A program made the translations under genes and the position numbers. Shown here piece by piece: positions 1 to 64,000 of a stretch of DNA of 64,000 bases. Position 1 is the first letter of the stretch, and the number at the start of each line of letters is the position of its first letter. Under the pieces are notes generated by a model. It was not told the DNA's origin, did no database searches, and worked only from the letters and a program-made list of their open reading frames with translations. Source of the DNA: an uncultured Aquimarina sp. (lineage in GTDB: Bacteria; Bacteroidota; Bacteroidia; Flavobacteriales; Flavobacteriaceae); the NCBI GenBank assembly GCA_947498785.1, contig CANMLS010000029.1, positions 1 to 64,000 of the forward strand, in the 5' to 3' direction.

Positions 1-29
1 AATATAGATTTTTTCGCATTACTAAAGTG

Positions 30-58
30 CTGCAATGAAATTGCAGGGTTTTTACCCG
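30..58 (+). other. Two adjacent short hairpins at the window edge
   Basis: Two small stem-loops follow each other: CTGCAAT/ATTGCAG and GGGT/ACCC. They lie just before a terminator-like palindrome, so this could be the 3' end of a structured RNA or the 3' region of a gene that lies outside the window. It does not match a tRNA T-arm or tmRNA tail that I recognise. Identity is unknown. Confidence 0.2.
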
Positions 59-82
59 AATTTGAGACCAATAAAAAACCAA

Positions 83-110
83 AAACAAACGCAGTTAACT
101 GCGTTTGTTT
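83..110 (+). terminator. Perfect 28-bp palindrome followed by T-run (terminator-like)
   Basis: A perfect inverted repeat (arms AAACAAACGCAGTT and its complement) is followed directly by TTTATATTTTT. This is a strong intrinsic terminator shape for whatever transcript enters from the left edge. It ends only 26 bp before the ATG of the MarR gene, so it may also act as an attenuator. Confidence 0.7.
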
Positions 111-136
111 TTTATATTTTTGAAAAAAAATATTAC

Positions 137-628
137 ATGTATACTGATTTAGTTAGAGAAATGGGATATATCGCTTTAGCAACAAGATTAAAGCGAATTA
201 GTGATAAAATGACCTATAGTACCCGATTGATGTATAAAAAAATAAATATTGATATTGAACCGAACTGGTACTTAGTCCTCATAATAGTTAAAGAAAACCC
301 AAACATTTCGGTAATGGAAATTGCTAAATATTTAGGATTTGCACATCAGTCAATAATTACAATTACGAATAAAATGGTAGAAAAAGAATATTTACAAGTT
401 TCTAAAGATAAAAAAGACAAAAGAAAAACGATTTTTAATTTAACAAAAAAAGCATACGTTATTTTACCTAAAATACAGAAAATATGGGAATATGGGAAAG
501 AAGTAATCTACGAAATACTAAATGAGGATATATCAATAACTAAACATTTAGAAATATTAGAATCTAATATAGAAGAAACATCATTTGGAGAAAGAATAAT
601 AAAAAAAATAGATGATAAACTAATATGA
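137..628 (+). CDS. MarR-family winged-helix transcriptional regulator
   Basis: This 163-residue protein has the MarR layout: an N-terminal helix, a winged helix-turn-helix around residues 55-90 (NISVMEIAKYLGF, then HQSIITITNKMVEK) and a wing with the DKKDKRK stretch, followed by dimerisation helices. I start at ATG 137 rather than the upstream ATG at 35, because 35 lies before the terminator palindrome and the extra 34 residues look non-coding. A TAnnTTTG-like element (TATTTTTG, 115-122) sits 14 bp before ATG 137. Its stop overlaps the OsmC start (ATGA at 625-628), so it likely autoregulates an operon with that gene. The protein contains no cysteine, so it cannot sense peroxides by the OhrR cysteine mechanism. 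The ligand is unknown. Confidence 0.85.
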   Translation: MYTDLVREMGYIALATRLKRISDKMTYSTRLMYKKINIDIEPNWYLVLIIVKENPNISVMEIAKYLGFAHQSIITITNKMVEKEYLQVSKDKKDKRKTIFNLTKKAYVILPKIQKIWEYGKEVIYEILNEDISITKHLEILESNIEETSFGERIIKKIDDKLI

Positions 629-1095
629 AAAATCATAATTACGAAATTAAAATTGAATGGACAGGTAATGAAGGAAAAGGAACCCTTGATTACAAATCTT
701 ATAACAGAAATCACACTATTTCGGGAAATGAAAAATACAATAAAATATTTGCTTCCTCTGACCCATCATTTTTAGGTGATAAATCAAGATACAATCCAGA
801 AGACCTTTTCCTTTCTTCATTATCCGCTTGTCATATGCTTTGGTACTTACATTTATGCTCTACAAATAAGATAATAGTAACTAGTTATATTGATAATGCA
901 ACAGGGATAATGGAAGAATCAAAAAATGGAAGTGGAAAATTTAGAGAAGTTACATTAAACCCTATAGTAACTATCGAAAATAAAGAACTAGTAGAAAAGG
1001 CAAATAAATTGCATTCCGAGGCTAATAAAATGTGTTTTATTGCAAATTCATGTAATTTTGATATTGATCATAATCCAAAAATAATTGTGAAATAG
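625..1095 (+). CDS. OsmC/Ohr-family peroxiredoxin-like protein
   Basis: A 156-residue OsmC-superfamily protein. The family reduces organic hydroperoxides with two cysteines in the cytoplasm. The signature helix LSSLSACHMLWYLHLC carries Cys69 and Cys78, and a second pair (Cys137, Cys143) lies in KMCFIANSC. Cys69 and Cys137 match the expected catalytic positions. Length is normal for the family. Translational coupling by a 4-bp overlap to the MarR gene suggests that MarR controls it. OsmC and Ohr subtypes are not separated here, and the substrate is unproven. Confidence 0.88.
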   Translation: MKNHNYEIKIEWTGNEGKGTLDYKSYNRNHTISGNEKYNKIFASSDPSFLGDKSRYNPEDLFLSSLSACHMLWYLHLCSTNKIIVTSYIDNATGIMEESKNGSGKFREVTLNPIVTIENKELVEKANKLHSEANKMCFIANSCNFDIDHNPKIIVK

Positions 1096-1126
1096 AAAAC
1101 CTTCCGATCTCTAAAAACAAAAAACA

Positions 1127-1702
1127 ATGAATATTTCAAAAGACAACAACCCTGCATTATTATTAATCGATATTCAAAAAGGTTTTGAAGATATAGCATA
1201 TTGGGGAGGCGAACGTAATAATCCTGATGCCGAAACTAACATGAAAAAACTACTTGCTTTTTGGCGTAAGAAAAATTTACCTGTATTTCACATAAAACAT
1301 TGTTCTATTGCTGCCTCTTCACCATTATCAAAAACCAATCCTGGTAATGATTTCATGGATTTTATAGTTCCGTTAACTAATGAACCCATTATCGAAAAAG
1401 AAGTAAATAGTGCTTTTATTGGTACCAACCTTAAAGAACAATTAGAACACAAAACTATTGATACTATAGTAATTGCTGGTCTTACTACTGATCATTGTAT
1501 TTCTACAACTACAAGAATGGCAGGTAATTTTGGCTTTAAGACTTATTTAATAGAAGATGCTGCAGCCACTTTCAATAAAATTGGAGCTAATGGTGAACAC
1601 TATAGTGCACAACTTATACATGATACAGCTATAGCTAGCCTAAAAGATGAATTTGCAACAATTTTATCTACAGAAACTCTTTTTAACTTTATTGATGAAT
1701 AG
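1127..1702 (+). CDS. Isochorismatase-like cysteine hydrolase
   Basis: A 191-residue cytoplasmic hydrolase of the isochorismatase/nicotinamidase superfamily. The catalytic triad is visible: Asp15 in LLIDIQKGF, Lys91 in IEKEVNSAF and Cys124 in AGLTTDHCIS, preceded by the usual cis-peptide region. Members hydrolyse amide or vinyl-ether bonds; the substrate cannot be told from sequence. It follows the OsmC gene by 31 bp on the same strand and may be co-transcribed. A terminator hairpin follows about 44 bp after the stop. Confidence 0.88.
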   Translation: MNISKDNNPALLLIDIQKGFEDIAYWGGERNNPDAETNMKKLLAFWRKKNLPVFHIKHCSIAASSPLSKTNPGNDFMDFIVPLTNEPIIEKEVNSAFIGTNLKEQLEHKTIDTIVIAGLTTDHCISTTTRMAGNFGFKTYLIEDAAATFNKIGANGEHYSAQLIHDTAIASLKDEFATILSTETLFNFIDE

Positions 1703-1745
1703 CTAATTCAATATTTTATTGGGTTGAAAGAAATCTTAATAAAGT

Positions 1746-1794
1746 AAAGTCCATGTAATACGAAAGATTAAATTTTTCATGATACATGGACTTT
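1746..1794. terminator. Bidirectional terminator between convergent genes
   Basis: Twelve-base arms AAAGTCCATGTA and TACATGGACTTT flank a 25-base loop. It lies between the isochorismatase-like gene on the plus strand and the double-glycine peptide gene on the minus strand, and would serve both. Confidence 0.65.
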
Positions 1795-1873
1795 ATTAAT
1801 AATTAATTTTAAAGAAAAGAAATGTTCTAAAATAGGATTTAAATACTAAAGTATTCATAAACCTATTCAATCA

Positions 1874-2029
1874 TCAGACACATAATCCAGCATCTCCCCA
1901 TCTATAGTCGCAATATGTGCTCCCTGGACAAGGGTAATCCATACTACAGGCAAGCCCTCCTTTTACAAATTTTAACTGATCATTTGATAATTTGTTAACT
2001 CCGTTTAAATCAAGAATTTTTTTTAACAT
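1874..2029 (-). CDS. Short peptide with double-glycine leader (candidate secreted, Cys-rich peptide precursor)
   Basis: A 51-residue ORF on the minus strand. The N-terminal part MLKKILDLNGVNKLS followed by NDQLKFVKGG has the form of Bacteroidota double-glycine leaders of bacteriocin or RiPP-type precursors, which end in G-G. Gly24-Gly25 would be the cleavage site. The 26-residue core begins LACSMDYPCPG and contains four cysteines (28, 34, 40, 50) plus Tyr, Trp and Asp residues. I see no peptidase-ABC transporter or modification enzyme in this window, so it would be an orphan precursor. It sits alone between a terminator and a divergently transcribed hydrolase gene. Function is inferred from the leader only. 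Confidence 0.7.
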   Translation of the reverse strand: MLKKILDLNGVNKLSNDQLKFVKGGLACSMDYPCPGSTYCDYRWGDAGLCV

Positions 2030-2182
2030 AATATAAGATTTTGGTTACATTCAAATTTAATTAAACAAAAACTGAAACCAACAACATATTTTCAGAAGTA
2101 AATTGCATTTTTTTCAGGTGAAAAAATTATATTTAGAAAGTATTTTTTAGCCGTACCGACTGTTTACATAAATAATTTTATA

Positions 2183-3397
2183 ATGAGCCTTTCTAAAGTC
2201 ACTTTTACCAATTCTGAGGGTCAAACGCTATCTGGTCGTTTAGAACTTCCTGTAGACCAACATCCTCATAATTTTGTATTATTTGCACATTGTTTTACTT
2301 GCAATAAAAATCTAGGGGCTGTCAGAAATATTAGTAGAGGACTTACCTCTCTAGGGTTTGGTGTTCTTAGATTTGATTTCACAGGACTTGGAGAAAGCGA
2401 AGGTGATTTTGCTGATACTAATTTTTCTGGAAATGTAGAGGATCTTATTGCCGCCGCAGACTTTCTTAAAAAAGAATACAAATCTCCTACGCTTATTGTT
2501 GGACATTCACTTGGTGGAGCTGCTTCTATTTTTGCAGCCGCAGCAATTGACTCTATAAAAGCAGTAGCAACAGTTGGAGCTCCCTCAAACCCAAAACATG
2601 TAAAGCATTTGTTAAAGAGTGGCTTGGAAGAAATTGAAGCAAATGGTAAAGCCATAGTAAACCTAAGTGGTCGCGATTTTACCATTAAAAAACAATTCAT
2701 TGATGATTTGGAGACTAAATCATTGCCACAGGTTGCTAAAAATTTGGATAAAGCTATATTGGTAATGCATTCTCCTCAAGATACTACAGTAGGAATTAAA
2801 AATGCTGAAGAAATATACCATGCTGCTAAGCATCCAAAAAGTTTTGTCACTTTGGATGGTGCCGATCATTTATTAATGCGAAAAGAAGATTCTATCTATG
2901 TCGGAAAAGTAATTGCAGGATGGTCTTCTCGATATGTAGACATTCCAAAAAAATCAAAAATCAACAGTCGACATCATGTCGTTGCAAGTTTGGGTAACGC
3001 TGAAGGGTATACTACCGAGATGAAAGTAGGGAATCACTATATAGTTGCTGATGAACCAGAAAGTGTTGGAGGTCATGATTTTGGTCCCTCTCCATATGAA
3101 TTTGTATCTGCTGGTTTATCCTCTTGTACTGCAATGACCATAAAAATGTATGTAGCTAGAAAAGGTTGGGATCTCCAAAATATTGAAGTACACACTAGTT
3201 ATAGCAAAACTCATGCTGTAGATTGCGAAAACTGTGAAGACCCTGCAGCAAAAATTGATACTTTTGAGAGAGAAATCAAATTAGAAGGTGATCTCGATGA
3301 AAAGCAAATCAAACGAATCTTACAAATTGCAGATAAATGCCCTGTACACAAAACACTACATAGCGAAACACAAGTGATTACAACCTTGATTTCATAA
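2183..3397 (+). CDS. Bifunctional alpha/beta hydrolase - OsmC fusion protein
   Basis: A 404-residue two-domain protein. Residues 1-245 are an alpha/beta hydrolase with nucleophile Ser109 in GHSLGG, acid Asp200 (HSPQDTTV) and His229 (GADHLL). Residues 260-404 are an OsmC domain with Cys315 in SSCTAMTIKMY and Cys386 in KCPVHKTLH. This fusion is a recognised architecture in Bacteroidota and proteobacteria. The OsmC part should reduce hydroperoxides; the hydrolase substrate is unknown. It is the second OsmC domain within 3 kb. It appears monocistronic, with a 259-bp AT-rich gap after it. Confidence 0.92.
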   Translation: MSLSKVTFTNSEGQTLSGRLELPVDQHPHNFVLFAHCFTCNKNLGAVRNISRGLTSLGFGVLRFDFTGLGESEGDFADTNFSGNVEDLIAAADFLKKEYKSPTLIVGHSLGGAASIFAAAAIDSIKAVATVGAPSNPKHVKHLLKSGLEEIEANGKAIVNLSGRDFTIKKQFIDDLETKSLPQVAKNLDKAILVMHSPQDTTVGIKNAEEIYHAAKHPKSFVTLDGADHLLMRKEDSIYVGKVIAGWSSRYVDIPKKSKINSRHHVVASLGNAEGYTTEMKVGNHYIVADEPESVGGHDFGPSPYEFVSAGLSSCTAMTIKMYVARKGWDLQNIEVHTSYSKTHAVDCENCEDPAAKIDTFEREIKLEGDLDEKQIKRILQIADKCPVHKTLHSETQVITTLIS

Positions 3398-3656
3398 TTC
3401 TATAACTTTTTATATTCAAAAATACATTACCTTAATTCAAAATAAAAACAATCAATAGAAAGTTGTAAATGACGTTCCAATTATAATAGAGATAAGCTTT
3501 AAACACAAACTATTCACATTCAATGATTATATATATAATAGTGACTTAGAGCTAAACTTTAACTAATATTCTCTTTTAAACATGTACCTTCGAGTTGTAT
3601 AAATTAGTATCTATGATAATTACTTTACATGTACTACCCGTTATTTATTAAGTAAT

Positions 3657-4328
3657 ATGACAAAAAAAAATAATACAAGGAACCTCTCTAAACAAGAATT
3701 AGCTGCCCAATTAAAAAAACCAGAAGGAGAAGACGGAAAAGAAGTTGGTAAGAAGATGAATATTGGTAATAAATATATTTGCATAAATTCATATAAAGTA
3801 CTCAATCCTCAAACAAATAGCCTCATTTTAGAAATTGGAATGGGAAATGGTTTATTTATTCAAGAAGTATTAAACCTAAATAATGATTTAAAATATATAG
3901 GATTGGATTTTTCTCAAACCATGATCGATGAAGCAACAAAATTAAACCAAAAACTAATCGATGAGCAAAAAGTTTCATTTGTAAATGGCTCTATTGAAAG
4001 TTTACCATTTGAAGATAATAGTATTGATTATGTAACCTCTACAAATACAATATATTTTTGGCCTAATTTAAAAGAAAATGCCAAAGAAATTTATAGAGTA
4101 CTTAAACCCGATGGGAAAATATTGATTGGATATCGATCAAAAAAAAGGATGAATAAAATTGAACTAACAAAATATGGTTTTAACAAATACACTGAAACGG
4201 AGGTCGAAAATTTATTAGAAAGTACTGGATTCAAAAAAATAAAGACCGAAACTATTTCTGAACCAGACTTTGATTTTGATGGAAAACCAATAAAAATGGA
4301 AGGATTGTATTCCACAGGAATAAAATAA
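3657..4328 (+). CDS. Class I SAM-dependent methyltransferase
   Basis: A 223-residue methyltransferase of the Methyltransf_11 type. Motif I is LEIGMGNGLF (residues 58-67), the acidic loop is YIGLDFSQTMI (80-90), a motif around residues 117-136 holds FEDNSIDYVTS, and EIYRVLKPDGK (144-154) is the usual post-motif helix. The first 40 residues are lysine-rich and may be a flexible lead. No membrane segment is present. Substrate cannot be assigned. The next gene, a Crp-type regulator, begins about 60-110 bp downstream. Confidence 0.85.
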   Translation: MTKKNNTRNLSKQELAAQLKKPEGEDGKEVGKKMNIGNKYICINSYKVLNPQTNSLILEIGMGNGLFIQEVLNLNNDLKYIGLDFSQTMIDEATKLNQKLIDEQKVSFVNGSIESLPFEDNSIDYVTSTNTIYFWPNLKENAKEIYRVLKPDGKILIGYRSKKRMNKIELTKYGFNKYTETEVENLLESTGFKKIKTETISEPDFDFDGKPIKMEGLYSTGIK

Positions 4329-4386
4329 TAATATTCTTCTATACTATATATACACCTATAATCTTACTAAAGATTACTTAAAACCT

Positions 4387-5010
4387 TTGTCAGGAACTTA
4401 TAATTATTACTCTGTACAATTTGAATCTAATATTTTGGAAGAAGCAAAAAGATACTTAAATTCTATTTCAACAATTGGTGAAGAAGCTTATACCGCTTTT
4501 TTTAAAACGCTTGAACTTCGAGATTTTAAAAAAGGAGCTTATTTTGCCAAAGAAGGAAGATATGAGAACCATTTTGGAATTTTAACCAAGGGAGTAGCCA
4601 GAGCATTCTTCAGAAATGTTGAAGGTGTAGAATATAATAAGTTCTTCAACGTACCTATATCCTTTATAGGAGCCTATTCTTCTCTAGTGACAAAAACAAA
4701 AAATTTGATAAATATTCAATGCTTGACAAGTTGTCAAATACTTGTTGGTGAATATGATAATTTTTGTAATTTATACAAAGAATATCCAGAAATCGAAACG
4801 CTTTCGCGAAGATTGTCTGAATTTTATTTCGTTTCCAAGGAAAAACGAGAGATCGAACTTGTCCTACTTGATGGAGAAAGAAGGTATGCAATTTTCAAAG
4901 AAGAATATCCTAATTTGGAACAGTTCATACCTCAATACCACATCGCATCATATTTAGGTATTACAGCCACTCAATTAAGTCGGATCAGAAGATCATTGAC
5001 TCAAAAATGA
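4387..5010 (+). CDS. Crp/Fnr-family transcriptional regulator
   Basis: A protein of up to 207 residues with a cyclic-nucleotide-binding-like beta barrel (FAKEGRYENHFGILTKG and following) and a C-terminal helix-turn-helix (YHIASYLGITATQLSRIRRSL). This short-wing form is common in Bacteroidota. There is no ATG at the start: the frame opens with TTG at 4387, but ACCTTTG at 4383-4389 looks like a promoter core, so TTG at 4435 (before EEAKRYLNS) is a good alternative. It precedes darcynin and SDR genes and probably regulates them. The effector is unknown; no cysteine cluster for an Fe-S centre is seen. Confidence 0.82.
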   Translation: MSGTYNYYSVQFESNILEEAKRYLNSISTIGEEAYTAFFKTLELRDFKKGAYFAKEGRYENHFGILTKGVARAFFRNVEGVEYNKFFNVPISFIGAYSSLVTKTKNLINIQCLTSCQILVGEYDNFCNLYKEYPEIETLSRRLSEFYFVSKEKREIELVLLDGERRYAIFKEEYPNLEQFIPQYHIASYLGITATQLSRIRRSLTQK

Positions 5011-5083
5011 TTTCTTTACATATGTAAATGTTTTTGACGCTGCCATAGTTCAATTTTGTTGTCATAATCATTAAATATCATAA

Positions 5084-5530
5084 ATGAAAAAGGCAACATT
5101 TATTATTCTATTAGGAATCATAACACTATTAAACTTGAATTGTATTATGGCACAAGAATTAACACTTCAAACAAGTACATCCAAACAAGACAAAAAATTT
5201 ACTATCCTAGTATTGTATCGTGCTACAAACTATTGGTTGAGTTTGAACCGAGAAGAAAGAAATCAGTTCACCGAGAAAGAATTGTCCCCAATACTTCAAA
5301 AATTTGAAGACCGATTAAAGGTTAGATTTTATGACAGTGAAGCATTCCATGCAAAAACTTCTGATTTTTTAATTGTGGAAACTAAACTCTTAAAAGACTT
5401 CTATTTTTTTATGGAATATATACGTGATACTAAACTCTTCACAAAACCTTATATAGAATTGAATGATATTATTTTGGGTATAGAAGGTGGATTTGAGGAT
5501 TTTGAAAAAACTGAACTAAAAAATAACTAA
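5084..5530 (+). CDS. Darcynin-like exported protein
   Basis: A 148-residue protein whose body (YRATNYWLSLNREERNQF, DSEAFHAKTSD, ETKLLKDFYFFMEYIRDT) resembles the darcynin family, small proteins of unknown role often regulated with oxidoreductases. Here an N-terminal signal peptide of about 23 residues ending in IMAQ is added, so this copy is probably exported. The following SDR gene starts 1 bp after the stop, so the two are translationally coupled. The Crp-type regulator lies just upstream. Family assignment comes from remembered sequence pattern, not a search. Confidence 0.7.
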   Translation: MKKATFIILLGIITLLNLNCIMAQELTLQTSTSKQDKKFTILVLYRATNYWLSLNREERNQFTEKELSPILQKFEDRLKVRFYDSEAFHAKTSDFLIVETKLLKDFYFFMEYIRDTKLFTKPYIELNDIILGIEGGFEDFEKTELKNN

Positions 5531-5531
5531 G

Positions 5532-6266
5532 ATGAAGTCAACCAATAACAAAATACTCATTACTGGTGGAAGTTCTGGTATTGGATATGAACTGACCAAA
5601 CGTTTTTATGAATTAGGTAATAAATTAATCATTACTGGACGAAATGAGAAGAGGCTTAATAGAGTAAAACTTGATTTCCCAAAAATTGATATTTTCAAAG
5701 GAGATGTTTCTAATGCAAATGAATTGGATAGTTTGATTCTATATTTAGAGCAGGAACACAAAGATCTCAATATTCTTATCAATAATGCTGGTGTTCAATA
5801 TAATTATGAGTTTACGCATACTGATGATACTCTAAATAAAATTAACTATGAAGTTCAGGTTAATTTAATAGCACCAATAAAACTCATCGCTTTATGTCTT
5901 CCAATACTTCAATTACAAAACAGTAGTGCAATAGTAAACATTTCATCAGGATTGAGTATTGTACCAAAACGTTCAGCTCCTGTGTATTGTGGATCCAAAG
6001 CTGGGCTTCATATATTTACCAAGGCCTTGCGATATCAACTAGAACAATCCAACGTCAAAATCTTTGAAATAATACCTCCTTTGGTAGATACACCAATGAC
6101 AAAAGGACGCGGAAAAAGCAAACTTACTACAGAACAATTAGTCTCAGAATTCTTAAAAGGTTTTGAAAAAGAAAAGTATGAGATTAATATTGGTAAGGTC
6201 AAAATATTAAGACTGCTAAATCGTATTTTTCCTAAATTAGCGGAAAACTTATTGAAAAATAATTAA
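5532..6266 (+). CDS. Short-chain dehydrogenase/reductase
   Basis: A 244-residue classical SDR with the cofactor motif TGGSSGIG (11-18), NNAG (84-87) and the catalytic Ser139, Tyr152 and Lys156 (YCGSK). The DltE-like subgroup fits the pattern. It should reduce or oxidise a carbonyl/alcohol with NAD(P); the substrate is unknown. It is coupled to the darcynin-like gene and probably controlled by the upstream Crp-type regulator. Confidence 0.88.
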   Translation: MKSTNNKILITGGSSGIGYELTKRFYELGNKLIITGRNEKRLNRVKLDFPKIDIFKGDVSNANELDSLILYLEQEHKDLNILINNAGVQYNYEFTHTDDTLNKINYEVQVNLIAPIKLIALCLPILQLQNSSAIVNISSGLSIVPKRSAPVYCGSKAGLHIFTKALRYQLEQSNVKIFEIIPPLVDTPMTKGRGKSKLTTEQLVSEFLKGFEKEKYEINIGKVKILRLLNRIFPKLAENLLKNN

Positions 6267-6390
6267 ACTCTATTGAATAGTTTTTCTTGATACATCTTCT
6301 TGCCTTGTATAAAATAATGAAACTACATAGACAATTTTATATGGTAATTTCATATAAAAAGTGGTATCCGGTATTACTGTAAAAAATAAA

Positions 6391-6426
6391 AGAACCCGCT
6401 AATTCTCGATTGAAATAGCGGTTCTT
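6391..6426 (-). terminator. Terminator of the first metallophosphoesterase gene
   Basis: AGAACCCGCTA pairs with TAGCGGTTCT with one bulged base. On the minus strand it is followed by TTTTATTTTTT. It lies 30 bp beyond the stop of the 6456-8993 gene. Confidence 0.7.
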
Positions 6427-6455
6427 AAAATATTTAGTTTTGCGTTTTAAGGTTA

Positions 6456-8993
6456 TTATTTTCGGATAAGCTTTCTGGTTTTTATCACCTTACCATTCTT
6501 ATCACTAATTGAAAGTAAATAAATTCCAGAATGATTAACTTTAGGTAATATGATACTACTCTTTGATGCCGATAAGATATCTTCTTTGTGGACTACTTTA
6601 CCTTGTAAATTATAGATAATTACAGTATAATTACTATTCGATTTCGATAAAGGTGTAGAAATATTAATCGTATTTGTAAATGGATTTGGGTGAATACTAA
6701 ACATTTCTTTTTCTTTTAGTGGAGGAAAGTTTATTTCTTTAGTATTTTTAATAGCTCGATCTCCACAGGCACCTAGATTTTTCCAATCTGATGCTATACG
6801 CTCGAATAAATTGCCCTGATATGTGACGTTATCTCCAACACTATAACTTATATCACTTTGCCAAGCAGGTATCCCAACACAAATATCTGTTGATCCTCCA
6901 TTTTCATACGAATAATTTATTATCAATTTAGGTGCTTTACTAGATCCACCTTCATATGAATCTGCAACTCTTTTTGCCGATGTACTACTCAGACTTACAC
7001 CTCTTCCTCTTATGATAAAACTAATATTATTACCCGATGTCCAGCCATTTCGATATACCAGACTTTGTACCATTGATTTTAAATCTGGTGAACGTTGTCT
7101 ATTTCCATTTTCATTTCTAGACCAGGATTGCGGGTTCCAGATTACTTTATTAGCAAAGGTAGATCTGCCAGATACGTTATTAGATGAAGAAAATGCAGGC
7201 GAATTACGACTATCATGTAATGAAATTTCTAATGAGGCACTTGCACTATTACTTTCATCTGCTGTAAATTGTAAATATGCATTGTTTATAGTTGCATTTT
7301 TTGGTATGTTAATAGTTCTAAATCTTAATCCAATCACTTGATAGCTTGAGTTATTACTACTATCATATACGAATTCTAAATCACTACTATTTGTGTACAA
7401 ATCTCCATTTTTATCTTCTTCAACATCATCGTTTCCATTAGTGATAGAAGTATCTACCGTTCCTGTTTGACCTCCTGAACCATCTAATGTTGTTACTCTC
7501 TTTGTATTACTAAATCTAGAGACATTACCCGCAGCATCTTTTGCTCTAATTTTAAAAGCATATGAAGTATTAGGAGATAATCCTGTAACATTATACACTG
7601 TCGAACTAATGGTTTCTATTTTTGTATTGTCTTGATATACATCATATCCTGACACTGCTACATTATCGGTAGAAGCATTCCAATCTAAAGAAACTGAACT
7701 TGATGTTAGATTTAATGATGTCAGATTAGTTGGAGTTGATGGTGCTTCAGTATCTGGTGTAGTTACTGTAGAGTTAATAGTAACAACACTACCATTAGAT
7801 GGGTTCCAAATATCCAAATTACTTGGGATTGCAAACACATTATTGTTAGATACTGATCCTACTTGTGACGCGTTATTTACATTAATTGTTCTTATTTCAA
7901 TTTTATTTTCATCTACAAAAATCCATTTAAACTGATTAAACCTAGCAGAATTACGAGTCCAACTTTTGTTATCATTATTAGATCGCAATGGTGCTCCCCA
8001 ACAACCTTCTCCTGCGTATACAGTTCCATTAGCATCGTCTCTTACAAATCCTTCATCATTTCCGGATCCGTTAGTTGGTCTTAACGGCCACGTAGTTTTC
8101 ACCGTATGGGCATCACATTCGATAACTAATTTTACTCCTTTATTATAAAAAAGATTTGCCCAATTACGATATTGACTATTCCCTTCTCTCTTTGAAGAAA
8201 CATGAGGTCTCATAGGCTTATGATATTGAGCCATTTTCCAAACAGTATTGGGGTTTGCATTTAAATCGTTTCGCAACCATGTTGTTTGACTTCCAGAAAT
8301 AGATATTTCTGTATTCAACGTATATGTTCTTATTAGGTTTTGACCAAATGTAATTGCATAATATATATTTGATGAAGGCACATCAAAAAGGTTATAGATA
8401 CTATTATTACTATCTTCATGATTTCCTCTTGTAGCTACAATTGGAAACATTCTATTATCAGTTGCTATTGTTAATTGCCAATCATCGAACCATTTTCTCC
8501 ATTCAGAACTACTGTCTCCATTAGTCATATCTCCTCCAAATAATACTGCATGTGGTTTTAGTTTAGCCACCAAACTATTTGCTTTTCTACGTGGTGTTCT
8601 ATTATTACGAGAGTCTCCTCCCGCAATAAAAGATAATCTACTATTGTTTGATGGTGCTGTTTTAAACCAAAAACGTTGACTAGTTCCTTGGCTATCTCTT
8701 ATAACAAAATAATACGCTGTATTAGGAGTCAATCCTCTAAGACGCGCAAAATTATTATTCATTCCTTTATAAGAAATAGTTCTGTCTGGGGTTTTTAAAT
8801 TGGAATAGCTGTTATAATCGGTTCCAAAATCGGTTGTCCCATAATACACTGTAGGGTTACTTCCAGAAGTTTGATCCCACCCAATCACTATAGAAGTTGC
8901 TGGATTACCTCTTACTGTTAATCGATATTTACCATTAGAAGCCTGAATTTGTAATGTTATAAGAATCACAAACAAAAAATAGAGTTTTTTCAT
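6456..8993 (-). CDS. T9SS-exported metallophosphoesterase with FN3, DNRLRE-like and CBM5/12-like modules
   Basis: An 845-residue multidomain secreted protein. After a signal peptide (1-18) comes a purple-acid-phosphatase-like N-terminal beta domain (about 20-115), then a calcineurin-like phosphoesterase with metal motifs GGDSRNN (125-131), GGDMTN (153-158), GNHE (190-193) and a later CDAHT. Next are an FN3 domain (about 418-505), a DNRLRE-type beta module (about 515-695), a short CBM5/12-like segment (CVGIPAWQSDISYSVGD, about 703-745) and a T9SS type A sorting tail starting IHPNPFTN (about 767-845). It is predicted to be surface-bound or released, with phosphatase or nucleotidase activity at a polymer surface. 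It is a paralogue of the gene next to it. Confidence 0.9.
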   Translation of the reverse strand: MKKLYFLFVILITLQIQASNGKYRLTVRGNPATSIVIGWDQTSGSNPTVYYGTTDFGTDYNSYSNLKTPDRTISYKGMNNNFARLRGLTPNTAYYFVIRDSQGTSQRFWFKTAPSNNSRLSFIAGGDSRNNRTPRRKANSLVAKLKPHAVLFGGDMTNGDSSSEWRKWFDDWQLTIATDNRMFPIVATRGNHEDSNNSIYNLFDVPSSNIYYAITFGQNLIRTYTLNTEISISGSQTTWLRNDLNANPNTVWKMAQYHKPMRPHVSSKREGNSQYRNWANLFYNKGVKLVIECDAHTVKTTWPLRPTNGSGNDEGFVRDDANGTVYAGEGCWGAPLRSNNDNKSWTRNSARFNQFKWIFVDENKIEIRTINVNNASQVGSVSNNNVFAIPSNLDIWNPSNGSVVTINSTVTTPDTEAPSTPTNLTSLNLTSSSVSLDWNASTDNVAVSGYDVYQDNTKIETISSTVYNVTGLSPNTSYAFKIRAKDAAGNVSRFSNTKRVTTLDGSGGQTGTVDTSITNGNDDVEEDKNGDLYTNSSDLEFVYDSSNNSSYQVIGLRFRTINIPKNATINNAYLQFTADESNSASASLEISLHDSRNSPAFSSSNNVSGRSTFANKVIWNPQSWSRNENGNRQRSPDLKSMVQSLVYRNGWTSGNNISFIIRGRGVSLSSTSAKRVADSYEGGSSKAPKLIINYSYENGGSTDICVGIPAWQSDISYSVGDNVTYQGNLFERIASDWKNLGACGDRAIKNTKEINFPPLKEKEMFSIHPNPFTNTINISTPLSKSNSNYTVIIYNLQGKVVHKEDILSASKSSIILPKVNHSGIYLLSISDKNGKVIKTRKLIRK

Positions 8994-9128
8994 TTTACAT
9001 TTAAGTTAGTGGTTTAAAGAGATATTCTTTATTTGTGCTTAATATTTAATATGCTAGGTTATCTCTATGAATTCTACAGAATGTATAAAAATGAATATAC
9101 TTTCTCAAAATTCCAAAGTATTAATTTA

Positions 9129-11516
9129 TTATTCTTTAAGCACTTTTTTAGTAATTAATGTAAATCCGTTTTGATCTATAACTTGGATAATATATATTCC
9201 TTTATCCAGAATTTCTGGACGAATACTTACTCCGTTATTTCGTATTTGTTTATTTTTAGAAAACACTTTTCTTCCGTTAGCATTATATATTTCAATAGTT
9301 ATTTCTTTATCTGATATTGGAATCAAAATATTTAGCTGTTGTCGAAAAGGGTTAGGGTGAACTTTGATTTTTTGTAATTCTGTATCTGGTAGTATATTGG
9401 ATTGAGCAACCTCTTCTTTTTTAATTTTAGTTCCCATTTTAGAGGTTCTTCCAAAAGTATAGTTTACAATTAACTTTGCTGCTTTACCAGAACCTCCTTC
9501 ATACGAACTTGCAACACGCTTATATTTGGTTCTCCACGAGCTTTTCCCCTTTCCTCGTATAATAAAACTCATACTATTTCCAGGGCTCCAACCGGTTTTA
9601 TTAACCACTTGTTGTACCATTCCTTTAAGGTCAGGTGTTCTTTGTAAAGGACCACTTTGTCCTGCGATCCATGGATTAGGTTTCCATCGTATTTTATGTG
9701 ATACTACATTCCTGTCAGAGACATTATTTTTATTTGTGAATTGAGGTGAATCATCACTGTTATGTAAGGAAAATTCAAGTTCTGCCCGTTTACTATTACT
9801 TTCATCAGCAGTAAATTGTATGTATGCACTATTTATTATTGCACCTTGAGGTAATGCTATATTCTGAAAACGAATACCTACTTTCTGAAAACTTATTAAA
9901 TTTGTGGAGTCATATACCAATTCTAAATCACTACTATCAACATATAGCTGACCAATAATATTTTCTTCAACATCGTCAAACCCTTCAGTTACCGGAACTG
10001 TGAGATTACCTGAAAACTGTCCTACGTTTACAAAAATTTCCTTTTCGCTACACAACTCATGATCATCAAACGCTATTGCTTTTAAAGCATGAATTCCATC
10101 TGACAACCTTCTCAAGGTGCTATATGGAGCGTTTATATCAGTAGTAATTAAATTTCCATCTACATAAAATTCGACTCTATCAATTTGACCATCTTCATCT
10201 GTAGCATTTACTTCAAAGGAAATAATATTTCCACTTGGTAGTTGTTGTCCTTCAAATGGCTTAGTAAAAGAAACCTGTGGTGCTTTTAAATCTGGGTTTA
10301 CGATCTTAACTACGCTTCCATTAGAGGGGTTCCATATATCCAGATTAATAGGGATTTCGAATACATTATCATTAGAAACTTCTCCTACCTCTAATGCATT
10401 ATCCACCTTTATGGTTCTGGTTTCTATTTTTGCTTCGTCAACAAAAATCCATTTAAATTGATTGAATTTTCCAGAATCTCGTGTCCACCCTTTTATATCA
10501 TCATTATTTCTTAGAGGTGCTCCCCACCCTCCTTCTCCAACATATACCGTTCCTCGATTATCTCTTTTAAACCCTTCCTCACTTCCAGAACTTGTAGAAG
10601 GACGAAGTGGCCATGTGGTTTTTACTGTATGTGCATCGCATTCTACAACAAGTTTTACTCCTTTTTCGTAAAACAAATTAGCCCAATTTACATATTCAAT
10701 TAAGTTTTCTCCTTTGGAAGACACATGAGGGTGAATAGGAAAATGATATTGAGCTATTTTCCATGTTACATCTATATTTGCATTTAAATCGTTTCTTAAC
10801 CAATCGGTTTGTCCTCCAGAAATGGCATCAAGAGAATTTAATGTATAGGTACGTACCAAATCACGTCCAAAAGTAATCGCGTAATGTACATTTGAAGATG
10901 GTACATCAAACAAATCTGTAATGGTTTTATTACTCCTTTCATGATTTCCTCTAGCAGCTAAGATCGGAAACATTCTTCCATCATCGGCGATTGTTAGTTG
11001 CCAATCATTAAACCAGGTTTTCCATTGAGAATCGCTATCATTATTAGTCATATCTCCTCCAAAAAGTACCGCATGCGGTTTGAGTTTTGCGACTAAGCGA
11101 TTTGCTTTTTGTCTCGGTGTTCTATTATTTCTTGAATCTCCTCCTGCTATAAAAGAAAATTTACCGTTCACCAAAGGTGCCGTTTTAAACCACAACCTTT
11201 TACTTACTCCTTCACTATCTTTGATTACAAAATAATAGGCTGTATCTGGTGTTAGTCTAGACAAACGAACAAAATGATTATTCATTCCTCTATAGGAAAC
11301 AATTCTGCTGGGAGGGGCCGAATACCTGTACTCATTATAATTAACCCCATGGTCTACAGAACCATAATATACCACAGGATTGCTTCCTGAAATCTGGTTC
11401 CATCCAATAACAATTGAAGTACCTGGATTATCCCTTAACATTAGCCTGTATTTATCATTAGATGCTTGAGTTTGTAACCCTATTATGACTACAATTAAAA
11501 GGCAGATTTTTTTCAT
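9129..11516 (-). CDS. T9SS-exported metallophosphoesterase with Ig-like and DNRLRE-like modules
   Basis: A 795-residue paralogue of the 6456-8993 gene. The signal peptide, N-terminal beta domain and phosphoesterase (GGDSRNN, GGDMTN, GNHE, CDAHT) are strongly conserved. The middle differs: instead of FN3 it has a bacterial Ig-like domain (about 408-500, with FYVDGNLITTD and DGIHALKAIAFDD). A DNRLRE-type module follows (about 505-690), and then a T9SS tail from VHPNPFRQQL. The CBM5/12-like segment is absent. The 135 bp between the two genes hold no obvious terminator, so read-through into the downstream copy is possible. Confidence 0.9.
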   Translation of the reverse strand: MKKICLLIVVIIGLQTQASNDKYRLMLRDNPGTSIVIGWNQISGSNPVVYYGSVDHGVNYNEYRYSAPPSRIVSYRGMNNHFVRLSRLTPDTAYYFVIKDSEGVSKRLWFKTAPLVNGKFSFIAGGDSRNNRTPRQKANRLVAKLKPHAVLFGGDMTNNDSDSQWKTWFNDWQLTIADDGRMFPILAARGNHERSNKTITDLFDVPSSNVHYAITFGRDLVRTYTLNSLDAISGGQTDWLRNDLNANIDVTWKIAQYHFPIHPHVSSKGENLIEYVNWANLFYEKGVKLVVECDAHTVKTTWPLRPSTSSGSEEGFKRDNRGTVYVGEGGWGAPLRNNDDIKGWTRDSGKFNQFKWIFVDEAKIETRTIKVDNALEVGEVSNDNVFEIPINLDIWNPSNGSVVKIVNPDLKAPQVSFTKPFEGQQLPSGNIISFEVNATDEDGQIDRVEFYVDGNLITTDINAPYSTLRRLSDGIHALKAIAFDDHELCSEKEIFVNVGQFSGNLTVPVTEGFDDVEENIIGQLYVDSSDLELVYDSTNLISFQKVGIRFQNIALPQGAIINSAYIQFTADESNSKRAELEFSLHNSDDSPQFTNKNNVSDRNVVSHKIRWKPNPWIAGQSGPLQRTPDLKGMVQQVVNKTGWSPGNSMSFIIRGKGKSSWRTKYKRVASSYEGGSGKAAKLIVNYTFGRTSKMGTKIKKEEVAQSNILPDTELQKIKVHPNPFRQQLNILIPISDKEITIEIYNANGRKVFSKNKQIRNNGVSIRPEILDKGIYIIQVIDQNGFTLITKKVLKE

Positions 11517-11840
11517 GGTTGTGTTAGATTAGGTTTAAAGAGACTCAAATTTAACCAATTGATCAACAACAAATTACTTTACATAAATTCTTAATACATC
11601 CTTAAATATTTTAACATAAGTTTTCACAAAATATAACATTGAATTTAGGTCTTGTTAACATTGATTGTACTTCGTAAAAGAGTCTATCTTATGTCTATTC
11701 ATAATACAACGTAAGAGGCCTTATAGGAATAATGTAACTTTAGCACATAGTATACTGATTAAAAAACCTAATAATAACACTTTTCACAAAGTATCAAAAC
11801 CAATATGTTTTTCAGAAATAAATATATAGAAAAAGAAAAC
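11517..11840. other. Non-coding AT-rich gap
   Basis: About 320 bp upstream of the second metallophosphoesterase and downstream of the decayed CBM gene. It should hold the promoter of the minus-strand phosphoesterase gene, but I cannot point to a clear TAnnTTTG element. No ORF or repeat is evident. Confidence 0.4.
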
Positions 11841-11868
11841 CTCTCAACAATCCATGGATTGTTGAGAG
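11841..11868 (-). terminator. Perfect 28-bp palindrome, terminator of the CBM pseudogene
   Basis: A perfect inverted repeat (arm CTCTCAACAATCCA and complement). On the minus strand it runs into TTTTCTTTTT, a good intrinsic terminator. It lies about 65 bp past the old end of the pseudogene at 11935, so the terminator has survived although the gene is broken. Confidence 0.7.
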
Positions 11869-11934
11869 AGAGGTTTAATGATTTTAGCCTAGATAAACTG
11901 TAATGCTTTTTTAAGACTAAATCATATAAATTGA

Positions 11935-12735
11935 TTACTGCTTAATAAAACGATTTATAGTTTCGTTTCCTGAATTTTAATCATATACATACCTACATTC
12001 AAACGATCAACATTTATAAATCCATTACTATTAATCTTTCCTTCTCCAACCGTTTAGTATTGAATATGAAGTCTCAGAGACTGTTTTACTAGGAATAAAT
12101 ACCTTAAGCACATCCCCTTTGTTTAATGGATTTGGAAAAACATCAATACTTGATAAAACATCTTCATTTCCTATGATTGGTATATTTCCACCAAATCTAG
12201 AAGTTACTATTTTTGCTAATGATCCATCACAAGACCCTTCATAAATTTTTACGTTAGAAAATGTCGAGTTATTTCCTGAACTTGCATCATTATCATTAAT
12301 AAGCACTAATTTATCCATTACTCCAGTATAGAAGTCTCCTATCGGAATAACATATGTTGTGGTTCCGCTAGTATAATTATCATAATTTGTTACTCCATAA
12401 TTCTGAATTCCATGAACTTTGAAATATTGAGTTTGTGTCAACGTATCATCATTTTCAAAACCAATTCCATGAATTTCACCTTGAGTTCCACTACTAAATT
12501 CAAATTCTATAACAGTATTTGTAGTTACAGTATAATTAAGAGGAATATATTTCCAAGTATTATTCTGCATAGATAATCCTGCACCTCCATTTTCGATGGA
12601 AAAATCACCTGCTGAATCTTGATTAGAAAAAGGAGTAATCTGAAAATCGTTAAAATCTAAAGTAACACATTCTATTGGAGGGTTTACTGTACCATTATAG
12701 AAAACGGTAAATATGTTGAAATTAATTTTACTTTT
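11935..12735 (-). pseudogene. Remnant of a T9SS-exported carbohydrate-binding protein
   Basis: An open 179-codon piece (12031-12570) is part of a larger relic. In frame upstream, codons to about 12735 read FNIFTVFYNGTVNPP and CVTLDFNDFQ, then hit a stop, so the 5' part is gone. The middle (NTWKYIPLNYTV, EIHGIGFEND, KLVLINDNDAS, FSNVKIYEG) is a beta-sandwich carbohydrate-binding module of the type found in flavobacterial polysaccharide enzymes. The C-terminal sorting tail (IDVFPNPLNKG) breaks by frameshift near 12040; the next frame reads VGEGKINSNGFINVDRLNVG and a second shift restores INRFIKQ to the stop at 11935. So it has a 5' truncation and two frameshifts. Confidence 0.8.
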
Positions 12736-12739
12736 TCAA

Positions 12740-13321
12740 TAACTAGTGTCATCTATTTTAGTAAAAAAGGAAATTTTGATTAACAAAACTCTTCAAAACC
12801 TAAACAAGTTATTCTCTAATTATGGTTTACAATTGATTTATGTTCTTTTTATCAAAATTAAAACAATGAAAATCAATGTATTTTAAAATTGTTTTCAATC
12901 CGACCTCAATATTATTGTCCCAATTCAGATAGCACAGCTGTATTTTGAGTTAATCCTAAAGGTTTCTGATATTTTTAAAACGTTAACCATTGACAAAAAA
13001 AAGTTTAAACAATTAAATATCAACATATTAAAATCATTAATAGCAAAATACTTAGCAATACAGAAAACCTAAAATCTGGAATTATAGACAATTAAAGAAT
13101 TAATAAAAACTATTTTATACTAAATGACATTTTTATTATAATTTATTCATTTCATGACATTATATAGTCCATTAACATTCCCGAAAAAATTGTAAAAACA
13201 CTGTACATCAAAGCCTTTTATCTTATCATATATACTTGTAGCAAAATTCTATATATAATCTTTGTCATAAACTAAAACTACATTATATTACGTTTACAAT
13301 ATAAATACAAATCATAAAACT
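12740..13321. other. Long AT-rich intergenic region
   Basis: About 580 bp without a supported gene. A short minus-strand stretch near 12915-12965 reads QKPLGLTQNTAVLSELGQ before a stop and could be another scrap of decayed coding sequence, but it is too short to identify. The right part should hold the promoter of the superoxide dismutase gene; TAATCTTTG near 13256-13264 is close to the Bacteroidota -7 element with one extra base. Confidence 0.35.
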
Positions 13322-13909
13322 ATGAAAACCCTAAAATTAGCAGTACTTACTTTTCTATCTATAGCTGTATTCAGCTGTAAAGGAGAAAAGAAAGAGGCTA
13401 CAGATCAGGAAGATACTACAGAAACTGTAGAAAAGAAGGAAAAAGAGGAGGATCAGACAATAACTCTATCATTTACACTTGAACCAAAAAGTGACAGTAA
13501 TGTTTCTGGTAAAGTTACTTTTACTGAATCTGAAGGTATGGTAAATATGGTTGCAGATTTAACTGGATTAAGTGAAGGGGAGCATGCTATTCATATTCAT
13601 GAAAAAGCAGATTGCTCTTCTGCAGACGGTAAATCTACAGGTGGTCACTGGAACCCTACCATGGAACCTCACGGTAAATGGGGAGTAAAAGAAGGATATC
13701 ATAAAGGTGATATAGGAAATTTTAAGGTAGACGCAGATGGTACAGGAAGTATTACTTTTGCGACTAATGAATGGTGTATTGGTTGCGATGATGATAAAAA
13801 AAATATAGTTGGTAAAGCTATCATTGTTCATCAAGGAACTGATGATTTTACCTCACAACCATCTGGTGCAGCGGGCAGCAGAGTAAGTTGTGGTGGAATA
13901 ATACAATAA
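13322..13909 (+). CDS. sodC: Cu/Zn superoxide dismutase, lipoprotein
   Basis: A 195-residue protein that converts superoxide to peroxide and oxygen in the envelope. A lipobox ends at Cys19 (AVFSCK), followed by an acidic/lysine linker (20-45). Copper ligands His91, His93 and His170, bridging His109, zinc ligands His117, His127 and Asp130, and the disulfide pair Cys98-Cys190 are all present, so it should be active. It is monocistronic, with a strong terminator directly after it. An ECF sigma/anti-sigma pair follows on the same strand. Confidence 0.95.
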   Translation: MKTLKLAVLTFLSIAVFSCKGEKKEATDQEDTTETVEKKEKEEDQTITLSFTLEPKSDSNVSGKVTFTESEGMVNMVADLTGLSEGEHAIHIHEKADCSSADGKSTGGHWNPTMEPHGKWGVKEGYHKGDIGNFKVDADGTGSITFATNEWCIGCDDDKKNIVGKAIIVHQGTDDFTSQPSGAAGSRVSCGGIIQ

Positions 13910-13923
13910 ATGCTAAAAAAAAC

Positions 13924-13954
13924 AAAAGAGACTGTTAAATAACAGTCTCTTTTT
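13924..13954 (+). terminator. Terminator after sodC
   Basis: Arms AAAAGAGACTGTT and AACAGTCTCTTTT with a 4-base loop, followed by TGTTTT. It begins 15 bp after the sodC stop. Confidence 0.85.
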
Positions 13955-14004
13955 GTTTTCAATCATAAAAACAGTAACTTCCATACCTATTGTAGAATAA
14001 CAAA

Positions 14005-14535
14005 ATGCAACCCACAGAACTTATCATAGCTTTCCAGAATAAAAATCAAGCTGCGTTTAAACGTATCTATGATATGTATTCTCAAAATGTCTACGGCATT
14101 ATTTATAATATTGTTAGAGATGAAGCTCTATCCGAAGAAGTATTACAAGATGTGTTTATTAAAATATGGAATAATGGCAATACTTATTCTGAGAAAAAAG
14201 GGAGGTTTTTTACTTGGATCCTTAATATAGCTCGCAATTCGGCTATTGATAAAACTAGATCAAAGAGTTTTAAACATTCATCACAAAACCTAACAACTGA
14301 TTTTTTCGTAGATATACTAGAAGACAAAACTAATTTTAACAGTAAAATAGATAGTATAGGAATCAAAAAGTATATTGCTGCATTAGAACCACTATGTAAA
14401 AAAGTAATCAATCTTTTGTTTTTTAAAGGTTTTACACAAAAAGAAACCGCTGAAGAATTAGATATTCCGTTAGGAACAGTAAAAACAAGGAATAGAATTT
14501 GTATTGATAAACTAAAACAAATATTGGAAGTATAA
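14005..14535 (+). CDS. ECF-type RNA polymerase sigma factor
   Basis: A 176-residue sigma-70 family protein of the extracytoplasmic-function group. Region 2 covers about 20-85 (MYSQNVYGIIYNIV, EEVLQDVFIKIW, FFTWILNIARN) and region 4 about 125-176 (TQKETAEELDIPLGTVKTR). The anti-sigma gene starts 6 bp downstream, so the two form a switch. The target promoters and signal are not visible. Confidence 0.92.
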   Translation: MQPTELIIAFQNKNQAAFKRIYDMYSQNVYGIIYNIVRDEALSEEVLQDVFIKIWNNGNTYSEKKGRFFTWILNIARNSAIDKTRSKSFKHSSQNLTTDFFVDILEDKTNFNSKIDSIGIKKYIAALEPLCKKVINLLFFKGFTQKETAEELDIPLGTVKTRNRICIDKLKQILEV

Positions 14536-14541
14536 TAATTT

Positions 14542-15342
14542 ATGGATATTAACGCTTACATAGCATCTGGTATTTTAGAACTATATGTCTACGGTTCGCT
14601 CTCAGAAAAAGAGAGTACCGAGGTATATAAAATCCTACAAGAATATCCAAAAGCTATTAAAGAAGTAGAGCGTATCGAAAATGCATTACAACAATTATCT
14701 GCAGCAGTTGCTCCTAATAATTCTACAGAATTATTATATCATAAGATTGAAGAACAAATTAAATCCTCCAATACTGGTGATGTAATACCAATTACCCGTA
14801 AACGTTCTAGTCTAACTACTTATATTGGTTGGGCCGCTTCTGTTGCTCTATTAATTGGACTATTTATTCAGTTTAACAAAAACCAAAAACTGAAACAACA
14901 ACTTGTTACAAATCAAATTGAACAAACGTTACTTGAAGGAAAAATCAATGTTGCTGAAGAAGATCTTTCTAAGACTAAATCTTTATTAAATGTATTGAGG
15001 AATAAAGATCTCATTCAAGTTCCTTTAAAGGCACAAAAAGTAGACCCAACTGCTTTTGCTTCTGTTTATTGGGATAAAAATAAACAAATGGCCTATATTG
15101 ATGTTGCAGGTTTACCTACCCCTCCTCTAGGAAAAGTATATCAGGTATGGTCTTTAAAACTGGATCCGTTAACACCGACAAGTATGGGAATTCTGGATAA
15201 GTTCAATGATGATGATACTAAAATCTTTATATTAACTAATCCTAATGAATCTGAAGCCTTTGGAATAACACTTGAGCCCGAAGGTGGTAGTGAATCTCCT
15301 AATTTAGAACAATTATATACATTGGGAGTTGTAGAATCTTAG
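14542..15342 (+). CDS. Membrane anti-sigma factor, RskA-like
   Basis: A 266-residue partner of the preceding sigma factor. Residues 1-85 form the cytoplasmic anti-sigma part (YIASGILELYVYGSLSEKE), one membrane segment lies at about 92-111 (TYIGWAASVALLIGLFIQF), a short coiled stretch follows, and the C-terminal half (SVYWDKNKQMAYIDVAGLP, GKVYQVWSL, GITLEPEGGS) matches the RskA family periplasmic domain. It should hold the sigma factor at the membrane until a signal releases it. Confidence 0.88.
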   Translation: MDINAYIASGILELYVYGSLSEKESTEVYKILQEYPKAIKEVERIENALQQLSAAVAPNNSTELLYHKIEEQIKSSNTGDVIPITRKRSSLTTYIGWAASVALLIGLFIQFNKNQKLKQQLVTNQIEQTLLEGKINVAEEDLSKTKSLLNVLRNKDLIQVPLKAQKVDPTAFASVYWDKNKQMAYIDVAGLPTPPLGKVYQVWSLKLDPLTPTSMGILDKFNDDDTKIFILTNPNESEAFGITLEPEGGSESPNLEQLYTLGVVES

Positions 15343-15375
15343 AAAATTAAATCAAAAGGAAAAATCATATTAACG

Positions 15376-15861
15376 TTAATGCGTTTCTATTTTTATTGGT
15401 TTTTTTCCTAAGTGATAACTATCGAGAATTTCTTTAGCTTCTTTTTTTGTCAATATCTTTAATTCTGTCTTATTAATTGTTTCTTCTTCTGTCATCATAG
15501 ATCTCATTAAAACTAGCTTAAAAGCTTCTTTCCTTTTTTCTAACTGATCATCTCCGTTATTTTTTGAAATAAAAATTTTATACGACTCAGCCATTGCTAA
15601 CCAAACCTCAATCTCGCTATCTGGATTTTGATCTTTCTTAAAATTAGTGATTGTTTCATCAAGAGATATAGGATATACTTCTAAAAAAATTTCATGAATT
15701 GTTTTAATATGATCTAATTGCTTATCTGTCAATGATTCATTAACGATCGGGGCTGGAATTAATTCCTCTTCTTTGATTTCCTGATAATCAGAATTTTCCT
15801 TTTTTGTTCTCTGACAGGAAACCACAGTAATAATTATCAATAGGAACATATAATTTTTCAT
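15376..15861 (-). CDS. Small lipoprotein of unknown function
   Basis: A 161-residue protein with a lipoprotein signal (Cys16 in TVVSCQR) and a charged, mostly helical body rich in Glu and Lys. No domain is recognised. It is convergent with the anti-sigma gene (34 bp between stops) and stands alone. It is supported as a gene by the lipobox, length and codon use. Confidence 0.65.
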   Translation of the reverse strand: MKNYMFLLIIITVVSCQRTKKENSDYQEIKEEELIPAPIVNESLTDKQLDHIKTIHEIFLEVYPISLDETITNFKKDQNPDSEIEVWLAMAESYKIFISKNNGDDQLEKRKEAFKLVLMRSMMTEEETINKTELKILTKKEAKEILDSYHLGKKPIKIETH

Positions 15862-15961
15862 AACATGAATTTAACTTCGACAAATGTGTTATCAATATTC
15901 ATTTTTTAAAATAACTATACCATACCAAAGTATATACAAAGGTAACTTAAATATAAAAACA

Positions 15962-15999
15962 AGAAAAGCCTGTCTGCGCCCCTGCAAACAAGCTTTTCT
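15962..15999 (-). terminator. Terminator, probably of the lost TonB receptor gene
   Basis: A 12-base stem (AGAAAAGCCTGT with ACAAGCTTTTCT, one G-U pair on the minus-strand RNA) followed on the minus strand by TTGTTTTTATATTT. It lies about 70 bp beyond the stop of the receptor relic. Confidence 0.65.
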
Positions 16000-16071
16000 A
16001 AACATCAAAAACAAAAATTAAATTGTTTCTATCTCACTGATTTCATGTAATTATTTAAAACTTGAAAAAAT

Positions 16072-16490
16072 CTAAAAACTATATACCATGCTGGCTTTAA
16101 TTGTAAAAGGAGTATCTGGTGTAAAATAAATTCCTTTTTGTTTCTTTTTTCAATTCATTGGTCAATCTAGATGCTCCTACTAACCTTCAATTATTACATG
16201 TTCCATCAAATATATTTTTCATAACAACACCAAAATCGAAATTTTTCCAGATATAATTAATTTCTGTATCAGCAACTAAGTATTCTTGATTACATTATAA
16301 TTAGTAGTAATTCTGTCGCCTATCAATACATATCCGATATTAGTATCTAGGTATAACCAATTATTAATTTGATATTCAATATTAATATCATCAAGTCAAG
16401 TATTTTACTTTTCCTATTAAACACTGTAACATCTTCATATTCGAGATATTCGAATTCCCAATCAAAATCAGGATACTCTCCAATGACATA
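16072..16490 (-). pseudogene. C-terminal remnant of a TonB-dependent receptor
   Basis: The minus strand carries pieces of a receptor beta-barrel in shifting frames. Near the end it reads KGIYFTPDTPFTIKASMVYSF-like codons up to the stop at 16072, a classical receptor C-terminus ending in aromatic Phe. Further upstream are VADTEINYIWKNFDFGVVMK and INNWLYLDTNIGYVLIGDR. An internal stop and at least two frameshifts separate them, and the 5' two-thirds of a normal receptor is missing. The TPR lipoprotein gene begins right beside it, so receptor, TPR and DUF4331 genes were probably once one locus. Confidence 0.75.
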
Positions 16491-16527
16491 TCAATATTAA
16501 TATGGATATAGGAACCTTCTTTCTCTT

Positions 16528-17817
16528 TTATAATTCCAAAATCTTTTGAGATAATACTGGTCCCAATTCATATTTACTTTCAATCAAGTCTTTTTTTATT
16601 GGACTTATTTTATCTTGTAATTGATTTGCCTTATAAATTTGTGCTACTTGATAATTGGCCTCTGGCTCAAACGTCTTGTCAATAACAAACTCTTTTGCTA
16701 TTTTTAATGCTTGTTCATGATCCCCTATAAGGTTAAGAATATTTGCTTTTAAAATATAAGATTGAGGAGTCGGGCGATTAGAAATTTCTTTCTCTGCGAT
16801 TTGTAAGGCCATATCATACTCCTCATATTCTTCAGCTAATAGTAAAGCAGTATATGTGTTATACATATCACCATATCTTTTATCTTTGATCGCTTTAAAA
16901 TAAGCTTTCAGGTTTTGCTCTTTATTTTCTTTATTTTTCTGGTATTCGGCAATTTCTGCTTTTAATAAAAAGTAATCTGGACTTTGATTTGTTTCTGTGA
17001 TTGCTTCAATAACTTTTAAAGCTCCTTCTGGATTATATTCATGAGAATATATAATCCATGCAATTCCTTTTTTAGCATAACTATTTGAAGGATCAATCTG
17101 TAATGCTTTTAAATAATGTTTATATGAATCCTTAATTTTTCCAGCATGTCCATAATAATCTGCTAGATTTGTATACGACCACAGCATTAATCCTTTTTTC
17201 TTACTAGATTCAGCAATCGCTTTTGCCTTTTCCATGTTTTGTATCGTAACATCAAGATTGCCTAAATAATCATTCCATTTTGCTAATCGAATTAGAAAAT
17301 TATAATCACTTTGATCTGCTATACTTTCTAAATATTTTTTTGATTTATCATACTCTCCTAATTCCATATAGATATCAAAAAGCACCATTCTTGAAGCCTT
17401 ATTAGGATGTAACTCATATGCTCCTTCTGCAACAGTTTTAGCTTCTCTAAATCGATGTTGAGAAATATAATTGCGAGCCAAAGCCAAAAGATATCTTTCT
17501 TTTTTTATTGCTGCTATTTCTACCGATTTAGTCAATATTTGTTCTGCTTGTTTAAGATATTTTATATCTCCTGTAGATTGAAATAAGTTCGAATACATTT
17601 GTGCAGCTCGGCTCATAGCCGAAATCTGCATACTATCTTTTTTTATCTTAGTATTCCAAAAATGAAGTTCTAACGAAGCCTTTTTTTGTACTTGATTTTC
17701 TCTTTTTTCAAGATACTTTGTATAATCTTTTGAATTGGTAATTATACGTTCTGGTTTTTGACATGAAATGATAATCGCACTCATTATCACAACACAGATT
17801 AGGTTTATAATTTTCAT
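16528..17817 (-). CDS. TPR-repeat lipoprotein
   Basis: A 429-residue lipoprotein (Cys19 in IIISCQK) composed of helical tetratricopeptide-like repeats across about 60-420, for example YKHYLKALQIDPSNSYAKKG and the repeated A-x-x-Y and NPEGAL patterns. It is likely to be periplasm- or outer-membrane-anchored and to act as a protein-binding scaffold. It lies between DUF4331 genes and a dead TonB receptor, all on the minus strand. Its exact partner is unknown. Confidence 0.85.
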   Translation of the reverse strand: MKIINLICVVIMSAIIISCQKPERIITNSKDYTKYLEKRENQVQKKASLELHFWNTKIKKDSMQISAMSRAAQMYSNLFQSTGDIKYLKQAEQILTKSVEIAAIKKERYLLALARNYISQHRFREAKTVAEGAYELHPNKASRMVLFDIYMELGEYDKSKKYLESIADQSDYNFLIRLAKWNDYLGNLDVTIQNMEKAKAIAESSKKKGLMLWSYTNLADYYGHAGKIKDSYKHYLKALQIDPSNSYAKKGIAWIIYSHEYNPEGALKVIEAITETNQSPDYFLLKAEIAEYQKNKENKEQNLKAYFKAIKDKRYGDMYNTYTALLLAEEYEEYDMALQIAEKEISNRPTPQSYILKANILNLIGDHEQALKIAKEFVIDKTFEPEANYQVAQIYKANQLQDKISPIKKDLIESKYELGPVLSQKILEL

Positions 17818-17868
17818 CTTGATGTTTTCTATTGCTTAATATTGACTTCTATTCTACATTTTTTATAT

Positions 17869-17921
17869 AGAGCGGAGTTTTTTTCACTATCAACTCATAG
17901 TAAATTTTCTTACTCCGCTCT
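17869..17921 (-). terminator. Hairpin between DUF4331 lipoprotein and TPR gene
   Basis: Ten-base arms AGAGCGGAGT and ACTCCGCTCT enclose a 33-base loop. It lies after the DUF4331 gene and 52 bp before the TPR gene, so it could partly stop transcription and lower TPR expression. Confidence 0.5.
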
Positions 17922-17949
17922 TAATGGCAAGTAGGAACCATTTTATATG

Positions 17950-18561
17950 TTATATTCCGTGAGGCACTTCTAAATAAGGAAACATACTTAATGGTGTTTC
18001 ACCTGCTGCACTCACACCATCGGTAACCAAAATAGGCAGATCTGGCGTACCATCATTATTGGTATCTTGACCATTAAACCGGTCTCCTGTTTGTCCACCG
18101 AATAATAGAATTAAAGAAACATCAATCACATCATCGGTCAACGTTCTTCCTGTAAGCACATTAGCCCCATCAAAATAAGTAGTTGGCTCATCTGGGGCTA
18201 CTTGAAGTACGTCTGAAGCTAATAAAGTGGTTAGGGTAGTAATATCCAGGTTAAGAATATTATTCTCATACGTTGCTCCAAAAGCTGAGTGCAATCCAGC
18301 CAACTGTGTTTCGAATAAAGATTGAAAGGCTGCTCCTTGTTCTGAAGGTATTGTAACATTAAAATCATTCTCAATCTCTGGCGTCGCACTAAATACAGTA
18401 TTAATACCAGGTCTTCCCATTTGATCTTCCTGAACAAAAGTTCCCGAAAAATCTAGAATTGGTGTTATAACTGTAACTCCAACATCATCATTATCACAAC
18501 TCGTTAATCCTATCACTACTAAAAATGTTGCAGCTATATATTTTAAATTATTTAGTTTCAT
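17950..18561 (-). CDS. DUF4331-type lipoprotein (C-terminal-half homologue)
   Basis: A 203-residue lipoprotein (Cys22 in VIGLTSCDND). Its body contains GANVLTGRTLTDDVIDVSLILL and LPILVTDGVSA, resembling the C-terminal half of DUF4331 proteins. It is 27 bp downstream of the gene encoding the N-terminal-half type, so the pair may form one functional unit. Role is unknown; the old neighbourhood suggests an outer-membrane uptake locus. Confidence 0.7.
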   Translation of the reverse strand: MKLNNLKYIAATFLVVIGLTSCDNDDVGVTVITPILDFSGTFVQEDQMGRPGINTVFSATPEIENDFNVTIPSEQGAAFQSLFETQLAGLHSAFGATYENNILNLDITTLTTLLASDVLQVAPDEPTTYFDGANVLTGRTLTDDVIDVSLILLFGGQTGDRFNGQDTNNDGTPDLPILVTDGVSAAGETPLSMFPYLEVPHGI

Positions 18562-18588
18562 TTTTTTTATATTTTTTTTAATTTCTAA

Positions 18589-19269
18589 TTATTGTTTTCT
18601 TTTTGCCTCTACCCATGCATTAAAAACCTGCACACCAGTCCCTGCAGGATGACTAAATGTTTCTCCTAAAAGAGCATTTGGCACCTCCACTACTATGGAT
18701 AAAACATTAGTCCCGTCAAAATCATCATTCCCTGGATTATTAAATCCGCTAGGAGCCATTCCTCCAATGATGGCATTAAACTGGCTTGAATCAAAAAAGA
18801 AAGGGTCCTCTCGTAACCCTGCGAAATATGAAATTCCATTAAATGAAGAGGTAATAGCATTTGTTCCTTTGCTAATCTTAACTTGTCCTAAGTATTGAGC
18901 ATCTTCATTGATGACACTATTTAGTCCAGTTGTTGTTGGTGCATATGGTCCAAAGAAATACATTATGCCATTTCTAGGTATAGCCTGTATAATTAGATCC
19001 TCTATCAAATCCCCATCGTTGTCAATATTTATTTCTATCAATATATTTTCATCAAATTCGGCAGTACTTCCGGGAGCTAATAACCCTTGTACATTGGCTA
19101 CCAAAACGGTATTATCAGAATTAGCTCCTTCAAAAGCATAAAAATCTGTGATATCAGCAGTAGTTCCTCCGACCGCAGGAGCATCTAAATGATCAGCTGC
19201 CGTTAATAATATTCCTATAGAAAGTAGACCCCCAATGATAAACAATTTTGCTTTTTTAATACGATTCAT
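18589..19269 (-). CDS. DUF4331-domain exported protein
   Basis: A 226-residue protein with a signal peptide (1-24, ending ILLTAA) followed by DHLDAPAVGGTTADITDFYAF, the N-terminal hallmark of DUF4331 proteins. Several acidic, Gly-rich beta regions follow (NIDNDGDLIEDLIIQ). It is first of a minus-strand set with the second DUF4331-type gene and the TPR gene. No catalytic residues can be assigned. Confidence 0.82.
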   Translation of the reverse strand: MNRIKKAKLFIIGGLLSIGILLTAADHLDAPAVGGTTADITDFYAFEGANSDNTVLVANVQGLLAPGSTAEFDENILIEINIDNDGDLIEDLIIQAIPRNGIMYFFGPYAPTTTGLNSVINEDAQYLGQVKISKGTNAITSSFNGISYFAGLREDPFFFDSSQFNAIIGGMAPSGFNNPGNDDFDGTNVLSIVVEVPNALLGETFSHPAGTGVQVFNAWVEAKRKQ

Positions 19270-19473
19270 TTTTTTTATTTTAAATGTTTACTGCAATACT
19301 TACGATGGCAAACAAACTTTGGTTTTTTAATTTTTGTTAAACATTTGTTAACAAAAAAAGATTTGTCTTAGGTTAAAATAATAAAGAAGACAATAAAGCA
19401 CTCTTGAATAAGCAGTTACTCATAGAACAAATAGTATTTAAATTCTATTCTAAGAACATGTTTTAATACTCTA

Positions 19474-19509
19474 TTGAAATCAAATTTTATTAAAATAAAG
19501 CTAACTTTG
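19474..19509 (+). promoter_or_regulatory. Bacteroidota-type promoter of the LETM1-related gene
   Basis: TTG at 19474-19476 and TAACTTTG at 19502-19509 (25-bp spacer) match the sigma-A consensus TTG...TAnnTTTG. The ATG follows 17 bp after the -7 element, giving a very short leader. Confidence 0.6.
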
Positions 19510-19526
19510 TAACAAATCATTATTCA

Positions 19527-20711
19527 ATGAACCCTTCAACTTCTGGTTGGATAGAAAAATTTTTACGAAATTTCGATGATCATTATAATACATCTCAATG
19601 GTCATTTGATCGATTATATTCTGATTTAAGACAAGTTGGTTTTATTTATGGAACTTCTATTGATACTTTAATCACAAATGATACAGATATAGTATATTCT
19701 GAAGAAGAGAAAACAAAACTGAATTTATTTACTGCATTAGTAGTGGTCTATTATGATACTATAGAGAATCCTGATAAAAAGGATTGTGTTGAAGCTTTAA
19801 ACCAATTTTACAATTTTTTGGACACCAAAAAATCTTTTTTTTCCTTCGGAAATATCCTTGCTTCAAATAATAGTGAAAAGCTAGAAAAAATTATACATAC
19901 GCGTATTCAAACCAACGAATCGATTTTTAAGAAAAATTTTAGTCATTTACTTACAAATGCTTTATTATTTATCGATGTTTTAGCTTTTGATTACTTCTTG
20001 ATACATGATAAAAATCCTTTTGAATATGCAGCAAAATTAGAAGAAACTTTAACTAATACTGTTTTTCTGGCTTTAAACTCTAAACAAAAACAAGATGATT
20101 ATGATAAAATGTTGGTCAAATTGTTTGCTTCATCTGTTCGATATACAAATATCTCAACAGAAGAAGAAGCTAGTTTTGATTATATAGAGTTGGATCCATA
20201 CACCGATGAAATCGAAAAAAGATATATTGTTGACCTCACTAGTCTTGCCGTTTGGAATGATAACGAAATAGACAAAAGTGAGCAGAGTTTTTTGTCTGCA
20301 TTAGGAGCAGAGCTTCAACTATCAAATGTAGTAATCAAAGAATCAATAGATTTGGTTCAGACATTTATAAATTCTAATAAGGAACAAATTTCGTTTTTTA
20401 ACTATTCACACCCTGCTTTACATTTCTATCAACAAACCTCTCGAACGGTTAGTATACTGGTGTTAAGAAACAAAAAGCGTTTGATCAAAGAGATTACAGA
20501 AAGTAAAGATCTTATGATTTTATTAGGTCAATCTACTATACGAGATTTATCCAAAGAAGAAAAGCAACAGGTAAAAAATCAACTATTGGATATCTGCAAA
20601 ACTATTCCATCTTTAGCAATTTTTATTCTTCCTGGGGGGAGTCTACTACTTCCTTTATTAGTCAAGTTTATTCCTCAGTTATTACCTTCGGCCTTTAATG
20701 AGAACAAATAA
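19527..20711 (+). CDS. LETM1-related biofilm-associated protein
   Basis: A 394-residue protein that matches my recollection of the flavobacterial LETM1-related family: N-terminus MNPSTSGWIEKFLRNF, acidic helical middle, and a C-terminal Pro/Gly hydrophobic hairpin SLAIFILPGGSLLLPLLV shared with LETM1. The C-terminal segment probably associates with the inner membrane. A biofilm link is known only for the family in some flavobacteria; its mechanism is not understood. It is monocistronic with its own promoter. Confidence 0.82.
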   Translation: MNPSTSGWIEKFLRNFDDHYNTSQWSFDRLYSDLRQVGFIYGTSIDTLITNDTDIVYSEEEKTKLNLFTALVVVYYDTIENPDKKDCVEALNQFYNFLDTKKSFFSFGNILASNNSEKLEKIIHTRIQTNESIFKKNFSHLLTNALLFIDVLAFDYFLIHDKNPFEYAAKLEETLTNTVFLALNSKQKQDDYDKMLVKLFASSVRYTNISTEEEASFDYIELDPYTDEIEKRYIVDLTSLAVWNDNEIDKSEQSFLSALGAELQLSNVVIKESIDLVQTFINSNKEQISFFNYSHPALHFYQQTSRTVSILVLRNKKRLIKEITESKDLMILLGQSTIRDLSKEEKQQVKNQLLDICKTIPSLAIFILPGGSLLLPLLVKFIPQLLPSAFNENK

Positions 20712-20715
20712 TCGC

Positions 20716-21339
20716 TTATAATTCTAATTTTTCTAACTCTTTATAATTCTTTTTTAACCTACGTGTTAAAATTCCATAAATAACTCTATAAAACAATACA
20801 ATAAGTCCAATAAACAAAAACATAGTGAATAGTATGGCTACTACAACCAACCATACTGGTATCTGTTCTTCAACTGATTTTCCCTGAAATTCATCTGTAA
20901 AGAAAAACATATATCCTAATGTTATAAGCATGGCGATCATAAAAACCCCAATATTCACCCAGATATATTGTTTAACAGTTCTTCTTGTTTTAATGATATT
21001 TTCCATTAACACCTTAGTAGAATCTGTAGCTTTAATCTTTTTATAATTTAAATAGAAACGAACTATAAAGTATATTAAAATACAATATGAAACGATTGAA
21101 GATATTAAAGAAAAAGACCCCATATCTATTTTTTCTACACTAGCTTGCATTCCATTTAGTTTAACAATGATATCCAAAGAAGCCCAAAACAAAAATTCTA
21201 AAATGCTGATAATAAAAATCCATCTTACAATTGAAGAAGATTTTTTTAAGATCATTTTATAAATTTCATTATAAGACAATTTCGGAAGCCTATGCTCTCT
21301 ATTCTTCCAGTCTTTTTTTAATAATTCTAATTCATCCAT
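20716..21339 (-). CDS. Four-helix membrane protein, partner of the ECF sigma factor
   Basis: A 207-residue protein with a charged N-terminus (LLKKDWKNRE) and four predicted membrane segments, near 38-58, 75-95, 124-145 and 161-190. Its ATG lies 6 bp after the stop of the upstream ECF sigma gene, so the two are one operon. It may act as a membrane anti-sigma factor, but it lacks a recognisable anti-sigma domain, so that is inference. Confidence 0.7.
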   Translation of the reverse strand: MDELELLKKDWKNREHRLPKLSYNEIYKMILKKSSSIVRWIFIISILEFLFWASLDIIVKLNGMQASVEKIDMGSFSLISSIVSYCILIYFIVRFYLNYKKIKATDSTKVLMENIIKTRRTVKQYIWVNIGVFMIAMLITLGYMFFFTDEFQGKSVEEQIPVWLVVVAILFTMFLFIGLIVLFYRVIYGILTRRLKKNYKELEKLEL

Positions 21340-21345
21340 GGGGTT

Positions 21346-21840
21346 TTACGGATTTAATATTTTTTTCAACTTCACTTTTACTCTATTCATCTTTACTCGA
21401 GCATTCACTTCACTAATACCCATGGTATCAGCTATTTCTCTATATGACTTGTCTTCTAGATATAAAAAAACAAGAGCTTTTTCAATATCGTTAAGTTGTT
21501 TTACTGCAGCATACATTAATTTTAATTGTTGCTCTACTTCATCATCATAGTCCTCTGCTTTAATTTTAAAATTCATGGTATCAAGATCAGCAGTCTTAAT
21601 ACTTCTTTTAGATTTGCGATATAAAGTAATAGCAGTATTAAGAGCTACTCTATACATCCATGTACTAAATTTTGAATCTCCTCTAAACTTAGGATACGCC
21701 TTCCAAAGTTGAATAGTTATTTCCTGAAACAAATCATTATGCGAATCTGGATCACTTGTATATATACGACACACCTTGTGCACAATATTCTGATTTTGCT
21801 CAAGATTGGTTACAAAACTATGTTCTAATTCTTTATTCAC
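21346..21840 (-). CDS. ECF-type RNA polymerase sigma factor
   Basis: A 164-residue sigma-70 family protein with region 2 (DLFQEITIQLWKAYPKF, FSTWMYRVALNTAI) and region 4 (EDKSYREIADTMGISEVNAR). It is the first gene of a two-gene operon with a four-helix membrane protein. It diverges from the NADH dehydrogenase gene with 145 bp between starts. Signal and regulon are unknown. Confidence 0.92.
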   Translation of the reverse strand: MNKELEHSFVTNLEQNQNIVHKVCRIYTSDPDSHNDLFQEITIQLWKAYPKFRGDSKFSTWMYRVALNTAITLYRKSKRSIKTADLDTMNFKIKAEDYDDEVEQQLKLMYAAVKQLNDIEKALVFLYLEDKSYREIADTMGISEVNARVKMNRVKVKLKKILNP

Positions 21841-21931
21841 TTTGGCTGGTTACATCTTATTTGTAGTCAAGAAAACATTTATGTTACATAAAAATAGATA
21901 ATATCGTAATTTTAGTTACAAAAATCGACAT

Positions 21932-21966
21932 TTGATAGGGTATATGACTTTATCATTTTATCTTTG
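21932..21966 (+). promoter_or_regulatory. Bacteroidota-type promoter of the NADH dehydrogenase gene
   Basis: TTG at 21932-21934 and TATCTTTG at 21959-21966 (24-bp spacer). The element lies inside the longest possible reading frame, which shows that translation starts downstream at ATG 21986, 20 bp after the -7 element. Confidence 0.65.
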
Positions 21967-21985
21967 TAAAACAACACAAGATAGT

Positions 21986-23281
21986 ATGAATATCCCTTAC
22001 ACTAATTTACCCAGATTAGTAATCATTGGTGGTGGTTTTGCTGGAGTTGCTTTGGCAAGAAATATGATAAAAGAAGATGTCCAATTAGTATTATTAGACA
22101 GACATAACTACCACACTTTTCAACCTTTACTTTATCAGGTATCTACTTCCTCTTTAGAACCAGATTCTATTGCATATCCACTTCGTAAAATTGTAAAAAA
22201 AGGTAAAAATACTTTTTTTAGAATGGCCGAAGTCATGTCTATAGACCCTAAAAATCAGCATATAACTACTAATATAGGTAATATATCCTACGATTATCTT
22301 GTGATTGCCACAGGTGCAAGAACAAATTTCTTTGGAAATACAACTATAGAAAGTAATGCCATGCGCATGAAAAATTTACCGCAAGCTCTTAATTTGAGAA
22401 GTTTAATGCTCGAAAACCTTGAGCAAGCTGTTATTACTACCGATATTGAAAAGAGGAAAGAATTATTAAGCTTCGTATTGGCTGGTGCAGGTCCTACGGG
22501 AGTTGAGTTAGCAGGAGGAATTGCAGAATTAAAGTTAAATGTCCTGCCAAGAGATTACCCTGATATGAATTTTGAAGATATGACAATCCATTTAATAGAA
22601 GGGGCTCCTCGTATTCTCCCTCCTATGAGCGAAAATGCTTCAGAAAAAGCAACAAAATTCTTAGAAAAATTAGGTGTACATATTCATACAAATACTCAAG
22701 TACAAAATTATGAGAATAATCTTGTAACTACTAATACCGATCTTTCTCTTAAAACCGCAACCTTTATTTGGTCTGCAGGAGTAACAGGAGCTCCTGTATC
22801 TGGCATAAATGCAGAATCACTAATCCCAAGGGCAAATCGTTATAAAGTAAATGAGTATAACCAGATTGAAGGGTATGATACAATTTTTGCAATTGGAGAT
22901 ATCTCGGTTATGGAAACCAAAAATTACCCAAAAGGTCATCCTATGGTAGCACAACCAGCTATTCAACAAGGAAAACATCTGGCAAAAAACTTAAAACTTC
23001 TTCTAAAAAACAAAACCATGATTCCTTTCAAATATTTTGACAAAGGGTCTATGGCTACTATTGGTCGCAATAAAGCAGTAGTAGATCTTGGGAAATTTCG
23101 ATTTGGAGGTTTCTTTGCCTGGTTTATTTGGATGTTTATCCACTTATGGTTTCTGATAGGGTTTAGAAATCGCTTTATCACTTTTTTTAATTGGCTATAC
23201 AACTACATTAATTATGACAAAGCTGCTCGACTTATTATAAGACCTTTTAAGAATAAAGATTACACAAGAGAGAGTGTCTAA
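21986..23281 (+). CDS. ndh: Type II NADH dehydrogenase (NAD(P)/FAD-dependent oxidoreductase)
   Basis: A 431-residue enzyme from ATG 21986. Non-proton-pumping NADH:quinone oxidoreductases of this family pass electrons from NADH through FAD to quinone at the inner membrane. The FAD motif is LVIIGGGFAGVALAR near the N-terminus, the NADH-binding motif is FVLAGAGPTGVELAGG in the middle, and FAIGDIS is the second FAD contact. The C-terminus has a hydrophobic/aromatic segment (FAWFIWMFIHLWFLIGF) that would hold it on the membrane. It is monocistronic. Confidence 0.9.
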   Translation: MNIPYTNLPRLVIIGGGFAGVALARNMIKEDVQLVLLDRHNYHTFQPLLYQVSTSSLEPDSIAYPLRKIVKKGKNTFFRMAEVMSIDPKNQHITTNIGNISYDYLVIATGARTNFFGNTTIESNAMRMKNLPQALNLRSLMLENLEQAVITTDIEKRKELLSFVLAGAGPTGVELAGGIAELKLNVLPRDYPDMNFEDMTIHLIEGAPRILPPMSENASEKATKFLEKLGVHIHTNTQVQNYENNLVTTNTDLSLKTATFIWSAGVTGAPVSGINAESLIPRANRYKVNEYNQIEGYDTIFAIGDISVMETKNYPKGHPMVAQPAIQQGKHLAKNLKLLLKNKTMIPFKYFDKGSMATIGRNKAVVDLGKFRFGGFFAWFIWMFIHLWFLIGFRNRFITFFNWLYNYINYDKAARLIIRPFKNKDYTRESV

Positions 23282-23329
23282 TTTTGTTTCTTTATCCCGT
23301 TGTGTATTTAAGAAGAATACTAGAAAAAG

Positions 23330-23378
23330 CGTCAATTCACAAGCTGGATGAAATTTTATTTGAGGTCTCGAATTGACG
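23330..23378. terminator. Bidirectional terminator between convergent genes
   Basis: Nine-base arms CGTCAATTC and GAATTGACG enclose a 31-base loop, with GGATTTT after it on the plus strand and GCTTTTTC after it on the minus strand. It separates ndh from the converging LRR gene. Confidence 0.6.
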
Positions 23379-23526
23379 GATTTTGATTAAAAAAATATCT
23401 AAATGAATACACGGTCAGTTCCTTTACTATTCTATATTATTTCTGCTTTAAAAAACACCCAAATAAAAAGAAACATTGTCGAATATCCTATTAAGAAAAC
23501 AACCAAGCGTATAACATACAAAAGTA

Positions 23527-24840
23527 CTATATACAGATTACTCCATCATCTTTTTTGATAACAACATCTTGATTAATTTCAAGGTCACATACAGATTGAG
23601 GTATAGTTGTCAAACTATTCATAGTTATGTTTAAGTCATATAAACTCGTTAAATCACTTACCTCTGATGGAATACTTAAAAGATTATTTTCCCATAGCCA
23701 TAACTTTCTTAATTTTGTTAGATTGCCAATCGTAGAAGGAATATTTATCAATTTATTATTTGTTGCAGCTAATGATTCCAGATGTATTAAATTATCTATT
23801 TCTTCGGGAAGCTCTGAAAGATTATTTCCTGACACCTCAAGATGTTCTAACTTTGTCAAATTACCAATTTCTGAAGGAATATTAACTAGATCGTTATAAT
23901 ACAAAAACAATTCTTTTAACTTACTTAATTCTCCAATTTCTGTGGGAATACTTGTCAAACTATGATTAGTGATCGCTAATTCTTCTAAATTCTTAAGTTG
24001 ACCAATCTCTACAGGAAGGCTAGTTATTTCTCCTTTAACTCTTTCATTACCCTGTAAATTCAATTTTTTTAAATTAATCAGATTACCTATTTCTGGAGGA
24101 ATGTTAGCTATCCTAAAATTTCTTCTTAAAGAAAGTTCTTCTAGATTCAATAATTTACCTATCTCTTTAGGAATAGTAACCAGTTTAAGGTTTTCATCTA
24201 GATTAAGATATTTTAAGTTTGTTAAATCTCCTATTTCTGCTGTAATAACTTGAATACCTTTATCTTTTAACAATAAAGAAGTCACCTTACTATTATCATG
24301 AGTAACACCATTCCAAGAATCCATGGTCTGATCATTTAAATCCCACTCTAATGTATTATTCGAATTCACATTATAAAACTTAAGCAAAATTTCACGATCA
24401 GATATTTCTTCTATATTGACAATTACCTGATACGTTTGTTTTGACCCGTCCTCTGCTGTAACAACATAAATAACTGGATTACTAAAATCTTGTACCTCAT
24501 CATTAGCTGGGGTAACAGATGCTTTTTTTGAAGTAATAATAGTTGGCTTTAATGCAGTAACAATTGTTCCTAAAGGAACTGTAACCTCAATACTTGTAGT
24601 TGATTGATCAATAACTCCAATCACATCAATCTCTATGGCCGAGTTATCAGATTTTATAAACTGAAAACTTGTAATTTGTTTATTGGCATCAAGAACAACA
24701 GGAACAACAGGTGAATCATCATCACTACTGCACCCAAATATTAATAACAAGGTCATAAAAAATAAGCAAAAATAATAGCCCACTTTGTTCGAAAAAAAAT
24801 AAAACGTTTTACTTTTTTCACTAAGCATATTTTGATTCAT
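23527..24840 (-). CDS. Leucine-rich-repeat lipoprotein with DUF5018-like N-terminal domain
   Basis: A 437-residue surface-type lipoprotein. I start at ATG 24840 because the first residues (MNQNMLSEKSK) align with the start of the paralogue at 27332. After the lipobox (IFGCSSDDD) comes one DUF5018-like beta domain (ITSFQFIKSDNSAIE to QTYQVIVNI). Then come about nine 23-residue leucine-rich repeats of the bacterial small type (NLTKLEHLEVSGNNLSELPE), ending in a C-terminal cap with two Cys. LRR proteins bind other proteins; the partner is unknown. It is on the same strand as its paralogue 0.57 kb upstream. Confidence 0.88.
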   Translation of the reverse strand: MNQNMLSEKSKTFYFFSNKVGYYFCLFFMTLLLIFGCSSDDDSPVVPVVLDANKQITSFQFIKSDNSAIEIDVIGVIDQSTTSIEVTVPLGTIVTALKPTIITSKKASVTPANDEVQDFSNPVIYVVTAEDGSKQTYQVIVNIEEISDREILLKFYNVNSNNTLEWDLNDQTMDSWNGVTHDNSKVTSLLLKDKGIQVITAEIGDLTNLKYLNLDENLKLVTIPKEIGKLLNLEELSLRRNFRIANIPPEIGNLINLKKLNLQGNERVKGEITSLPVEIGQLKNLEELAITNHSLTSIPTEIGELSKLKELFLYYNDLVNIPSEIGNLTKLEHLEVSGNNLSELPEEIDNLIHLESLAATNNKLINIPSTIGNLTKLRKLWLWENNLLSIPSEVSDLTSLYDLNITMNSLTTIPQSVCDLEINQDVVIKKDDGVICI

Positions 24841-24882
24841 CATTTTAATTATTTTTTCAAACACAGATGCATTAAGGAGCAT

Positions 24883-25406
24883 ACATAAACTTTACCTCTT
24901 CATTAATCTTCTATAAAAACATAATTGATGATGTCATTTCCTTGTAGAATTGACAAAAAAGTCTCAATAAATTTGGTTTATTATAAAAAATAGAGTGATA
25001 AAAATTGACACCACAATTTGTTGTTTATTTTGAAACACCATCAAAATAAAGACTACATAATTCTAAACATTAGACAAAAAAGAAACTTATTCTAAGTTCT
25101 CCTTTATGTTAGTTCAAAATTAGCAGTCTTTTTTTTCTGTTCTGTTTTTGAATCACAAAAACATGCTTTTTTTACAAAAATTTAAAAACCAAATATTTAT
25201 GTTTTTTTGAATTTGTGTTTTTCTTAAAATCATTAGGGGGAAAACCTCCTTTTTTATGGTTTTTTTAAGAATTAAACATATACTATCATGGGATTTATTA
25301 AGCTTTTTTCCATCAAAAAGCAGAAATTTGAATTTTACATTACTTCTTTGCGAAAGACTATATATTAAAAAAGCCTCTCTGAAAGAAGGATTAAAATCTA
25401 ATCATT
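24883..25406. other. Intergenic gap between the two LRR genes
   Basis: About 520 bp of AT-rich sequence. On the plus strand AGGGGG-AAAA-CCTCCT followed by TTTTTT (25235-25255) makes a weak hairpin with a T-run, but no gene precedes it on that strand. The promoter of the 24840 gene should be in the left half. I see no convincing ORF. Confidence 0.35.
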
Positions 25407-27332
25407 TTATAAACAAGTTACTCCTGGGTCTTTATCAATAATGGTACCATTAGGCTCGAGATCACATATCGCTTGAGGAATCGTAGTCAAGTTATTATCA
25501 GTTAAATTTAAATAATTTAATTTTGTTAGATTACCCAATTCTTCAGGAACATTAGTCAATTCATTTCCATTTACATAAAGACTTTCTAAGTTTACCATAT
25601 CCACTATCCAATCAGGAAAAGTAGTAAATTTATTATTTAAAATTTGGAGCTCTTTAAGATTAGTAAGGTTCCGGATTGAGTCTGGCAAATCGGTTAGCTC
25701 ATTATTCTCAAAGTATAAACCTCCTAAAGCTGTTAAATTACCAATTTCTTCAGGAACGCTTGTTAAATCATTATAACTAAATGCCAAATGAGTCAACTTA
25801 ACTAAATTTCCTATTGAAGAAGGAACACTAGTTAACTTATTCTCATACAAATCTAGATCCTCTAAATCTGTAAGCTCTCCTATAGAAAATGGTAATACTG
25901 TAATATTCTTAGAAATTACTCGTAAGGCAGTCACTTTATTGCCATCAAGTCTAACACCGTCCCAAGTGTCCATACCTTGATTTAAGTCCCATCCCAATGT
26001 ATTTCCTGGATTAGCATTATAAAACTCTATTAAAATCTCACGTTCAGACAATACCATATTGATTGTTACTTCTACTACGTAAGATTGTTTTGACCCATCT
26101 GCTGCCGTAACAATATAGTTTACTGGATTACTAAAATTTTGAGCCACATTATTAGCAGGAGATATATTAGATCCTTCGATAGTGATTTCAGGCTTTAATG
26201 CAGTAACATTTGTTCCTGCTGGAACTGTTAGAGCAATCGTTTTTGTATCCTCATTGATTACTGCTTCTATATCTGCAGTAAGAACTGTATTATTGTTTGC
26301 TGCTAAAAAAACAAATTTATTAATTGTTTTAGTATCACTGTTCATTATTGAGACAGTAACCTCATAAGATTGTTTTGACCCATCTGCTGCCGTAACAACA
26401 TAAGTTACTGGGTTGCTAAAATTTTGAGCTACATTATTAGCAGGGGATATATTAGTTCCTGCGATAGTGATTTCAGGTTTTAATGCAGTAACATTTGTTC
26501 CTGTTGGAACCGTTAAAGCAATCGTTTTTGTGTCCTCATTGATTACTGCTTCTACATCTGCAGTAAGAACTGTATTGTTGTTTGCTGCTAAAAAAACAAA
26601 TTTATTAATTGTTTTAGTATCACTGCTCATTATAGAGACAGTAACTTCATAAGATTGTTTTGACCCATCTGCTGCCGTAACAACATAAGTTACTGGATTG
26701 CTAAAATTTTGAGCTACATTATTAGCAGGGGATATATTAGATCCTTCGATAGTAATTTCAGGCTTTAATGCAGTAACATTTGTTCCCGTTGGAACCGTTA
26801 AAGCAATCGTTTTTGTGTCCTCATTGATTACTGCTTCTACATCTGTAGTAAGAACTGTATTGTTGTTTGCTGCTAAAAAAACAAACTTATTAATTGCTTT
26901 TATATCATCCTGAACTATTGAAACAGCAACCTTATAAGATTGCTTTGATCCATCTTCTGCCGTAACAACATAAGTTACTGGATTACTAAAATCCTGCGTC
27001 TCTTTACTAGACGGGGTAACTGATGCTTTTTCTGAAGTAATAATAGTTGGCTTTAACGCAGTAACAACTGTTCCTGAAGGAACTTTTAGAATAATACTTG
27101 CATTAGGTTGATCAATAACTCCAATCACATCAACCTTTATGTCCGAGTTATCAGATTCTGTAAACTGAAAACTTGTAATTTGTTTATTCGTATCAAGAAC
27201 AACAGGATCATCATCATCACTGCTGCATCCAAATATTAATATACTCACAAAAAACAGGTAAAAATAGTAATGTACTTTGTTATAAAAAAAGGATGAGGCT
27301 CTACTTTTTTCATGAATTAGGCTGTGTTTCAT
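25407..27332 (-). CDS. Repeat-rich LRR lipoprotein with four DUF5018-like domains
   Basis: A 641-residue lipoprotein (lipobox LIFGCSSDDDD) paralogous to the 23527-24840 gene. It carries four successive beta domains of about 95 residues between about 45 and 425. The last three are almost identical (each with KFVFLAANNNTVLT, LKPEITI and YVVTAADGSKQSY), while the first resembles the single domain of the paralogue. About eight leucine-rich repeats follow (for example NLTKLNYLNLTDNNLTTIP). The stack looks like a stalk that lifts the LRR part off the cell surface. The near-identical DNA of the repeats means length may vary by recombination. Confidence 0.9.
   Translation of the reverse strand: MKHSLIHEKSRASSFFYNKVHYYFYLFFVSILIFGCSSDDDDPVVLDTNKQITSFQFTESDNSDIKVDVIGVIDQPNASIILKVPSGTVVTALKPTIITSEKASVTPSSKETQDFSNPVTYVVTAEDGSKQSYKVAVSIVQDDIKAINKFVFLAANNNTVLTTDVEAVINEDTKTIALTVPTGTNVTALKPEITIEGSNISPANNVAQNFSNPVTYVVTAADGSKQSYEVTVSIMSSDTKTINKFVFLAANNNTVLTADVEAVINEDTKTIALTVPTGTNVTALKPEITIAGTNISPANNVAQNFSNPVTYVVTAADGSKQSYEVTVSIMNSDTKTINKFVFLAANNNTVLTADIEAVINEDTKTIALTVPAGTNVTALKPEITIEGSNISPANNVAQNFSNPVNYIVTAADGSKQSYVVEVTINMVLSEREILIEFYNANPGNTLGWDLNQGMDTWDGVRLDGNKVTALRVISKNITVLPFSIGELTDLEDLDLYENKLTSVPSSIGNLVKLTHLAFSYNDLTSVPEEIGNLTALGGLYFENNELTDLPDSIRNLTNLKELQILNNKFTTFPDWIVDMVNLESLYVNGNELTNVPEELGNLTKLNYLNLTDNNLTTIPQAICDLEPNGTIIDKDPGVTCL
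26083..27222 (-). repeat. Four tandem 285-bp coding repeats inside the LRR gene
   Basis: The phrase GATTGTTTTGACCCATCT recurs at 26083, 26368 and 26653, and with two changes at 26938, exactly 285 bp apart. Each unit encodes one 95-residue domain. The three units nearest the LRR are nearly identical, the fourth more diverged. Confidence 0.9.
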
Positions 27333-27649
27333 TCTTTACTTTAGTTTTTGGTAAAACACAATTATTTAAGAGACGCGCGAATTTATTTCTTTAAATAACC
27401 AAAACATAAAAAACATGGTAAATGATATTATTTTAATGGTGAATCGACACTATTTCCTTGGTGGATAAACAAAAGCATCCATAAATAGAAAAAATCACAA
27501 AACTATTTCATTATAAGCGTCATCCTTACATTGATGCTGTTCATATAATCTACATTTCATCCTCTTATTCTTACAATTGAGTAATATTCAATTCTGTTTT
27601 CTTATGACATAATAGACTTTTGATGCATCAATCAAAACATAATATGTAG
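27333..27649. other. Regulatory gap between divergent LRR and receptor genes
   Basis: About 315 bp with no supported ORF. It holds the promoter of the LRR gene on the left and, on the right, the LytTR-like box pair (27552-27581) and the TAGACTTTTG core at 27613 for the receptor operon. Confidence 0.5.
27552..27581 (+). promoter_or_regulatory. Paired LytTR-like boxes upstream of the TonB receptor operon
   Basis: ACATTTCAT (27552-27560) and ACAATTGAG (27573-27581) are direct repeats 21 bp apart, the arrangement used by LytTR/AgrA regulators (9-bp boxes, 12-bp spacer). The first matches the published consensus [TA][AC][CA]GTTN[AG][TG] except at the G. A core TAGACTTTTGA starts at 27613. The same boxes and the same distance to the same core occur before the DUF2141 gene at 58675. 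A LytTR regulator is encoded 6 kb downstream. Confidence 0.55.
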
Positions 27650-29806
27650 ATGAAACTTTTATTGACTTTTACTTTTATCTTAACCTTACTCTGTACTATA
27701 ACCGCGCAAACAACAATCACAGGAATTGTTAAAGACTCTTCTGGAAGTCCCATTCCTGGAGCAAATGTATATCTCGACGGCACTTATGATGGAAGTTCTT
27801 CTAACGATACTGGAACTTTTTCTTTTACTACTCAAGAAACAGGTATACAAACATTACTCATTTCATTTTTATCCTTTGAAACTTATTCTCTTACAAAAGA
27901 TGTTACCAAAATGAAAAAATTAAAAATTGCATTGAAAGAAGATGTAAATTCTTTAGGTAGTGTAATTTTAAATGCAGGAACATTTTCTGCCGGAGATAAT
28001 AGTAAAGCCTCTGTACTAACTCCCTTAGATATTGTGACTACTGCAGGAGCCGCTGGGGACTACATAGGAGCCCTTCAAACTTTATCTGGTACTTCTAATG
28101 TTGCTGAGGACGGTAGACTTTTTGTACGAGGTGGAGATGCTAACGAAACGAACATTTATATAGATGATTTACGAGTTTTTCAACCATTTACAGCTACAAC
28201 CAATACTATTCCCACCAGAGGACGGTTTTCTTCTTTCCTTTTTAAAGGAACCAATTTTTCTACAGGTGGGTATTCTGCAGAATACGGAGATGCATTATCT
28301 AGTGTATTACTTCTCAACACTATAGATGAACCTGATCATTCAACAACTGAATTTCAATTCATAAATGTAGGTTTTGGTGGAGGAAACACTCAAAAATGGA
28401 AAAATAATTCATTAAGTATAAATGCTTTTTATGTAAACCTTAAACCCTATCAAAACATTATCAAACAAAGAGTAGAATGGATTAAACCTTTTCAATCTTT
28501 ATCTGGAGAAGCTGTATATCGTCATAAACTTAAAAAAAGTCTTTTAAAAATTTATGGTGGATTGAGTTATACTGATTTCGAACTCGTGCAAGAAGATATT
28601 AATGTCCCTGAAGGAATTAATTTTGGTCTCAAAAACCGAAATTTATATATAAACTCATCATACAACGGTAGTTTTGGCAATAACTGGAAAATTGTTGCCG
28701 GAGCGAGTTTTGCAAGTGACTATAACGATATCAGTATGGTAAACACAGATGTTAATAATAGAGAAAACAGTTTCCATACTAAAGTAAAACTTAGAAAGCG
28801 ATTCAGTAATCGTTTTAAGTTAAATTTTGGAGCAGAACAATTTCTAAACACTTTTACAGAAAAAACAGAAATTCCTGATTTTGAAATATTCAGAACATCG
28901 TATGACAATAATAGTACAGCAGTTTTTACAGAAGCAAATATATTTTTTAGCAAAAAAGTAGCCCTACAGCTTGGTGTAAGAGGTGTTCATAATTTCTCAT
29001 TAGAAAATACTAAAGTCTCCCCAAGAGTTTCTTTAGCCTATAAGACTTCATCAAAATCTCAAGTATCACTAGCTTATGGAGATTTCTATCAATCACCTCA
29101 GCAAGAAATTTTAAGATATGACACTACTCTACATCCAGAAAAATCTTCACATTACATTCTTAACTATCAGTTTCAAAAAAACCGAAGAACTTTTAGAGCA
29201 GAAGGATATTATAAATCTTATGATAGGCTAATTAAATTCGACACCGATATTCCAGAATTTAATAGTACATATAACAATCTGGGAGATGGATATGCTACAG
29301 GGATAGATCTTTTCTGGAGAGATAATGAATCTATAAAGAATTTTGAATATTGGGCAAGTTATTCTTACATCGACACCCAAAGAGACTATAGAAACTACCC
29401 TACTCAGGCTACACCTAATTTCGCAGCAAAACACAATCTTTCACTAGTAACAAAATATTGGATAAAAGATTGGAAATCTTTGTTAAGCACAACTTATAAC
29501 TTTGCATCAGGAAGACCATATAACAACCCTAACGAGCCTGTCTTTCAAAACAGTAAAACCAAAAATTTCAATGCTATAAATTTTAGTTGGGCATATCTCA
29601 TTAGTCAACAAAAGATTTTATACTTCTCTGTCTCAAACGTATTAGGTACAGATAACATTTTTAACTACCAATATGCTAACACTCCTAATATTAATGGAGA
29701 TTTCTCAAGAAGAGCTATTCGACAAAATGCTGATCGATTCTTCATCATCGGGTTCTTCTGGACAATAAGTGATAACAAAACAGATAATCAATTAGATACT
29801 TTATAA
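27650..29806 (+). CDS. TonB-dependent receptor with carboxypeptidase-regulatory-like domain
   Basis: A 718-residue outer-membrane receptor. The signal peptide ends ITAQ (1-20). A CarboxypepD_reg-like beta domain spans about 21-100 (TGIVKDSSGSPIPGANVYL). The plug (about 120-230) contains RLFVRGGDANETNIYIDDL, and the remainder is the 22-strand barrel, ending in FFWTISD plus a short acidic tail. It should import a ligand with TonB energy; the ligand is unknown. A DUF2141 gene follows by 21 bp, and the upstream boxes suggest LytTR control. Confidence 0.9.
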   Translation: MKLLLTFTFILTLLCTITAQTTITGIVKDSSGSPIPGANVYLDGTYDGSSSNDTGTFSFTTQETGIQTLLISFLSFETYSLTKDVTKMKKLKIALKEDVNSLGSVILNAGTFSAGDNSKASVLTPLDIVTTAGAAGDYIGALQTLSGTSNVAEDGRLFVRGGDANETNIYIDDLRVFQPFTATTNTIPTRGRFSSFLFKGTNFSTGGYSAEYGDALSSVLLLNTIDEPDHSTTEFQFINVGFGGGNTQKWKNNSLSINAFYVNLKPYQNIIKQRVEWIKPFQSLSGEAVYRHKLKKSLLKIYGGLSYTDFELVQEDINVPEGINFGLKNRNLYINSSYNGSFGNNWKIVAGASFASDYNDISMVNTDVNNRENSFHTKVKLRKRFSNRFKLNFGAEQFLNTFTEKTEIPDFEIFRTSYDNNSTAVFTEANIFFSKKVALQLGVRGVHNFSLENTKVSPRVSLAYKTSSKSQVSLAYGDFYQSPQQEILRYDTTLHPEKSSHYILNYQFQKNRRTFRAEGYYKSYDRLIKFDTDIPEFNSTYNNLGDGYATGIDLFWRDNESIKNFEYWASYSYIDTQRDYRNYPTQATPNFAAKHNLSLVTKYWIKDWKSLLSTTYNFASGRPYNNPNEPVFQNSKTKNFNAINFSWAYLISQQKILYFSVSNVLGTDNIFNYQYANTPNINGDFSRRAIRQNADRFFIIGFFWTISDNKTDNQLDTL

Positions 29807-29827
29807 ACTTTAAAACATCATACTATT

Positions 29828-30250
29828 ATGAAAACGACAAAATTTGTGTTTTTCCTTCTTGCAATATACTCTCTTAATTTGAGTGCTGCACAAGAGCCTA
29901 ACTATACAATTCTAGTTACCATCAATAATATTGAATCTAGTAAAGGAACACTACGTGTAGGTTTATACAATAAACAAGAAAATTTCCTGCAAAAACCCTT
30001 CAAATCTATTAGCACAGAGGCCAAATTGGGTAGTGTAACGGTATCCTTCGAGAATATTCCTAATGGAACATATGCAATTTCATTATATCACGATGAAGAT
30101 AATAATCAAAAACTCAATACATTTTTAAAAATACCCACAGAACCATACGGAGTTAGTAATAATACTAAGGGAAGATTTGGTCCTCCAAAATGGGAAGATG
30201 CAAAATTCAAAGTTATCGATAGAAAAATCTCACAATATATCTCGTTATAA
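29828..30250 (+). CDS. DUF2141-domain exported protein
   Basis: A 140-residue secreted beta-rich protein with a signal peptide ending SAAQ (about 1-21). The DUF2141 signature is clear: LRVGLYNKQENFL, NIPNGTYAISLYHDEDNN, and PYGVSNN with GPPKWEDAKF. The family is periplasmic or extracellular and of unknown function. It is in an operon with the TonB receptor. Its closest relative in the window is the gene at 58675-59097. Confidence 0.9.
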   Translation: MKTTKFVFFLLAIYSLNLSAAQEPNYTILVTINNIESSKGTLRVGLYNKQENFLQKPFKSISTEAKLGSVTVSFENIPNGTYAISLYHDEDNNQKLNTFLKIPTEPYGVSNNTKGRFGPPKWEDAKFKVIDRKISQYISL

Positions 30251-30282
30251 TCTTATCAATATACGAGAGTATACATCTAATT

Positions 30283-30312
30283 ACATTTCATCCTATAAAA
30301 TATACATTTCGG
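30283..30312 (+). promoter_or_regulatory. Paired LytTR-like boxes upstream of the kinase operon
   Basis: ACATTTCAT (30283-30291) and ACATTTCGG (30304-30312) are direct repeats 21 bp apart, the cleanest pair of the three in this window. They lie 67 bp before the TPR-like gene that heads the kinase/2TM/LytTR set, consistent with autoregulation. No TAGACTTTTG-type core is seen at the distance found in the other two sites. Confidence 0.5.
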
Positions 30313-30378
30313 TCATAAATACTATAAAAAAAGCATAACCCTGATGATATTTATATTATAATTCAAAACAAAACAACC

Positions 30379-30999
30379 ATGAGAACATTACTAATTATAA
30401 TTTCCTTTCTTAGCATAGCAACGATTCATTCGCAAACGGCATACGAAAAAGGAATGAACAAAGCTTTTGAACTCTGGGCAAGTAAAAACCCTGATGAAGC
30501 TATTAATCTTTTTGAACGCATTGCCAGAGCTGAAAAAGAAAATTGGTTACCTTTTTATTATGCTGCTCAAGTACACATTATTACCACATTTGGTAGTAAA
30601 GATGAAAATCAAATTGAATCCAGATTAAAAAAAGCTAAGGATTTTTTAAATGAAGCCAGAACATTCTCTAGTGAAAATGCAGAAATTTTGATTATGGAAG
30701 CAATGCTCAATACAGCCTATGTAGTATACAATCCATCTGTATATGGGCCAACACTTTCTGCAAAAGTAGAAGAACTATATCGCAAAGCTAAAGCCCTAGA
30801 ACCAGAAAACCCCAGAGCCATATTATACCACGCCGAATGGAAAATGGGAGGTGCAAAATTCTGGGGGAAAGACCCAAAAGCTTTTTGTCCTGAAATAGAA
30901 AAAGCTATCTTGTACTTTGAAAATGAACCCAATGACACCCCTTTTTACCCAAAATGGGGAAAAGATCAAATAGCAAGAATTCAAAAAAACTGCAAGTAG
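30379..30999 (+). CDS. Exported TPR-like protein
   Basis: A 206-residue protein with signal peptide (1-19, ending TIHSQ) and helical repeats of TPR type (YEKGMNKAFELWASKNPDEA, EELYRKAKALEPENPRA). A GKDPKAFCPEIE segment near the end is conserved-looking. It heads the operon with the histidine kinase, whose gene starts 45 bp downstream. It may be a periplasmic sensor or scaffold for that system, which is inference. Confidence 0.75.
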   Translation: MRTLLIIISFLSIATIHSQTAYEKGMNKAFELWASKNPDEAINLFERIARAEKENWLPFYYAAQVHIITTFGSKDENQIESRLKKAKDFLNEARTFSSENAEILIMEAMLNTAYVVYNPSVYGPTLSAKVEELYRKAKALEPENPRAILYHAEWKMGGAKFWGKDPKAFCPEIEKAILYFENEPNDTPFYPKWGKDQIARIQKNCK

Positions 31000-31044
31000 T
31001 TATTTTATTATTTGAAACCAATTGAAAGTAATAGATTTTATTAT

Positions 31045-32406
31045 ATGAAAGACCTAAAAAAAATAATCCTAGTTTCTGTTATTGTTGCCTTATTCGTAAC
31101 ACTGGCGACCTTGGTATTAAATGGGTTTAATTTTACCAGAGTTTTAAAGATACAATGGTGGGGAATAGTTTTTATGTATTCTTTTGTATTAACAACTATT
31201 AATTCATATTATTTTCACTATATAAATCATAAAATAAATTGGAAAAATAAAGGATTACGACGTATTCTTATTGGTGCTTTAGGTTCAATTATAATTACGA
31301 TAATAGCATTTGCCTTTTGTGAGTATATTACTACCGTAGTAATTTTTCAAAAATATTCAACAAAAGATTTTATTACTAATCAATCCATTAGAAACTATCT
31401 TTTTCCGTTAATAATCATGATTATTTTTTCATTGTTCTTTCATGCGGTTTATTTCTATAAAGCGCTACAAGAAAAAAAGGTTAAAGAACAAAAGATAATC
31501 GCAGGTACTGCCTCAGCTAAGTTTGCAGCATTAAAGAATCAGTTAGATCCACATTTTTTATTTAATAGTCTTAATGTTTTAACATCACTTATCGAAGAAA
31601 ACCCTAGAATGGCACAAAAGTTTACCACTTCGCTATCAAAGGTATACCGATATGTTTTAGAACAAAAAGATAAAGAATTGGTCACGGTAAATGAAGAATT
31701 AAACTTTGCAAAAACCTACATGACATTAATACAGCTTCGCTTTGAGGATAGTATAGTATTTGAAATTCCTGATCAAGCTACTAACTCAGAAGCAAAAGTT
31801 GTACCATTATCGTTACAAATTTTATTAGAAAACACAGTTAAACATAATGTGGTAATGCCCGAAAAACCACTACGCATCAGAATTTATGAAAAAGATGGTT
31901 TTTTGGTAGTAGAAAACAATCTTCAACCAAAAGAAGTAATAAAGCAAAGTAGTGGTGTTGGATTGGGCAACGTACAACAACGTTATGCTTTATTAACGAA
32001 AAGAAAATTTTTGGTATACAAAACAGAGGAAGCTTTTATCGCTAAGCTTCCGATATTAACTAAAAAAATAAAATTTGCAGATATGGAAATATCGCAAACG
32101 ATAGAAAACATTGAGAGCGCAAAAAAATTAAAATATGAGCGGGCAAAAGAACAGGTGCAAAAAATAAAAGAGTTCTACTGGAACCTTGGTTCTTATTGTA
32201 TTGTCATTCCTTTTTTAGCATTTATCAATTATAAAACTACTGGTTTTGGCGTCCCTTGGGTTGTATTTCCAATAGCTGGATGGGGAATTGGTCTACTATT
32301 TCATTATTCAGAAGCTTCTGGTCATCATCCAATATTTGGTAAAGACTGGGAAAAGAAAAAGATCAAAAAATATATGGATGAATCTAAAAATAGATCCAAT
32401 GGATGA
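31045..32406 (+). CDS. LytS-type sensor histidine kinase fused to a C-terminal 2TM domain
   Basis: A 453-residue inner-membrane kinase. I use ATG 31045; the upstream TTG at 31012 adds 11 residues without support. Four membrane helices (about 7-28, 40-60, 73-96, 118-140) precede a His_kinase domain with His170 in NQLDPHFLFNSLN, then the ATP-binding part (LLENTVKHN and GVGLGNVQQRYALL). From about 365 there is a 2TM domain (YERAKEQVQKIKEFYWNL, FPIAGWGIGLLFHY, GKDWEKKKIKKYMDE). The downstream LytTR regulator is its likely partner. The fusion to 2TM is notable because four free 2TM genes follow. Confidence 0.9.
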   Translation: MKDLKKIILVSVIVALFVTLATLVLNGFNFTRVLKIQWWGIVFMYSFVLTTINSYYFHYINHKINWKNKGLRRILIGALGSIIITIIAFAFCEYITTVVIFQKYSTKDFITNQSIRNYLFPLIIMIIFSLFFHAVYFYKALQEKKVKEQKIIAGTASAKFAALKNQLDPHFLFNSLNVLTSLIEENPRMAQKFTTSLSKVYRYVLEQKDKELVTVNEELNFAKTYMTLIQLRFEDSIVFEIPDQATNSEAKVVPLSLQILLENTVKHNVVMPEKPLRIRIYEKDGFLVVENNLQPKEVIKQSSGVGLGNVQQRYALLTKRKFLVYKTEEAFIAKLPILTKKIKFADMEISQTIENIESAKKLKYERAKEQVQKIKEFYWNLGSYCIVIPFLAFINYKTTGFGVPWVVFPIAGWGIGLLFHYSEASGHHPIFGKDWEKKKIKKYMDESKNRSNG

Positions 32407-32713
32407 AATCGACGAAAGGCAAGCTTATAAAGAAGCAAAAAAAAGACTAAATGAAGAAAAAGGGTTTTATATCCACCTTACTATATATATAGTTATGAAT
32501 ATAACAATCACCATCTTTCAGTATACATTAGACGGTCATAAAGACTGGGTGTTTTGGATGACCATATTTAGACCCTTATTATGGGGAATAGGCCTACTAA
32601 GTCATGGTCTATGGACATTTAGAAGAAATATTAAATGGTTTAAAAATACGATATATAGCAAGCAATGGGAAGAACGTAAGATAAAAGAATTAATGGATAA
32701 AGATGATTTTTAA
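32399..32713 (+). CDS. 2TM-domain protein 1
   Basis: A 104-residue protein with the 2TM layout: charged N-terminal helix (ERQAYKEAKKRLNEEKGFY), two membrane helices, the conserved GIGLLSHGLW turn, and a basic end (WEERKIKELMDKDDF). I use ATG 32399, whose ATGGATGA overlaps the kinase stop by 8 bp; upstream codons in frame only repeat the kinase 3' end in another frame. Function of 2TM proteins is unknown; co-occurrence with LytS/LytTR genes suggests a membrane signalling role. Confidence 0.85.
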   Translation: MDEIDERQAYKEAKKRLNEEKGFYIHLTIYIVMNITITIFQYTLDGHKDWVFWMTIFRPLLWGIGLLSHGLWTFRRNIKWFKNTIYSKQWEERKIKELMDKDDF

Positions 32714-32723
32714 ACCTATCACC

Positions 32724-33023
32724 ATGGAAAATTTTGAACAACAACGATACGAAAAAGCAAAGAAAAGAGTCAAAAAAGAAAAAGGATTCTATTCACATTT
32801 TATGGTTTACATCGTTATAAATCTTATTTTATTATTTATCAATTCTGATTTTATAAATCAAGGTTTTAATAACTGGTTTCATTGGCACTTATACACTACT
32901 CCTTTATTTTGGGGAATTGGGTTATTTTTTCATGGAGTTTCAGTATTTGGCAAGAACAGTATATTTAATAAAGAATGGGAAAAACGTAAGATAAAAGAAT
33001 TAATGGATAAGGATGATTTCTAG
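32724..33023 (+). CDS. 2TM-domain protein 2
   Basis: A 99-residue 2TM protein (MENFEQQRYEKAKKRVKKE, GIGLFFHGVSVFG, NKEWEKRKIKELMDKDDF). ATG 32724 lies 10 bp after the preceding stop. The last ten residues are identical to those of 2TM protein 1, showing recent tandem duplication. Confidence 0.85.
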   Translation: MENFEQQRYEKAKKRVKKEKGFYSHFMVYIVINLILLFINSDFINQGFNNWFHWHLYTTPLFWGIGLFFHGVSVFGKNSIFNKEWEKRKIKELMDKDDF

Positions 33024-33042
33024 AAACCAAACAAAAAAAGTT

Positions 33043-33369
33043 ATGGATAATAATCAAGACATAAAAGCTTATAAAAAAGCAGAGAAAAGAGTCAAAAACG
33101 AAAAAGATTTCTATAACCATCTTACTGCCTATATAGTGATCAATATCTCCATACTTATTTTCCAACAGAAAATCTTAGAACTTATTCATCCTGATATAAA
33201 AAATGAAGATTTTCTTTACTGGTATTGGTTTAGTTACATTGTTACTGTAGTATTTTGGGGAATAGGATTGTTTTTTCATGGATTATGGGCTTTTAAAAAG
33301 TTTTTTCTTTTTAATAAAAAATGGGAAGAATCTAAGGTCAAAGAATATATGAATCAAGAAGGTTATTAA
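33043..33369 (+). CDS. 2TM-domain protein 3
   Basis: A 108-residue 2TM protein (AYKKAEKRVKNEKDFYNHL, FWGIGLFFHGLWAFKK, NKKWEESKVKEYMNQEGY). ATG 33043 lies 19 bp after the preceding stop. It has a slightly longer loop between the two membrane helices than its neighbours. Confidence 0.85.
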   Translation: MDNNQDIKAYKKAEKRVKNEKDFYNHLTAYIVINISILIFQQKILELIHPDIKNEDFLYWYWFSYIVTVVFWGIGLFFHGLWAFKKFFLFNKKWEESKVKEYMNQEGY

Positions 33370-33387
33370 ACAATTTAAAAAAATATT

Positions 33388-33696
33388 ATGAAAGATTTTA
33401 ATGAACAAAAAAGATATGAGCGTGCAAAAGAACGCGTTGATGAATTAAAAAAGTTTTACAACAACTTAATTTCATATATAGTAATCATAAGTCTATTAGG
33501 AGGATTAAATTATTATCAAAACGAATGGAGGTATACCTGGTTCTTGTGGGCCGCATTTGGATGGGGAATCGGAATCATATTTCACGCCATTAAGGCATTT
33601 AGAATAAACCCTATGTTTAATAAAGATTGGGAAGAACGAAAGATTAGAAAATACATGGAAGAAGAGCAAGATGACCAAAAGCAACTTTGGGAATGA
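33388..33696 (+). CDS. 2TM-domain protein 4
   Basis: A 102-residue 2TM protein (QKRYERAKERVDELKKFYNN, FGWGIGIIFHAIKAF, NKDWEERKIRKYMEEEQDD). Of the free copies it looks nearest to the kinase-fused domain (KKFY/KEFY, GWGIG). Stop to the LytTR gene is 91 bp. Confidence 0.85.
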   Translation: MKDFNEQKRYERAKERVDELKKFYNNLISYIVIISLLGGLNYYQNEWRYTWFLWAAFGWGIGIIFHAIKAFRINPMFNKDWEERKIRKYMEEEQDDQKQLWE

Positions 33697-33787
33697 AATA
33701 CTGAACGATATTAAAAAAACAAAATAAATAATCACCTGATATACCTTCTTCAACCTCGCTTTCCAAAACCTTTGTAACTTATAAAAA

Positions 33788-34543
33788 ATGAATGTAATAA
33801 TCATCGAAGACGAAAAACCAGCAGCAAGACGCCTTAAAAGAATGCTTGGAGATTTAAATATAGAAGTACATACCATGCTGCATTCTGTTAAAGAATCCAT
33901 AGAATGGTTTAGTATTAATGAACATCCCGACCTTATTTTTTTAGATATTCAATTAAGTGATGGACTATCTTTTGAAATATTTGATGTGATTACTATTAAA
34001 AGCTCTATAATATTTACGACTGCCTATGATGAATATGCTCTCAAAGCATTTAAATTAAATAGTATAGATTATTTATTGAAACCGATAGATGACGAAGATT
34101 TGGAGACGGCAGTAAACAAATACAAAGAACAATTCCCTCTTAAAAAACAATTACAGGTAGATTTTGAAGATATTAGAAAACTCTTAGTAAATCCAATAGA
34201 TCGTTCGTATAAAAAACGATTTACTGCCAGGGTCGGACAACATTTAAAAATATTTTCGGTAGAGGATATCGAATGTTTTTATTCTGAAAATAAAGGTACA
34301 TATCTTCATACCACAGATAATAGAAATTATTTGATAGATACCTCCTTGGAATCATTAGAAGAAGAATTAAATCCTCAACAATTTTTTAGAACCAGTCGAA
34401 AATTCTACATTAATATAAATGCCATTAAAGACATTATTTCTTACACCAATTCCAGATTACAAATAAAACTGAATCATTTTAATGAACAAGAAATTATTGT
34501 AGCACGTGAACGTGTAAAGGACTTTAAATCATGGTTAGAATAA
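33788..34543 (+). CDS. LytTR-family response regulator
   Basis: A 251-residue regulator with an N-terminal receiver (phosphoacceptor Asp53 in LIFLDIQLSDG, Thr/Ala in TTAYDEYAL, Lys in YLLKPID) and a C-terminal LytTR DNA-binding domain (about 145-251: FTARVGQHLKIF, FYSENKGTYLHT, FFRTSRKFYININAI). The LytS-type kinase four genes upstream is the obvious partner. LytTR proteins bind paired 9-bp direct repeats; three such pairs are in this window, including one before its own operon. AACCTTTGTAAC just upstream may be a weak internal promoter. Confidence 0.93.
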   Translation: MNVIIIEDEKPAARRLKRMLGDLNIEVHTMLHSVKESIEWFSINEHPDLIFLDIQLSDGLSFEIFDVITIKSSIIFTTAYDEYALKAFKLNSIDYLLKPIDDEDLETAVNKYKEQFPLKKQLQVDFEDIRKLLVNPIDRSYKKRFTARVGQHLKIFSVEDIECFYSENKGTYLHTTDNRNYLIDTSLESLEEELNPQQFFRTSRKFYININAIKDIISYTNSRLQIKLNHFNEQEIIVARERVKDFKSWLE

Positions 34544-34846
34544 TATCAAACCCTATTACAACATCTTTAAGGTTTTCATTTTTACCTTTTTGATATTTTA
34601 AAATCGATTTACCTTTCTTTAATACAATTACAATTCTCAAGTCTTGTAACCCGCAAAAATGTAATTCATCTATTGTTAGATTTTGGCATATAGTTATTAT
34701 TATGCTACATAATTTTTGACTTCTACTGGATTTTAGTTTTCTGGACTTAACGTTCTACAAAAATATTTTCAGCAAAATTTAATTCTTTGACTATAATACC
34801 AATTTGAACTTATAATTTTGCCTCCTTTCTACTTATGAAATATAAA

Positions 34847-34873
34847 ACCTCCTTTCAAAAAAATGAAGGAGGT
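34847..34873 (+). terminator. Hairpin terminator downstream of the LytTR operon
   Basis: ACCTCCTTTC and GAAGGAGGT arms around an A-rich loop, followed by CTTTT. It is 300 bp after the regulator stop, so the operon may have a long 3' UTR, or the hairpin ends an unseen small RNA. Confidence 0.6.
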
Positions 34874-34954
34874 CTTTTAACACTTAGAAAGATATCTACT
34901 ATATAAAACAGCAGAAAATTTTATCGCCCAATTTTTATAAATAAGTACTAAATT

Positions 34955-35062
34955 TTATCTTCTATGAATTGCATTTGAAGAAGCAGAAGGAAGTTCCCTA
35001 ATAAATTGTATTACTAATCGCATGCCTAATCCTAATCTTAAAAATAATTTTGAAAATCTCAT
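34955..35062 (-). CDS. Candidate 35-residue basic peptide
   Basis: The frame reads MRFSKLFLRLGLGMRLV, then IQFIRELPSASSNAIHRR and stops. It is amphipathic and basic, with an A-rich stretch before the ATG but no clear ribosome site. It could be a real micro-protein or chance; no homologue is recalled. Confidence 0.25.
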   Translation of the reverse strand: MRFSKLFLRLGLGMRLVIQFIRELPSASSNAIHRR

Positions 35063-35273
35063 AAATATGTTTTTTTTAATATAACGCGCCAACATTTTCG
35101 CCCCCTACCCTTTTTTCTTACAATTTATTCTCGAGGGGTAGTTAAAAAAAACAAAAATAAAAACCTACACTGTTAATAAGTGTGAAATTGATTTTTCATG
35201 CCTCTGTTAACACTTCTTTTTTCTTTTTCATCTCAGTAACTTAATTCATTGATTACAAAATAATTATACATAA

Positions 35274-35305
35274 AAAGCTAAGAGAAAAAATATTCTCTTA
35301 GCTTT
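35274..35305 (-). terminator. Terminator of the beta-propeller gene
   Basis: Arms AAAGCTAAGAGAA and TTCTCTTAGCTTT enclose AAAATA. On the minus strand a TTTTTATG run follows. It lies 46 bp past the stop of the 35351-36730 gene. Confidence 0.75.
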
Positions 35306-35350
35306 CTTGGGAAAAATAATAAGTGTGTTTAAAAAAGCACTTATTTTCTT

Positions 35351-36730
35351 TTATATCGCTACAATACCTTGAGTATTGGTGTCAGGAAGATCTCCTGATT
35401 CTTCATCTATAAACTCAAGAGATTGCCCATTCACTCTATAAATGCCTATGGTACCATCCAATCCGTATAATTGGTATAAAAACTGGCCATCATCAGAAAT
35501 CCACATATCGATCCATCCATCGGTACGAGCAAAAGCATCTGGTCCGTTATCAGCTCCTCCAGTCCCAGTACCTACAGCAGCAGTCTGATCTAACAGTTCC
35601 ACTACACCATTATTAAAACTATACGAGGCTAATCCAGCCTCAATCGCATTAGAGACAAAGAATGTATTTCCATCTGCTGTAAAATCTAACCAACATGCTG
35701 TTCTGCCTGTATTACCTTCTCCTGATTGTACATCAGTACTTATTGCTGTTAAGCTTCCATCTCCCTGAATTTGCCATGTAGAGACAGATCCATCTTGCAA
35801 AGCAGGGAACGCTGGTGGTGTACCATCTGGTTGAAATTCTCTAGCTTCGGTTACTACTACATAATTATTTCCAACAATTTGAAATCCTATTGCAGAGGGT
35901 AAATTTCTTCCTTCTGCATTTCCTCTCAATGTAGATGTTGCTCCTGCTACTTGATTTGCAGACAATGTTCCATCTCCATTTACTGCATACACTACGATTT
36001 CATCTTCGTTTCCTGATGCCAAACCTGCTGCACCTGCATTTATAGAAGCAACCACTAACCAGTTGCCATCTGGAGAGAATTGAACAGCAGAAGGTCTATT
36101 TGCCAAGTTTCTAGTAGAACCCGCTATCGGAGACAAAGAACCATCTTCTAATAACCAAAAACCTGTTATAGTTCCTTGTTGTGCGGGTTCACCAGCTGCC
36201 AAAAACTCTAATCTACTGATATTAGATACATATACGATACCCTTTACACCATCTGCATTGCTTGTCGTATATGCAATACTATTTGGTCCTTCTGCACCTG
36301 TTGGTTGTGGAGAACCAGCCACAACGATAGAAAAATCATCTTGTATATTAAATGAAGTAATTGTATTACTTCCTGCATTTACGGCCAATAAGTTTTTATT
36401 GTCATCTGTTTTTGTAAGTGCATATGCAGAAATAAGAGGATCTAATCCTTCACCTCCATCAAAGTCTCCTCCATTTCCTCCTGCAGATACAGTACCAATA
36501 GAAGATAAAGTTCCATCGGCATTTCTTCCATATGCTATAATCCTATTCTCTCCTTGGGTATTTGAGTCTGGGATTTGTCCGTTTCCATTTGTCATTGCAT
36601 AAACTGCACCAACAAAATCATCTCCTCCATTTACATCTCCTACTGTATTTGGAAAATCATCACTATCACATGAAGTATAAATTAGTGCTATAGCCAATAG
36701 CGCAAATACGTTTAACTTTAAATTTTTCAT
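35351..36730 (-). CDS. Beta-propeller (lactonase-like) lipoprotein
   Basis: A 459-residue lipoprotein (Cys21 in LIYTSCDSDD) with repeated propeller-blade motifs: FVGAVYAMTNG, NRIIAYGRNADGTLSSIG, PSAVQFSPDGNWLVVAS, EIVVYAVNGDGTLSANQ, SVSTWQIQGDGSLTAIS and IGIYRVNGQSLEFID. This is the pattern of 7-bladed lactonase/YVTN-type propellers. No catalytic residues can be asserted, so binding or lactone hydrolysis are both possible. It is monocistronic with its own terminator. Confidence 0.75.
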   Translation of the reverse strand: MKNLKLNVFALLAIALIYTSCDSDDFPNTVGDVNGGDDFVGAVYAMTNGNGQIPDSNTQGENRIIAYGRNADGTLSSIGTVSAGGNGGDFDGGEGLDPLISAYALTKTDDNKNLLAVNAGSNTITSFNIQDDFSIVVAGSPQPTGAEGPNSIAYTTSNADGVKGIVYVSNISRLEFLAAGEPAQQGTITGFWLLEDGSLSPIAGSTRNLANRPSAVQFSPDGNWLVVASINAGAAGLASGNEDEIVVYAVNGDGTLSANQVAGATSTLRGNAEGRNLPSAIGFQIVGNNYVVVTEAREFQPDGTPPAFPALQDGSVSTWQIQGDGSLTAISTDVQSGEGNTGRTACWLDFTADGNTFFVSNAIEAGLASYSFNNGVVELLDQTAAVGTGTGGADNGPDAFARTDGWIDMWISDDGQFLYQLYGLDGTIGIYRVNGQSLEFIDEESGDLPDTNTQGIVAI

Positions 36731-37169
36731 CTTTTTTTGAGTTTTAAATTAATGTAATTGTAATACTCAATACCCCTAATTTTATGTTTTTCGTAAAGAA
36801 ATAACTCGCAATTAAATAGAATAATTATTAAGTATTTTACACATTTTTACTCGGCCGAATAGGATGTGAAAATCAAGAAAGTATGTTTTTGATGTTCGTA
36901 TTTCTCGATTACCAGTTGGTACGAATGTATCTTTCTAACTTACAGGATAAAAAGTTATGTGCTGTATGGATAGAAATATCAAAAAAGCAAACAAAAAACA
37001 CAAAACATTAAAAAACAGAAGGTTAACCTACAAACTTAAAGATATATAAAGAAAAGTACAATGGATAGTTTATGAAACAATTAACAGCTCCATAACAAAT
37101 TTATAACACTATGACTACTAACCAAATGTTAGATAGCTAACAAAAAACTTGAATGTAAATTGTAATAAT
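36731..37169. other. Intergenic gap
   Basis: About 440 bp, AT-rich, between the acyltransferase stop and the propeller gene start (both minus strand). It must contain the promoter of the propeller gene. I find no ORF, repeat or strong hairpin. Confidence 0.35.
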
Positions 37170-37973
37170 TTAATACTCCCATTTTCTTTTTTTATTTAAC
37201 TCTTCTTCTGCTTCTAACTCTTCTTGAGGAATAACTTTAAGAAAAGAAGGATGTTGTTCTATTGCAAATTCTAATTTACTTACAATATCATTTGTAGTAT
37301 CATTTTCATAATCTATGTCAAGTGGTTCTTTTATGACCATTGATTGTAATATTCCTCGTTTCTTGATTCGAATACCTTTTTTATCAAAAGATCTTCTAAA
37401 TCCATCAATAACGATAGGAATAACTATAGGTTTATATTGTTTTATAATATGAGCCGTTCCTTTTCTGATAGGTTTAAATGGTTTTGTAGTTCCTTGAGGA
37501 AATGTAATCACCCATCCATCTTCTAAAGCTCGTGAGATATTAGTAATATCGCTCATTTTTACCTGACGGTTAATATCTCTTCCTTTATCTCTCCAGGTGC
37601 GTTCTACAGTTATTGCTCCTGCATATGCCAAAATCCTCGCTAATAGTCCAGCTCTCATCGTTTCTTTTGCTGCGACATAATAAAGATTCATTTTTGGTTG
37701 CCATAAGTATCCTACATTTTTAATAGAATCTGTACGGCCACTTAGACTGGCATTAAATACATGAAACATTGCTACTACATCTGCAAAATAAGTTTGATGA
37801 TTAGACACAAATAGCACACCATTATCTGGAAGATCTTTAAAAACTTCACTTCCCTCTATTTGTAATTCATTAAAACCTCTATATCGCCTATGCGTTAACC
37901 CTCCCATGATACGGATAAGCCATTTTTTTAGAAATAATATATGACCAAATGGATTTCTTTTAAATAATCCCAT
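37170..37973 (-). CDS. 1-acyl-sn-glycerol-3-phosphate acyltransferase-like protein (PlsC family)
   Basis: A 267-residue membrane-associated acyltransferase that would add an acyl group to a lysophospholipid. Motif I reads SNHQTYFAD with His59 and Asp65, that is H-x5-D instead of the usual H-x4-D. Motif III is ITFPQGTTKPF, where the common form is FPEGT, and PIVIPIVIDGF is the motif IV region. As I recall, flavobacterial relatives share these variants, so it may be a subfamily with a different acceptor. A Nudix gene precedes it by 45 bp on the same strand. Confidence 0.82.
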   Translation of the reverse strand: MGLFKRNPFGHILFLKKWLIRIMGGLTHRRYRGFNELQIEGSEVFKDLPDNGVLFVSNHQTYFADVVAMFHVFNASLSGRTDSIKNVGYLWQPKMNLYYVAAKETMRAGLLARILAYAGAITVERTWRDKGRDINRQVKMSDITNISRALEDGWVITFPQGTTKPFKPIRKGTAHIIKQYKPIVIPIVIDGFRRSFDKKGIRIKKRGILQSMVIKEPLDIDYENDTTNDIVSKLEFAIEQHPSFLKVIPQEELEAEEELNKKRKWEY

Positions 37974-38018
37974 ATGTTTTAGAAAACTCGTTGTATTAAG
38001 AACGTCAAATATACAAAA

Positions 38019-38663
38019 TCATAAGACCATTGACTCCTTTAAAAAGATTTTAAGCTCACTAAGCATCATCGCAGTTGCACCCCAAACCACATAACCATTT
38101 AATTCAAAGGAAGGTACCTCTATATTTTTTGCATACGAGGTTGTTAATTTTTCCTGAACTACGCTTTTTTCGTCCAATAATTTTGATAATGGCACTTCTA
38201 TTATTTTTGCCACTTCTTCTTCTTGTGCTACAAAATCGGGATAGCTTTCTGTAAAACCTAAAAATGGATGTACCCAAAAGTTAGATGGTGGTATATATAC
38301 TTTTGTTAATGGTTTAATAACAGTAACTGTATTAGTTTTTACACCGACTTCTTCCTGCATTTCTCGCAATGCTGTTTCTGTATAATTTAAATCACATTGC
38401 TCTACTTTTCCACCTGGTAATGCGATTTGTCCAGAATGTACTCCTTCATAATTGGGTCTTAATATCAATACAATATGGGTAATTTCTTCTTTAGGATAAA
38501 AAAGCATCATAACGGCAGCATTTCGGGGATTTCTCTCTTCTATTTTAAGCTTGTTTAATTCTTTTATCCGAAGATCAGGAGCCATAATAAAATGCGAAGA
38601 TTCCCCAGGTACCGACATTTTCTTTATTTTTGGAATTAAATTTTTAAATGTTTCAAATGTCAT
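38019..38663 (-). CDS. CoA pyrophosphatase-type Nudix hydrolase
   Basis: A 214-residue Nudix enzyme. The Nudix helix is GGKVEQCDLNYTETALREMQ followed by EEVGV, preceded by the NuBI-like stretch ILRPNYEGVHSGQIALPGG typical of CoA-diphosphatases (YeaB/NUDT7 type), which cut CoA to acyl-phosphopantetheine and 3',5'-ADP. Start ATG 38663 fits related proteins (MTFETFKNLIPKIKK). That start overlaps the divergent cyclophilin start by 7 bp. It is likely co-transcribed with the acyltransferase, a pairing that makes sense for acyl-CoA/lipid turnover. Confidence 0.88.
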   Translation of the reverse strand: MTFETFKNLIPKIKKMSVPGESSHFIMAPDLRIKELNKLKIEERNPRNAAVMMLFYPKEEITHIVLILRPNYEGVHSGQIALPGGKVEQCDLNYTETALREMQEEVGVKTNTVTVIKPLTKVYIPPSNFWVHPFLGFTESYPDFVAQEEEVAKIIEVPLSKLLDEKSVVQEKLTTSYAKNIEVPSFELNGYVVWGATAMMLSELKIFLKESMVL

Positions 38664-39409
38664 TTACTCGATCTATTTTATGCTTTTGTATATCTATTAT
38701 TATATTCTCTAATTGTGAAGATACACATTCTAAAAAAAACAAGCAGAGTAGTAAAAAAAATAAAGATACTATTACAGTAAGTGAGACAAAAGAGATCCAT
38801 AATGATGCATCTTCTGAATCAAAAACCAACGCCGAAGATAAAATTTCTGATGATGAACCTTTTAAGCTAACCAATAAAAATCTACGAGAATTTATGATAG
38901 CTTATGGAAAAGAAAACCCAGAAACTTTGGTAAAAATAAAAACTTCTTATGGTGATATACATATTAAATTGTATAAAGAAACCCCCATACATAGAGCTAA
39001 TTTTATTTATCTGGTTAAGCAAAAATATTTTGACGAGACTTTTTTCTATCGTGTAGCTAAGGGATTTGTTATTCAAGGAGGTAATAGTGATCGTCAAGAA
39101 ACAGCAAACAAACGATTTCAAATTGGAGAGTATACTATCCCTCAAGAACCTGTAAAAGGTTTAAAACATGTTCGTGGTGCAGTTGCTTTATCCAAACAAT
39201 GGGTTGATAACCCCTCAAATCGTTCTACACCTTATGAATTCTTTATTGTCATTGCAAAAAAAGGAGCTGCTCATTTGGATGGAGAACACACTATTTTTGG
39301 AAAAGTTGTTAAAGGAATGAATATAGCTGATAAAATATCTAACGTTCCCGTTGATGGAAGCGAATGGCCTAAAGAAAATATTTTTATTACGGCAGAGGTA
39401 ATCGAATAG
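38657..39409 (+). CDS. Cyclophilin-type peptidyl-prolyl isomerase, lipoprotein
   Basis: A 250-residue lipoprotein from ATG 38657 (lipobox near IIFSNCED). A Lys/Ser/Glu-rich linker (about 22-65) leads to a cyclophilin domain with TSYGDIHIKLYKETPIHRAN, FFYRVAKGFVIQGGN, RGAVALSK and EFFIVIAKKGAAHLDGEHT followed by FGKV. It should speed proline isomerisation of envelope proteins. A start at 38648 is possible but overlaps the Nudix gene more. It is divergent from the Nudix gene with no intergenic DNA, so its promoter must lie inside that gene. Confidence 0.9.
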   Translation: MSFTRSILCFCISIIIFSNCEDTHSKKNKQSSKKNKDTITVSETKEIHNDASSESKTNAEDKISDDEPFKLTNKNLREFMIAYGKENPETLVKIKTSYGDIHIKLYKETPIHRANFIYLVKQKYFDETFFYRVAKGFVIQGGNSDRQETANKRFQIGEYTIPQEPVKGLKHVRGAVALSKQWVDNPSNRSTPYEFFIVIAKKGAAHLDGEHTIFGKVVKGMNIADKISNVPVDGSEWPKENIFITAEVIE

Positions 39410-39497
39410 TATTTTAAGTTTATATCCGCAATTTATAGAACCCTTAATCTATTCTTCTTCAAATTTAAAAAATGAAACTAGCCAAAATAAAACTAAT

Positions 39498-42185
39498 TTA
39501 GAACCTATAACTCGCTTTAAGCAGTACATACCTTGGCAACAATCTATATTCTGTACTGGAAATATTGGTATCGTTCACCAAATAGTTTCTAAAGTTTTCT
39601 GTATTTAATAAATTATTCCCCACCAAAGAAAGGCTCAAAGCCTTATTTTTAGGCTTATAATTGATTTCAAAATCTACAAAATAATAAGTGTCATCATTAC
39701 TTTGTAGATTATTAAAATAATAGCGTTCTGATTGTAATTGCAGATTAAACCTAGAATTCAAGACGAATGAAAGGTCCAGAAAAGATGTATTTTGTGTTGC
39801 TGTATTTGTTGCGCTTATTGTCTCAATTTCTGTTATGTCCCAGGTTGTACCAAAATGATAATTAAAAACTCCTCTAAACCCAGATCTTATTTCGAAACCA
39901 TATTTATAATTCTGATTTTCTACTGATCTTAAACTAGTACTATTTACTATGTTTTTAAACTCTGTCTGTGAGTATGAAAATTTAATTTTAATATTATTTC
40001 TAATGAATCTTACATATCGATCTAAACTACTGTTAACCCTATAAAACTCCCTATCAGGAATAATTAATTTTGTGGTTTGTATGACATTTTGCGTGATTAT
40101 AGAATTAGTACTTAGAAAGTCGTTATCTTTAATATATGATAATCCAATATTAGCAATAAATCTATCTCCAAAATTACCCAGATTATATCCTGCAAATATT
40201 CTAGTAGAGCTAAGCTGATTGAATTCTCCTGTTCCTCTTGAAAAATTCCTATAACCTGTACTTATATAATTACTATAAAGATCTGATATGTTGGCATTAG
40301 AATTTGTATTTTCTGCATAAGCAAAAACTCTGTTTGCTTTATTAATCTCCCAGTCAAAACTCAATTTCGAATTTACTAAAAAAGGAGACTCCTCTAATTT
40401 TTGATTGGTCTCATCTAAGTTATTAAACAACTGATGTCCTTCTATATTTAAACCTATACTAGTATTGTTTAACTTTTTTCTATACCCTGAACTCAAATAC
40501 AGATCGTGTGTCTGATATTGAATCGTATTCTTATATTCTTGTGGATTAAGTATGGTATTTTCATTTTCTTTTAGAAAAAAATCAGAAAACAATTCATCTT
40601 CTCTGAATTCGTAACCCATACTAAAATCCAGTAAATCTTTATTCTTTTTTCTATCTAGTACATGAGCTTTTATCCCAGTATACTTAAATTCATTTTCACT
40701 AAATTGTTGTATTCTATTTACTTCTTGAACGTTGGAAAATAACTCCTCAAATAAAAATTGGTTAGTGGTATACTCCTGAGGTTTTTTCTCATTAATATAC
40801 CTAGCTGTTAATAGCAGTATCTTATTATCTTTAAACCTATCACTATATTTGATCATATGATCATGCAACCCATTGGTATCATCTAGCTCTTCATTATTTT
40901 CGAGATCGTTGAATACTAATTGAGAACCTGTTTTTATTGATGATGTATTATATTTTCCTTCATATTCTAACATCTTGGTTTCTGAGATGTCATAGTTTAA
41001 CTCAACTCTTCCAAACCCAACATTGGTTGTTTTACCTAAAGCATAATTTTCTGTATTGGTAAATGACGAGGCGTTTATAAAAAAAGTATCAAATCCTTCA
41101 CTAAAAAATTGAGTATTATCTGAGTTAAATAATCCAAGTACTTTTACATTAATTTTAGAAGACAACTTAAAAATAGAGTTTAAAGAAACTAACTCTGCGT
41201 TATTGAAGTTTGTTCTCATCTTCTTTAATCCTGGCACCTGAGCTCCCAAAGTAATCAGGGAGTATGCTCTTTGATTTTCTCCCAACATACCAGGTTCATC
41301 ATTATAATTTTGAGATTCGATTAAACCTCGCACATCATCTGTTACATCTTCACCGGTGTTATTAAGGCTTCCTAATAAGAAATATTTGTTTTTTTTACCA
41401 AAACTAGATATTGTTGCATCTATGTCATATCTGTCCTCTGAAACCACTCCATAACCAGGTGATACACTTCCAAACCATTCTCGTTTAAAATCTTCATCAA
41501 GTTTTAGATTAAGTGCTACTTTTTCACTCTCTTCAATCCCTTTTAATAGTTTATTATTGGAGTACCGTCGAAGAACCTCAACTTTATCAACCGCATCTAC
41601 ATTTAGATTTTTAGTGAGTAATTTATATCCTTTTTTAAAGAAATCATCGCCCTCTACCATTACTTTTTCGACCTCTTTTCCATCTACTTTTATGATACCT
41701 GTTTCTGAAACATCAACACCGGGTAATTTTTTAAGCAAATCCTCGATAACTGTCTCTTCTCCTTGTTTAAAAGAAGAAGCATTAAAAACAATCGTATCTT
41801 TTTTTTCTGTGATAGCTCTCTCTGAAGCAATGATCACTTCATCTAACTCGTATGATGTTGCAAATAAGACTACATCTTTTTTGATTGTCGTATTACTTTC
41901 TAAAGTAATCTCAACATCTTGTTTTGCATATCCTAAGCCTGAAAAACTTAAGGTTAATTCTCCTATGGCATCCGATTGCAGTACATACTTACCTTTTTGA
42001 TCGGTATAAGCAAAAGCGATGATGCTTTGAGAATCTTTTTGTTTTAAAAACACATTGGCCGATGCAATAGGATTTGATATAGAATCTGTTACCGTACCCG
42101 AAACGGTAGATTGGGCAGATAAAATATTGCCTAATAGAAGAAATATTAGGCAATATTTATACTTTATAAGTTTATGATATATCAA
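39498..42185 (-). CDS. TonB-type outer-membrane receptor of the GLPGLI operon
   Basis: An 895-residue outer-membrane protein. The signal peptide ends ILSAQ (about 1-25). A CarboxypepD_reg-like domain (STVSGTVTDSISNPIASANV, about 26-110) is followed by a plug (about 130-230: LLKKLPGVDVSETGIIKVDG, KEVEKVMVEGDDFFKKGYKL) and an outer-membrane beta-barrel of the OMP_b-brl_3 type ending in VLLKASYRF. The plug lacks a long TonB-box-like lead. It is the last gene of the operon and its ATG overlaps the ninth GLPGLI stop (4 bp), so translation is coupled. The ligand is unknown, but coupling to GLPGLI proteins is strong. Confidence 0.9.
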   Translation of the reverse strand: MIYHKLIKYKYCLIFLLLGNILSAQSTVSGTVTDSISNPIASANVFLKQKDSQSIIAFAYTDQKGKYVLQSDAIGELTLSFSGLGYAKQDVEITLESNTTIKKDVVLFATSYELDEVIIASERAITEKKDTIVFNASSFKQGEETVIEDLLKKLPGVDVSETGIIKVDGKEVEKVMVEGDDFFKKGYKLLTKNLNVDAVDKVEVLRRYSNNKLLKGIEESEKVALNLKLDEDFKREWFGSVSPGYGVVSEDRYDIDATISSFGKKNKYFLLGSLNNTGEDVTDDVRGLIESQNYNDEPGMLGENQRAYSLITLGAQVPGLKKMRTNFNNAELVSLNSIFKLSSKINVKVLGLFNSDNTQFFSEGFDTFFINASSFTNTENYALGKTTNVGFGRVELNYDISETKMLEYEGKYNTSSIKTGSQLVFNDLENNEELDDTNGLHDHMIKYSDRFKDNKILLLTARYINEKKPQEYTTNQFLFEELFSNVQEVNRIQQFSENEFKYTGIKAHVLDRKKNKDLLDFSMGYEFREDELFSDFFLKENENTILNPQEYKNTIQYQTHDLYLSSGYRKKLNNTSIGLNIEGHQLFNNLDETNQKLEESPFLVNSKLSFDWEINKANRVFAYAENTNSNANISDLYSNYISTGYRNFSRGTGEFNQLSSTRIFAGYNLGNFGDRFIANIGLSYIKDNDFLSTNSIITQNVIQTTKLIIPDREFYRVNSSLDRYVRFIRNNIKIKFSYSQTEFKNIVNSTSLRSVENQNYKYGFEIRSGFRGVFNYHFGTTWDITEIETISATNTATQNTSFLDLSFVLNSRFNLQLQSERYYFNNLQSNDDTYYFVDFEINYKPKNKALSLSLVGNNLLNTENFRNYLVNDTNISSTEYRLLPRYVLLKASYRF

Positions 42186-42985
42186 TTATAAAGTTCTTTA
42201 GTTCTATTATTTCTTTTTGGGCATCTATCACATTCGTGATCCTGAGCTAGTCGTGCTCCTTTTGGTAAAGATGTACGAGCTCTAGCCATAGTATTTTCGT
42301 ATTCATTTTTTATAGCATCTATATATACTGACATTGACTGAATTTTCTTAACATCATCGGGAATAACTAATTTTTCTTTTACAACTAAAGGTTTTACACC
42401 TAGCTCTATTTTAGCAATTTCATATTTATACTTATTCGTCTTATCAGTTGCTTCTACTATTAGCCCTGGTAATCCTCTTAATTTCCATGGACCATAAGAA
42501 ATAGGTACTTCTGTAGTGAACCAAACGGTATATTCTCTCCCTCGAAATGGAGCTGTAGCTTTCTGACATTGATATATACCTACTTTTTTAAATTCATCAT
42601 GTAATTTCCATGGTATCGTTTCTATACTATCTTTTATGGTATATAATTCTTGTGATACGGTTTCTCTAAACACTAATTCTTTTTTATTTAAATCACTAAA
42701 ATAAAAGGAAGGTTTTTTACTTTTTAAAATTTTTATCTCAGTTCGTATCGTAGTTGCTCCCCTAATTTCTTCCTTTGGTTTATGTATAGGGTTAGTTTCC
42801 TTGGATTTTATATACATTGACGTATTACTATCAAAATACAACTTCCAAGTACTTGTAAATGATATACCATTTGGATTGTTTACTATATTGTAATAGGTAG
42901 CAATACCTGTTTGTATCTTTTCTTGAGCAATCAGAGAGTTCACCAATAAAGTGATCAATGCTGCTAAAAATTTTAATCTATTCAC
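42182..42985 (-). CDS. GLPGLI family protein, copy 9 (last)
   Basis: A 267-residue secreted protein, signal peptide ending SLIAQ. It carries YQCQKATAPFRGREYTVWF, the family core KLRGLPGLIVEA and a C-terminal CDRCP. It is the most divergent copy: the tail ends RNNRTKELYN, unlike the ERFD or LEIFK tails of the others. The stop overlaps the TonB receptor start, so it is the copy most tightly coupled to the receptor. The family is Bacteroidota-specific and of unknown function. Confidence 0.9.
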   Translation of the reverse strand: MNRLKFLAALITLLVNSLIAQEKIQTGIATYYNIVNNPNGISFTSTWKLYFDSNTSMYIKSKETNPIHKPKEEIRGATTIRTEIKILKSKKPSFYFSDLNKKELVFRETVSQELYTIKDSIETIPWKLHDEFKKVGIYQCQKATAPFRGREYTVWFTTEVPISYGPWKLRGLPGLIVEATDKTNKYKYEIAKIELGVKPLVVKEKLVIPDDVKKIQSMSVYIDAIKNEYENTMARARTSLPKGARLAQDHECDRCPKRNNRTKELYN

Positions 42986-42993
42986 TATATCAT

Positions 42994-43797
42994 TTATTTA
43001 AATATCTCTAAACTAAGATCCTCTGCTTTGGGGCATTCATCACAATCTCTTTTAAATTTCAAATCCCTATCCGATGATGATGCTATTATCATCGCCTCAA
43101 TATCCTTTTGCCTATTTTTGATAGCGTTAATATATTTTTCTATACTTGAAGTATTTTCAATTTTTGGTTTTTTTAATTTTTCATTGACTTCTTTTATATC
43201 AGGGTTTAAGTTTACTCGAGCAATTCTAAAACTAAATTTGGCTCTATCTTCCTCTGCTTCCATAATTAAACCAGGCAACCCCCTTAATTTCCATGGGCCA
43301 TGGGATACTGGTATCTCTGTAGTAAACCAAACCGTATAGGTTCTCCCTCTATAAAACCCAACAGCTTTTTGACAAGAATATCTTCCTATTTTTTTATTAT
43401 CGGTAGCTAATTCCCATTTAATATTGGCTATATTATCTTCTGTAACTGTATATAGTTTTTTTGCTATTTCTTCCTGAAAGATTAATTGTTTTTTTTCTAA
43501 ATTGGTATATACATAATCCTTTGACAAATAGCTTTCTATAACTTTTCTTTCGGTTACTTCTCCTGTTATTTCTGTTAGATTCAAGTCATCTATATTATCA
43601 ATACGTTTAGACTTTCCATTTCTAATATGTAAAGAATGTTTATTATTAAAATAAAGCCTATAAGGTCTTGCAAAAGTAGTTCCGTCGGGGTTATTTATAA
43701 CAAAATGATAATCAACAATACCATTTACTTGGTTTTGCCCATTAACATGAATACTTATTCCTACTACAAATACTATATACAGAAGATACCCTTTCAT
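42994..43797 (-). CDS. GLPGLI family protein, copy 8
   Basis: A 267-residue secreted protein (signal ending HVNGQ). It has YSCQKAVGFYRGRTYTVWF, the GLPGLI core and a CDECPKAEDLSLEIFK tail (class B). Its central part is closest to copy 2 (both have RIDNIDDLN), while its N-terminus is shared with copy 7, so it looks mosaic. It lies 8 bp upstream of copy 9. Confidence 0.92.
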   Translation of the reverse strand: MKGYLLYIVFVVGISIHVNGQNQVNGIVDYHFVINNPDGTTFARPYRLYFNNKHSLHIRNGKSKRIDNIDDLNLTEITGEVTERKVIESYLSKDYVYTNLEKKQLIFQEEIAKKLYTVTEDNIANIKWELATDNKKIGRYSCQKAVGFYRGRTYTVWFTTEIPVSHGPWKLRGLPGLIMEAEEDRAKFSFRIARVNLNPDIKEVNEKLKKPKIENTSSIEKYINAIKNRQKDIEAMIIASSSDRDLKFKRDCDECPKAEDLSLEIFK

Positions 43798-43809
43798 TTT
43801 AATTTATAA

Positions 43810-44604
43810 TTAATCAAATCGTTCTAGGCTATAATTTTTAGGATCTGGACAAATATCACAATCTGTTGCTAATCTTGCCCCTCTAGGCAAAGAAGCTCTA
43901 GCCATCGCCATTGTGTTTTTATACTTATTTTTAATAGCTTCAATATAATTCTCCATGGTTGTAATCCCTTTTGTATCCGGTTTTTTTATTTTTTTTTGTA
44001 ACAACTCCTTATCTGGATTCAAGTTTACTGCATTTGCAACAAATCCATATTTGCCAGTTTCTTCTGTAACTTCTAGAATTAAACCTGGTAATCCTCTTAA
44101 TTTCCATGGACCATGAGATACTGGTATCTCTGTAGTAAACCAAACCGTATACTCTCTACCTCTATACTTTGCTATGGCTTTCTGACAATTATAGTTTGCT
44201 ATTTTTTTATGCTTTTGTTGTAATTTCCAAGATATAGGTTCTAAAATATCTTCTACAAGATACATAGCTCTTACTATTTTTTGTCTAGAAATTAATTCCT
44301 GATTTTTTGTATTGGTATAATAAAAAGGCTGAGGGAGATTGCTTTTCATAATATTTTTGGTTACTACATTATCATTCAATCCAACACTCACTTTCTTTGA
44401 TTTATCACTTACTTCTCTAACTGTACCTACTTTTGTATAATATGTAGTATTTTGATCAAAGTACATTTTAAAAGGATTGGCAAAAGTTGAACCATCAGGA
44501 TTATTTATAACAAAATGATAATCAACAATACCATTTACTTGGTTTTGCCCATTAACATGAATACTTATCCCAAGTATAAAAACTATGTACAGAAAATTTT
44601 TCAT
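43810..44604 (-). CDS. GLPGLI family protein, copy 7
   Basis: A 264-residue secreted protein. The N-terminal third (GISIHVNGQNQVNGIVDYHF) matches copy 8, but from about residue 86 to the end it is identical to copy 6 apart from one Ile/Val change (CDICP against CDVCP). Class A tail (PDPKNYSLERFD). The mosaic shows recent gene conversion or unequal crossing-over within the array. It is 12 bp upstream of copy 8. Confidence 0.92.
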   Translation of the reverse strand: MKNFLYIVFILGISIHVNGQNQVNGIVDYHFVINNPDGSTFANPFKMYFDQNTTYYTKVGTVREVSDKSKKVSVGLNDNVVTKNIMKSNLPQPFYYTNTKNQELISRQKIVRAMYLVEDILEPISWKLQQKHKKIANYNCQKAIAKYRGREYTVWFTTEIPVSHGPWKLRGLPGLILEVTEETGKYGFVANAVNLNPDKELLQKKIKKPDTKGITTMENYIEAIKNKYKNTMAMARASLPRGARLATDCDICPDPKNYSLERFD

Positions 44605-44616
44605 TTTAGTTTGTAG

Positions 44617-45405
44617 TTAATCAAATCGTTCTAGGCTATAATTTTTAGGATCTGGACAAACATCACAATCTGTTGCTAATCTTGCCCCTCTAGGCAAAGA
44701 AGCTCTAGCCATCGCCATTGTGTTTTTATACTTATTTTTAATAGCTTCAATATAATTCTCCATGGTTGTAATCCCTTTTGTATCCGGTTTTTTTATTTTT
44801 TTTTGTAACAACTCCTTATCTGGATTCAAGTTTACTGCATTTGCAACAAATCCATATTTGCCAGTTTCTTCTGTAACTTCTAGAATTAAACCTGGTAATC
44901 CTCTTAATTTCCATGGACCATGAGATACTGGTATCTCTGTAGTAAACCAAACCGTATACTCTCTACCTCTATACTTTGCTATGGCTTTCTGACAATTATA
45001 GTTTGCTATTTTTTTATGCTTTTGTTGTAATTTCCAAGATATAGGTTCTAAAATATCTTCTACAAGATACATAGCTCTTACTATTTTTTGTCTAGAAATT
45101 AATTCCTGATTTTTTGTATTGGTATAATAAAAAGGCTGAGGGAGATTGCTTTTTATCATAGTATGGGTTACTTGATTTCCATTGATATTATCAACTTCTT
45201 TTTCATTATCCACTCGCTTGGCATCACCTGTTCTAATAAAAAAAGAAACTTCGTTATCAAAATATAAAGTATAGGGATTGGCAAAAGCTATACCATCAGG
45301 CTGTGTGATTGTCATAAAATAATCAACTTTACCTGTTACCTTTTTTTGTGCATGTAGGAAAGATATTGAGATTAAAAATGTTAGCAGATATAAAAGCTTT
45401 TCCAT
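44617..45405 (-). CDS. GLPGLI family protein, copy 6
   Basis: A 262-residue secreted protein (signal ending FLHAQ). The N-terminal 85 residues are unlike copy 7 (KKVTGKVDYFMTITQPDG), but the remaining 177 residues are shared with it. Class A tail with CDVCP. The three conserved cysteines (one in the CQKA motif, two in CxxC) are kept. Confidence 0.92.
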   Translation of the reverse strand: MEKLLYLLTFLISISFLHAQKKVTGKVDYFMTITQPDGIAFANPYTLYFDNEVSFFIRTGDAKRVDNEKEVDNINGNQVTHTMIKSNLPQPFYYTNTKNQELISRQKIVRAMYLVEDILEPISWKLQQKHKKIANYNCQKAIAKYRGREYTVWFTTEIPVSHGPWKLRGLPGLILEVTEETGKYGFVANAVNLNPDKELLQKKIKKPDTKGITTMENYIEAIKNKYKNTMAMARASLPRGARLATDCDVCPDPKNYSLERFD

Positions 45406-45415
45406 TTGATATTAT

Positions 45416-46210
45416 TTATTTAAAAATCTCTAAACTAAGATCTTCTGCTTTAGGGCATTCATCGCAATCACGTTTAAACTTCATATCCCTATCAGACGAT
45501 GCTGCCATTAGCATCGCTTCAAAATCTTTTTGCTTGTTTTTAATAGCTATACTATAGTTTTTCATATTAGAAAATTTTTCAACTTCAGGTTCTTTAAGCC
45601 TTTCACTAATCACATTTTCATGTGGATTAAGATCTACTTTGGTGGCCCTAAAACCATATTTGTTTTTCTCATCAGCAGCTTCCATTATTAAACCAGGTAA
45701 CCCTCTTAATTTCCAGGGACCATGAGATACGGGAATTTCTGTAGTAAACCAAACTGTATAGGTTCTCCCTCTATAAAACCCAACAGCTTTTTGACAATCA
45801 TATTGACCTATTTTCTTATGATCATTGGATAACTCCCATTTAATATTGGCAACACTATCCTTTACCACAAAAAGTTTTTGATTTACTCCTTCTCTAAAAA
45901 TTAATGTATTCTCACTCGGATTAGTATATACATAATTCTTTGGCAAAGTACTTTTTATAATCTTTTCTTCAATCATTTTACCGCTTATCAACACCATGTT
46001 TTCATCCTTTTCAGTTATACGTTTTGATTCTCCATTTTTAAGGTACAAAGATTTATTATTATTAAAATAAAGTTTATATGGATTGGCAAAAGAAACACCA
46101 TTTGGGTTATTGATTATAAAATCATATTGAACAATACCATTTACTTGGTTTTGCGCATTAACATGAATACTTATTCCTACTACAAATACTATATACAGAA
46201 GTCTTTTCAT
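45416..46210 (-). CDS. GLPGLI family protein, copy 5
   Basis: A 264-residue secreted protein. The first 27 residues (MKRLLYIVFVVGISIHVNAQ and on) are identical to copy 4. The middle has YDCQKAVGFYRGRTYTVWF and the GLPGLI core, and the class B tail (DCDECPKAEDLSLEIFK) is identical to that of copy 8. It lies 10 bp upstream of copy 6. Confidence 0.92.
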   Translation of the reverse strand: MKRLLYIVFVVGISIHVNAQNQVNGIVQYDFIINNPNGVSFANPYKLYFNNNKSLYLKNGESKRITEKDENMVLISGKMIEEKIIKSTLPKNYVYTNPSENTLIFREGVNQKLFVVKDSVANIKWELSNDHKKIGQYDCQKAVGFYRGRTYTVWFTTEIPVSHGPWKLRGLPGLIMEAADEKNKYGFRATKVDLNPHENVISERLKEPEVEKFSNMKNYSIAIKNKQKDFEAMLMAASSDRDMKFKRDCDECPKAEDLSLEIFK

Positions 46211-46222
46211 TTTAGTTTATAA

Positions 46223-47014
46223 TTAATCAAACCGTTCTAGGCTATGATTTTTTGGATCGGGACAGACATCACAATCTGTCATAAACTTTGCTCCTCTTGG
46301 TAATGATGATTTAATCTTAACTCTAGTTTCTTCAAATTTGTTCTTAAGTGCTTTTTTATAGACTGTCATATTAGTGATTTTATCTACCAATGGTTTATTA
46401 AGCTTTTCTTGAACCATTTTATCATCAGGCTGTATATCTATTTTAATAGCTCTAAATTCAAACTTACCTGTTTCTTCAGTAGCTTCCAGAATCAAACCAG
46501 GTAATCCTCTTAATTTCCAAGGACCATGTGATACTGGAATCTTTGTAGCAAACCAAACGGTATATTTTCTGCCTCTGTACTTTGCTGTTGCTTTTTGACA
46601 GGTATAATTTCCTATTTCTTTATGTTCTGCATGTAGTTCCCAAGAAATAAAATCAACACTATCCTTTACCTCATAAAGTTTATCAACTATGGTTTCTCTG
46701 AAAATTAGCTCATTTGTGCTATTATTAGTATAATAATCCACGGGGCTGTTACTTTTCATAACTTTATCTTCTGAAATAGTTGTAGTACCTTCTCTTCTCT
46801 CTTCTCTAAATTTATTAGCAACCCTTTGAGGATTACCAATTTTTTCATAAAAAGAAATAGTATTGTTAAAATATAACTTGTAAGGGCTTGCAAAAGAAAC
46901 ACCATTTTCATTGTGGATAATATTTTGATAATCCACAATACCATTTACTTGGTTTTGCGCATTAACATGAATACTTATTCCTACTACAAATACTATATAC
47001 AGAAGTCTTTTCAT
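46223..47014 (-). CDS. GLPGLI family protein, copy 4
   Basis: A 263-residue secreted protein with the same signal as copy 5. It has YTCQKATAKYRGRKYTVWFA, the GLPGLI core and a class A tail (CDVCPDPKNHSLERFD). It shows a small difference, ATKIPVSHGP where most copies read TTEIPVSHGP. It is 12 bp upstream of copy 5. Confidence 0.92.
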   Translation of the reverse strand: MKRLLYIVFVVGISIHVNAQNQVNGIVDYQNIIHNENGVSFASPYKLYFNNTISFYEKIGNPQRVANKFREERREGTTTISEDKVMKSNSPVDYYTNNSTNELIFRETIVDKLYEVKDSVDFISWELHAEHKEIGNYTCQKATAKYRGRKYTVWFATKIPVSHGPWKLRGLPGLILEATEETGKFEFRAIKIDIQPDDKMVQEKLNKPLVDKITNMTVYKKALKNKFEETRVKIKSSLPRGAKFMTDCDVCPDPKNHSLERFD

Positions 47015-47026
47015 TTTAGTTTATAA

Positions 47027-48001
47027 TTAATCAAATCTCTCTATTAAGTAATTATCGGGATCGGGGCAATGATCACAATCAGGACCTTTAAACAATAATT
47101 TAGCCCCCTTTGGTATGCGGGTTCGAGCAATTGCCATTTGATCCTCAAAAGCATTCTTCACTGCATTTTTGTATACTTCAAAATCTTTTATATTTTTTGT
47201 CTTCGGCTTTTTTAATTTTTCTTTGATTACATTTTGATCTGGATTTAAATCGATTTTTGAAACCCTAAATCCATATTTACCTGTGCTTTCTGAAACCTCC
47301 ATAATTAACCCAGGAAGACCTCTGAGTTTCCAGGGACCAATATCAACAGGAATATCTGTGGTAAACCAAACGACAAAATCCCTTCCTCTAAAGGTAGTCA
47401 TAGCTTTTTGACAACTAAAGTTATCTATTTGCTTTTTTTCATCAACTAAAGTCCAATTAATGGATTCTAATGTGTTTTTGATTTCATAAGTTCTTTCTGC
47501 CACTTTTTCTTTGAATATGATTTCATTATCTTGTTTATTTATATAATAAAATTCATAGAATTTACTTGGTATTACTTTTGATGACCTAATGTTTCCAAAT
47601 TTATCTAATTCTCCGTCTTTGACTACTTCGGTTATTTTTTTTCCACTACCAGATTTTATATAAAATGATTCGTTGTTATTAAAATAAAGAATATGCGGCG
47701 TAGCCCAAAGTTCTCCCGAAGTATTTCTCAATAATTTATTATAATGTATAACTCCTGATTGGGCTAGTGCAACGTTTTCCAAGATAAAAATGTAGTAGTA
47801 TACTATATTTCTAATTTTAAAAGTAAAAACCATTTCTGTAAATTTTAAAGTTTGATATAGTTTATGAGAGGTTTCAGAAAAAATATCATTCTTATTACGA
47901 ACCATAAAATCATATTGTATAATGCCCGCAAACTGATCTTGAGCAGGTGCAACAAAAATCTGTATTAAAATCAATAAAAAGCAAATTAATAATTTATTCA
48001 C
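47027..48001 (-). CDS. GLPGLI family protein, copy 3, with fused remnant of another copy
   Basis: The open frame is 324 residues, about 60 longer than its neighbours. Residues 57-324 (from ATG 47833) make a complete copy: a second signal peptide (MVFTFKIRNIVYYYIFI, ending ALAQ), FSCQKAMTTFRGRDFVVWF, the GLPGLI core and CDHCP with an ERFD tail. The first 56 residues are a separate GLPGLI N-terminus (signal MNKLLICFLLILIQ, ending APAQ, then FAGIIQYDFMV) that breaks off. This is best read as an in-frame deletion fusion. Either start may be used; 47833 gives the normal length of 268. Confidence 0.88.
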   Translation of the reverse strand: MNKLLICFLLILIQIFVAPAQDQFAGIIQYDFMVRNKNDIFSETSHKLYQTLKFTEMVFTFKIRNIVYYYIFILENVALAQSGVIHYNKLLRNTSGELWATPHILYFNNNESFYIKSGSGKKITEVVKDGELDKFGNIRSSKVIPSKFYEFYYINKQDNEIIFKEKVAERTYEIKNTLESINWTLVDEKKQIDNFSCQKAMTTFRGRDFVVWFTTDIPVDIGPWKLRGLPGLIMEVSESTGKYGFRVSKIDLNPDQNVIKEKLKKPKTKNIKDFEVYKNAVKNAFEDQMAIARTRIPKGAKLLFKGPDCDHCPDPDNYLIERFD

Positions 48002-48010
48002 AACATGATT

Positions 48011-48817
48011 TTATTTAAAAATCTCCAGACTAAGATCTTCTGCTTTCGGACATTCTTCGCAATTTTCTTTAAATTTAATGTCTCTTCTAGAAGATGAAGC
48101 TCTATACATAGCGTCAAAATCTTTTTGTCTGTTTTTAATTGCCATTCTATATCTATCCATATTTGAGAGTTTTCCTACCTCTGGCTTTTTTAATCTTTCT
48201 AAAACTTCTTTTTTATCAGGACTTAAGTTTACTCGGGCAACTCTAAAACTAAATTTGACTCTATCTTCTTCTGCTTCCAAGATTAACCCCGGCAATCCCC
48301 TTAATTTCCATGGACCATGAGATACTGGTATCTCTGTAGTAAACCAAACCGTATAGGTTCGTCCTCTAAAAAATCCAACAGCTTTCTGGCAGGTATATTT
48401 TCCTATTTTCTTATTTTCGGCAGATAGTTTCCATTTAATAGTAGCAGCACTATCTTCTGCCACAGTATACAGTTTTTTTACTATTTCTTCTTGAAAAATA
48501 AATTCCTTGTTTTCAAGATCTGTATATACATAATCCTTTGGTAGATCGCTTTGTATATCCATTCTCTCAAGCACTTTATCAGTTATCTCCATCTCATTTA
48601 GATCATCTATATTATCAATGCGTTCAGCCCAACCATTTCTAACATGAAAAGAAATTTTATTATTAAAGTAAAGTTTATATGGCCTTGCAAAAGTAGTCCC
48701 ATCAGGGTTATTTATGATAAAATGATAATTGACAATACCCGTAAACTGATCTTGTGCTTTTGTGGTTATTGTATTACCAATTGTAAATACAAACACTAAA
48801 TATAAAATCTTCTTCAT
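48011..48817 (-). CDS. GLPGLI family protein, copy 2
   Basis: A 268-residue secreted protein (signal 1-22 ending TTKAQ). Cys143 in YTCQKAVGFFRGR, GLPGLI at 174-179 and Cys253/Cys256 (CEECP) with class B tail AEDLSLEIFK. It resembles copy 8 along much of its length (INNPDGTTFARPYKLYFNN). It is 12 bp downstream of copy 1. Confidence 0.92.
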   Translation of the reverse strand: MKKILYLVFVFTIGNTITTKAQDQFTGIVNYHFIINNPDGTTFARPYKLYFNNKISFHVRNGWAERIDNIDDLNEMEITDKVLERMDIQSDLPKDYVYTDLENKEFIFQEEIVKKLYTVAEDSAATIKWKLSAENKKIGKYTCQKAVGFFRGRTYTVWFTTEIPVSHGPWKLRGLPGLILEAEEDRVKFSFRVARVNLSPDKKEVLERLKKPEVGKLSNMDRYRMAIKNRQKDFDAMYRASSSRRDIKFKENCEECPKAEDLSLEIFK

Positions 48818-48829
48818 TTTAGTTCATAA

Positions 48830-49621
48830 CTATTCAAATCTTTCTAAACTTCTATTATTTGGGTCTGGGCATTCATCACAACCTTCTAATAATTTAGCTC
48901 CCCTTGGTAGAGATGCCAATAACATTGCTCTTTCCTCTTTGGCTTTATTTTTTATAACTTCTTTGTACTTATCTAAATCAACTATACCCTTAGTGTCTGG
49001 TTGTTGTAACTTATCCTTCACTTTTTCAGTTTTAGGATTTAGATTGATTTTAATTGCTCTGAATTCATATTTCCCAGTTTCTTCGGTAACTTCTAGAATT
49101 AAACCTGGTAATCCTCTTAATTTCCATGGACCATGGGATACAGTAATTTCTGTAGTAAACCAAACTGTATACTCTCTACCTCTATACTTTGCTATGGCTT
49201 TCTGACAATCATAGTTCGCTATTTTTTTATGCTCTTGTTGTAATTTCCAAGGTATCGTCTCTAAAGTATCTTGAACTATATAGGATTTTTGTACTATTGT
49301 TTCTCTAAATATTAAATTATTAGACTTTATATTGGTATAATAGTAAGAAAATGGTAAACTAGTCTTCATAATTCTTTCTGTTACTTCTTCCTCATTTGGT
49401 TCATAAGATTCTTCTCTATTTTTATTTATTTTTTTAGCATCTCCGATTCTTTCATACATAGAAGTTTCATTATCAAAATAAAGCCTATAATGAGTTCCAA
49501 AAGAAGTACCTGTCGTATTATTAATAATTCTATTGTAATCTACTATAGCTGTTAATGCTTCTTGAGCATACAATCTATATGTAGCAATTACAACTAAAAA
49601 AAAGAATATATACTTGTTCAT
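48830..49621 (-). CDS. GLPGLI family protein, copy 1 (first)
   Basis: A 263-residue secreted protein (signal 1-20 ending RLYAQ). Cys139 in YDCQKAIAKYRGREYTVWF, GLPGLI at 170-175, and Cys248/Cys251 in CDECPDPNN, tail SLERFE (class A). It follows the small Cys peptide gene by 54 bp, the largest gap in the operon. Its core is like copies 6 and 7 (KLQQEHKKIANY). Confidence 0.92.
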   Translation of the reverse strand: MNKYIFFFLVVIATYRLYAQEALTAIVDYNRIINNTTGTSFGTHYRLYFDNETSMYERIGDAKKINKNREESYEPNEEEVTERIMKTSLPFSYYYTNIKSNNLIFRETIVQKSYIVQDTLETIPWKLQQEHKKIANYDCQKAIAKYRGREYTVWFTTEITVSHGPWKLRGLPGLILEVTEETGKYEFRAIKINLNPKTEKVKDKLQQPDTKGIVDLDKYKEVIKNKAKEERAMLLASLPRGAKLLEGCDECPDPNNRSLERFE

Positions 49622-49675
49622 TTTTATACTAATTTTTTTAAATTTAAACCGTTTCTGTGTACTCTTATTATTTTA

Positions 49676-49873
49676 TTAACATTCTTCTACAAGAATCCCA
49701 ATTACATCACCATGCTCATTATAAGTACGTACGATTCTAGTACAATATGTATCATCTTCTGATACAATTTTTATAACATTGTCCTCTTCAACATTCATTT
49801 TATTATTACTACCTACTGCATATGTTGCATATGCACTTAAAAATATTCCTAAAGTTAAAACGATTTTTTTCAT
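49676..49873 (-). CDS. Small secreted two-cysteine peptide heading the GLPGLI operon
   Basis: A 65-residue protein with a signal peptide (1-19, ending YATYA). The mature part is acidic and ends in cysteine: Cys44 in DDTYCTRIVRTYN and Cys65 as the last residue (GILVEEC). The two could form a disulfide, or the C-terminal Cys could be attached to something. It is the first gene of the operon and is likely made in the largest amount. I do not recognise a family. A role as ligand, cargo or structural partner of the GLPGLI/TonB set is inference from position only. Confidence 0.75.
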   Translation of the reverse strand: MKKIVLTLGIFLSAYATYAVGSNNKMNVEEDNVIKIVSEDDTYCTRIVRTYNEHGDVIGILVEEC

Positions 49874-50215
49874 ATTAAATCAAATTTTAAAAATTAATGA
49901 TTTGTATTTTATTATATACTTACAGAAACGGTTTTCTTTTTTATTCAATCCAAAATCAATAGCATTTTTATATAGTACTTCTATCTTATTACAATAAGAA
50001 ATAAGTGCATACCATCAATTTGATATTGATTAATAAAATTTATGTTGAAAATCCGATTACTGGGTAGGATAGTTGTATCGAATAGCAATACAATACTACA
50101 ACATATTTTGAATAGGTTAAATATGGTAATCGCGTAATATTTTTGTGGTCGCTATGTGATTTACACAAAATCAAGCCAATAGGAGTATATTTTACATCTA
50201 TTTTTTTTTGAAATA
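49874..50215 (-). promoter_or_regulatory. Upstream region of the GLPGLI operon
   Basis: About 340 bp between the first operon gene and the terminator of the preceding gene. It must hold the operon promoter, but no perfect TAnnTTTG element is visible on the minus strand. No LytTR-like box pair is seen here. A 76-codon open stretch inside it has no signal, ribosome site or family features. Confidence 0.4.
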
Positions 50216-50249
50216 AACAAGGAATACTACCCATATAGTATTCCTTGTT
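50216..50249. terminator. Strong terminator after the coiled-coil gene
   Basis: Arms AACAAGGAATACTA and TAGTATTCCTTGTT around CCCAT/A, with TTTTT following on the plus strand and TTTATTTC following on the minus strand. It isolates the GLPGLI operon from the 50271-50954 gene. Confidence 0.8.
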
Positions 50250-50270
50250 TTTGATCATCATCAAAATCAC

Positions 50271-50954
50271 CTACTCTTCTTCATCAGTTCCATTATTAGA
50301 AGTGTTTCTAGATGGTGGTCGATATAATTCTCTTTTGGCTGGTTGATCTTCGAATACATTATCTGCTGCAGCATTGATCTTACGCAATATTGCATACAAA
50401 TCGTTTAATCGTTCTACACGATCTGCTGTATCTACAGTACGTGTACCTTTTTTTTGTTCTTGTTCTTTATTAGCACCCCGTAAGGTTTCTGCTAATTCTT
50501 GTGATTGATCCAGAAACCCTGATGATGCTCCTGCTTTTTCAAGCTCTATGCGATACCGTTTAATAGTATCTTTAAGCCCTTCCATATACTGGATCATCTT
50601 GGTTTGATTATCTTTTATTTTAGTAAACCCGCTAATACCAAATTGTTTTTGTATGGCTTTCTTGCCAGGAAACGCATCTAACACCCAATATTTTAATCGT
50701 TTAAAATACTTCTGACAAGTTTGCATAGCTTCTTCTACAACCTCTGTTTTTTGTCTTAATTGTGCCAGGTTAATGTTGTCTCCTCCTTCTGCAAAACCAT
50801 CGGTTACTTGCTTTTCTAAATTAGTCAAAAAATCCTGATTTAATTTTTTATCAAATGCAGAGAATGCCTTAATATCCGTTTTTAAATGTTCTGAGGTAGT
50901 ATCTCCCCATTCTAATAGCGAACTGTCACTATATGGATAGTTTCTTCTTGACAT
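50271..50954 (-). CDS. Hypothetical coiled-coil protein
   Basis: A 227-residue soluble protein with no signal peptide or membrane helix. It is strongly helical and charged (QLRQKTEVVEEAMQTCQKYF, RYRIELEKAG), with an acidic, Asn/Ser-rich tail. A segment KYWVLDAFPGKKAIQKQFG is the most distinctive part. No family is recognised. It stands alone on the minus strand with a strong terminator after it and a minisatellite upstream. Confidence 0.7.
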   Translation of the reverse strand: MSRRNYPYSDSSLLEWGDTTSEHLKTDIKAFSAFDKKLNQDFLTNLEKQVTDGFAEGGDNINLAQLRQKTEVVEEAMQTCQKYFKRLKYWVLDAFPGKKAIQKQFGISGFTKIKDNQTKMIQYMEGLKDTIKRYRIELEKAGASSGFLDQSQELAETLRGANKEQEQKKGTRTVDTADRVERLNDLYAILRKINAAADNVFEDQPAKRELYRPPSRNTSNNGTDEEE

Positions 50955-51041
50955 ATTATATATTTAAGTGGTTAAAATTACCCACGAATATACAATAAAG
51001 TTTATGCTGACACCATTCTATTTATTGTCTATTTTAACCAA

Positions 51042-51312
51042 TATAGCATAAGTCTTATTATGCTTGTTGTCAATCTTTCTTTGTATGTAGTAGCTCACAC
51101 TCTACTTGTTGTTAGTTTTACTTGATATGTTGTAGAGCATACTCTATTTGTTGCTAGCTTTACTTGATATGTTGTAGCTCTTACTCTACTTGTTGTTAGT
51201 CTTACTTGATATGTTGTAGCTCTTACTCTATTTGCTGTTGACTTTACTTAACATGCTGTAGCTTTTACTCTACCTGTTGTTGGTCTTACTTAGTATGTTG
51301 TAGAGCATACTC
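51042..51312. repeat. Degenerate 42-bp tandem repeat (about six units)
   Basis: Units begin at 51086, 51128, 51170, 51212 and 51254, each 42 bp, with partial units before (from 51042) and after (to 51312). The core shared phrase is TACTTGATATGTTGTAG and TACTCTA. On the minus strand some units stay open as 14-codon repeats (YQVRLTTSRVRATT), but others carry stops, so the array is not coding now. There are no unique spacers. Confidence 0.85.
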
Positions 51313-51385
51313 ACTATATGGCTAAGAAATCTTACTTTATTACTGAGGTTTTACAGAACAGTAATCAATTAACACTAATAACTTC

Positions 51386-51514
51386 TTACTGAATACTCTC
51401 TACTTAATTACTCTCTACTTAATACTTTGTACTTATTACTCTCTACTTAATACTTTGTACTTATTACTCTCTACTTATTACTCTGTACTTAATACTTTAC
51501 ACTCTGTACTCTAA
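51386..51514. repeat. Short degenerate repeats of about 14 bp
   Basis: Alternating TACTCTCTACTTAA and TACTTTGTACTTA units of 13-15 bp, about nine copies. It directly precedes the RDD gene stop. The 14-bp period is one third of the 42-bp period next door, and both share TACTCT and TACTT words, suggesting a common origin. Confidence 0.75.
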
Positions 51515-51522
51515 CACACAAA

Positions 51523-52239
51523 CTACAACTTCTGTGTATAATAATTATAATCTGCTATTACCTTATCCACAAATTGTAATGGTTTCTCCTGAGGGGTCAC
51601 ATCCATCAAAGTACTTACTTTTTTTGAAAGCTCCAGAATGATATTATGATCTGCATTTCGTCTTGCATCGGTATAAATGGTTTTGATTTTTCGCATTTCT
51701 TCATCACTAAAAACTGTAACCTGTGGATATACCGCTACATAATCATCAGGGATATCAACGAGTATAGTCTCATGAAATTGCACCCTTTGTCGCTCACTAA
51801 TTATGGTAGTCCCCGCAGCCATATCTCCTAAACGTTGCCCTTTTCCTCCCAATAAAATAGAGACTACCGCTATTCCTCCAAAAGCAAAAGAAATATCCAA
51901 TAAACGAAGTAACCATCGAATCAAATAATTAGAAAAAGTAGGCCTTGACCCATCTAACTTTGCAACTTTTATTTTCATTGCAGCTTTACCAGGGGTTTTA
52001 CCATCCCAAAATGTTTCCCATAACAAAAAATATAATAAAGCAGGTAAGCTTAAGATTAACCAGTATGTCCATTCATCTCCAGAGTCTAACCCCAAAGCTC
52101 CAAGTATAAATATCGCTATAATAAAATAGGTTATAATGATTAAGAGATCAATAAGATATGCCAATATCCGCTCACCAATTCCTGCAGCATTTTGCTGTAT
52201 ACTAACATTTTGAGCCGTTTCTATTTGAAAATTATCCAT
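51523..52239 (-). CDS. RDD-family membrane protein
   Basis: A 238-residue inner-membrane protein. The RDD signature starts at GIGERILAYLIDLLIIITYF, with Arg-Asp-type charges in three membrane helices (about 24-46, 56-76, 110-135) and TPGKAAMKIKVAKLDG between them. The C-terminal 80 residues are cytoplasmic and helical. It diverges from the SpoIIM gene with 37 bp between starts and belongs to the same functional cluster (RDD, SpoIIM, DUF4129, MoxR, DUF58). Confidence 0.9.
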   Translation of the reverse strand: MDNFQIETAQNVSIQQNAAGIGERILAYLIDLLIIITYFIIAIFILGALGLDSGDEWTYWLILSLPALLYFLLWETFWDGKTPGKAAMKIKVAKLDGSRPTFSNYLIRWLLRLLDISFAFGGIAVVSILLGGKGQRLGDMAAGTTIISERQRVQFHETILVDIPDDYVAVYPQVTVFSDEEMRKIKTIYTDARRNADHNIILELSKKVSTLMDVTPQEKPLQFVDKVIADYNYYTQKL

Positions 52240-52276
52240 TAATTATGTTTCTTTGAACCTCTTAATTGATTGATAC

Positions 52277-53242
52277 ATGCGCGAGGCAGCTTTTGTAAAG
52301 CAAAATAAGGATAAATGGTTAAAATTTGAAAGTGTTCTGGTTAATAATACCCAAATAACTCCAGATGAACTTTCTAATCTGTATATCGAAATTACAGATC
52401 ATCTTAGTTACGCACAAACATTTTATCCTAATAGTCAAACACTTAACTATCTAAACAGTTTAGCCTCGAGTGCACATCAAAAAATTTATAAAACAAAAAA
52501 GGAGAAAAAAAATAGATTGTATTCTTTTTGGGTTAAAGAGTTTCCTTTAGAATTCTACAAATATCAAAAGCAATTACTTATTACTTTTTTGATTTCTATT
52601 TTATTTACAGTAATAGGAGCTTATTCTGCGGCAACAGATGGTGCATTTGTGCGATCTATATTAGGAGATGGGTACGTTAATATGACCTTAGAAAACATTG
52701 CCAACGATGATCCTATGGCTGTATACAAAAAGATGGAAGAAACCAATATGTTTCTCGGTATTACCATTAACAATATAAGAGTTGCCTTATTATGCTTTTC
52801 ATTTGGAGTATTATTTGGTATAGGAACCGTTTATATGTTAATGAGCAATTTTATTATGCTAGGTTCTTTTCAATATTTTTTCTACGACAAAGGGTTACTT
52901 TGGGAAAGTGCGCGTACCATTTGGATTCATGGAACTATTGAAATATCTGTAATCATCATTGCAGGTTGCGCTGGGTTGGTTGTTGGAAATTCAATTTTAT
53001 TTCCAAAAACATATACTCGATTAACTTCTTTTGTACGAGGAGTCAAAGCAGGATTAAAAATTGTTATCAGTACAATTCCCTTTTTTATTATTGCCGGATT
53101 TTTAGAAGGTTTTGTGACAAGACATACAGAAATGCCAGATTGGCTGGCAATTATTATCATATCAGGATCTTTGGCTTTGATTCTGTTTTATTATGTTATA
53201 TACCCAAGAGTACTTTATAAAAAATTAGTAAATGAACAATAA
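52277..53242 (+). CDS. Stage II sporulation protein M (SpoIIM)-like membrane protein
   Basis: A 321-residue protein with a soluble helical N-terminus (about 1-95) and a SpoIIM-type membrane part with about five helices (LLITFLISILFTVIGAYSAA, RVALLCFSFGVLFGIGTVYM, IHGTIEISVIIIAGCAGLVV, and two more). It is not a sign of sporulation: in Bacteroidota this family belongs to MoxR/DUF58 clusters of unknown envelope function. The next gene overlaps its end by 11 bp. Confidence 0.9.
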   Translation: MREAAFVKQNKDKWLKFESVLVNNTQITPDELSNLYIEITDHLSYAQTFYPNSQTLNYLNSLASSAHQKIYKTKKEKKNRLYSFWVKEFPLEFYKYQKQLLITFLISILFTVIGAYSAATDGAFVRSILGDGYVNMTLENIANDDPMAVYKKMEETNMFLGITINNIRVALLCFSFGVLFGIGTVYMLMSNFIMLGSFQYFFYDKGLLWESARTIWIHGTIEISVIIIAGCAGLVVGNSILFPKTYTRLTSFVRGVKAGLKIVISTIPFFIIAGFLEGFVTRHTEMPDWLAIIIISGSLALILFYYVIYPRVLYKKLVNEQ

Positions 53243-54104
53243 TTACATCGAATTTAAGAAAAAAAGAGAGTTAGGAGATATTCTCACAGATACTTTTGCC
53301 TTTATAAGACAAAGTGGTAAGCACTTGTTATCAATTTTACTAAAAACCTCGGCAATACCATTTGTATTACTTTTATTAGCATCTGCATATTACACTCATA
53401 CCTATGCTAATGTTTTTGACCCCATAAGTATATCAAGAGGAGAGTTTTTTAACTCTGGAACATTATTAATTTCATTATTTGCAATGTTTGCCATGCTGTT
53501 AATTTTTTATGGTGTCCTTTTTGGAACTGTGCTACATTATATTAAAAACTATATCGAAAACAAAGGTGTTGTACATTCTGAAACCGTAGTACAAGGAGTA
53601 AAAAACGATTTTGGCAAAATCATCGGACTAGGAGTTCTCTCTGGTCTGATCACTTTTTGTGGAACATTAATTTGTGTCATACCAGGTATATATTTATATG
53701 TTCCTATGAGTCTTGTTTTCTCCATACTAATATTTCGTAACACTAGCGTTTCTGATGCCATAAGTGATAGTTTTCATCTCATAAAAAATGAATGGTGGAT
53801 AACCTTTGCTACTCTTCTTATTGTTGGGATAGTTATATGGATCATAAGCATGGTGTTTTCTATACCAGCCGCCGTCTATTCATACACAAAATTATTATCA
53901 TCAGCCTCACAAGGGTCTATGGTAGATCCTACAGCTATGATCGATTGGGTTTTTATTGCTTTAAATACGATATCATCTGCCGCACAATATATATTGTATA
54001 TTATAACTGCAATTTCTACTGCATTTATTTATTTCAATTTAAACGAAATAAAGCATGCCACTGGAGCTTTAGAACAAATAGATTCACTAGGTAACAACAA
54101 ATAA
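53232..54104 (+). CDS. Multi-pass membrane protein of the MoxR/DUF58 cluster
   Basis: A 290-residue protein with a short cytoplasmic lead (KKRELGDILTDTFAFIR) and about six membrane helices. It shares features with glycerophosphodiester-phosphodiesterase-like membrane domains (the IPGIYLYVPMSLVFSILIF stretch and the DAISDSFHLIKNEWW motif). It overlaps SpoIIM and is followed by the DUF4129 gene with one base between. Function is unknown. Confidence 0.8.
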   Translation: MNNNYIEFKKKRELGDILTDTFAFIRQSGKHLLSILLKTSAIPFVLLLLASAYYTHTYANVFDPISISRGEFFNSGTLLISLFAMFAMLLIFYGVLFGTVLHYIKNYIENKGVVHSETVVQGVKNDFGKIIGLGVLSGLITFCGTLICVIPGIYLYVPMSLVFSILIFRNTSVSDAISDSFHLIKNEWWITFATLLIVGIVIWIISMVFSIPAAVYSYTKLLSSASQGSMVDPTAMIDWVFIALNTISSAAQYILYIITAISTAFIYFNLNEIKHATGALEQIDSLGNNK

Positions 54105-54105
54105 T

Positions 54106-54855
54106 TTGAAAATTTTTTACTGTTTTTTATTTTTCATTACCTTTTCCTTATCTGCTAAGATTCAAGACAGCACGGTTACTTCTATAACTCAGGAATTAGT
54201 ATATGATCTTGATTCTCCAAAAGAGATCAAAAAATTGAATGATCAAAAAATACATGAATTTATAAAGCAAGATGATTTCAACTATACAGAATACCAAGAA
54301 CCTGATAATTGGTGGACTCGATTAAAAAAATGGTTCAATCAGCTTTGGAACAAATTCAAATCCTGGTTTTTTGACATTGATGAAATTACAGGCTTTTGGG
54401 CAATCATATTTAAGTTATTACCTTATCTGTTGATTATTGGAGTATTATTTTTATTAGGTTGGTTATTCATGAAAGTGAACCCTAGTGATATGCTTTTAGA
54501 AAAACAAATCCCACCACAGGTAAAGCTCTCAGAAGATGAAGATATCATTCAAAATAAAGATATTCAACAATTGATTAATCAAGCATTACATCATAATAAT
54601 TATAGGTTAGCTATTCGATATTACTATCTATTTGTTTTAAAAAAACTATCTGATTTAGAATTGATCACATGGGAAGCCCAAAAAACAAATACCGATTATA
54701 CCAAAGAAATATCAGATGATCTCATAAAAAAGCAATTTACATCTATAACCAAATTATATGATTTTATTTGGTATGGGAGTTTTGAAGTAAACGAAAAATC
54801 GTATTTACAAGCAGAAAAAGAGTTTAAATCTATAACCAATCGCATACAATCTTGA
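54106..54855 (+). CDS. DUF4129-domain membrane protein
   Basis: A 249-residue protein beginning with TTG (MKIFYCFLFFITFSLSA signal). A Trp-rich stretch (NWWTRLKKWFNQLWNKFKSW) precedes one membrane helix (about 99-122). The C-terminal DUF4129 part has NNYRLAIRYYYLFVLKKLSD and the DFIWYGSFEVNE motif. Its frame opens at TTG, with only the preceding stop before it. It is the fixed partner of MoxR/DUF58 genes. Confidence 0.86.
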   Translation: MKIFYCFLFFITFSLSAKIQDSTVTSITQELVYDLDSPKEIKKLNDQKIHEFIKQDDFNYTEYQEPDNWWTRLKKWFNQLWNKFKSWFFDIDEITGFWAIIFKLLPYLLIIGVLFLLGWLFMKVNPSDMLLEKQIPPQVKLSEDEDIIQNKDIQQLINQALHHNNYRLAIRYYYLFVLKKLSDLELITWEAQKTNTDYTKEISDDLIKKQFTSITKLYDFIWYGSFEVNEKSYLQAEKEFKSITNRIQS

Positions 54856-54859
54856 TTTG

Positions 54860-56071
54860 ATGACAAAAGGATCCAAAATATTTATCATCATTATTATAGG
54901 GCTTATTGCGTTTCTAACCTATATGGAAGCTAGTGAACCAGCCCCTGTTAATTGGTTCCCTAGCTATTCTAAAACAGATAAAATTCCTTTAGGTACTTTT
55001 GTCTCCTATAATCTAATTAAAGAAGCATTTGATAGAAAGGGACTTAAAGATATTAATCAACCACCTTATGAGTTTCTTACCGATAATGATAGCATAACAG
55101 GAACCTATGTCTTTATCAATGGCTCTGTAGGTTTTGATAAAAGTGAGCTGGATAAAGTATTAAGTTGGGTAGAAAAAGGAAACACGTTATTTATATCTTC
55201 AAAAAATATAGGGTTTGAATTGTTAGACACTCTTAATTTAAATACTGATAATCTATTAGCTCTTGATGACATTAATACCAAACCTCTTGTCTCATTAACC
55301 AATACCAATCTAAAAAATGAAAATCCATTTTTATATGATCGGGATATTAGTAATCCATATTTTAGTGAAATAGATACCGTAAACACTACTATTCTAGGTG
55401 TTTCTCAACTATACAATGACACTTTATTGATAAAAGATCCAGAAATCAATTATATCAAACAACCTTTTGGGGATGGTCATATTTTGCTTCATACTTTTCC
55501 TGAAGCTTTTGGAAATTATTTTATGTTAAAAGAAAATAATTATCAATACACTCAAAATCTTCTGGCTTATATTAATCCCAAACAACAAATCCTTTGGGAC
55601 AATTATTATAAATCGGGAAAAACATTTTATACCTCTCCTCTTTTTCTTCTATTAAGTAATCGGTATCTTAAATGGGCGTATTATTTTGTTATTATTGGAG
55701 TATTATTATTTATCCTTTTTGAAGGTAAACGAAAACAAAGAAGTATTCCTATTATTACTCCATTAAAAAATCAAACTTTATCTTTTACAAGAACGATTAG
55801 CGGTATGTATTTTGAAAAAGAAAAACATAAAGAAATAGCAACAAAACAAAATCTACTATTTTTGGATTATGTGCGCAACACATTAAGAATACCTACGGAT
55901 ACTTTGGATAAAAAAACCCTAACCGATATTGCTGCCAGAAGTAATAATACTATCGAGGAGACCAAAAATCTATTCAAATATTTTGAAGAAATAAATAAAA
56001 AACCAAAAATAGAGAAAGATGAATTAATGAAATTATACGAATTGATTACCAAATTCAAAAGTAAATCATAA
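54860..56071 (+). CDS. DUF4350-domain membrane protein
   Basis: A 403-residue protein from ATG 54860 (a TTG directly before it is less likely). One N-terminal helix (about 6-22), a periplasmic DUF4350 domain (NWFPSYSKTDKIPLGTFVSY, WVEKGNTLFISSKN, GDGHILLHTFPEAF), a second helix (about 270-290) and a helical cytoplasmic tail. The first domain resembles glutamine-amidotransferase-like folds without catalytic residues. It is in the operon between DUF4129 and MoxR. Confidence 0.86.
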   Translation: MTKGSKIFIIIIIGLIAFLTYMEASEPAPVNWFPSYSKTDKIPLGTFVSYNLIKEAFDRKGLKDINQPPYEFLTDNDSITGTYVFINGSVGFDKSELDKVLSWVEKGNTLFISSKNIGFELLDTLNLNTDNLLALDDINTKPLVSLTNTNLKNENPFLYDRDISNPYFSEIDTVNTTILGVSQLYNDTLLIKDPEINYIKQPFGDGHILLHTFPEAFGNYFMLKENNYQYTQNLLAYINPKQQILWDNYYKSGKTFYTSPLFLLLSNRYLKWAYYFVIIGVLLFILFEGKRKQRSIPIITPLKNQTLSFTRTISGMYFEKEKHKEIATKQNLLFLDYVRNTLRIPTDTLDKKTLTDIAARSNNTIEETKNLFKYFEEINKKPKIEKDELMKLYELITKFKSKS

Positions 56072-56099
56072 TCATCACTACTCTTTTAAAGAATACTAT

Positions 56100-57140
56100 A
56101 TGGAAAACGAAGAAATCAAAAATACTACAAATTCTGAACAAACTCCAGCTGTAGAATCATCTGAGCAAGATTTAGATTTTCAGAATAGAATTGACCTTAG
56201 TGAACTACAACAGGTAGTAGAAAAATTAAGAGCCGAACTCGCTAAAGTTATTGTTGGTCAACAGGATTTTATCGAATTATTGATTGTTTCTCTTTTATCT
56301 AATGGTCATGTTTTAATAGAAGGGGTACCTGGAATTGCTAAAACGATTACAGCTAAACTATTTGCTAAAACATTAAAGACCGAGTTTAATCGTATTCAGT
56401 TTACCCCTGATCTTATGCCTAGTGATGTGTTAGGAACTTCTATTCTTAATATGAAAACCAGTGATTTTGAGTTTAAAAAAGGGCCTATTTTTTCGAATAT
56501 GGTACTCATTGATGAAATCAACCGTGCTCCTGCCAAAACTCAAGCCGCTTTATTTGAAGTCATGGAAGAAAGACAGGTAACCATAGATGGCACACAATAT
56601 CCTATGGATCCTCCATTTATGGTATTAGCAACACAAAACCCTGTAGAACAAGAAGGCACTTATGCTTTACCAGAAGCACAACTAGACAGATTTTTATTTA
56701 AAATAAAAGTCGACTACCCTACATTGGAAGAAGAGGTGAATATTTTAAAAACACATCATGAGAGAAAAACTGCAAAACCTCTGGAGTTGGTTAATACCAT
56801 CTTAACACCACAGAAACTAATAGAATTTAAGGCAAAAACTCAAGAGATAATCATAGAAGAAAAGATTCTAGGATATATTGCAGAAATAGTAACCAAAACC
56901 AGAACACATCCGCATTTATATTTGGGCGGATCGCCAAGAGCATCTTTAGCTGTAATGAATGCTTCTAAAGCTTTTGCAGCAATTAACGGAAGAGATTTTG
57001 TAACACCCGAAGATATTAAGAAATCACTTTTCCCAGTATTACGTCATCGTATTATCCTATCACCAGAACGTGAGATGGAAGGAATGACTACTGAGAATGT
57101 TATTGAAATGATCCTGCAATCTGTTGAAATACCACGCTAG
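56100..57140 (+). CDS. MoxR-family AAA+ ATPase
   Basis: A 346-residue cytoplasmic ATPase. Walker A GVPGIAKT (75-82), Walker B VLIDEINRA (135-143), sensor 1 LATQNPVEQEGTY, and arginine-finger region EAQLDRFLFKI. The C-terminal lid has GGSPRASLAVMNASKAF. MoxR proteins act as chaperone-like ATPases together with VWA/DUF58 partners, here encoded directly downstream with 2 bp between the stop and the next start. Confidence 0.95.
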   Translation: MENEEIKNTTNSEQTPAVESSEQDLDFQNRIDLSELQQVVEKLRAELAKVIVGQQDFIELLIVSLLSNGHVLIEGVPGIAKTITAKLFAKTLKTEFNRIQFTPDLMPSDVLGTSILNMKTSDFEFKKGPIFSNMVLIDEINRAPAKTQAALFEVMEERQVTIDGTQYPMDPPFMVLATQNPVEQEGTYALPEAQLDRFLFKIKVDYPTLEEEVNILKTHHERKTAKPLELVNTILTPQKLIEFKAKTQEIIIEEKILGYIAEIVTKTRTHPHLYLGGSPRASLAVMNASKAFAAINGRDFVTPEDIKKSLFPVLRHRIILSPEREMEGMTTENVIEMILQSVEIPR

Positions 57141-57142
57141 TT

Positions 57143-58477
57143 TTGATCAAATTCTTGAAATCATTGTATTTTAGTTTCAGAGTATTTTACACTCTCGCAC
57201 TGCTATCGATTCTTTTTTTAGTATCCTATTGGTTTAATGCGTTATACCCAATTGTCTGGCTTTTGGTGTGGGGATTTATAATTATCTCTTTATTTGATAT
57301 TATAATCCTATACAATACAAAAAAGGGAATTGAAGCTAATAGAATTTTACCCGATAAATTTTCGAATAGTGATTTTAATGCCATTCCTCTGCGTATAAAA
57401 AGTAATTATCAATTTACCACAACCGTCGAGATCATCGACGAAATACCAGTGCAGTTTCAGAAACGTGATTTCCTTAAAACTGTTAGAATACCTATTAAAT
57501 CTATATTTGATTTTGAATATGCTCTGCGTCCTGTGCAAAGAGGAGAATATACTTTTGGAAGCTTGTATATATATGCCATGACCAGGATAGGTTTTGTAAA
57601 ACGTCGTTATAGTTTTGATAAATCGGCTATGGTAAAAGTATATCCTTCTTTTATACAAATGAAAAAATATGATTTCTTAGCCATTGACAACAAATTAACT
57701 CAGATTGGCCTCAAGAAAATTCGTCGTATTGGTCATACTATGGAGTTTGAACAGATTAAAGAATATGTCGTTGGCGATGATGTGCGAACTATTAATTGGA
57801 AAGCTACGGCAAAACATGGTAATTTAATGATTAATCAGTTTCAGGACGAGAAATCTCAACCTATCTATTCTATAATCGATGCCAGTCGTGTCATGAAAAT
57901 GCCATTTAATGAATTGAGTTTATTGGATTATGCTGTAAATAGCACCTTGGCTTTTTCTAATATCGCGCTCAAAAAACATGACAAAGTTGGCATGCTATCT
58001 TTTTCTAATACAGTAAATAATTTTTTGCCAGATAGCGGAAAAAAAACATATATCAACACTATATCAGAAACGTTGTACAATGTCAAGACTCAGTTTTTGG
58101 ATTCTGACTTTGGATTATTATATGCTCATGTAAAAAAGCAAATTAACCATAGAAGTTTATTATTATTATACACTAATTTTGAGCATATTTCATCACTAAA
58201 AAGACAACTTCCATATCTTCAAGCCTTAGCAAAAAAGCATTTACTGGTTGTAATTTTCTTTCAAAACACAGAACTGGATGCTTTAATACATCAAAAAGCA
58301 GAAGATACACAAACCATATATGACCAAACCATTGCTCAACAATTTGCCTACGACAAAAAAGTAATGGTAAAAGAGTTGCAAAAGCATGGTATCCAAACCG
58401 TACTTACCACTCCCGAAAACCTCACCGTAAATACTATTAACAAATATCTGGAGATTAAAGCGAGAGGATTATTATAA
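57143..58477 (+). CDS. DUF58-domain protein
   Basis: A 444-residue protein starting at TTG. Two N-terminal membrane helices (about 13-35 and 37-56), then a beta region, then the DUF58 signature EYVVGDDVRTINWKATAKHG and a VWA-like fold (PIYSIIDASRVMKM with the acidic site IIDASR). It works with MoxR in the family model. It is the last gene of the SpoIIM-DUF58 operon; no sharp terminator is seen after it. Confidence 0.9.
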   Translation: MIKFLKSLYFSFRVFYTLALLSILFLVSYWFNALYPIVWLLVWGFIIISLFDIIILYNTKKGIEANRILPDKFSNSDFNAIPLRIKSNYQFTTTVEIIDEIPVQFQKRDFLKTVRIPIKSIFDFEYALRPVQRGEYTFGSLYIYAMTRIGFVKRRYSFDKSAMVKVYPSFIQMKKYDFLAIDNKLTQIGLKKIRRIGHTMEFEQIKEYVVGDDVRTINWKATAKHGNLMINQFQDEKSQPIYSIIDASRVMKMPFNELSLLDYAVNSTLAFSNIALKKHDKVGMLSFSNTVNNFLPDSGKKTYINTISETLYNVKTQFLDSDFGLLYAHVKKQINHRSLLLLYTNFEHISSLKRQLPYLQALAKKHLLVVIFFQNTELDALIHQKAEDTQTIYDQTIAQQFAYDKKVMVKELQKHGIQTVLTTPENLTVNTINKYLEIKARGLL

Positions 58478-58565
58478 TTTCATCAATAGCTTTTTAATTC
58501 TGCCATAGTATTGTATTAATACAAAAAAGAAAATGCATGCTCTGTAATGATTATATCTCTACTAT

Positions 58566-58595
58566 ACATTTCATCCTCTAAAAATAACAACTCAG
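58566..58595 (+). promoter_or_regulatory. Paired LytTR-like boxes upstream of the second DUF2141 gene
   Basis: ACATTTCAT (58566-58574) and ACAACTCAG (58587-58595), 21 bp apart. TAGACTTTTGA follows at 58627, exactly as far from the first box as in the copy at 27552 (61 bp). The shared phrase TACATTTCATCCTCT is identical at both sites. This links the gene to the 27.6-34.5 kb locus. Confidence 0.55.
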
Positions 58596-58674
58596 TATTT
58601 TAATTTATAAAAGACATATCGTTTTATAGACTTTTGAATCATCAAAAAACAATAAACTATAAAACTTTAATCGC

Positions 58675-59097
58675 ATGAAAACTCTAGCTTTAATCGTAGC
58701 CCTTATAATTTCTAATTTTCTCTCACATGCACAAGACAATAGCAAAGGAATAACTATTACCGTAACGGTTCCTAATGTTACAAGCTCAGAAGGAGAAGTT
58801 CTTTTTGGATTATATGACGAAAATACATTTATGAAAACTGCTCCTATAAAAGGAGAAAAAAGTATGATCACTGATGGTGTAGCAAAAATTACTTTTACCA
58901 ATATTCCTGCAGGTGTATATGCTATCTCATGTTTTCATGATATAAACGGAAATAACAAAATGGATTTTGAACCTAACGGAATGCCTAAAGAGAATTATGG
59001 TGTATCAAACAATAGTATGAGTTATGGACCACCTTTATGGAGTGAAGCAAAATTTGAAGTGACTTCAGAAAACCTAGAACTTGAAATAAGAATGTAA
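58675..59097 (+). CDS. DUF2141-domain exported protein (second copy)
   Basis: A 140-residue secreted protein with signal peptide ending SHAQ (about 1-20). DUF2141 features are VLFGLYDENTFM, NIPAGVYAISCFHDINGNN, ENYGVSNN and PPLWSEAKF. It is a paralogue of the 29828-30250 protein and of the same length. It is monocistronic, with a terminator 32 bp after the stop and LytTR-like boxes upstream. Confidence 0.9.
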   Translation: MKTLALIVALIISNFLSHAQDNSKGITITVTVPNVTSSEGEVLFGLYDENTFMKTAPIKGEKSMITDGVAKITFTNIPAGVYAISCFHDINGNNKMDFEPNGMPKENYGVSNNSMSYGPPLWSEAKFEVTSENLELEIRM

Positions 59098-59128
59098 ATA
59101 AAATACAGGCATTCATCAATCAAAAAAA

Positions 59129-59158
59129 GAATTGCACCTCATCAGTGCAATTTTTTTA
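59129..59158. terminator. Terminator after the second DUF2141 gene
   Basis: Arms AATTGCAC and GTGCAATT with a 7-base loop, followed by TTTTTTAC on the plus strand and preceded by AAAAAAAG. Confidence 0.8.
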
Positions 59159-59221
59159 CAATCACACATAGATAAAACAAATTTTTAGTAATTTTTTAAT
59201 AAATAATATCGATAGCTTTCC

Positions 59222-59229
59222 TATTTTTG
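59222..59229 (+). promoter_or_regulatory. Promoter -7 element of oxyR
   Basis: TATTTTTG fits TAnnTTTG and lies 18 bp before ATG 59248. It overlaps the TTG at 59227, which argues against that codon as the start. No clear -33 TTG is seen. Confidence 0.5.
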
Positions 59230-59247
59230 TTGCCCAAAATACAACCT

Positions 59248-60198
59248 ATGACTATTACACAATTGAAATATGTTTTAGCCGTTGCTGAAAACAAGAATTT
59301 TACCAAAGCTGCCGAAAAAACTTTTGTTACCCAGCCTACGTTAAGTATGCAAATACAAAAACTTGAAGAAGAGCTGGACATTTTAATTTTTGATCGTAGT
59401 AAAAAACCTATTGAGCTTACTGAAGTTGGTAATAAACTTGTGCAGCAAGCCAGAAATATTGTAAATGAAAGTGAGCGTATTCAGGATATTGTGGATCAAC
59501 AAAAAGGGTTTATTGGAGGAGAGTTTAAAATTGGTGTTATTCCTACAATAATGCCGACCTTATTACCAATGTTTTTAAATCATTTCATAAAAAAGTACCC
59601 AAAAGTCAAGCTAAAGATTGAAGAGTTAAACACAGAAACAATAGTAGAACGCCTTCTGGATGGTCATCTCGATGCCGCTATTGCTGCTACTCCTTTAGAA
59701 AACGAAAATATAAAAGAAAGAGTATTGTATTATGAACCTTTTGTTGGATATATTCCTTCTAACCATAGGTTAAATCAGAAGAAAAAAATCGACACTACAG
59801 ATCTTGATATCGATGATATGTTACTCCTAGAAGATGGTCATTGTTTTAGAGATGGTATTATTAATTTATGCAAAACTAAAAAGAGCTATGAAGAAGATCA
59901 TTTTCAATTAGAAAGTGGAAGCTTTGAAACATTAATAAAACTTGCTAATGAAGGCCTAGGTATGACTTTATTACCATATTTACACACTTTAGATATTAAA
60001 AGTACCGAAAAAAGTAATCTTCATTACTTTAATGAACCTTCTCCTGCCAGAGAAGTAAGTTTGATTTTTAATAAAAGTGAATTAAAAATGCAAATCATTG
60101 AAGCTTTACATTCCTCTATAGCAGGAATTGTAAAAGGAGCCATTGCATTTCAAAATGTACAGATCATCAGCCCTCTTTCAAAAATAAAAAGCGACTAG
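59248..60198 (+). CDS. oxyR: OxyR-type LysR-family hydrogen peroxide regulator
   Basis: A 316-residue LysR regulator starting at ATG 59248. The helix-turn-helix spans about 18-38 (NFTKAAEKTFVTQPTLSMQI). The effector domain contains DGHCFRDGIINLC with Cys199 and Cys208, at the same numbers as the disulfide-forming pair of E. coli OxyR. It should activate peroxide defence genes when oxidised; none of the classical targets (catalase, ahpC) is in this window. Its stop lies within the terminator hairpin that follows. Confidence 0.92.
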   Translation: MTITQLKYVLAVAENKNFTKAAEKTFVTQPTLSMQIQKLEEELDILIFDRSKKPIELTEVGNKLVQQARNIVNESERIQDIVDQQKGFIGGEFKIGVIPTIMPTLLPMFLNHFIKKYPKVKLKIEELNTETIVERLLDGHLDAAIAATPLENENIKERVLYYEPFVGYIPSNHRLNQKKKIDTTDLDIDDMLLLEDGHCFRDGIINLCKTKKSYEEDHFQLESGSFETLIKLANEGLGMTLLPYLHTLDIKSTEKSNLHYFNEPSPAREVSLIFNKSELKMQIIEALHSSIAGIVKGAIAFQNVQIISPLSKIKSD

Positions 60199-60210
60199 AA
60201 AGTCGCTTTT
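60186..60210. terminator. Terminator overlapping the end of oxyR
   Basis: Arms AAAAAGCGACT and AGTCGCTTTTT with loop AGAA, containing the oxyR stop codon. T-runs on both strands make it suitable for the converging small gene as well. Confidence 0.85.
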
Positions 60211-60215
60211 TATTA

Positions 60216-60413
60216 TTATGATTTTAAATAGATTAAACAAGATTGTAATTCTGGTTGTTTTATTGTTAGTGATTGAATCCAAATTTTTAATTCTTCAATC
60301 TCATGTGGAAGTAATCTGTTTAGTGCTTTCAGGACTTCCTTTGTAAAAAGATTAACATCAAAACTTACTTTCTTAAGCACTGTCTTGGTATAATCAAACA
60401 TCGCTCTGGCCAT
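60216..60413 (-). CDS. Small hypothetical helical protein
   Basis: A 65-residue protein, mostly helical (FDYTKTVLKKVSFDVNLFTK, LLPHEIEELKIWIQSL), with no signal peptide. It resembles a small conserved flavobacterial protein of unknown function. It is convergent with oxyR and shares its terminator. The family is not named. Confidence 0.65.
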   Translation of the reverse strand: MARAMFDYTKTVLKKVSFDVNLFTKEVLKALNRLLPHEIEELKIWIQSLTIKQPELQSCLIYLKS

Positions 60414-60545
60414 AAATTAATAGGGGTTTAAATATTAGGTTTAAACAAGTAATTGTAGGAATAAGCTTACTGTTTTTAAAGTTGTTCAAGCTAATATATG
60501 CAAATAAAACCAAAAAAGCAGTCCTTTAGCGCTTATTTAACATTG

Positions 60546-61346
60546 TTAAAAATTGTTATCGCCATCTAAAAGATCTCCTAAACCTCCTAGTATACTTCCT
60601 TCTCCTTTACTTTTACCTCCTGCTCTAGGTGCTGAAGCTAATACCCTATTAGCAAGCCTACTAAAAGGAAGAGATTGAATATATACCACACCTGGACCTG
60701 TTAATCTAGCAAAGAAGAGTCCTTCTCCTCCAAAAATGGTGTTCTTTATTCCTTTTACACGCTCAATATCATAATGTATACTACTAGAAAATCCAATAAT
60801 ACAACCCGTATCAATTTTTAATTTCTCTCCTGTTTGTAATTCTTTTCGAGCTGTAGTTCCTCCAGCGTGTACAAAAGCCATACCATCGCCTTCTAACTTT
60901 TGCATAATAAAACCTTCTCCTCCAAACAGTCCTCTACCTAATTTTCTGGAAAACTCTATTCCGACAGAAACTCCTTTGGCGGCACATAGAAAAGCGTCTT
61001 TTTGGCAAATAAATTTACCTCTATATCTCGATAAATCTATAGGAATAATTTTACCTGGATATGGTGAAGCAAAACTTACTTTCTTTTTCCCTCCTACTTC
61101 ATTATAAAAAGCTGTCATAAATAAACTTTCTCCCGTTAATAACCGCTTACCAGCTCCAAAAATTTTACCTAAAACCCCATTATCCTTCTCTGATCCATCG
61201 CCAAAGATCGTATCCATTTTTATACCATCGTCCATCATCATAAAACTTCCTGCCTCTGCAATTACTCCTTCTTGTGGATCAAGTTCTATTTCTACATATT
61301 GCATTTCTTCTCCAACAATCTCATAATCGATTTCGTGTGCTATCAT
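60546..61346 (-). CDS. TIGR00266/AIM24-family protein
   Basis: A 266-residue cytoplasmic beta-rich protein. Family marks are EGVIAEAGSFMMMDDGI, GESLFMTAFYN, GYPGKI-like SPYPGKIIPIDL, FGGEGFIMQKLEGDG and a Gly-rich C-terminus. AIM24-like proteins form trimeric beta-prism folds; the biochemical role is unknown. It appears monocistronic. Confidence 0.88.
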   Translation of the reverse strand: MIAHEIDYEIVGEEMQYVEIELDPQEGVIAEAGSFMMMDDGIKMDTIFGDGSEKDNGVLGKIFGAGKRLLTGESLFMTAFYNEVGGKKKVSFASPYPGKIIPIDLSRYRGKFICQKDAFLCAAKGVSVGIEFSRKLGRGLFGGEGFIMQKLEGDGMAFVHAGGTTARKELQTGEKLKIDTGCIIGFSSSIHYDIERVKGIKNTIFGGEGLFFARLTGPGVVYIQSLPFSRLANRVLASAPRAGGKSKGEGSILGGLGDLLDGDNNF

Positions 61347-61496
61347 ATTATTAAATGTTTTAATTATTCATTAATTGCTATATAAGTATGCATTTTTTTG
61401 AATATGTTACATTATCTTATGGTTACAGAAACGCATTTTAAAAAATTAGACTAATCATTGCTCAAAAAAAATGTTCTTACAATCGTTTCGAACTAT

Positions 61497-62048
61497 TTAT
61501 TTTTCTGATACCGTATCAATGTTAAGATAATCACTAACGGTTGGGTCAACGCAAAATTTCTGACCAGTCTTTACATTTTTGATAATCACAAAATCATGAT
61601 CTTTAAAAAATGGAGATTTAACATAATCATGAATGTTAATACCTAAAAAATATAATTCTCCAATTCTAGTCATAGCTTTCCAGTCTTTTAACAGAATGTT
61701 TTTCTTGATCATATAATTACAAATGGTTTCAAAAAAAATTGCATACCCAGTACAATGAGTATATTCGCTAGTTATTAACTTATTAGGATCAATATCACTT
61801 TTAGATGTGGTAAAATGTAACTTATCATTAGTAAGTATTGTCGCTTTTTCAAGTATTGATTCGATATCTATAAGATCCTCTTCTGTTAATTCCTTTTCTA
61901 TAAAATTGATTAAACTTTTATCTTTTACTTCATAGCTTTTTCTTGAACCAACAGTTTCATATTTAACAATAACTCTATAAATGGTAGCTTTAAATATAAA
62001 AAGTAATAATGCAAAACTACTGAGGATATATATTTTTCTATACTTCAT
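61497..62048 (-). CDS. Membrane-anchored transglutaminase-like protein
   Basis: A 183-residue protein from ATG 62048 (an ATG at 62060 is also possible). An N-terminal signal anchor (about 6-22) precedes a small papain-like/transglutaminase pattern: Cys99 in EYTHCTGYAIFFETIC, His151 in FFKDHDFVIIKN and Asp168 in FCVDPTVSDYL, in the right order and spacing. It could be a cysteine peptidase or cross-linking enzyme in the periplasm. The assignment rests on the triad pattern only. Confidence 0.65.
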   Translation of the reverse strand: MKYRKIYILSSFALLLFIFKATIYRVIVKYETVGSRKSYEVKDKSLINFIEKELTEEDLIDIESILEKATILTNDKLHFTTSKSDIDPNKLITSEYTHCTGYAIFFETICNYMIKKNILLKDWKAMTRIGELYFLGINIHDYVKSPFFKDHDFVIIKNVKTGQKFCVDPTVSDYLNIDTVSEK

Positions 62049-62133
62049 CTTGATAAACACATATCAGAGACATAATGTACTTTAAAAGATAATTGGTTAA
62101 ATATTGCATTTTTCACTTTATACCTTATAGTAT

Positions 62134-62589
62134 TTAGCTTTTAACTTTAACAGTCCACTCAAAATTAAATGTAGACACCTCTATACCATCTGTATTTGTC
62201 CCTATAGATTTCATCCAAACTGTTTGTCCTTCTCCAGTTTCTAATGTTTTTTTAATTGCATCTTCTATCAAATGACCATCATTACATACAAAAGTAATTC
62301 TTCCTGTAGCCTTTTTTGTAAACGTTGCATTATTGTTTACAACTAGCATAGAAATTTTTCTACCACTATCTCTTATATAACTTGTGACCATGGCTCCTGT
62401 AGTAAGCTCTGCAGCCATTCCTTGTACAGCCCAGAAGATAGAATTAAAAGGATTTTGATTTATCCATCCATGCTTTACACGCACAATGCAACTGTTTCTA
62501 TCGATAGTTTTTACACGTACTCCACACAACCAGGCAGAAGGTAATTTAAACAATAAAAAAGTATTGAGCTTGCCTGGTGTAATATTCAT
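62134..62589 (-). CDS. DUF4442 (hotdog-fold, thioesterase-like) protein
   Basis: A 151-residue protein with the hotdog pattern: FLLFKLPSAWLCGVRV, the central helix SIFWAVQGMAAELTTGAM, and beta strands ATGRITFVCNDG and EVSTFNFEWTVKVKS. DUF4442 proteins are related to acyl-CoA thioesterases; the substrate is unknown. It diverges from the DUF4870 gene. Confidence 0.85.
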   Translation of the reverse strand: MNITPGKLNTFLLFKLPSAWLCGVRVKTIDRNSCIVRVKHGWINQNPFNSIFWAVQGMAAELTTGAMVTSYIRDSGRKISMLVVNNNATFTKKATGRITFVCNDGHLIEDAIKKTLETGEGQTVWMKSIGTNTDGIEVSTFNFEWTVKVKS

Positions 62590-62683
62590 GTTTTTATATT
62601 TAGTCTACACAATATAAGTAAAAAGTAATTGCATACAAAAAAGGCTTTAATCATAAAATTATGTTAAATTATGGTACTATGTT

Positions 62684-62715
62684 TTGCATAATACCTTTTT
62701 TTAACCATATATTTG
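62684..62715 (+). promoter_or_regulatory. Canonical Bacteroidota promoter of the DUF4870 gene
   Basis: TTG at 62684-62686 (within TTTTG) and TATATTTG at 62708-62715 with a 21-bp spacer, the best match to the consensus in the window. The TTG codon at 62713 lies inside the -7 element, so the true start is ATG 62743. Confidence 0.75.
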
Positions 62716-62742
62716 TATAAGAAACTATTATATACTTTTACA

Positions 62743-63195
62743 ATGTCAATCAAAAATCACAAAAATATTGCAACATTTATTCATCTGGGTGCATTCTCTA
62801 GATACTTTATTCCTTTTGGAAATTACATTGTTCCTATTCTATTGTGGACCACGAATAAGGACAAATCAGAATTCATCAACGATCATGGTAAAGAGGCTAT
62901 CAATTTTCAATTAAGCATATTATTATATACGATCATTCTGGGGATATTTTCGTTTCCGTTTTTTATTTTCAATATTTTTGGAGATGCTACAATATCAGAT
63001 TTATTTCATTTTAATGACATATCCATAAACTTTTCTGATGCAGGAGGGTTTCGAACTCTTATTGGAGCTTCTTTCATTGGTATAATAGCATTAATTGGTT
63101 TTTTTCTAGAAATAGTCTTTGTAATCAGTGCAGCGATAAAAGCAAATAAAGGAGAAGAATATAGATATCCATTATCCATAAGATTTATAAAATAA
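62743..63195 (+). CDS. DUF4870-domain membrane protein
   Basis: A 150-residue inner-membrane protein starting at ATG 62743. DUF4870 marks are ATFIHLGAFSRYFIPFGNYI, WTTNKDKSEFINDHGKEAI and NFQLSILLY, then two more membrane helices and a short basic end (ANKGEEYRYPLSIRFIK). Role unknown. Genes of this type often sit next to PadR/PspC genes, as here. Confidence 0.88.
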   Translation: MSIKNHKNIATFIHLGAFSRYFIPFGNYIVPILLWTTNKDKSEFINDHGKEAINFQLSILLYTIILGIFSFPFFIFNIFGDATISDLFHFNDISINFSDAGGFRTLIGASFIGIIALIGFFLEIVFVISAAIKANKGEEYRYPLSIRFIK

Positions 63196-63419
63196 TGAAG
63201 TCTGAAATTAATATAAAGTATATTCTAAATTATGACACATGTTGTTGTAATAAAAACATCAAAAGAACAGAAGTACACTATAAAATTTAACCTAATCAAT
63301 TATTTTTTAACATCTGTTTTTATAGCCCGTGCAGTATTTACTGATCAATATTTTTTAAGGTAACCATCAATCAAACATCAATCAAAAAATGAACAGTTTA
63401 ACATTTAAAAATTAGTTTT

Positions 63420-63755
63420 ATGAAGATCGAAAACACAAAAGCGCAAATGCGCAAAGGTGTTCTGGAATATTGCATACTTTCTATCCTTAAGGACGATGAT
63501 GCTTATGTTGCCGAAATTTTGGGAACCCTTAAAGACGCAAAGATGCTTGTGGTAGAAGGCACAATATATCCCCTGTTGACAAGACTCAAAAATGCAGGAT
63601 TATTAAGTTATCGTTGGGAAGAGTCAACCTCAGGACCACCTCGTAAATATTATGGACTCACAGAAACAGGAAAACTGTTTCTCAAAGAATTAAATACCAC
63701 TTGGGATGAATTACAGCACGCTGTAAATCTGGTAACCAAACAAAAAAAGAAGTAA
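63420..63755 (+). CDS. PadR-family transcriptional regulator
   Basis: A 111-residue winged-helix repressor of the short PadR type (QMRKGVLEYCILSILKDDDAY, VVEGTIYPLLTRLKNAGLLS, GPPRKYYGLTETGKLFL). A PspC-type gene starts 1 bp after its stop, so the two are coupled and it probably controls it. The 224 bp before it hold no ORF. Confidence 0.93.
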   Translation: MKIENTKAQMRKGVLEYCILSILKDDDAYVAEILGTLKDAKMLVVEGTIYPLLTRLKNAGLLSYRWEESTSGPPRKYYGLTETGKLFLKELNTTWDELQHAVNLVTKQKKK

Positions 63756-63756
63756 A

Positions 63757-64000
63757 ATGAACAAGACAGTTAATATAAATTTGGCAGGCATATTTTTTCA
63801 TATAGATGAAGACGCTTATCTAAAACTGCAACGTTATCTAAATGCTATAAAACGCTCATTCACCGATTCACAAGGAAGAGATGAGATTATAGCAGATATC
63901 GAAGCTCGTATTGCAGAGTTGTTTGGTGAAAAAATAAAGAATGAACGACAGGTTATTGGAAGTCAAGAAGTTGAAGAAGTTATAACCGTAATGGGGCAAC
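63757..64000 (+). CDS. PspC-domain protein, N-terminal part (cut by window edge)
   Basis: The frame runs off the window after 81 codons. The start MNKTVNINLAGIFFHIDED, with RSFTDSQGRDEIIADIEARI and VGSQEV-like IGSQEVEEVITVMG, is the cytoplasmic N-terminal region of flavobacterial PspC-domain membrane proteins. The membrane PspC domain would lie downstream. It is coupled to PadR (one base between). Confidence 0.82.
   Translation, partial: MNKTVNINLAGIFFHIDEDAYLKLQRYLNAIKRSFTDSQGRDEIIADIEARIAELFGEKIKNERQVIGSQEVEEVITVMGQ

Follow-up and report, generated by a model that had tools for sequence, protein, structure and literature searches.

Eleven genes lie on the minus strand of the window (the whole 64,000-nucleotide stretch of DNA that was analysed) at positions 39498-49873 in the ORF list: one peptide gene, nine tandem GLPGLI genes (g1 to g9, spanning 42182 to 49621) and one gene for a TonB-fold receptor. 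These genes, the 8-12 bp between neighbouring GLPGLI genes and the overlap of the last of them with the receptor gene (4 bp) had been described in a sequence-only reading of the same DNA, and match the ORF coordinates exactly. The gap from the peptide gene to g1 is 54 bp. The features are as follows, where L numbers denote loci of relatives and the peptides were sorted by eye into types a, b and c.

49922..49934, minus strand: 5' arm of an inverted repeat, AAACCGTTTCTGT on this strand (stem comparison, RNA fold)
49676..49873, minus strand: gene for a 65-aa Cys peptide (ORF; Aquimarina matches)
49646..49658, minus strand: 3' arm of the inverted repeat, 13 bp, ACAGAAACGGTTT on this strand (repeat/stem comparison, genome motif search)
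48830..49621, minus strand: GLPGLI g1, nearest the peptide gene; clusters with the first copy of L102, peptide type a (TIGR01200, tree)
48011..48817, minus strand: GLPGLI g2; in the clade of the first copies of type c loci (TIGR01200, tree)
47027..48001, minus strand: GLPGLI g3, 324 aa, with ~65 extra N-terminal residues at about 47807-48001 (ORF, TIGR01200, copy comparison)
46223..47014, minus strand: GLPGLI g4; clusters with the second copy of L100 and the first copies of type b loci (TIGR01200, tree)
45416..46210, minus strand: GLPGLI g5; in the clade of the first copies of type c loci; predicted bowl fold (TIGR01200, tree, structure prediction)
44617..45405, minus strand: GLPGLI g6; clusters with the first copy of L100, type a (TIGR01200, copy comparison, tree)
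43810..44604, minus strand: GLPGLI g7, pair of g6 (TIGR01200, copy comparison, tree)
42994..43797, minus strand: GLPGLI g8; in the clade of the first copies of type c loci (TIGR01200, tree)
42182..42985, minus strand: GLPGLI g9, receptor-proximal type (TIGR01200, tree)
39498..42185, minus strand: outer-membrane receptor, 895 aa, with signal, CarboxypepD_reg-type domain, plug-like domain and TonB-dependent-transporter-like barrel (ORF, Pfam, predicted fold)

The only terminator-like match on the minus strand falls inside the receptor gene, so a single transcript for the whole locus is plausible. The earlier description of the receptor as TonB-type holds for its predicted fold, which has the plug and barrel of a TonB-dependent transporter; in Pfam, its N-terminal part matched a CarboxypepD_reg-type domain, and neither a plug nor a barrel family was matched.

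All nine GLPGLI copies are members of TIGR01200 (136.6-163.5 bits, curated cut-off 50 bits), the three scanned against Pfam also passed the cut-off of PF09697 (Porph_ging), and the family has no assigned function. They are the only TIGR01200 matches in the genome (9 of 18 scored candidates; 5.67 Mb, 195 contigs). The count of nine given previously is thus upheld, with one amendment: g3 opens with ~65 residues that resemble the beginning of a tenth copy, otherwise deleted and now joined to it in frame. The recombination marks reported for the array are likewise real, since g4, g5 and g8 share a start of ~90 nt that is 98-100% identical, the remainder being divergent, and g6 and g7 are 98-100% identical over about their last two thirds. 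In its three regions, g9 is 85-94% identical to the copies nearest the receptor in L095 and L097. Among orthologs, dN/dS was about 0.16-0.41 (<0.5 in the pairs tested; g3 left out, many dS values saturated); because of this saturation, positive selection on the mature peptide is not claimed.

A structure prediction for g5 gave a bowl fold (mean pLDDT 88.7), and the GLPGLI fold is predicted to be a bowl that may be LolA/RseB-like. The bowl fold of LolA, RseB and MucB is among the closest known comparisons. Enzymes of the PNGase F-II type (4R4X, 7ZGN) are also close in having an N-terminal bowl-like domain, whose function is called unknown in a passage of PMC9522356; GLPGLI proteins differ from them in lacking the catalytic PNGase domain. 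GLPGLI genes were present in 241 of the 299 searched genomes of Flavobacteriaceae, and passages of PMC9603813, PMC8757827 and PMC5771137 only list such genes. As judged from search listings, no peptide-GLPGLI system was apparent in the literature.

In relatives, the locus corresponds to a three-gene module of a Sec-type Cys peptide, usually one GLPGLI protein and a receptor (80 of 296 relatives kept as the related-locus set). Among the 62 of these 80 loci that have 2.5 kb or more of upstream sequence, the number of GLPGLI copies per module was 0 in 3, 1 in 45, 2 in 12, 3 in 1 and 4 in 1, against 9 in the window; the locus is therefore kept while copy number varies, as the sequence-only reading had proposed to check. 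First-in-array GLPGLI genes go with the peptide: over 81 loci, a small secreted ORF with at least two Cys precedes 73/90 first-in-array GLPGLI genes, against 10/734 other genes, 0/28 later GLPGLI copies and 0/91 receptors (counting genes of 150 aa or more that have 400 bp or more of upstream sequence; the rule was fixed after inspection of the loci and applied identically to control genes). The linkage of GLPGLI to peptide and receptor genes, also proposed earlier, thus stands within this receptor clade; beyond it, the peptide was found at only 3 of 30 high-scoring GLPGLI loci and a receptor-like ORF within 1.5 kb at 22 of 30, so that the hypervariable secreted peptide partner belongs to one clade of GLPGLI loci and not to the whole family. 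The window locus is best read as a larger version of a polymorphic module that many Flavobacteriaceae carry. Four sequence sets were used: A1 (23/41 receptors), A2 (8/9 window GLPGLI proteins, g3 being omitted for its fused start, and 95/103 candidates), A3 (the window peptide and 66/72 candidates, six being omitted as spurious or from other modules) and A4 (55/81 receptors).

The window peptide reads MKKIVLTLGIFLSAYATYAV... and comprises a Sec-type signal (about residues 1-19, by hydropathy), a variable linker and, at the C terminus, the core CTRIVRTYNEHGDVIGILVEEC, whose two Cys are residues 44 and 65. The small secreted Cys peptides of Bacteroidota include bacteroidetocins and other double-glycine peptides; the window peptide is likewise small, secreted and Cys-bearing, but has a Sec-type signal and no GG cleavage motif. 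Matches at E <1e-4 lie directly upstream of a GLPGLI gene in 8 other Aquimarina genomes. No Pfam or NCBIfam family matched the window peptide with a convincing score, and 67 peptides searched against both gave only weak matches scattered over many families (best E 2e-4, for single members); against the PDB nothing fell below E 0.02, and matches were mainly to signal sequences. For receptor, g5 and peptide, PADLOC returned no anti-phage defence family at E 0.01 and PHROGs no match. The peptides show no clear toxin feature.

The two parts of the peptide evolve differently. At 63 of the 81 loci, mean identity was 0.43 for the signal and 0.23 for the mature part, the signal being the more similar in 1769 of 1953 peptide pairs, and in 79 of the 93 locus pairs whose receptors are >75% identical the mature peptides resemble each other little or not at all (S <0.25; S is <0.18 for 99% of shuffled pairs). 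On these comparisons, the signal is kept while the Cys-containing mature part is replaced from locus to locus.

We compared this variation with that of the neighbouring proteins in 81 non-redundant modules (60 from L114-L193, 20 from L074-L113, and the window), or 72 when Aquimarina orthologs were removed. In the larger set, the GLPGLI gene taken for L097 was the last of its copies and not the first after the peptide; the L097 lines in the matched-pair and DNA comparisons were left unused, first-copy values were calculated separately and, as L097 is an Aquimarina ortholog, the 72-module results are unaffected. In the latter, mature peptide distances correlated with the GLPGLI N part (Mantel r = 0.193) and C part (r = 0.187; p = 0.001 each), small values among loci related by descent, and neither with the GLPGLI core (r = -0.061) nor with the whole receptor (r = 0.02), its plug or its barrel. 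This pattern recurred in 61 single-copy loci and segment by segment along the proteins. In comparisons matched for receptor identity, 25 of 25 pairs with alike peptides, which share loci and are not independent, had more alike GLPGLI N and C parts. A further correlation links the GLPGLI C part to the receptor (r = 0.131, p = 0.005), and in a class-based test with the window counted among 73 'others', receptors of the same peptide class were slightly more alike (0.534 vs 0.499, p = 0.026), as were plug, barrel and signal (p = 0.013-0.049). Taken together, the variable halves of GLPGLI change with the mature peptide while the TonB-fold receptor stays alike; toxin-immunity pairs likewise have a partner that changes with the effector, and the effect seen here is small.

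The Aquimarina array can be viewed in the same light. In the tree, the GLPGLI genes that come first in the three type b loci form one clade with g4, and those that come first in the three type c loci form one clade with g2, g5 and g8; the window, which encodes neither peptide type, has members of both partner clades. Type a loci fail to group as one clade (between window g1 and the first copy of L100 the N parts share 39% and the C parts 54%, no more than across types), L101 fits no group, and the second copy of L096, a type b locus, is c-like. Comparison with relatives points to peptide and partner changing in step, and to this strain also having partners for peptides that it does not itself encode, as in immunity collections.

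The reading that we favour, at slightly less than an even chance, is that a polymorphic peptide has its own private partner in the periplasm and that the array is a repertoire of such partners, most likely for orphan immunity; binding, immunity and any toxicity are what we infer from the sequence patterns. The ortholog dN/dS values and L116, a locus that has GLPGLI and receptor genes but no peptide gene, count in its favour. The GLPGLI protein would grip the peptide in its LolA-like bowl, a matching peptide would be neutralised or handled by its partner, and the receptor would serve as exit for the peptide or as entry for foreign versions. Copy g1, perhaps with g6/g7, would be the partner for the strain's own peptide and g9 a receptor-linked constant copy, while g4 (type b) and g2/g5/g8 (type c) would be partners for the peptides of relatives and so serve as orphan immunity genes directed at kin peptides.

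A rather unlikely alternative is that GLPGLI is an export chaperone that folds the peptide in the periplasm and delivers it for secretion to the TonB-fold protein, in which case the additional copies would be leftovers of earlier cassettes. The LolA-like predicted fold, the covariation, the one-to-one pairing in most loci and the weak tendency of the receptor N-terminal domain, which may face the periplasm, to covary with the peptide (r about 0.10) all agree with it. However, nine intact copies accompany a single peptide gene, with dN/dS <0.5 in tested pairs, L116 has kept GLPGLI and receptor without a peptide, and TonB-fold proteins are mostly importers. In another scheme, likewise unlikely, the peptide would be a pheromone or ligand-binding carrier re-entering through the receptor, GLPGLI would be the periplasmic binding protein and the array would let the strain read or take up the peptides of relatives. 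The constant receptor, the diversified peptide with its covarying partner, the copies related to partners of other types and the peptide-less L116 are all compatible with this, but neither a regulator nor an inner-membrane importer is among the eleven ORFs, and no ligand is known.

Since peptide and GLPGLI genes are adjacent, some co-inheritance is expected, and they might simply travel together between two conserved recombination arms without any functional match. In a comparison of 17 hand-picked pairs at the DNA level, alike leader and receptor with a differing middle were clear in only some (e.g. L150/L156; the receptor start of L142/L154 matches no better than the middle), and the GLPGLI core was also more alike in 23 of the 25 matched pairs. 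Against this, the core lies between the two covarying parts and gives no Mantel signal, and the highest segment-wise r (0.207) falls in the C-terminal stretch 241-260, further from the peptide; linkage alone is improbable. Finally, the proposal of the sequence-only reading, in which GLPGLI variants work for one receptor by binding variable ligands or attackers from outside and the peptide is secondary, is supported as regards diversification and is in keeping with copy number, mosaic recombination and a conserved receptor, but is very improbable as to function, as GLPGLI diversity follows the mature peptide more closely than it does the receptor, and most loci have a single GLPGLI gene.

The partner-repertoire reading has parallels. 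Bacteriocin-immunity pairs and CDI toxin/immunity cassettes have a conserved leader, a replaced effector part, an adjacent co-changing partner and orphan partner arrays, all four of which the peptide-GLPGLI locus appears to share; it differs in partner family and fold, and neither toxic activity nor a toxin domain, CdiA/CdiB or a lysis gene was seen among its eleven genes. More broadly, and with somewhat less than an even chance, these loci may represent a widespread, undescribed self/non-self system of Flavobacteriaceae, with hypervariable Cys-bridged peptides (conserved signal, conotoxin-like pattern), private GLPGLI bowl readers, a constant TonB-fold gate and kin-directed partner collections. 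If so, this would be the first function for the GLPGLI family; the covariation gives one of its clades a direct and testable role, the specific recognition of a hypervariable secreted peptide. If the orphan partners are real, marine and freshwater Bacteroidota would have a common but hitherto hidden level at which kin compete with or recognise one another, and would be a source of small Cys peptides that come with binders already at hand.

The peptide gene is also enclosed by the 13-bp inverted repeat, whose exact 13-mer occurs at only these two sites in the genome. Within Aquimarina, 8 of 10 loci have a significant stem around the peptide gene; outside Aquimarina 5 of 56 do (p <= 0.05), which is near chance. 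An invertible switch was considered and dropped: in the eight loci the core of the 5' arm is constant and changes in the 3' arm preserve pairing through G-U, which, with the two genome sites, fits better with an RNA stem (RNA fold z = -4.7).

The window is part of an Aquimarina genome; the closest named relatives of its receptor (best 80 of 296) come from A. algiphila (88% identity), A. atlantica and A. macrocephali (81%). ORF calling on the minus strand (39498..49873) returned eleven ORFs in the arrangement described by the sequence-only reading, with a secreted Cys peptide, nine tandem GLPGLI genes (g1, next to the peptide, to g9, next to the receptor) and a TonB-fold receptor. All nine GLPGLI ORFs passed the family cut-off, no other matches were found elsewhere in the genome, and the copies share 36-80% protein identity. 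The array carries mosaic blocks: g4, g5 and g8 have a common start, the final two thirds of g6 and g7 are near-identical, and the extra start of g3 looks like the remnant of a deleted tenth copy. Upstream of the operon, a 227-aa ORF (50271-50954) resembles the PQLLE family below threshold (E 3.7e-9; 36.6 bits, cut-off 80).

Among the matches listed for 299 genomes of the family, with three candidates scored per genome, receptors form a close group (36-47% identity, E <1e-170), a thin tail, and a distant bulk at about E 1e-67 and weaker. Receptors 66-88% identical to that of the window, immediately preceded by one or two GLPGLI genes, are encoded in ten of 65 other Aquimarina genomes. A peptide with at least two Cys occurs at most 200 bp before a receptor-upstream GLPGLI gene in 64 of 80 named loci (best 80 of 296) from many genera. 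Under one fixed rule, a small ORF with at least two Cys preceded 73 of 90 first GLPGLI genes versus 10 of 734 other genes, and 0 of 28 later GLPGLI copies and 0 of 91 receptors. Most of 62 modules carry one GLPGLI gene (45) or two (12), the rest none (3), three (1) or four (1); the nine of the window are the largest array among the loci compared. At 30 high-scoring GLPGLI loci of the wider family, a Cys peptide was present in three and a receptor-like ORF in 22. Modules upstream in three related loci (L160, L189, L192) have other receptor types near GLPGLI genes preceded by different, helical-looking Cys-pattern peptides, and the peptide-GLPGLI pairing may be wider than this receptor clade.

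An alignment of 67 peptides has M1 throughout, with K2 and two Cys kept in at least 90%. Counted as matches over the shorter length, mean identity is 43% in the first 20 residues and 23% in the mature part, the signal being higher in 1769 of 1953 pairs; the corresponding figures are 34 versus 31% for GLPGLI (1164 pairs) and 29 versus 57% for the receptor (25 pairs). In 93 locus pairs with receptors more than 75% identical, the mature-peptide score was below 0.25 in 79 and above 0.45 in 11 (99% of shuffled pairs score below 0.18), and in 40 the signal too was at least 80% identical. At the DNA level, hand-picked locus pairs show the mature part replaced; one of them, L150 and L156, gave 0.86 for the 5' region, 0.97 for the signal, 0.52 for the mature part, 0.63-0.73 for GLPGLI and 0.84-0.89 for the receptor start.

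Across 72 modules outside the Aquimarina orthologs, mature-peptide similarity was associated with the variable N and C parts of GLPGLI (r = 0.193 and 0.187, p = 0.001 each); the GLPGLI core (-0.061) and the receptor (0.02) showed no such association. The 61 single-copy loci gave 0.162, 0.168, -0.096 and -0.002, respectively. A window-by-window scan placed the covariation in GLPGLI stretches 21-120 and 181-260, with none at 121-180; the receptor covaried weakly, in its first 90 residues only. When pairs with alike peptides were matched for receptor identity (three of 28 lacked a match), the GLPGLI N and C parts were more alike in 25 of 25 comparisons, and the core in 23 of these 25. Two further results count against the covariation reading: in a class-based test, same-class receptors were slightly more alike too (0.534 versus 0.499, p = 0.026), and similarity of the C part also tracks that of the receptor (r = 0.131). 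Effect sizes are modest, and the loci are related by descent.

In a tree of 26 Aquimarina GLPGLI proteins, g1 groups with the first copy (the one after the peptide) of L102, g6 and g7 with that of L100, g4 with the second copy of L100 and the first copies of L095, L096 and L099, g2, g5 and g8 with the first copies of L094, L097 and L103 and the second of L096, and g9 with the receptor-proximal copies of L095 and L097. The peptides, sorted by eye, fall into types a (window, L100, L102), b (L095, L096, L099) and c (L094, L097 and, less surely, L103). The first copies of the type b loci form one clade (72-96% identity in the variable parts) and those of type c another (34-54%); the type a loci fall outside both, yet are not united in a single clade (window-L102 67-79%, window-L100 39-54%), and L101 belongs to none of these groups. 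Receptors do not explain the types, since L095 and L097, with receptors 90% identical, are of types b and c, and the window and L094 (88%) of types a and c. Between L095 and L097 the second GLPGLI copies likewise reach 0.90 in DNA, the first only 0.65. The window, itself of type a, therefore contains relatives of the type b and c partners. Leaving out g3, dN/dS of the window copies against orthologs is about 0.16-0.41, with some dS values saturated.

A secreted peptide and a predicted bowl-shaped partner that change together, flanked by a leader and an outer-membrane gate that are both conserved, with putative orphan partners gathered in the array, look most like an effector and its immunity protein. 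That GLPGLI is instead an export chaperone for the peptide, that the module serves peptide uptake or signalling, or that the neighbouring genes are merely linked, is in each case less likely.

An inverted repeat with 13-mer arms exactly encloses the peptide gene:
49646-49658, one arm of the inverted repeat
49922-49934, the other arm

A stem of 13-17 bp encloses the peptide gene in eight of ten Aquimarina loci, with pairing-preserving changes that are G-U-compatible in the 3' arm; the 13-mer of the window was found nowhere else in its genome. As RNA, the stretch folds better than 100 of 100 shuffles (z = -4.7), and the repeat is possibly an RNA stem separating peptide from GLPGLI expression. 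In A. muelleri (L116, about 8500-9200), the peptide gene is absent and the 5' arm altered, while one GLPGLI gene and the receptor are kept.

Other arrangements were seen in related loci. In L076 (G010:C1) the whole module is in tandem, with at least five peptides, at least five GLPGLI genes and one full receptor, and short receptor-start-like fragments sit between the units. In L117 and L101, which are the same locus, the region about 3.3-4.3 kb upstream of the receptor carries a second GLPGLI gene together with a receptor-start fragment of 90 aa, and what looks like a transposase end precedes the peptide gene. In L104, L105 and L108, a GG-leader-like motif (SIKGG, LIKGG, YIVGG) is present in small ORFs about 5 kb or less upstream of the receptor.
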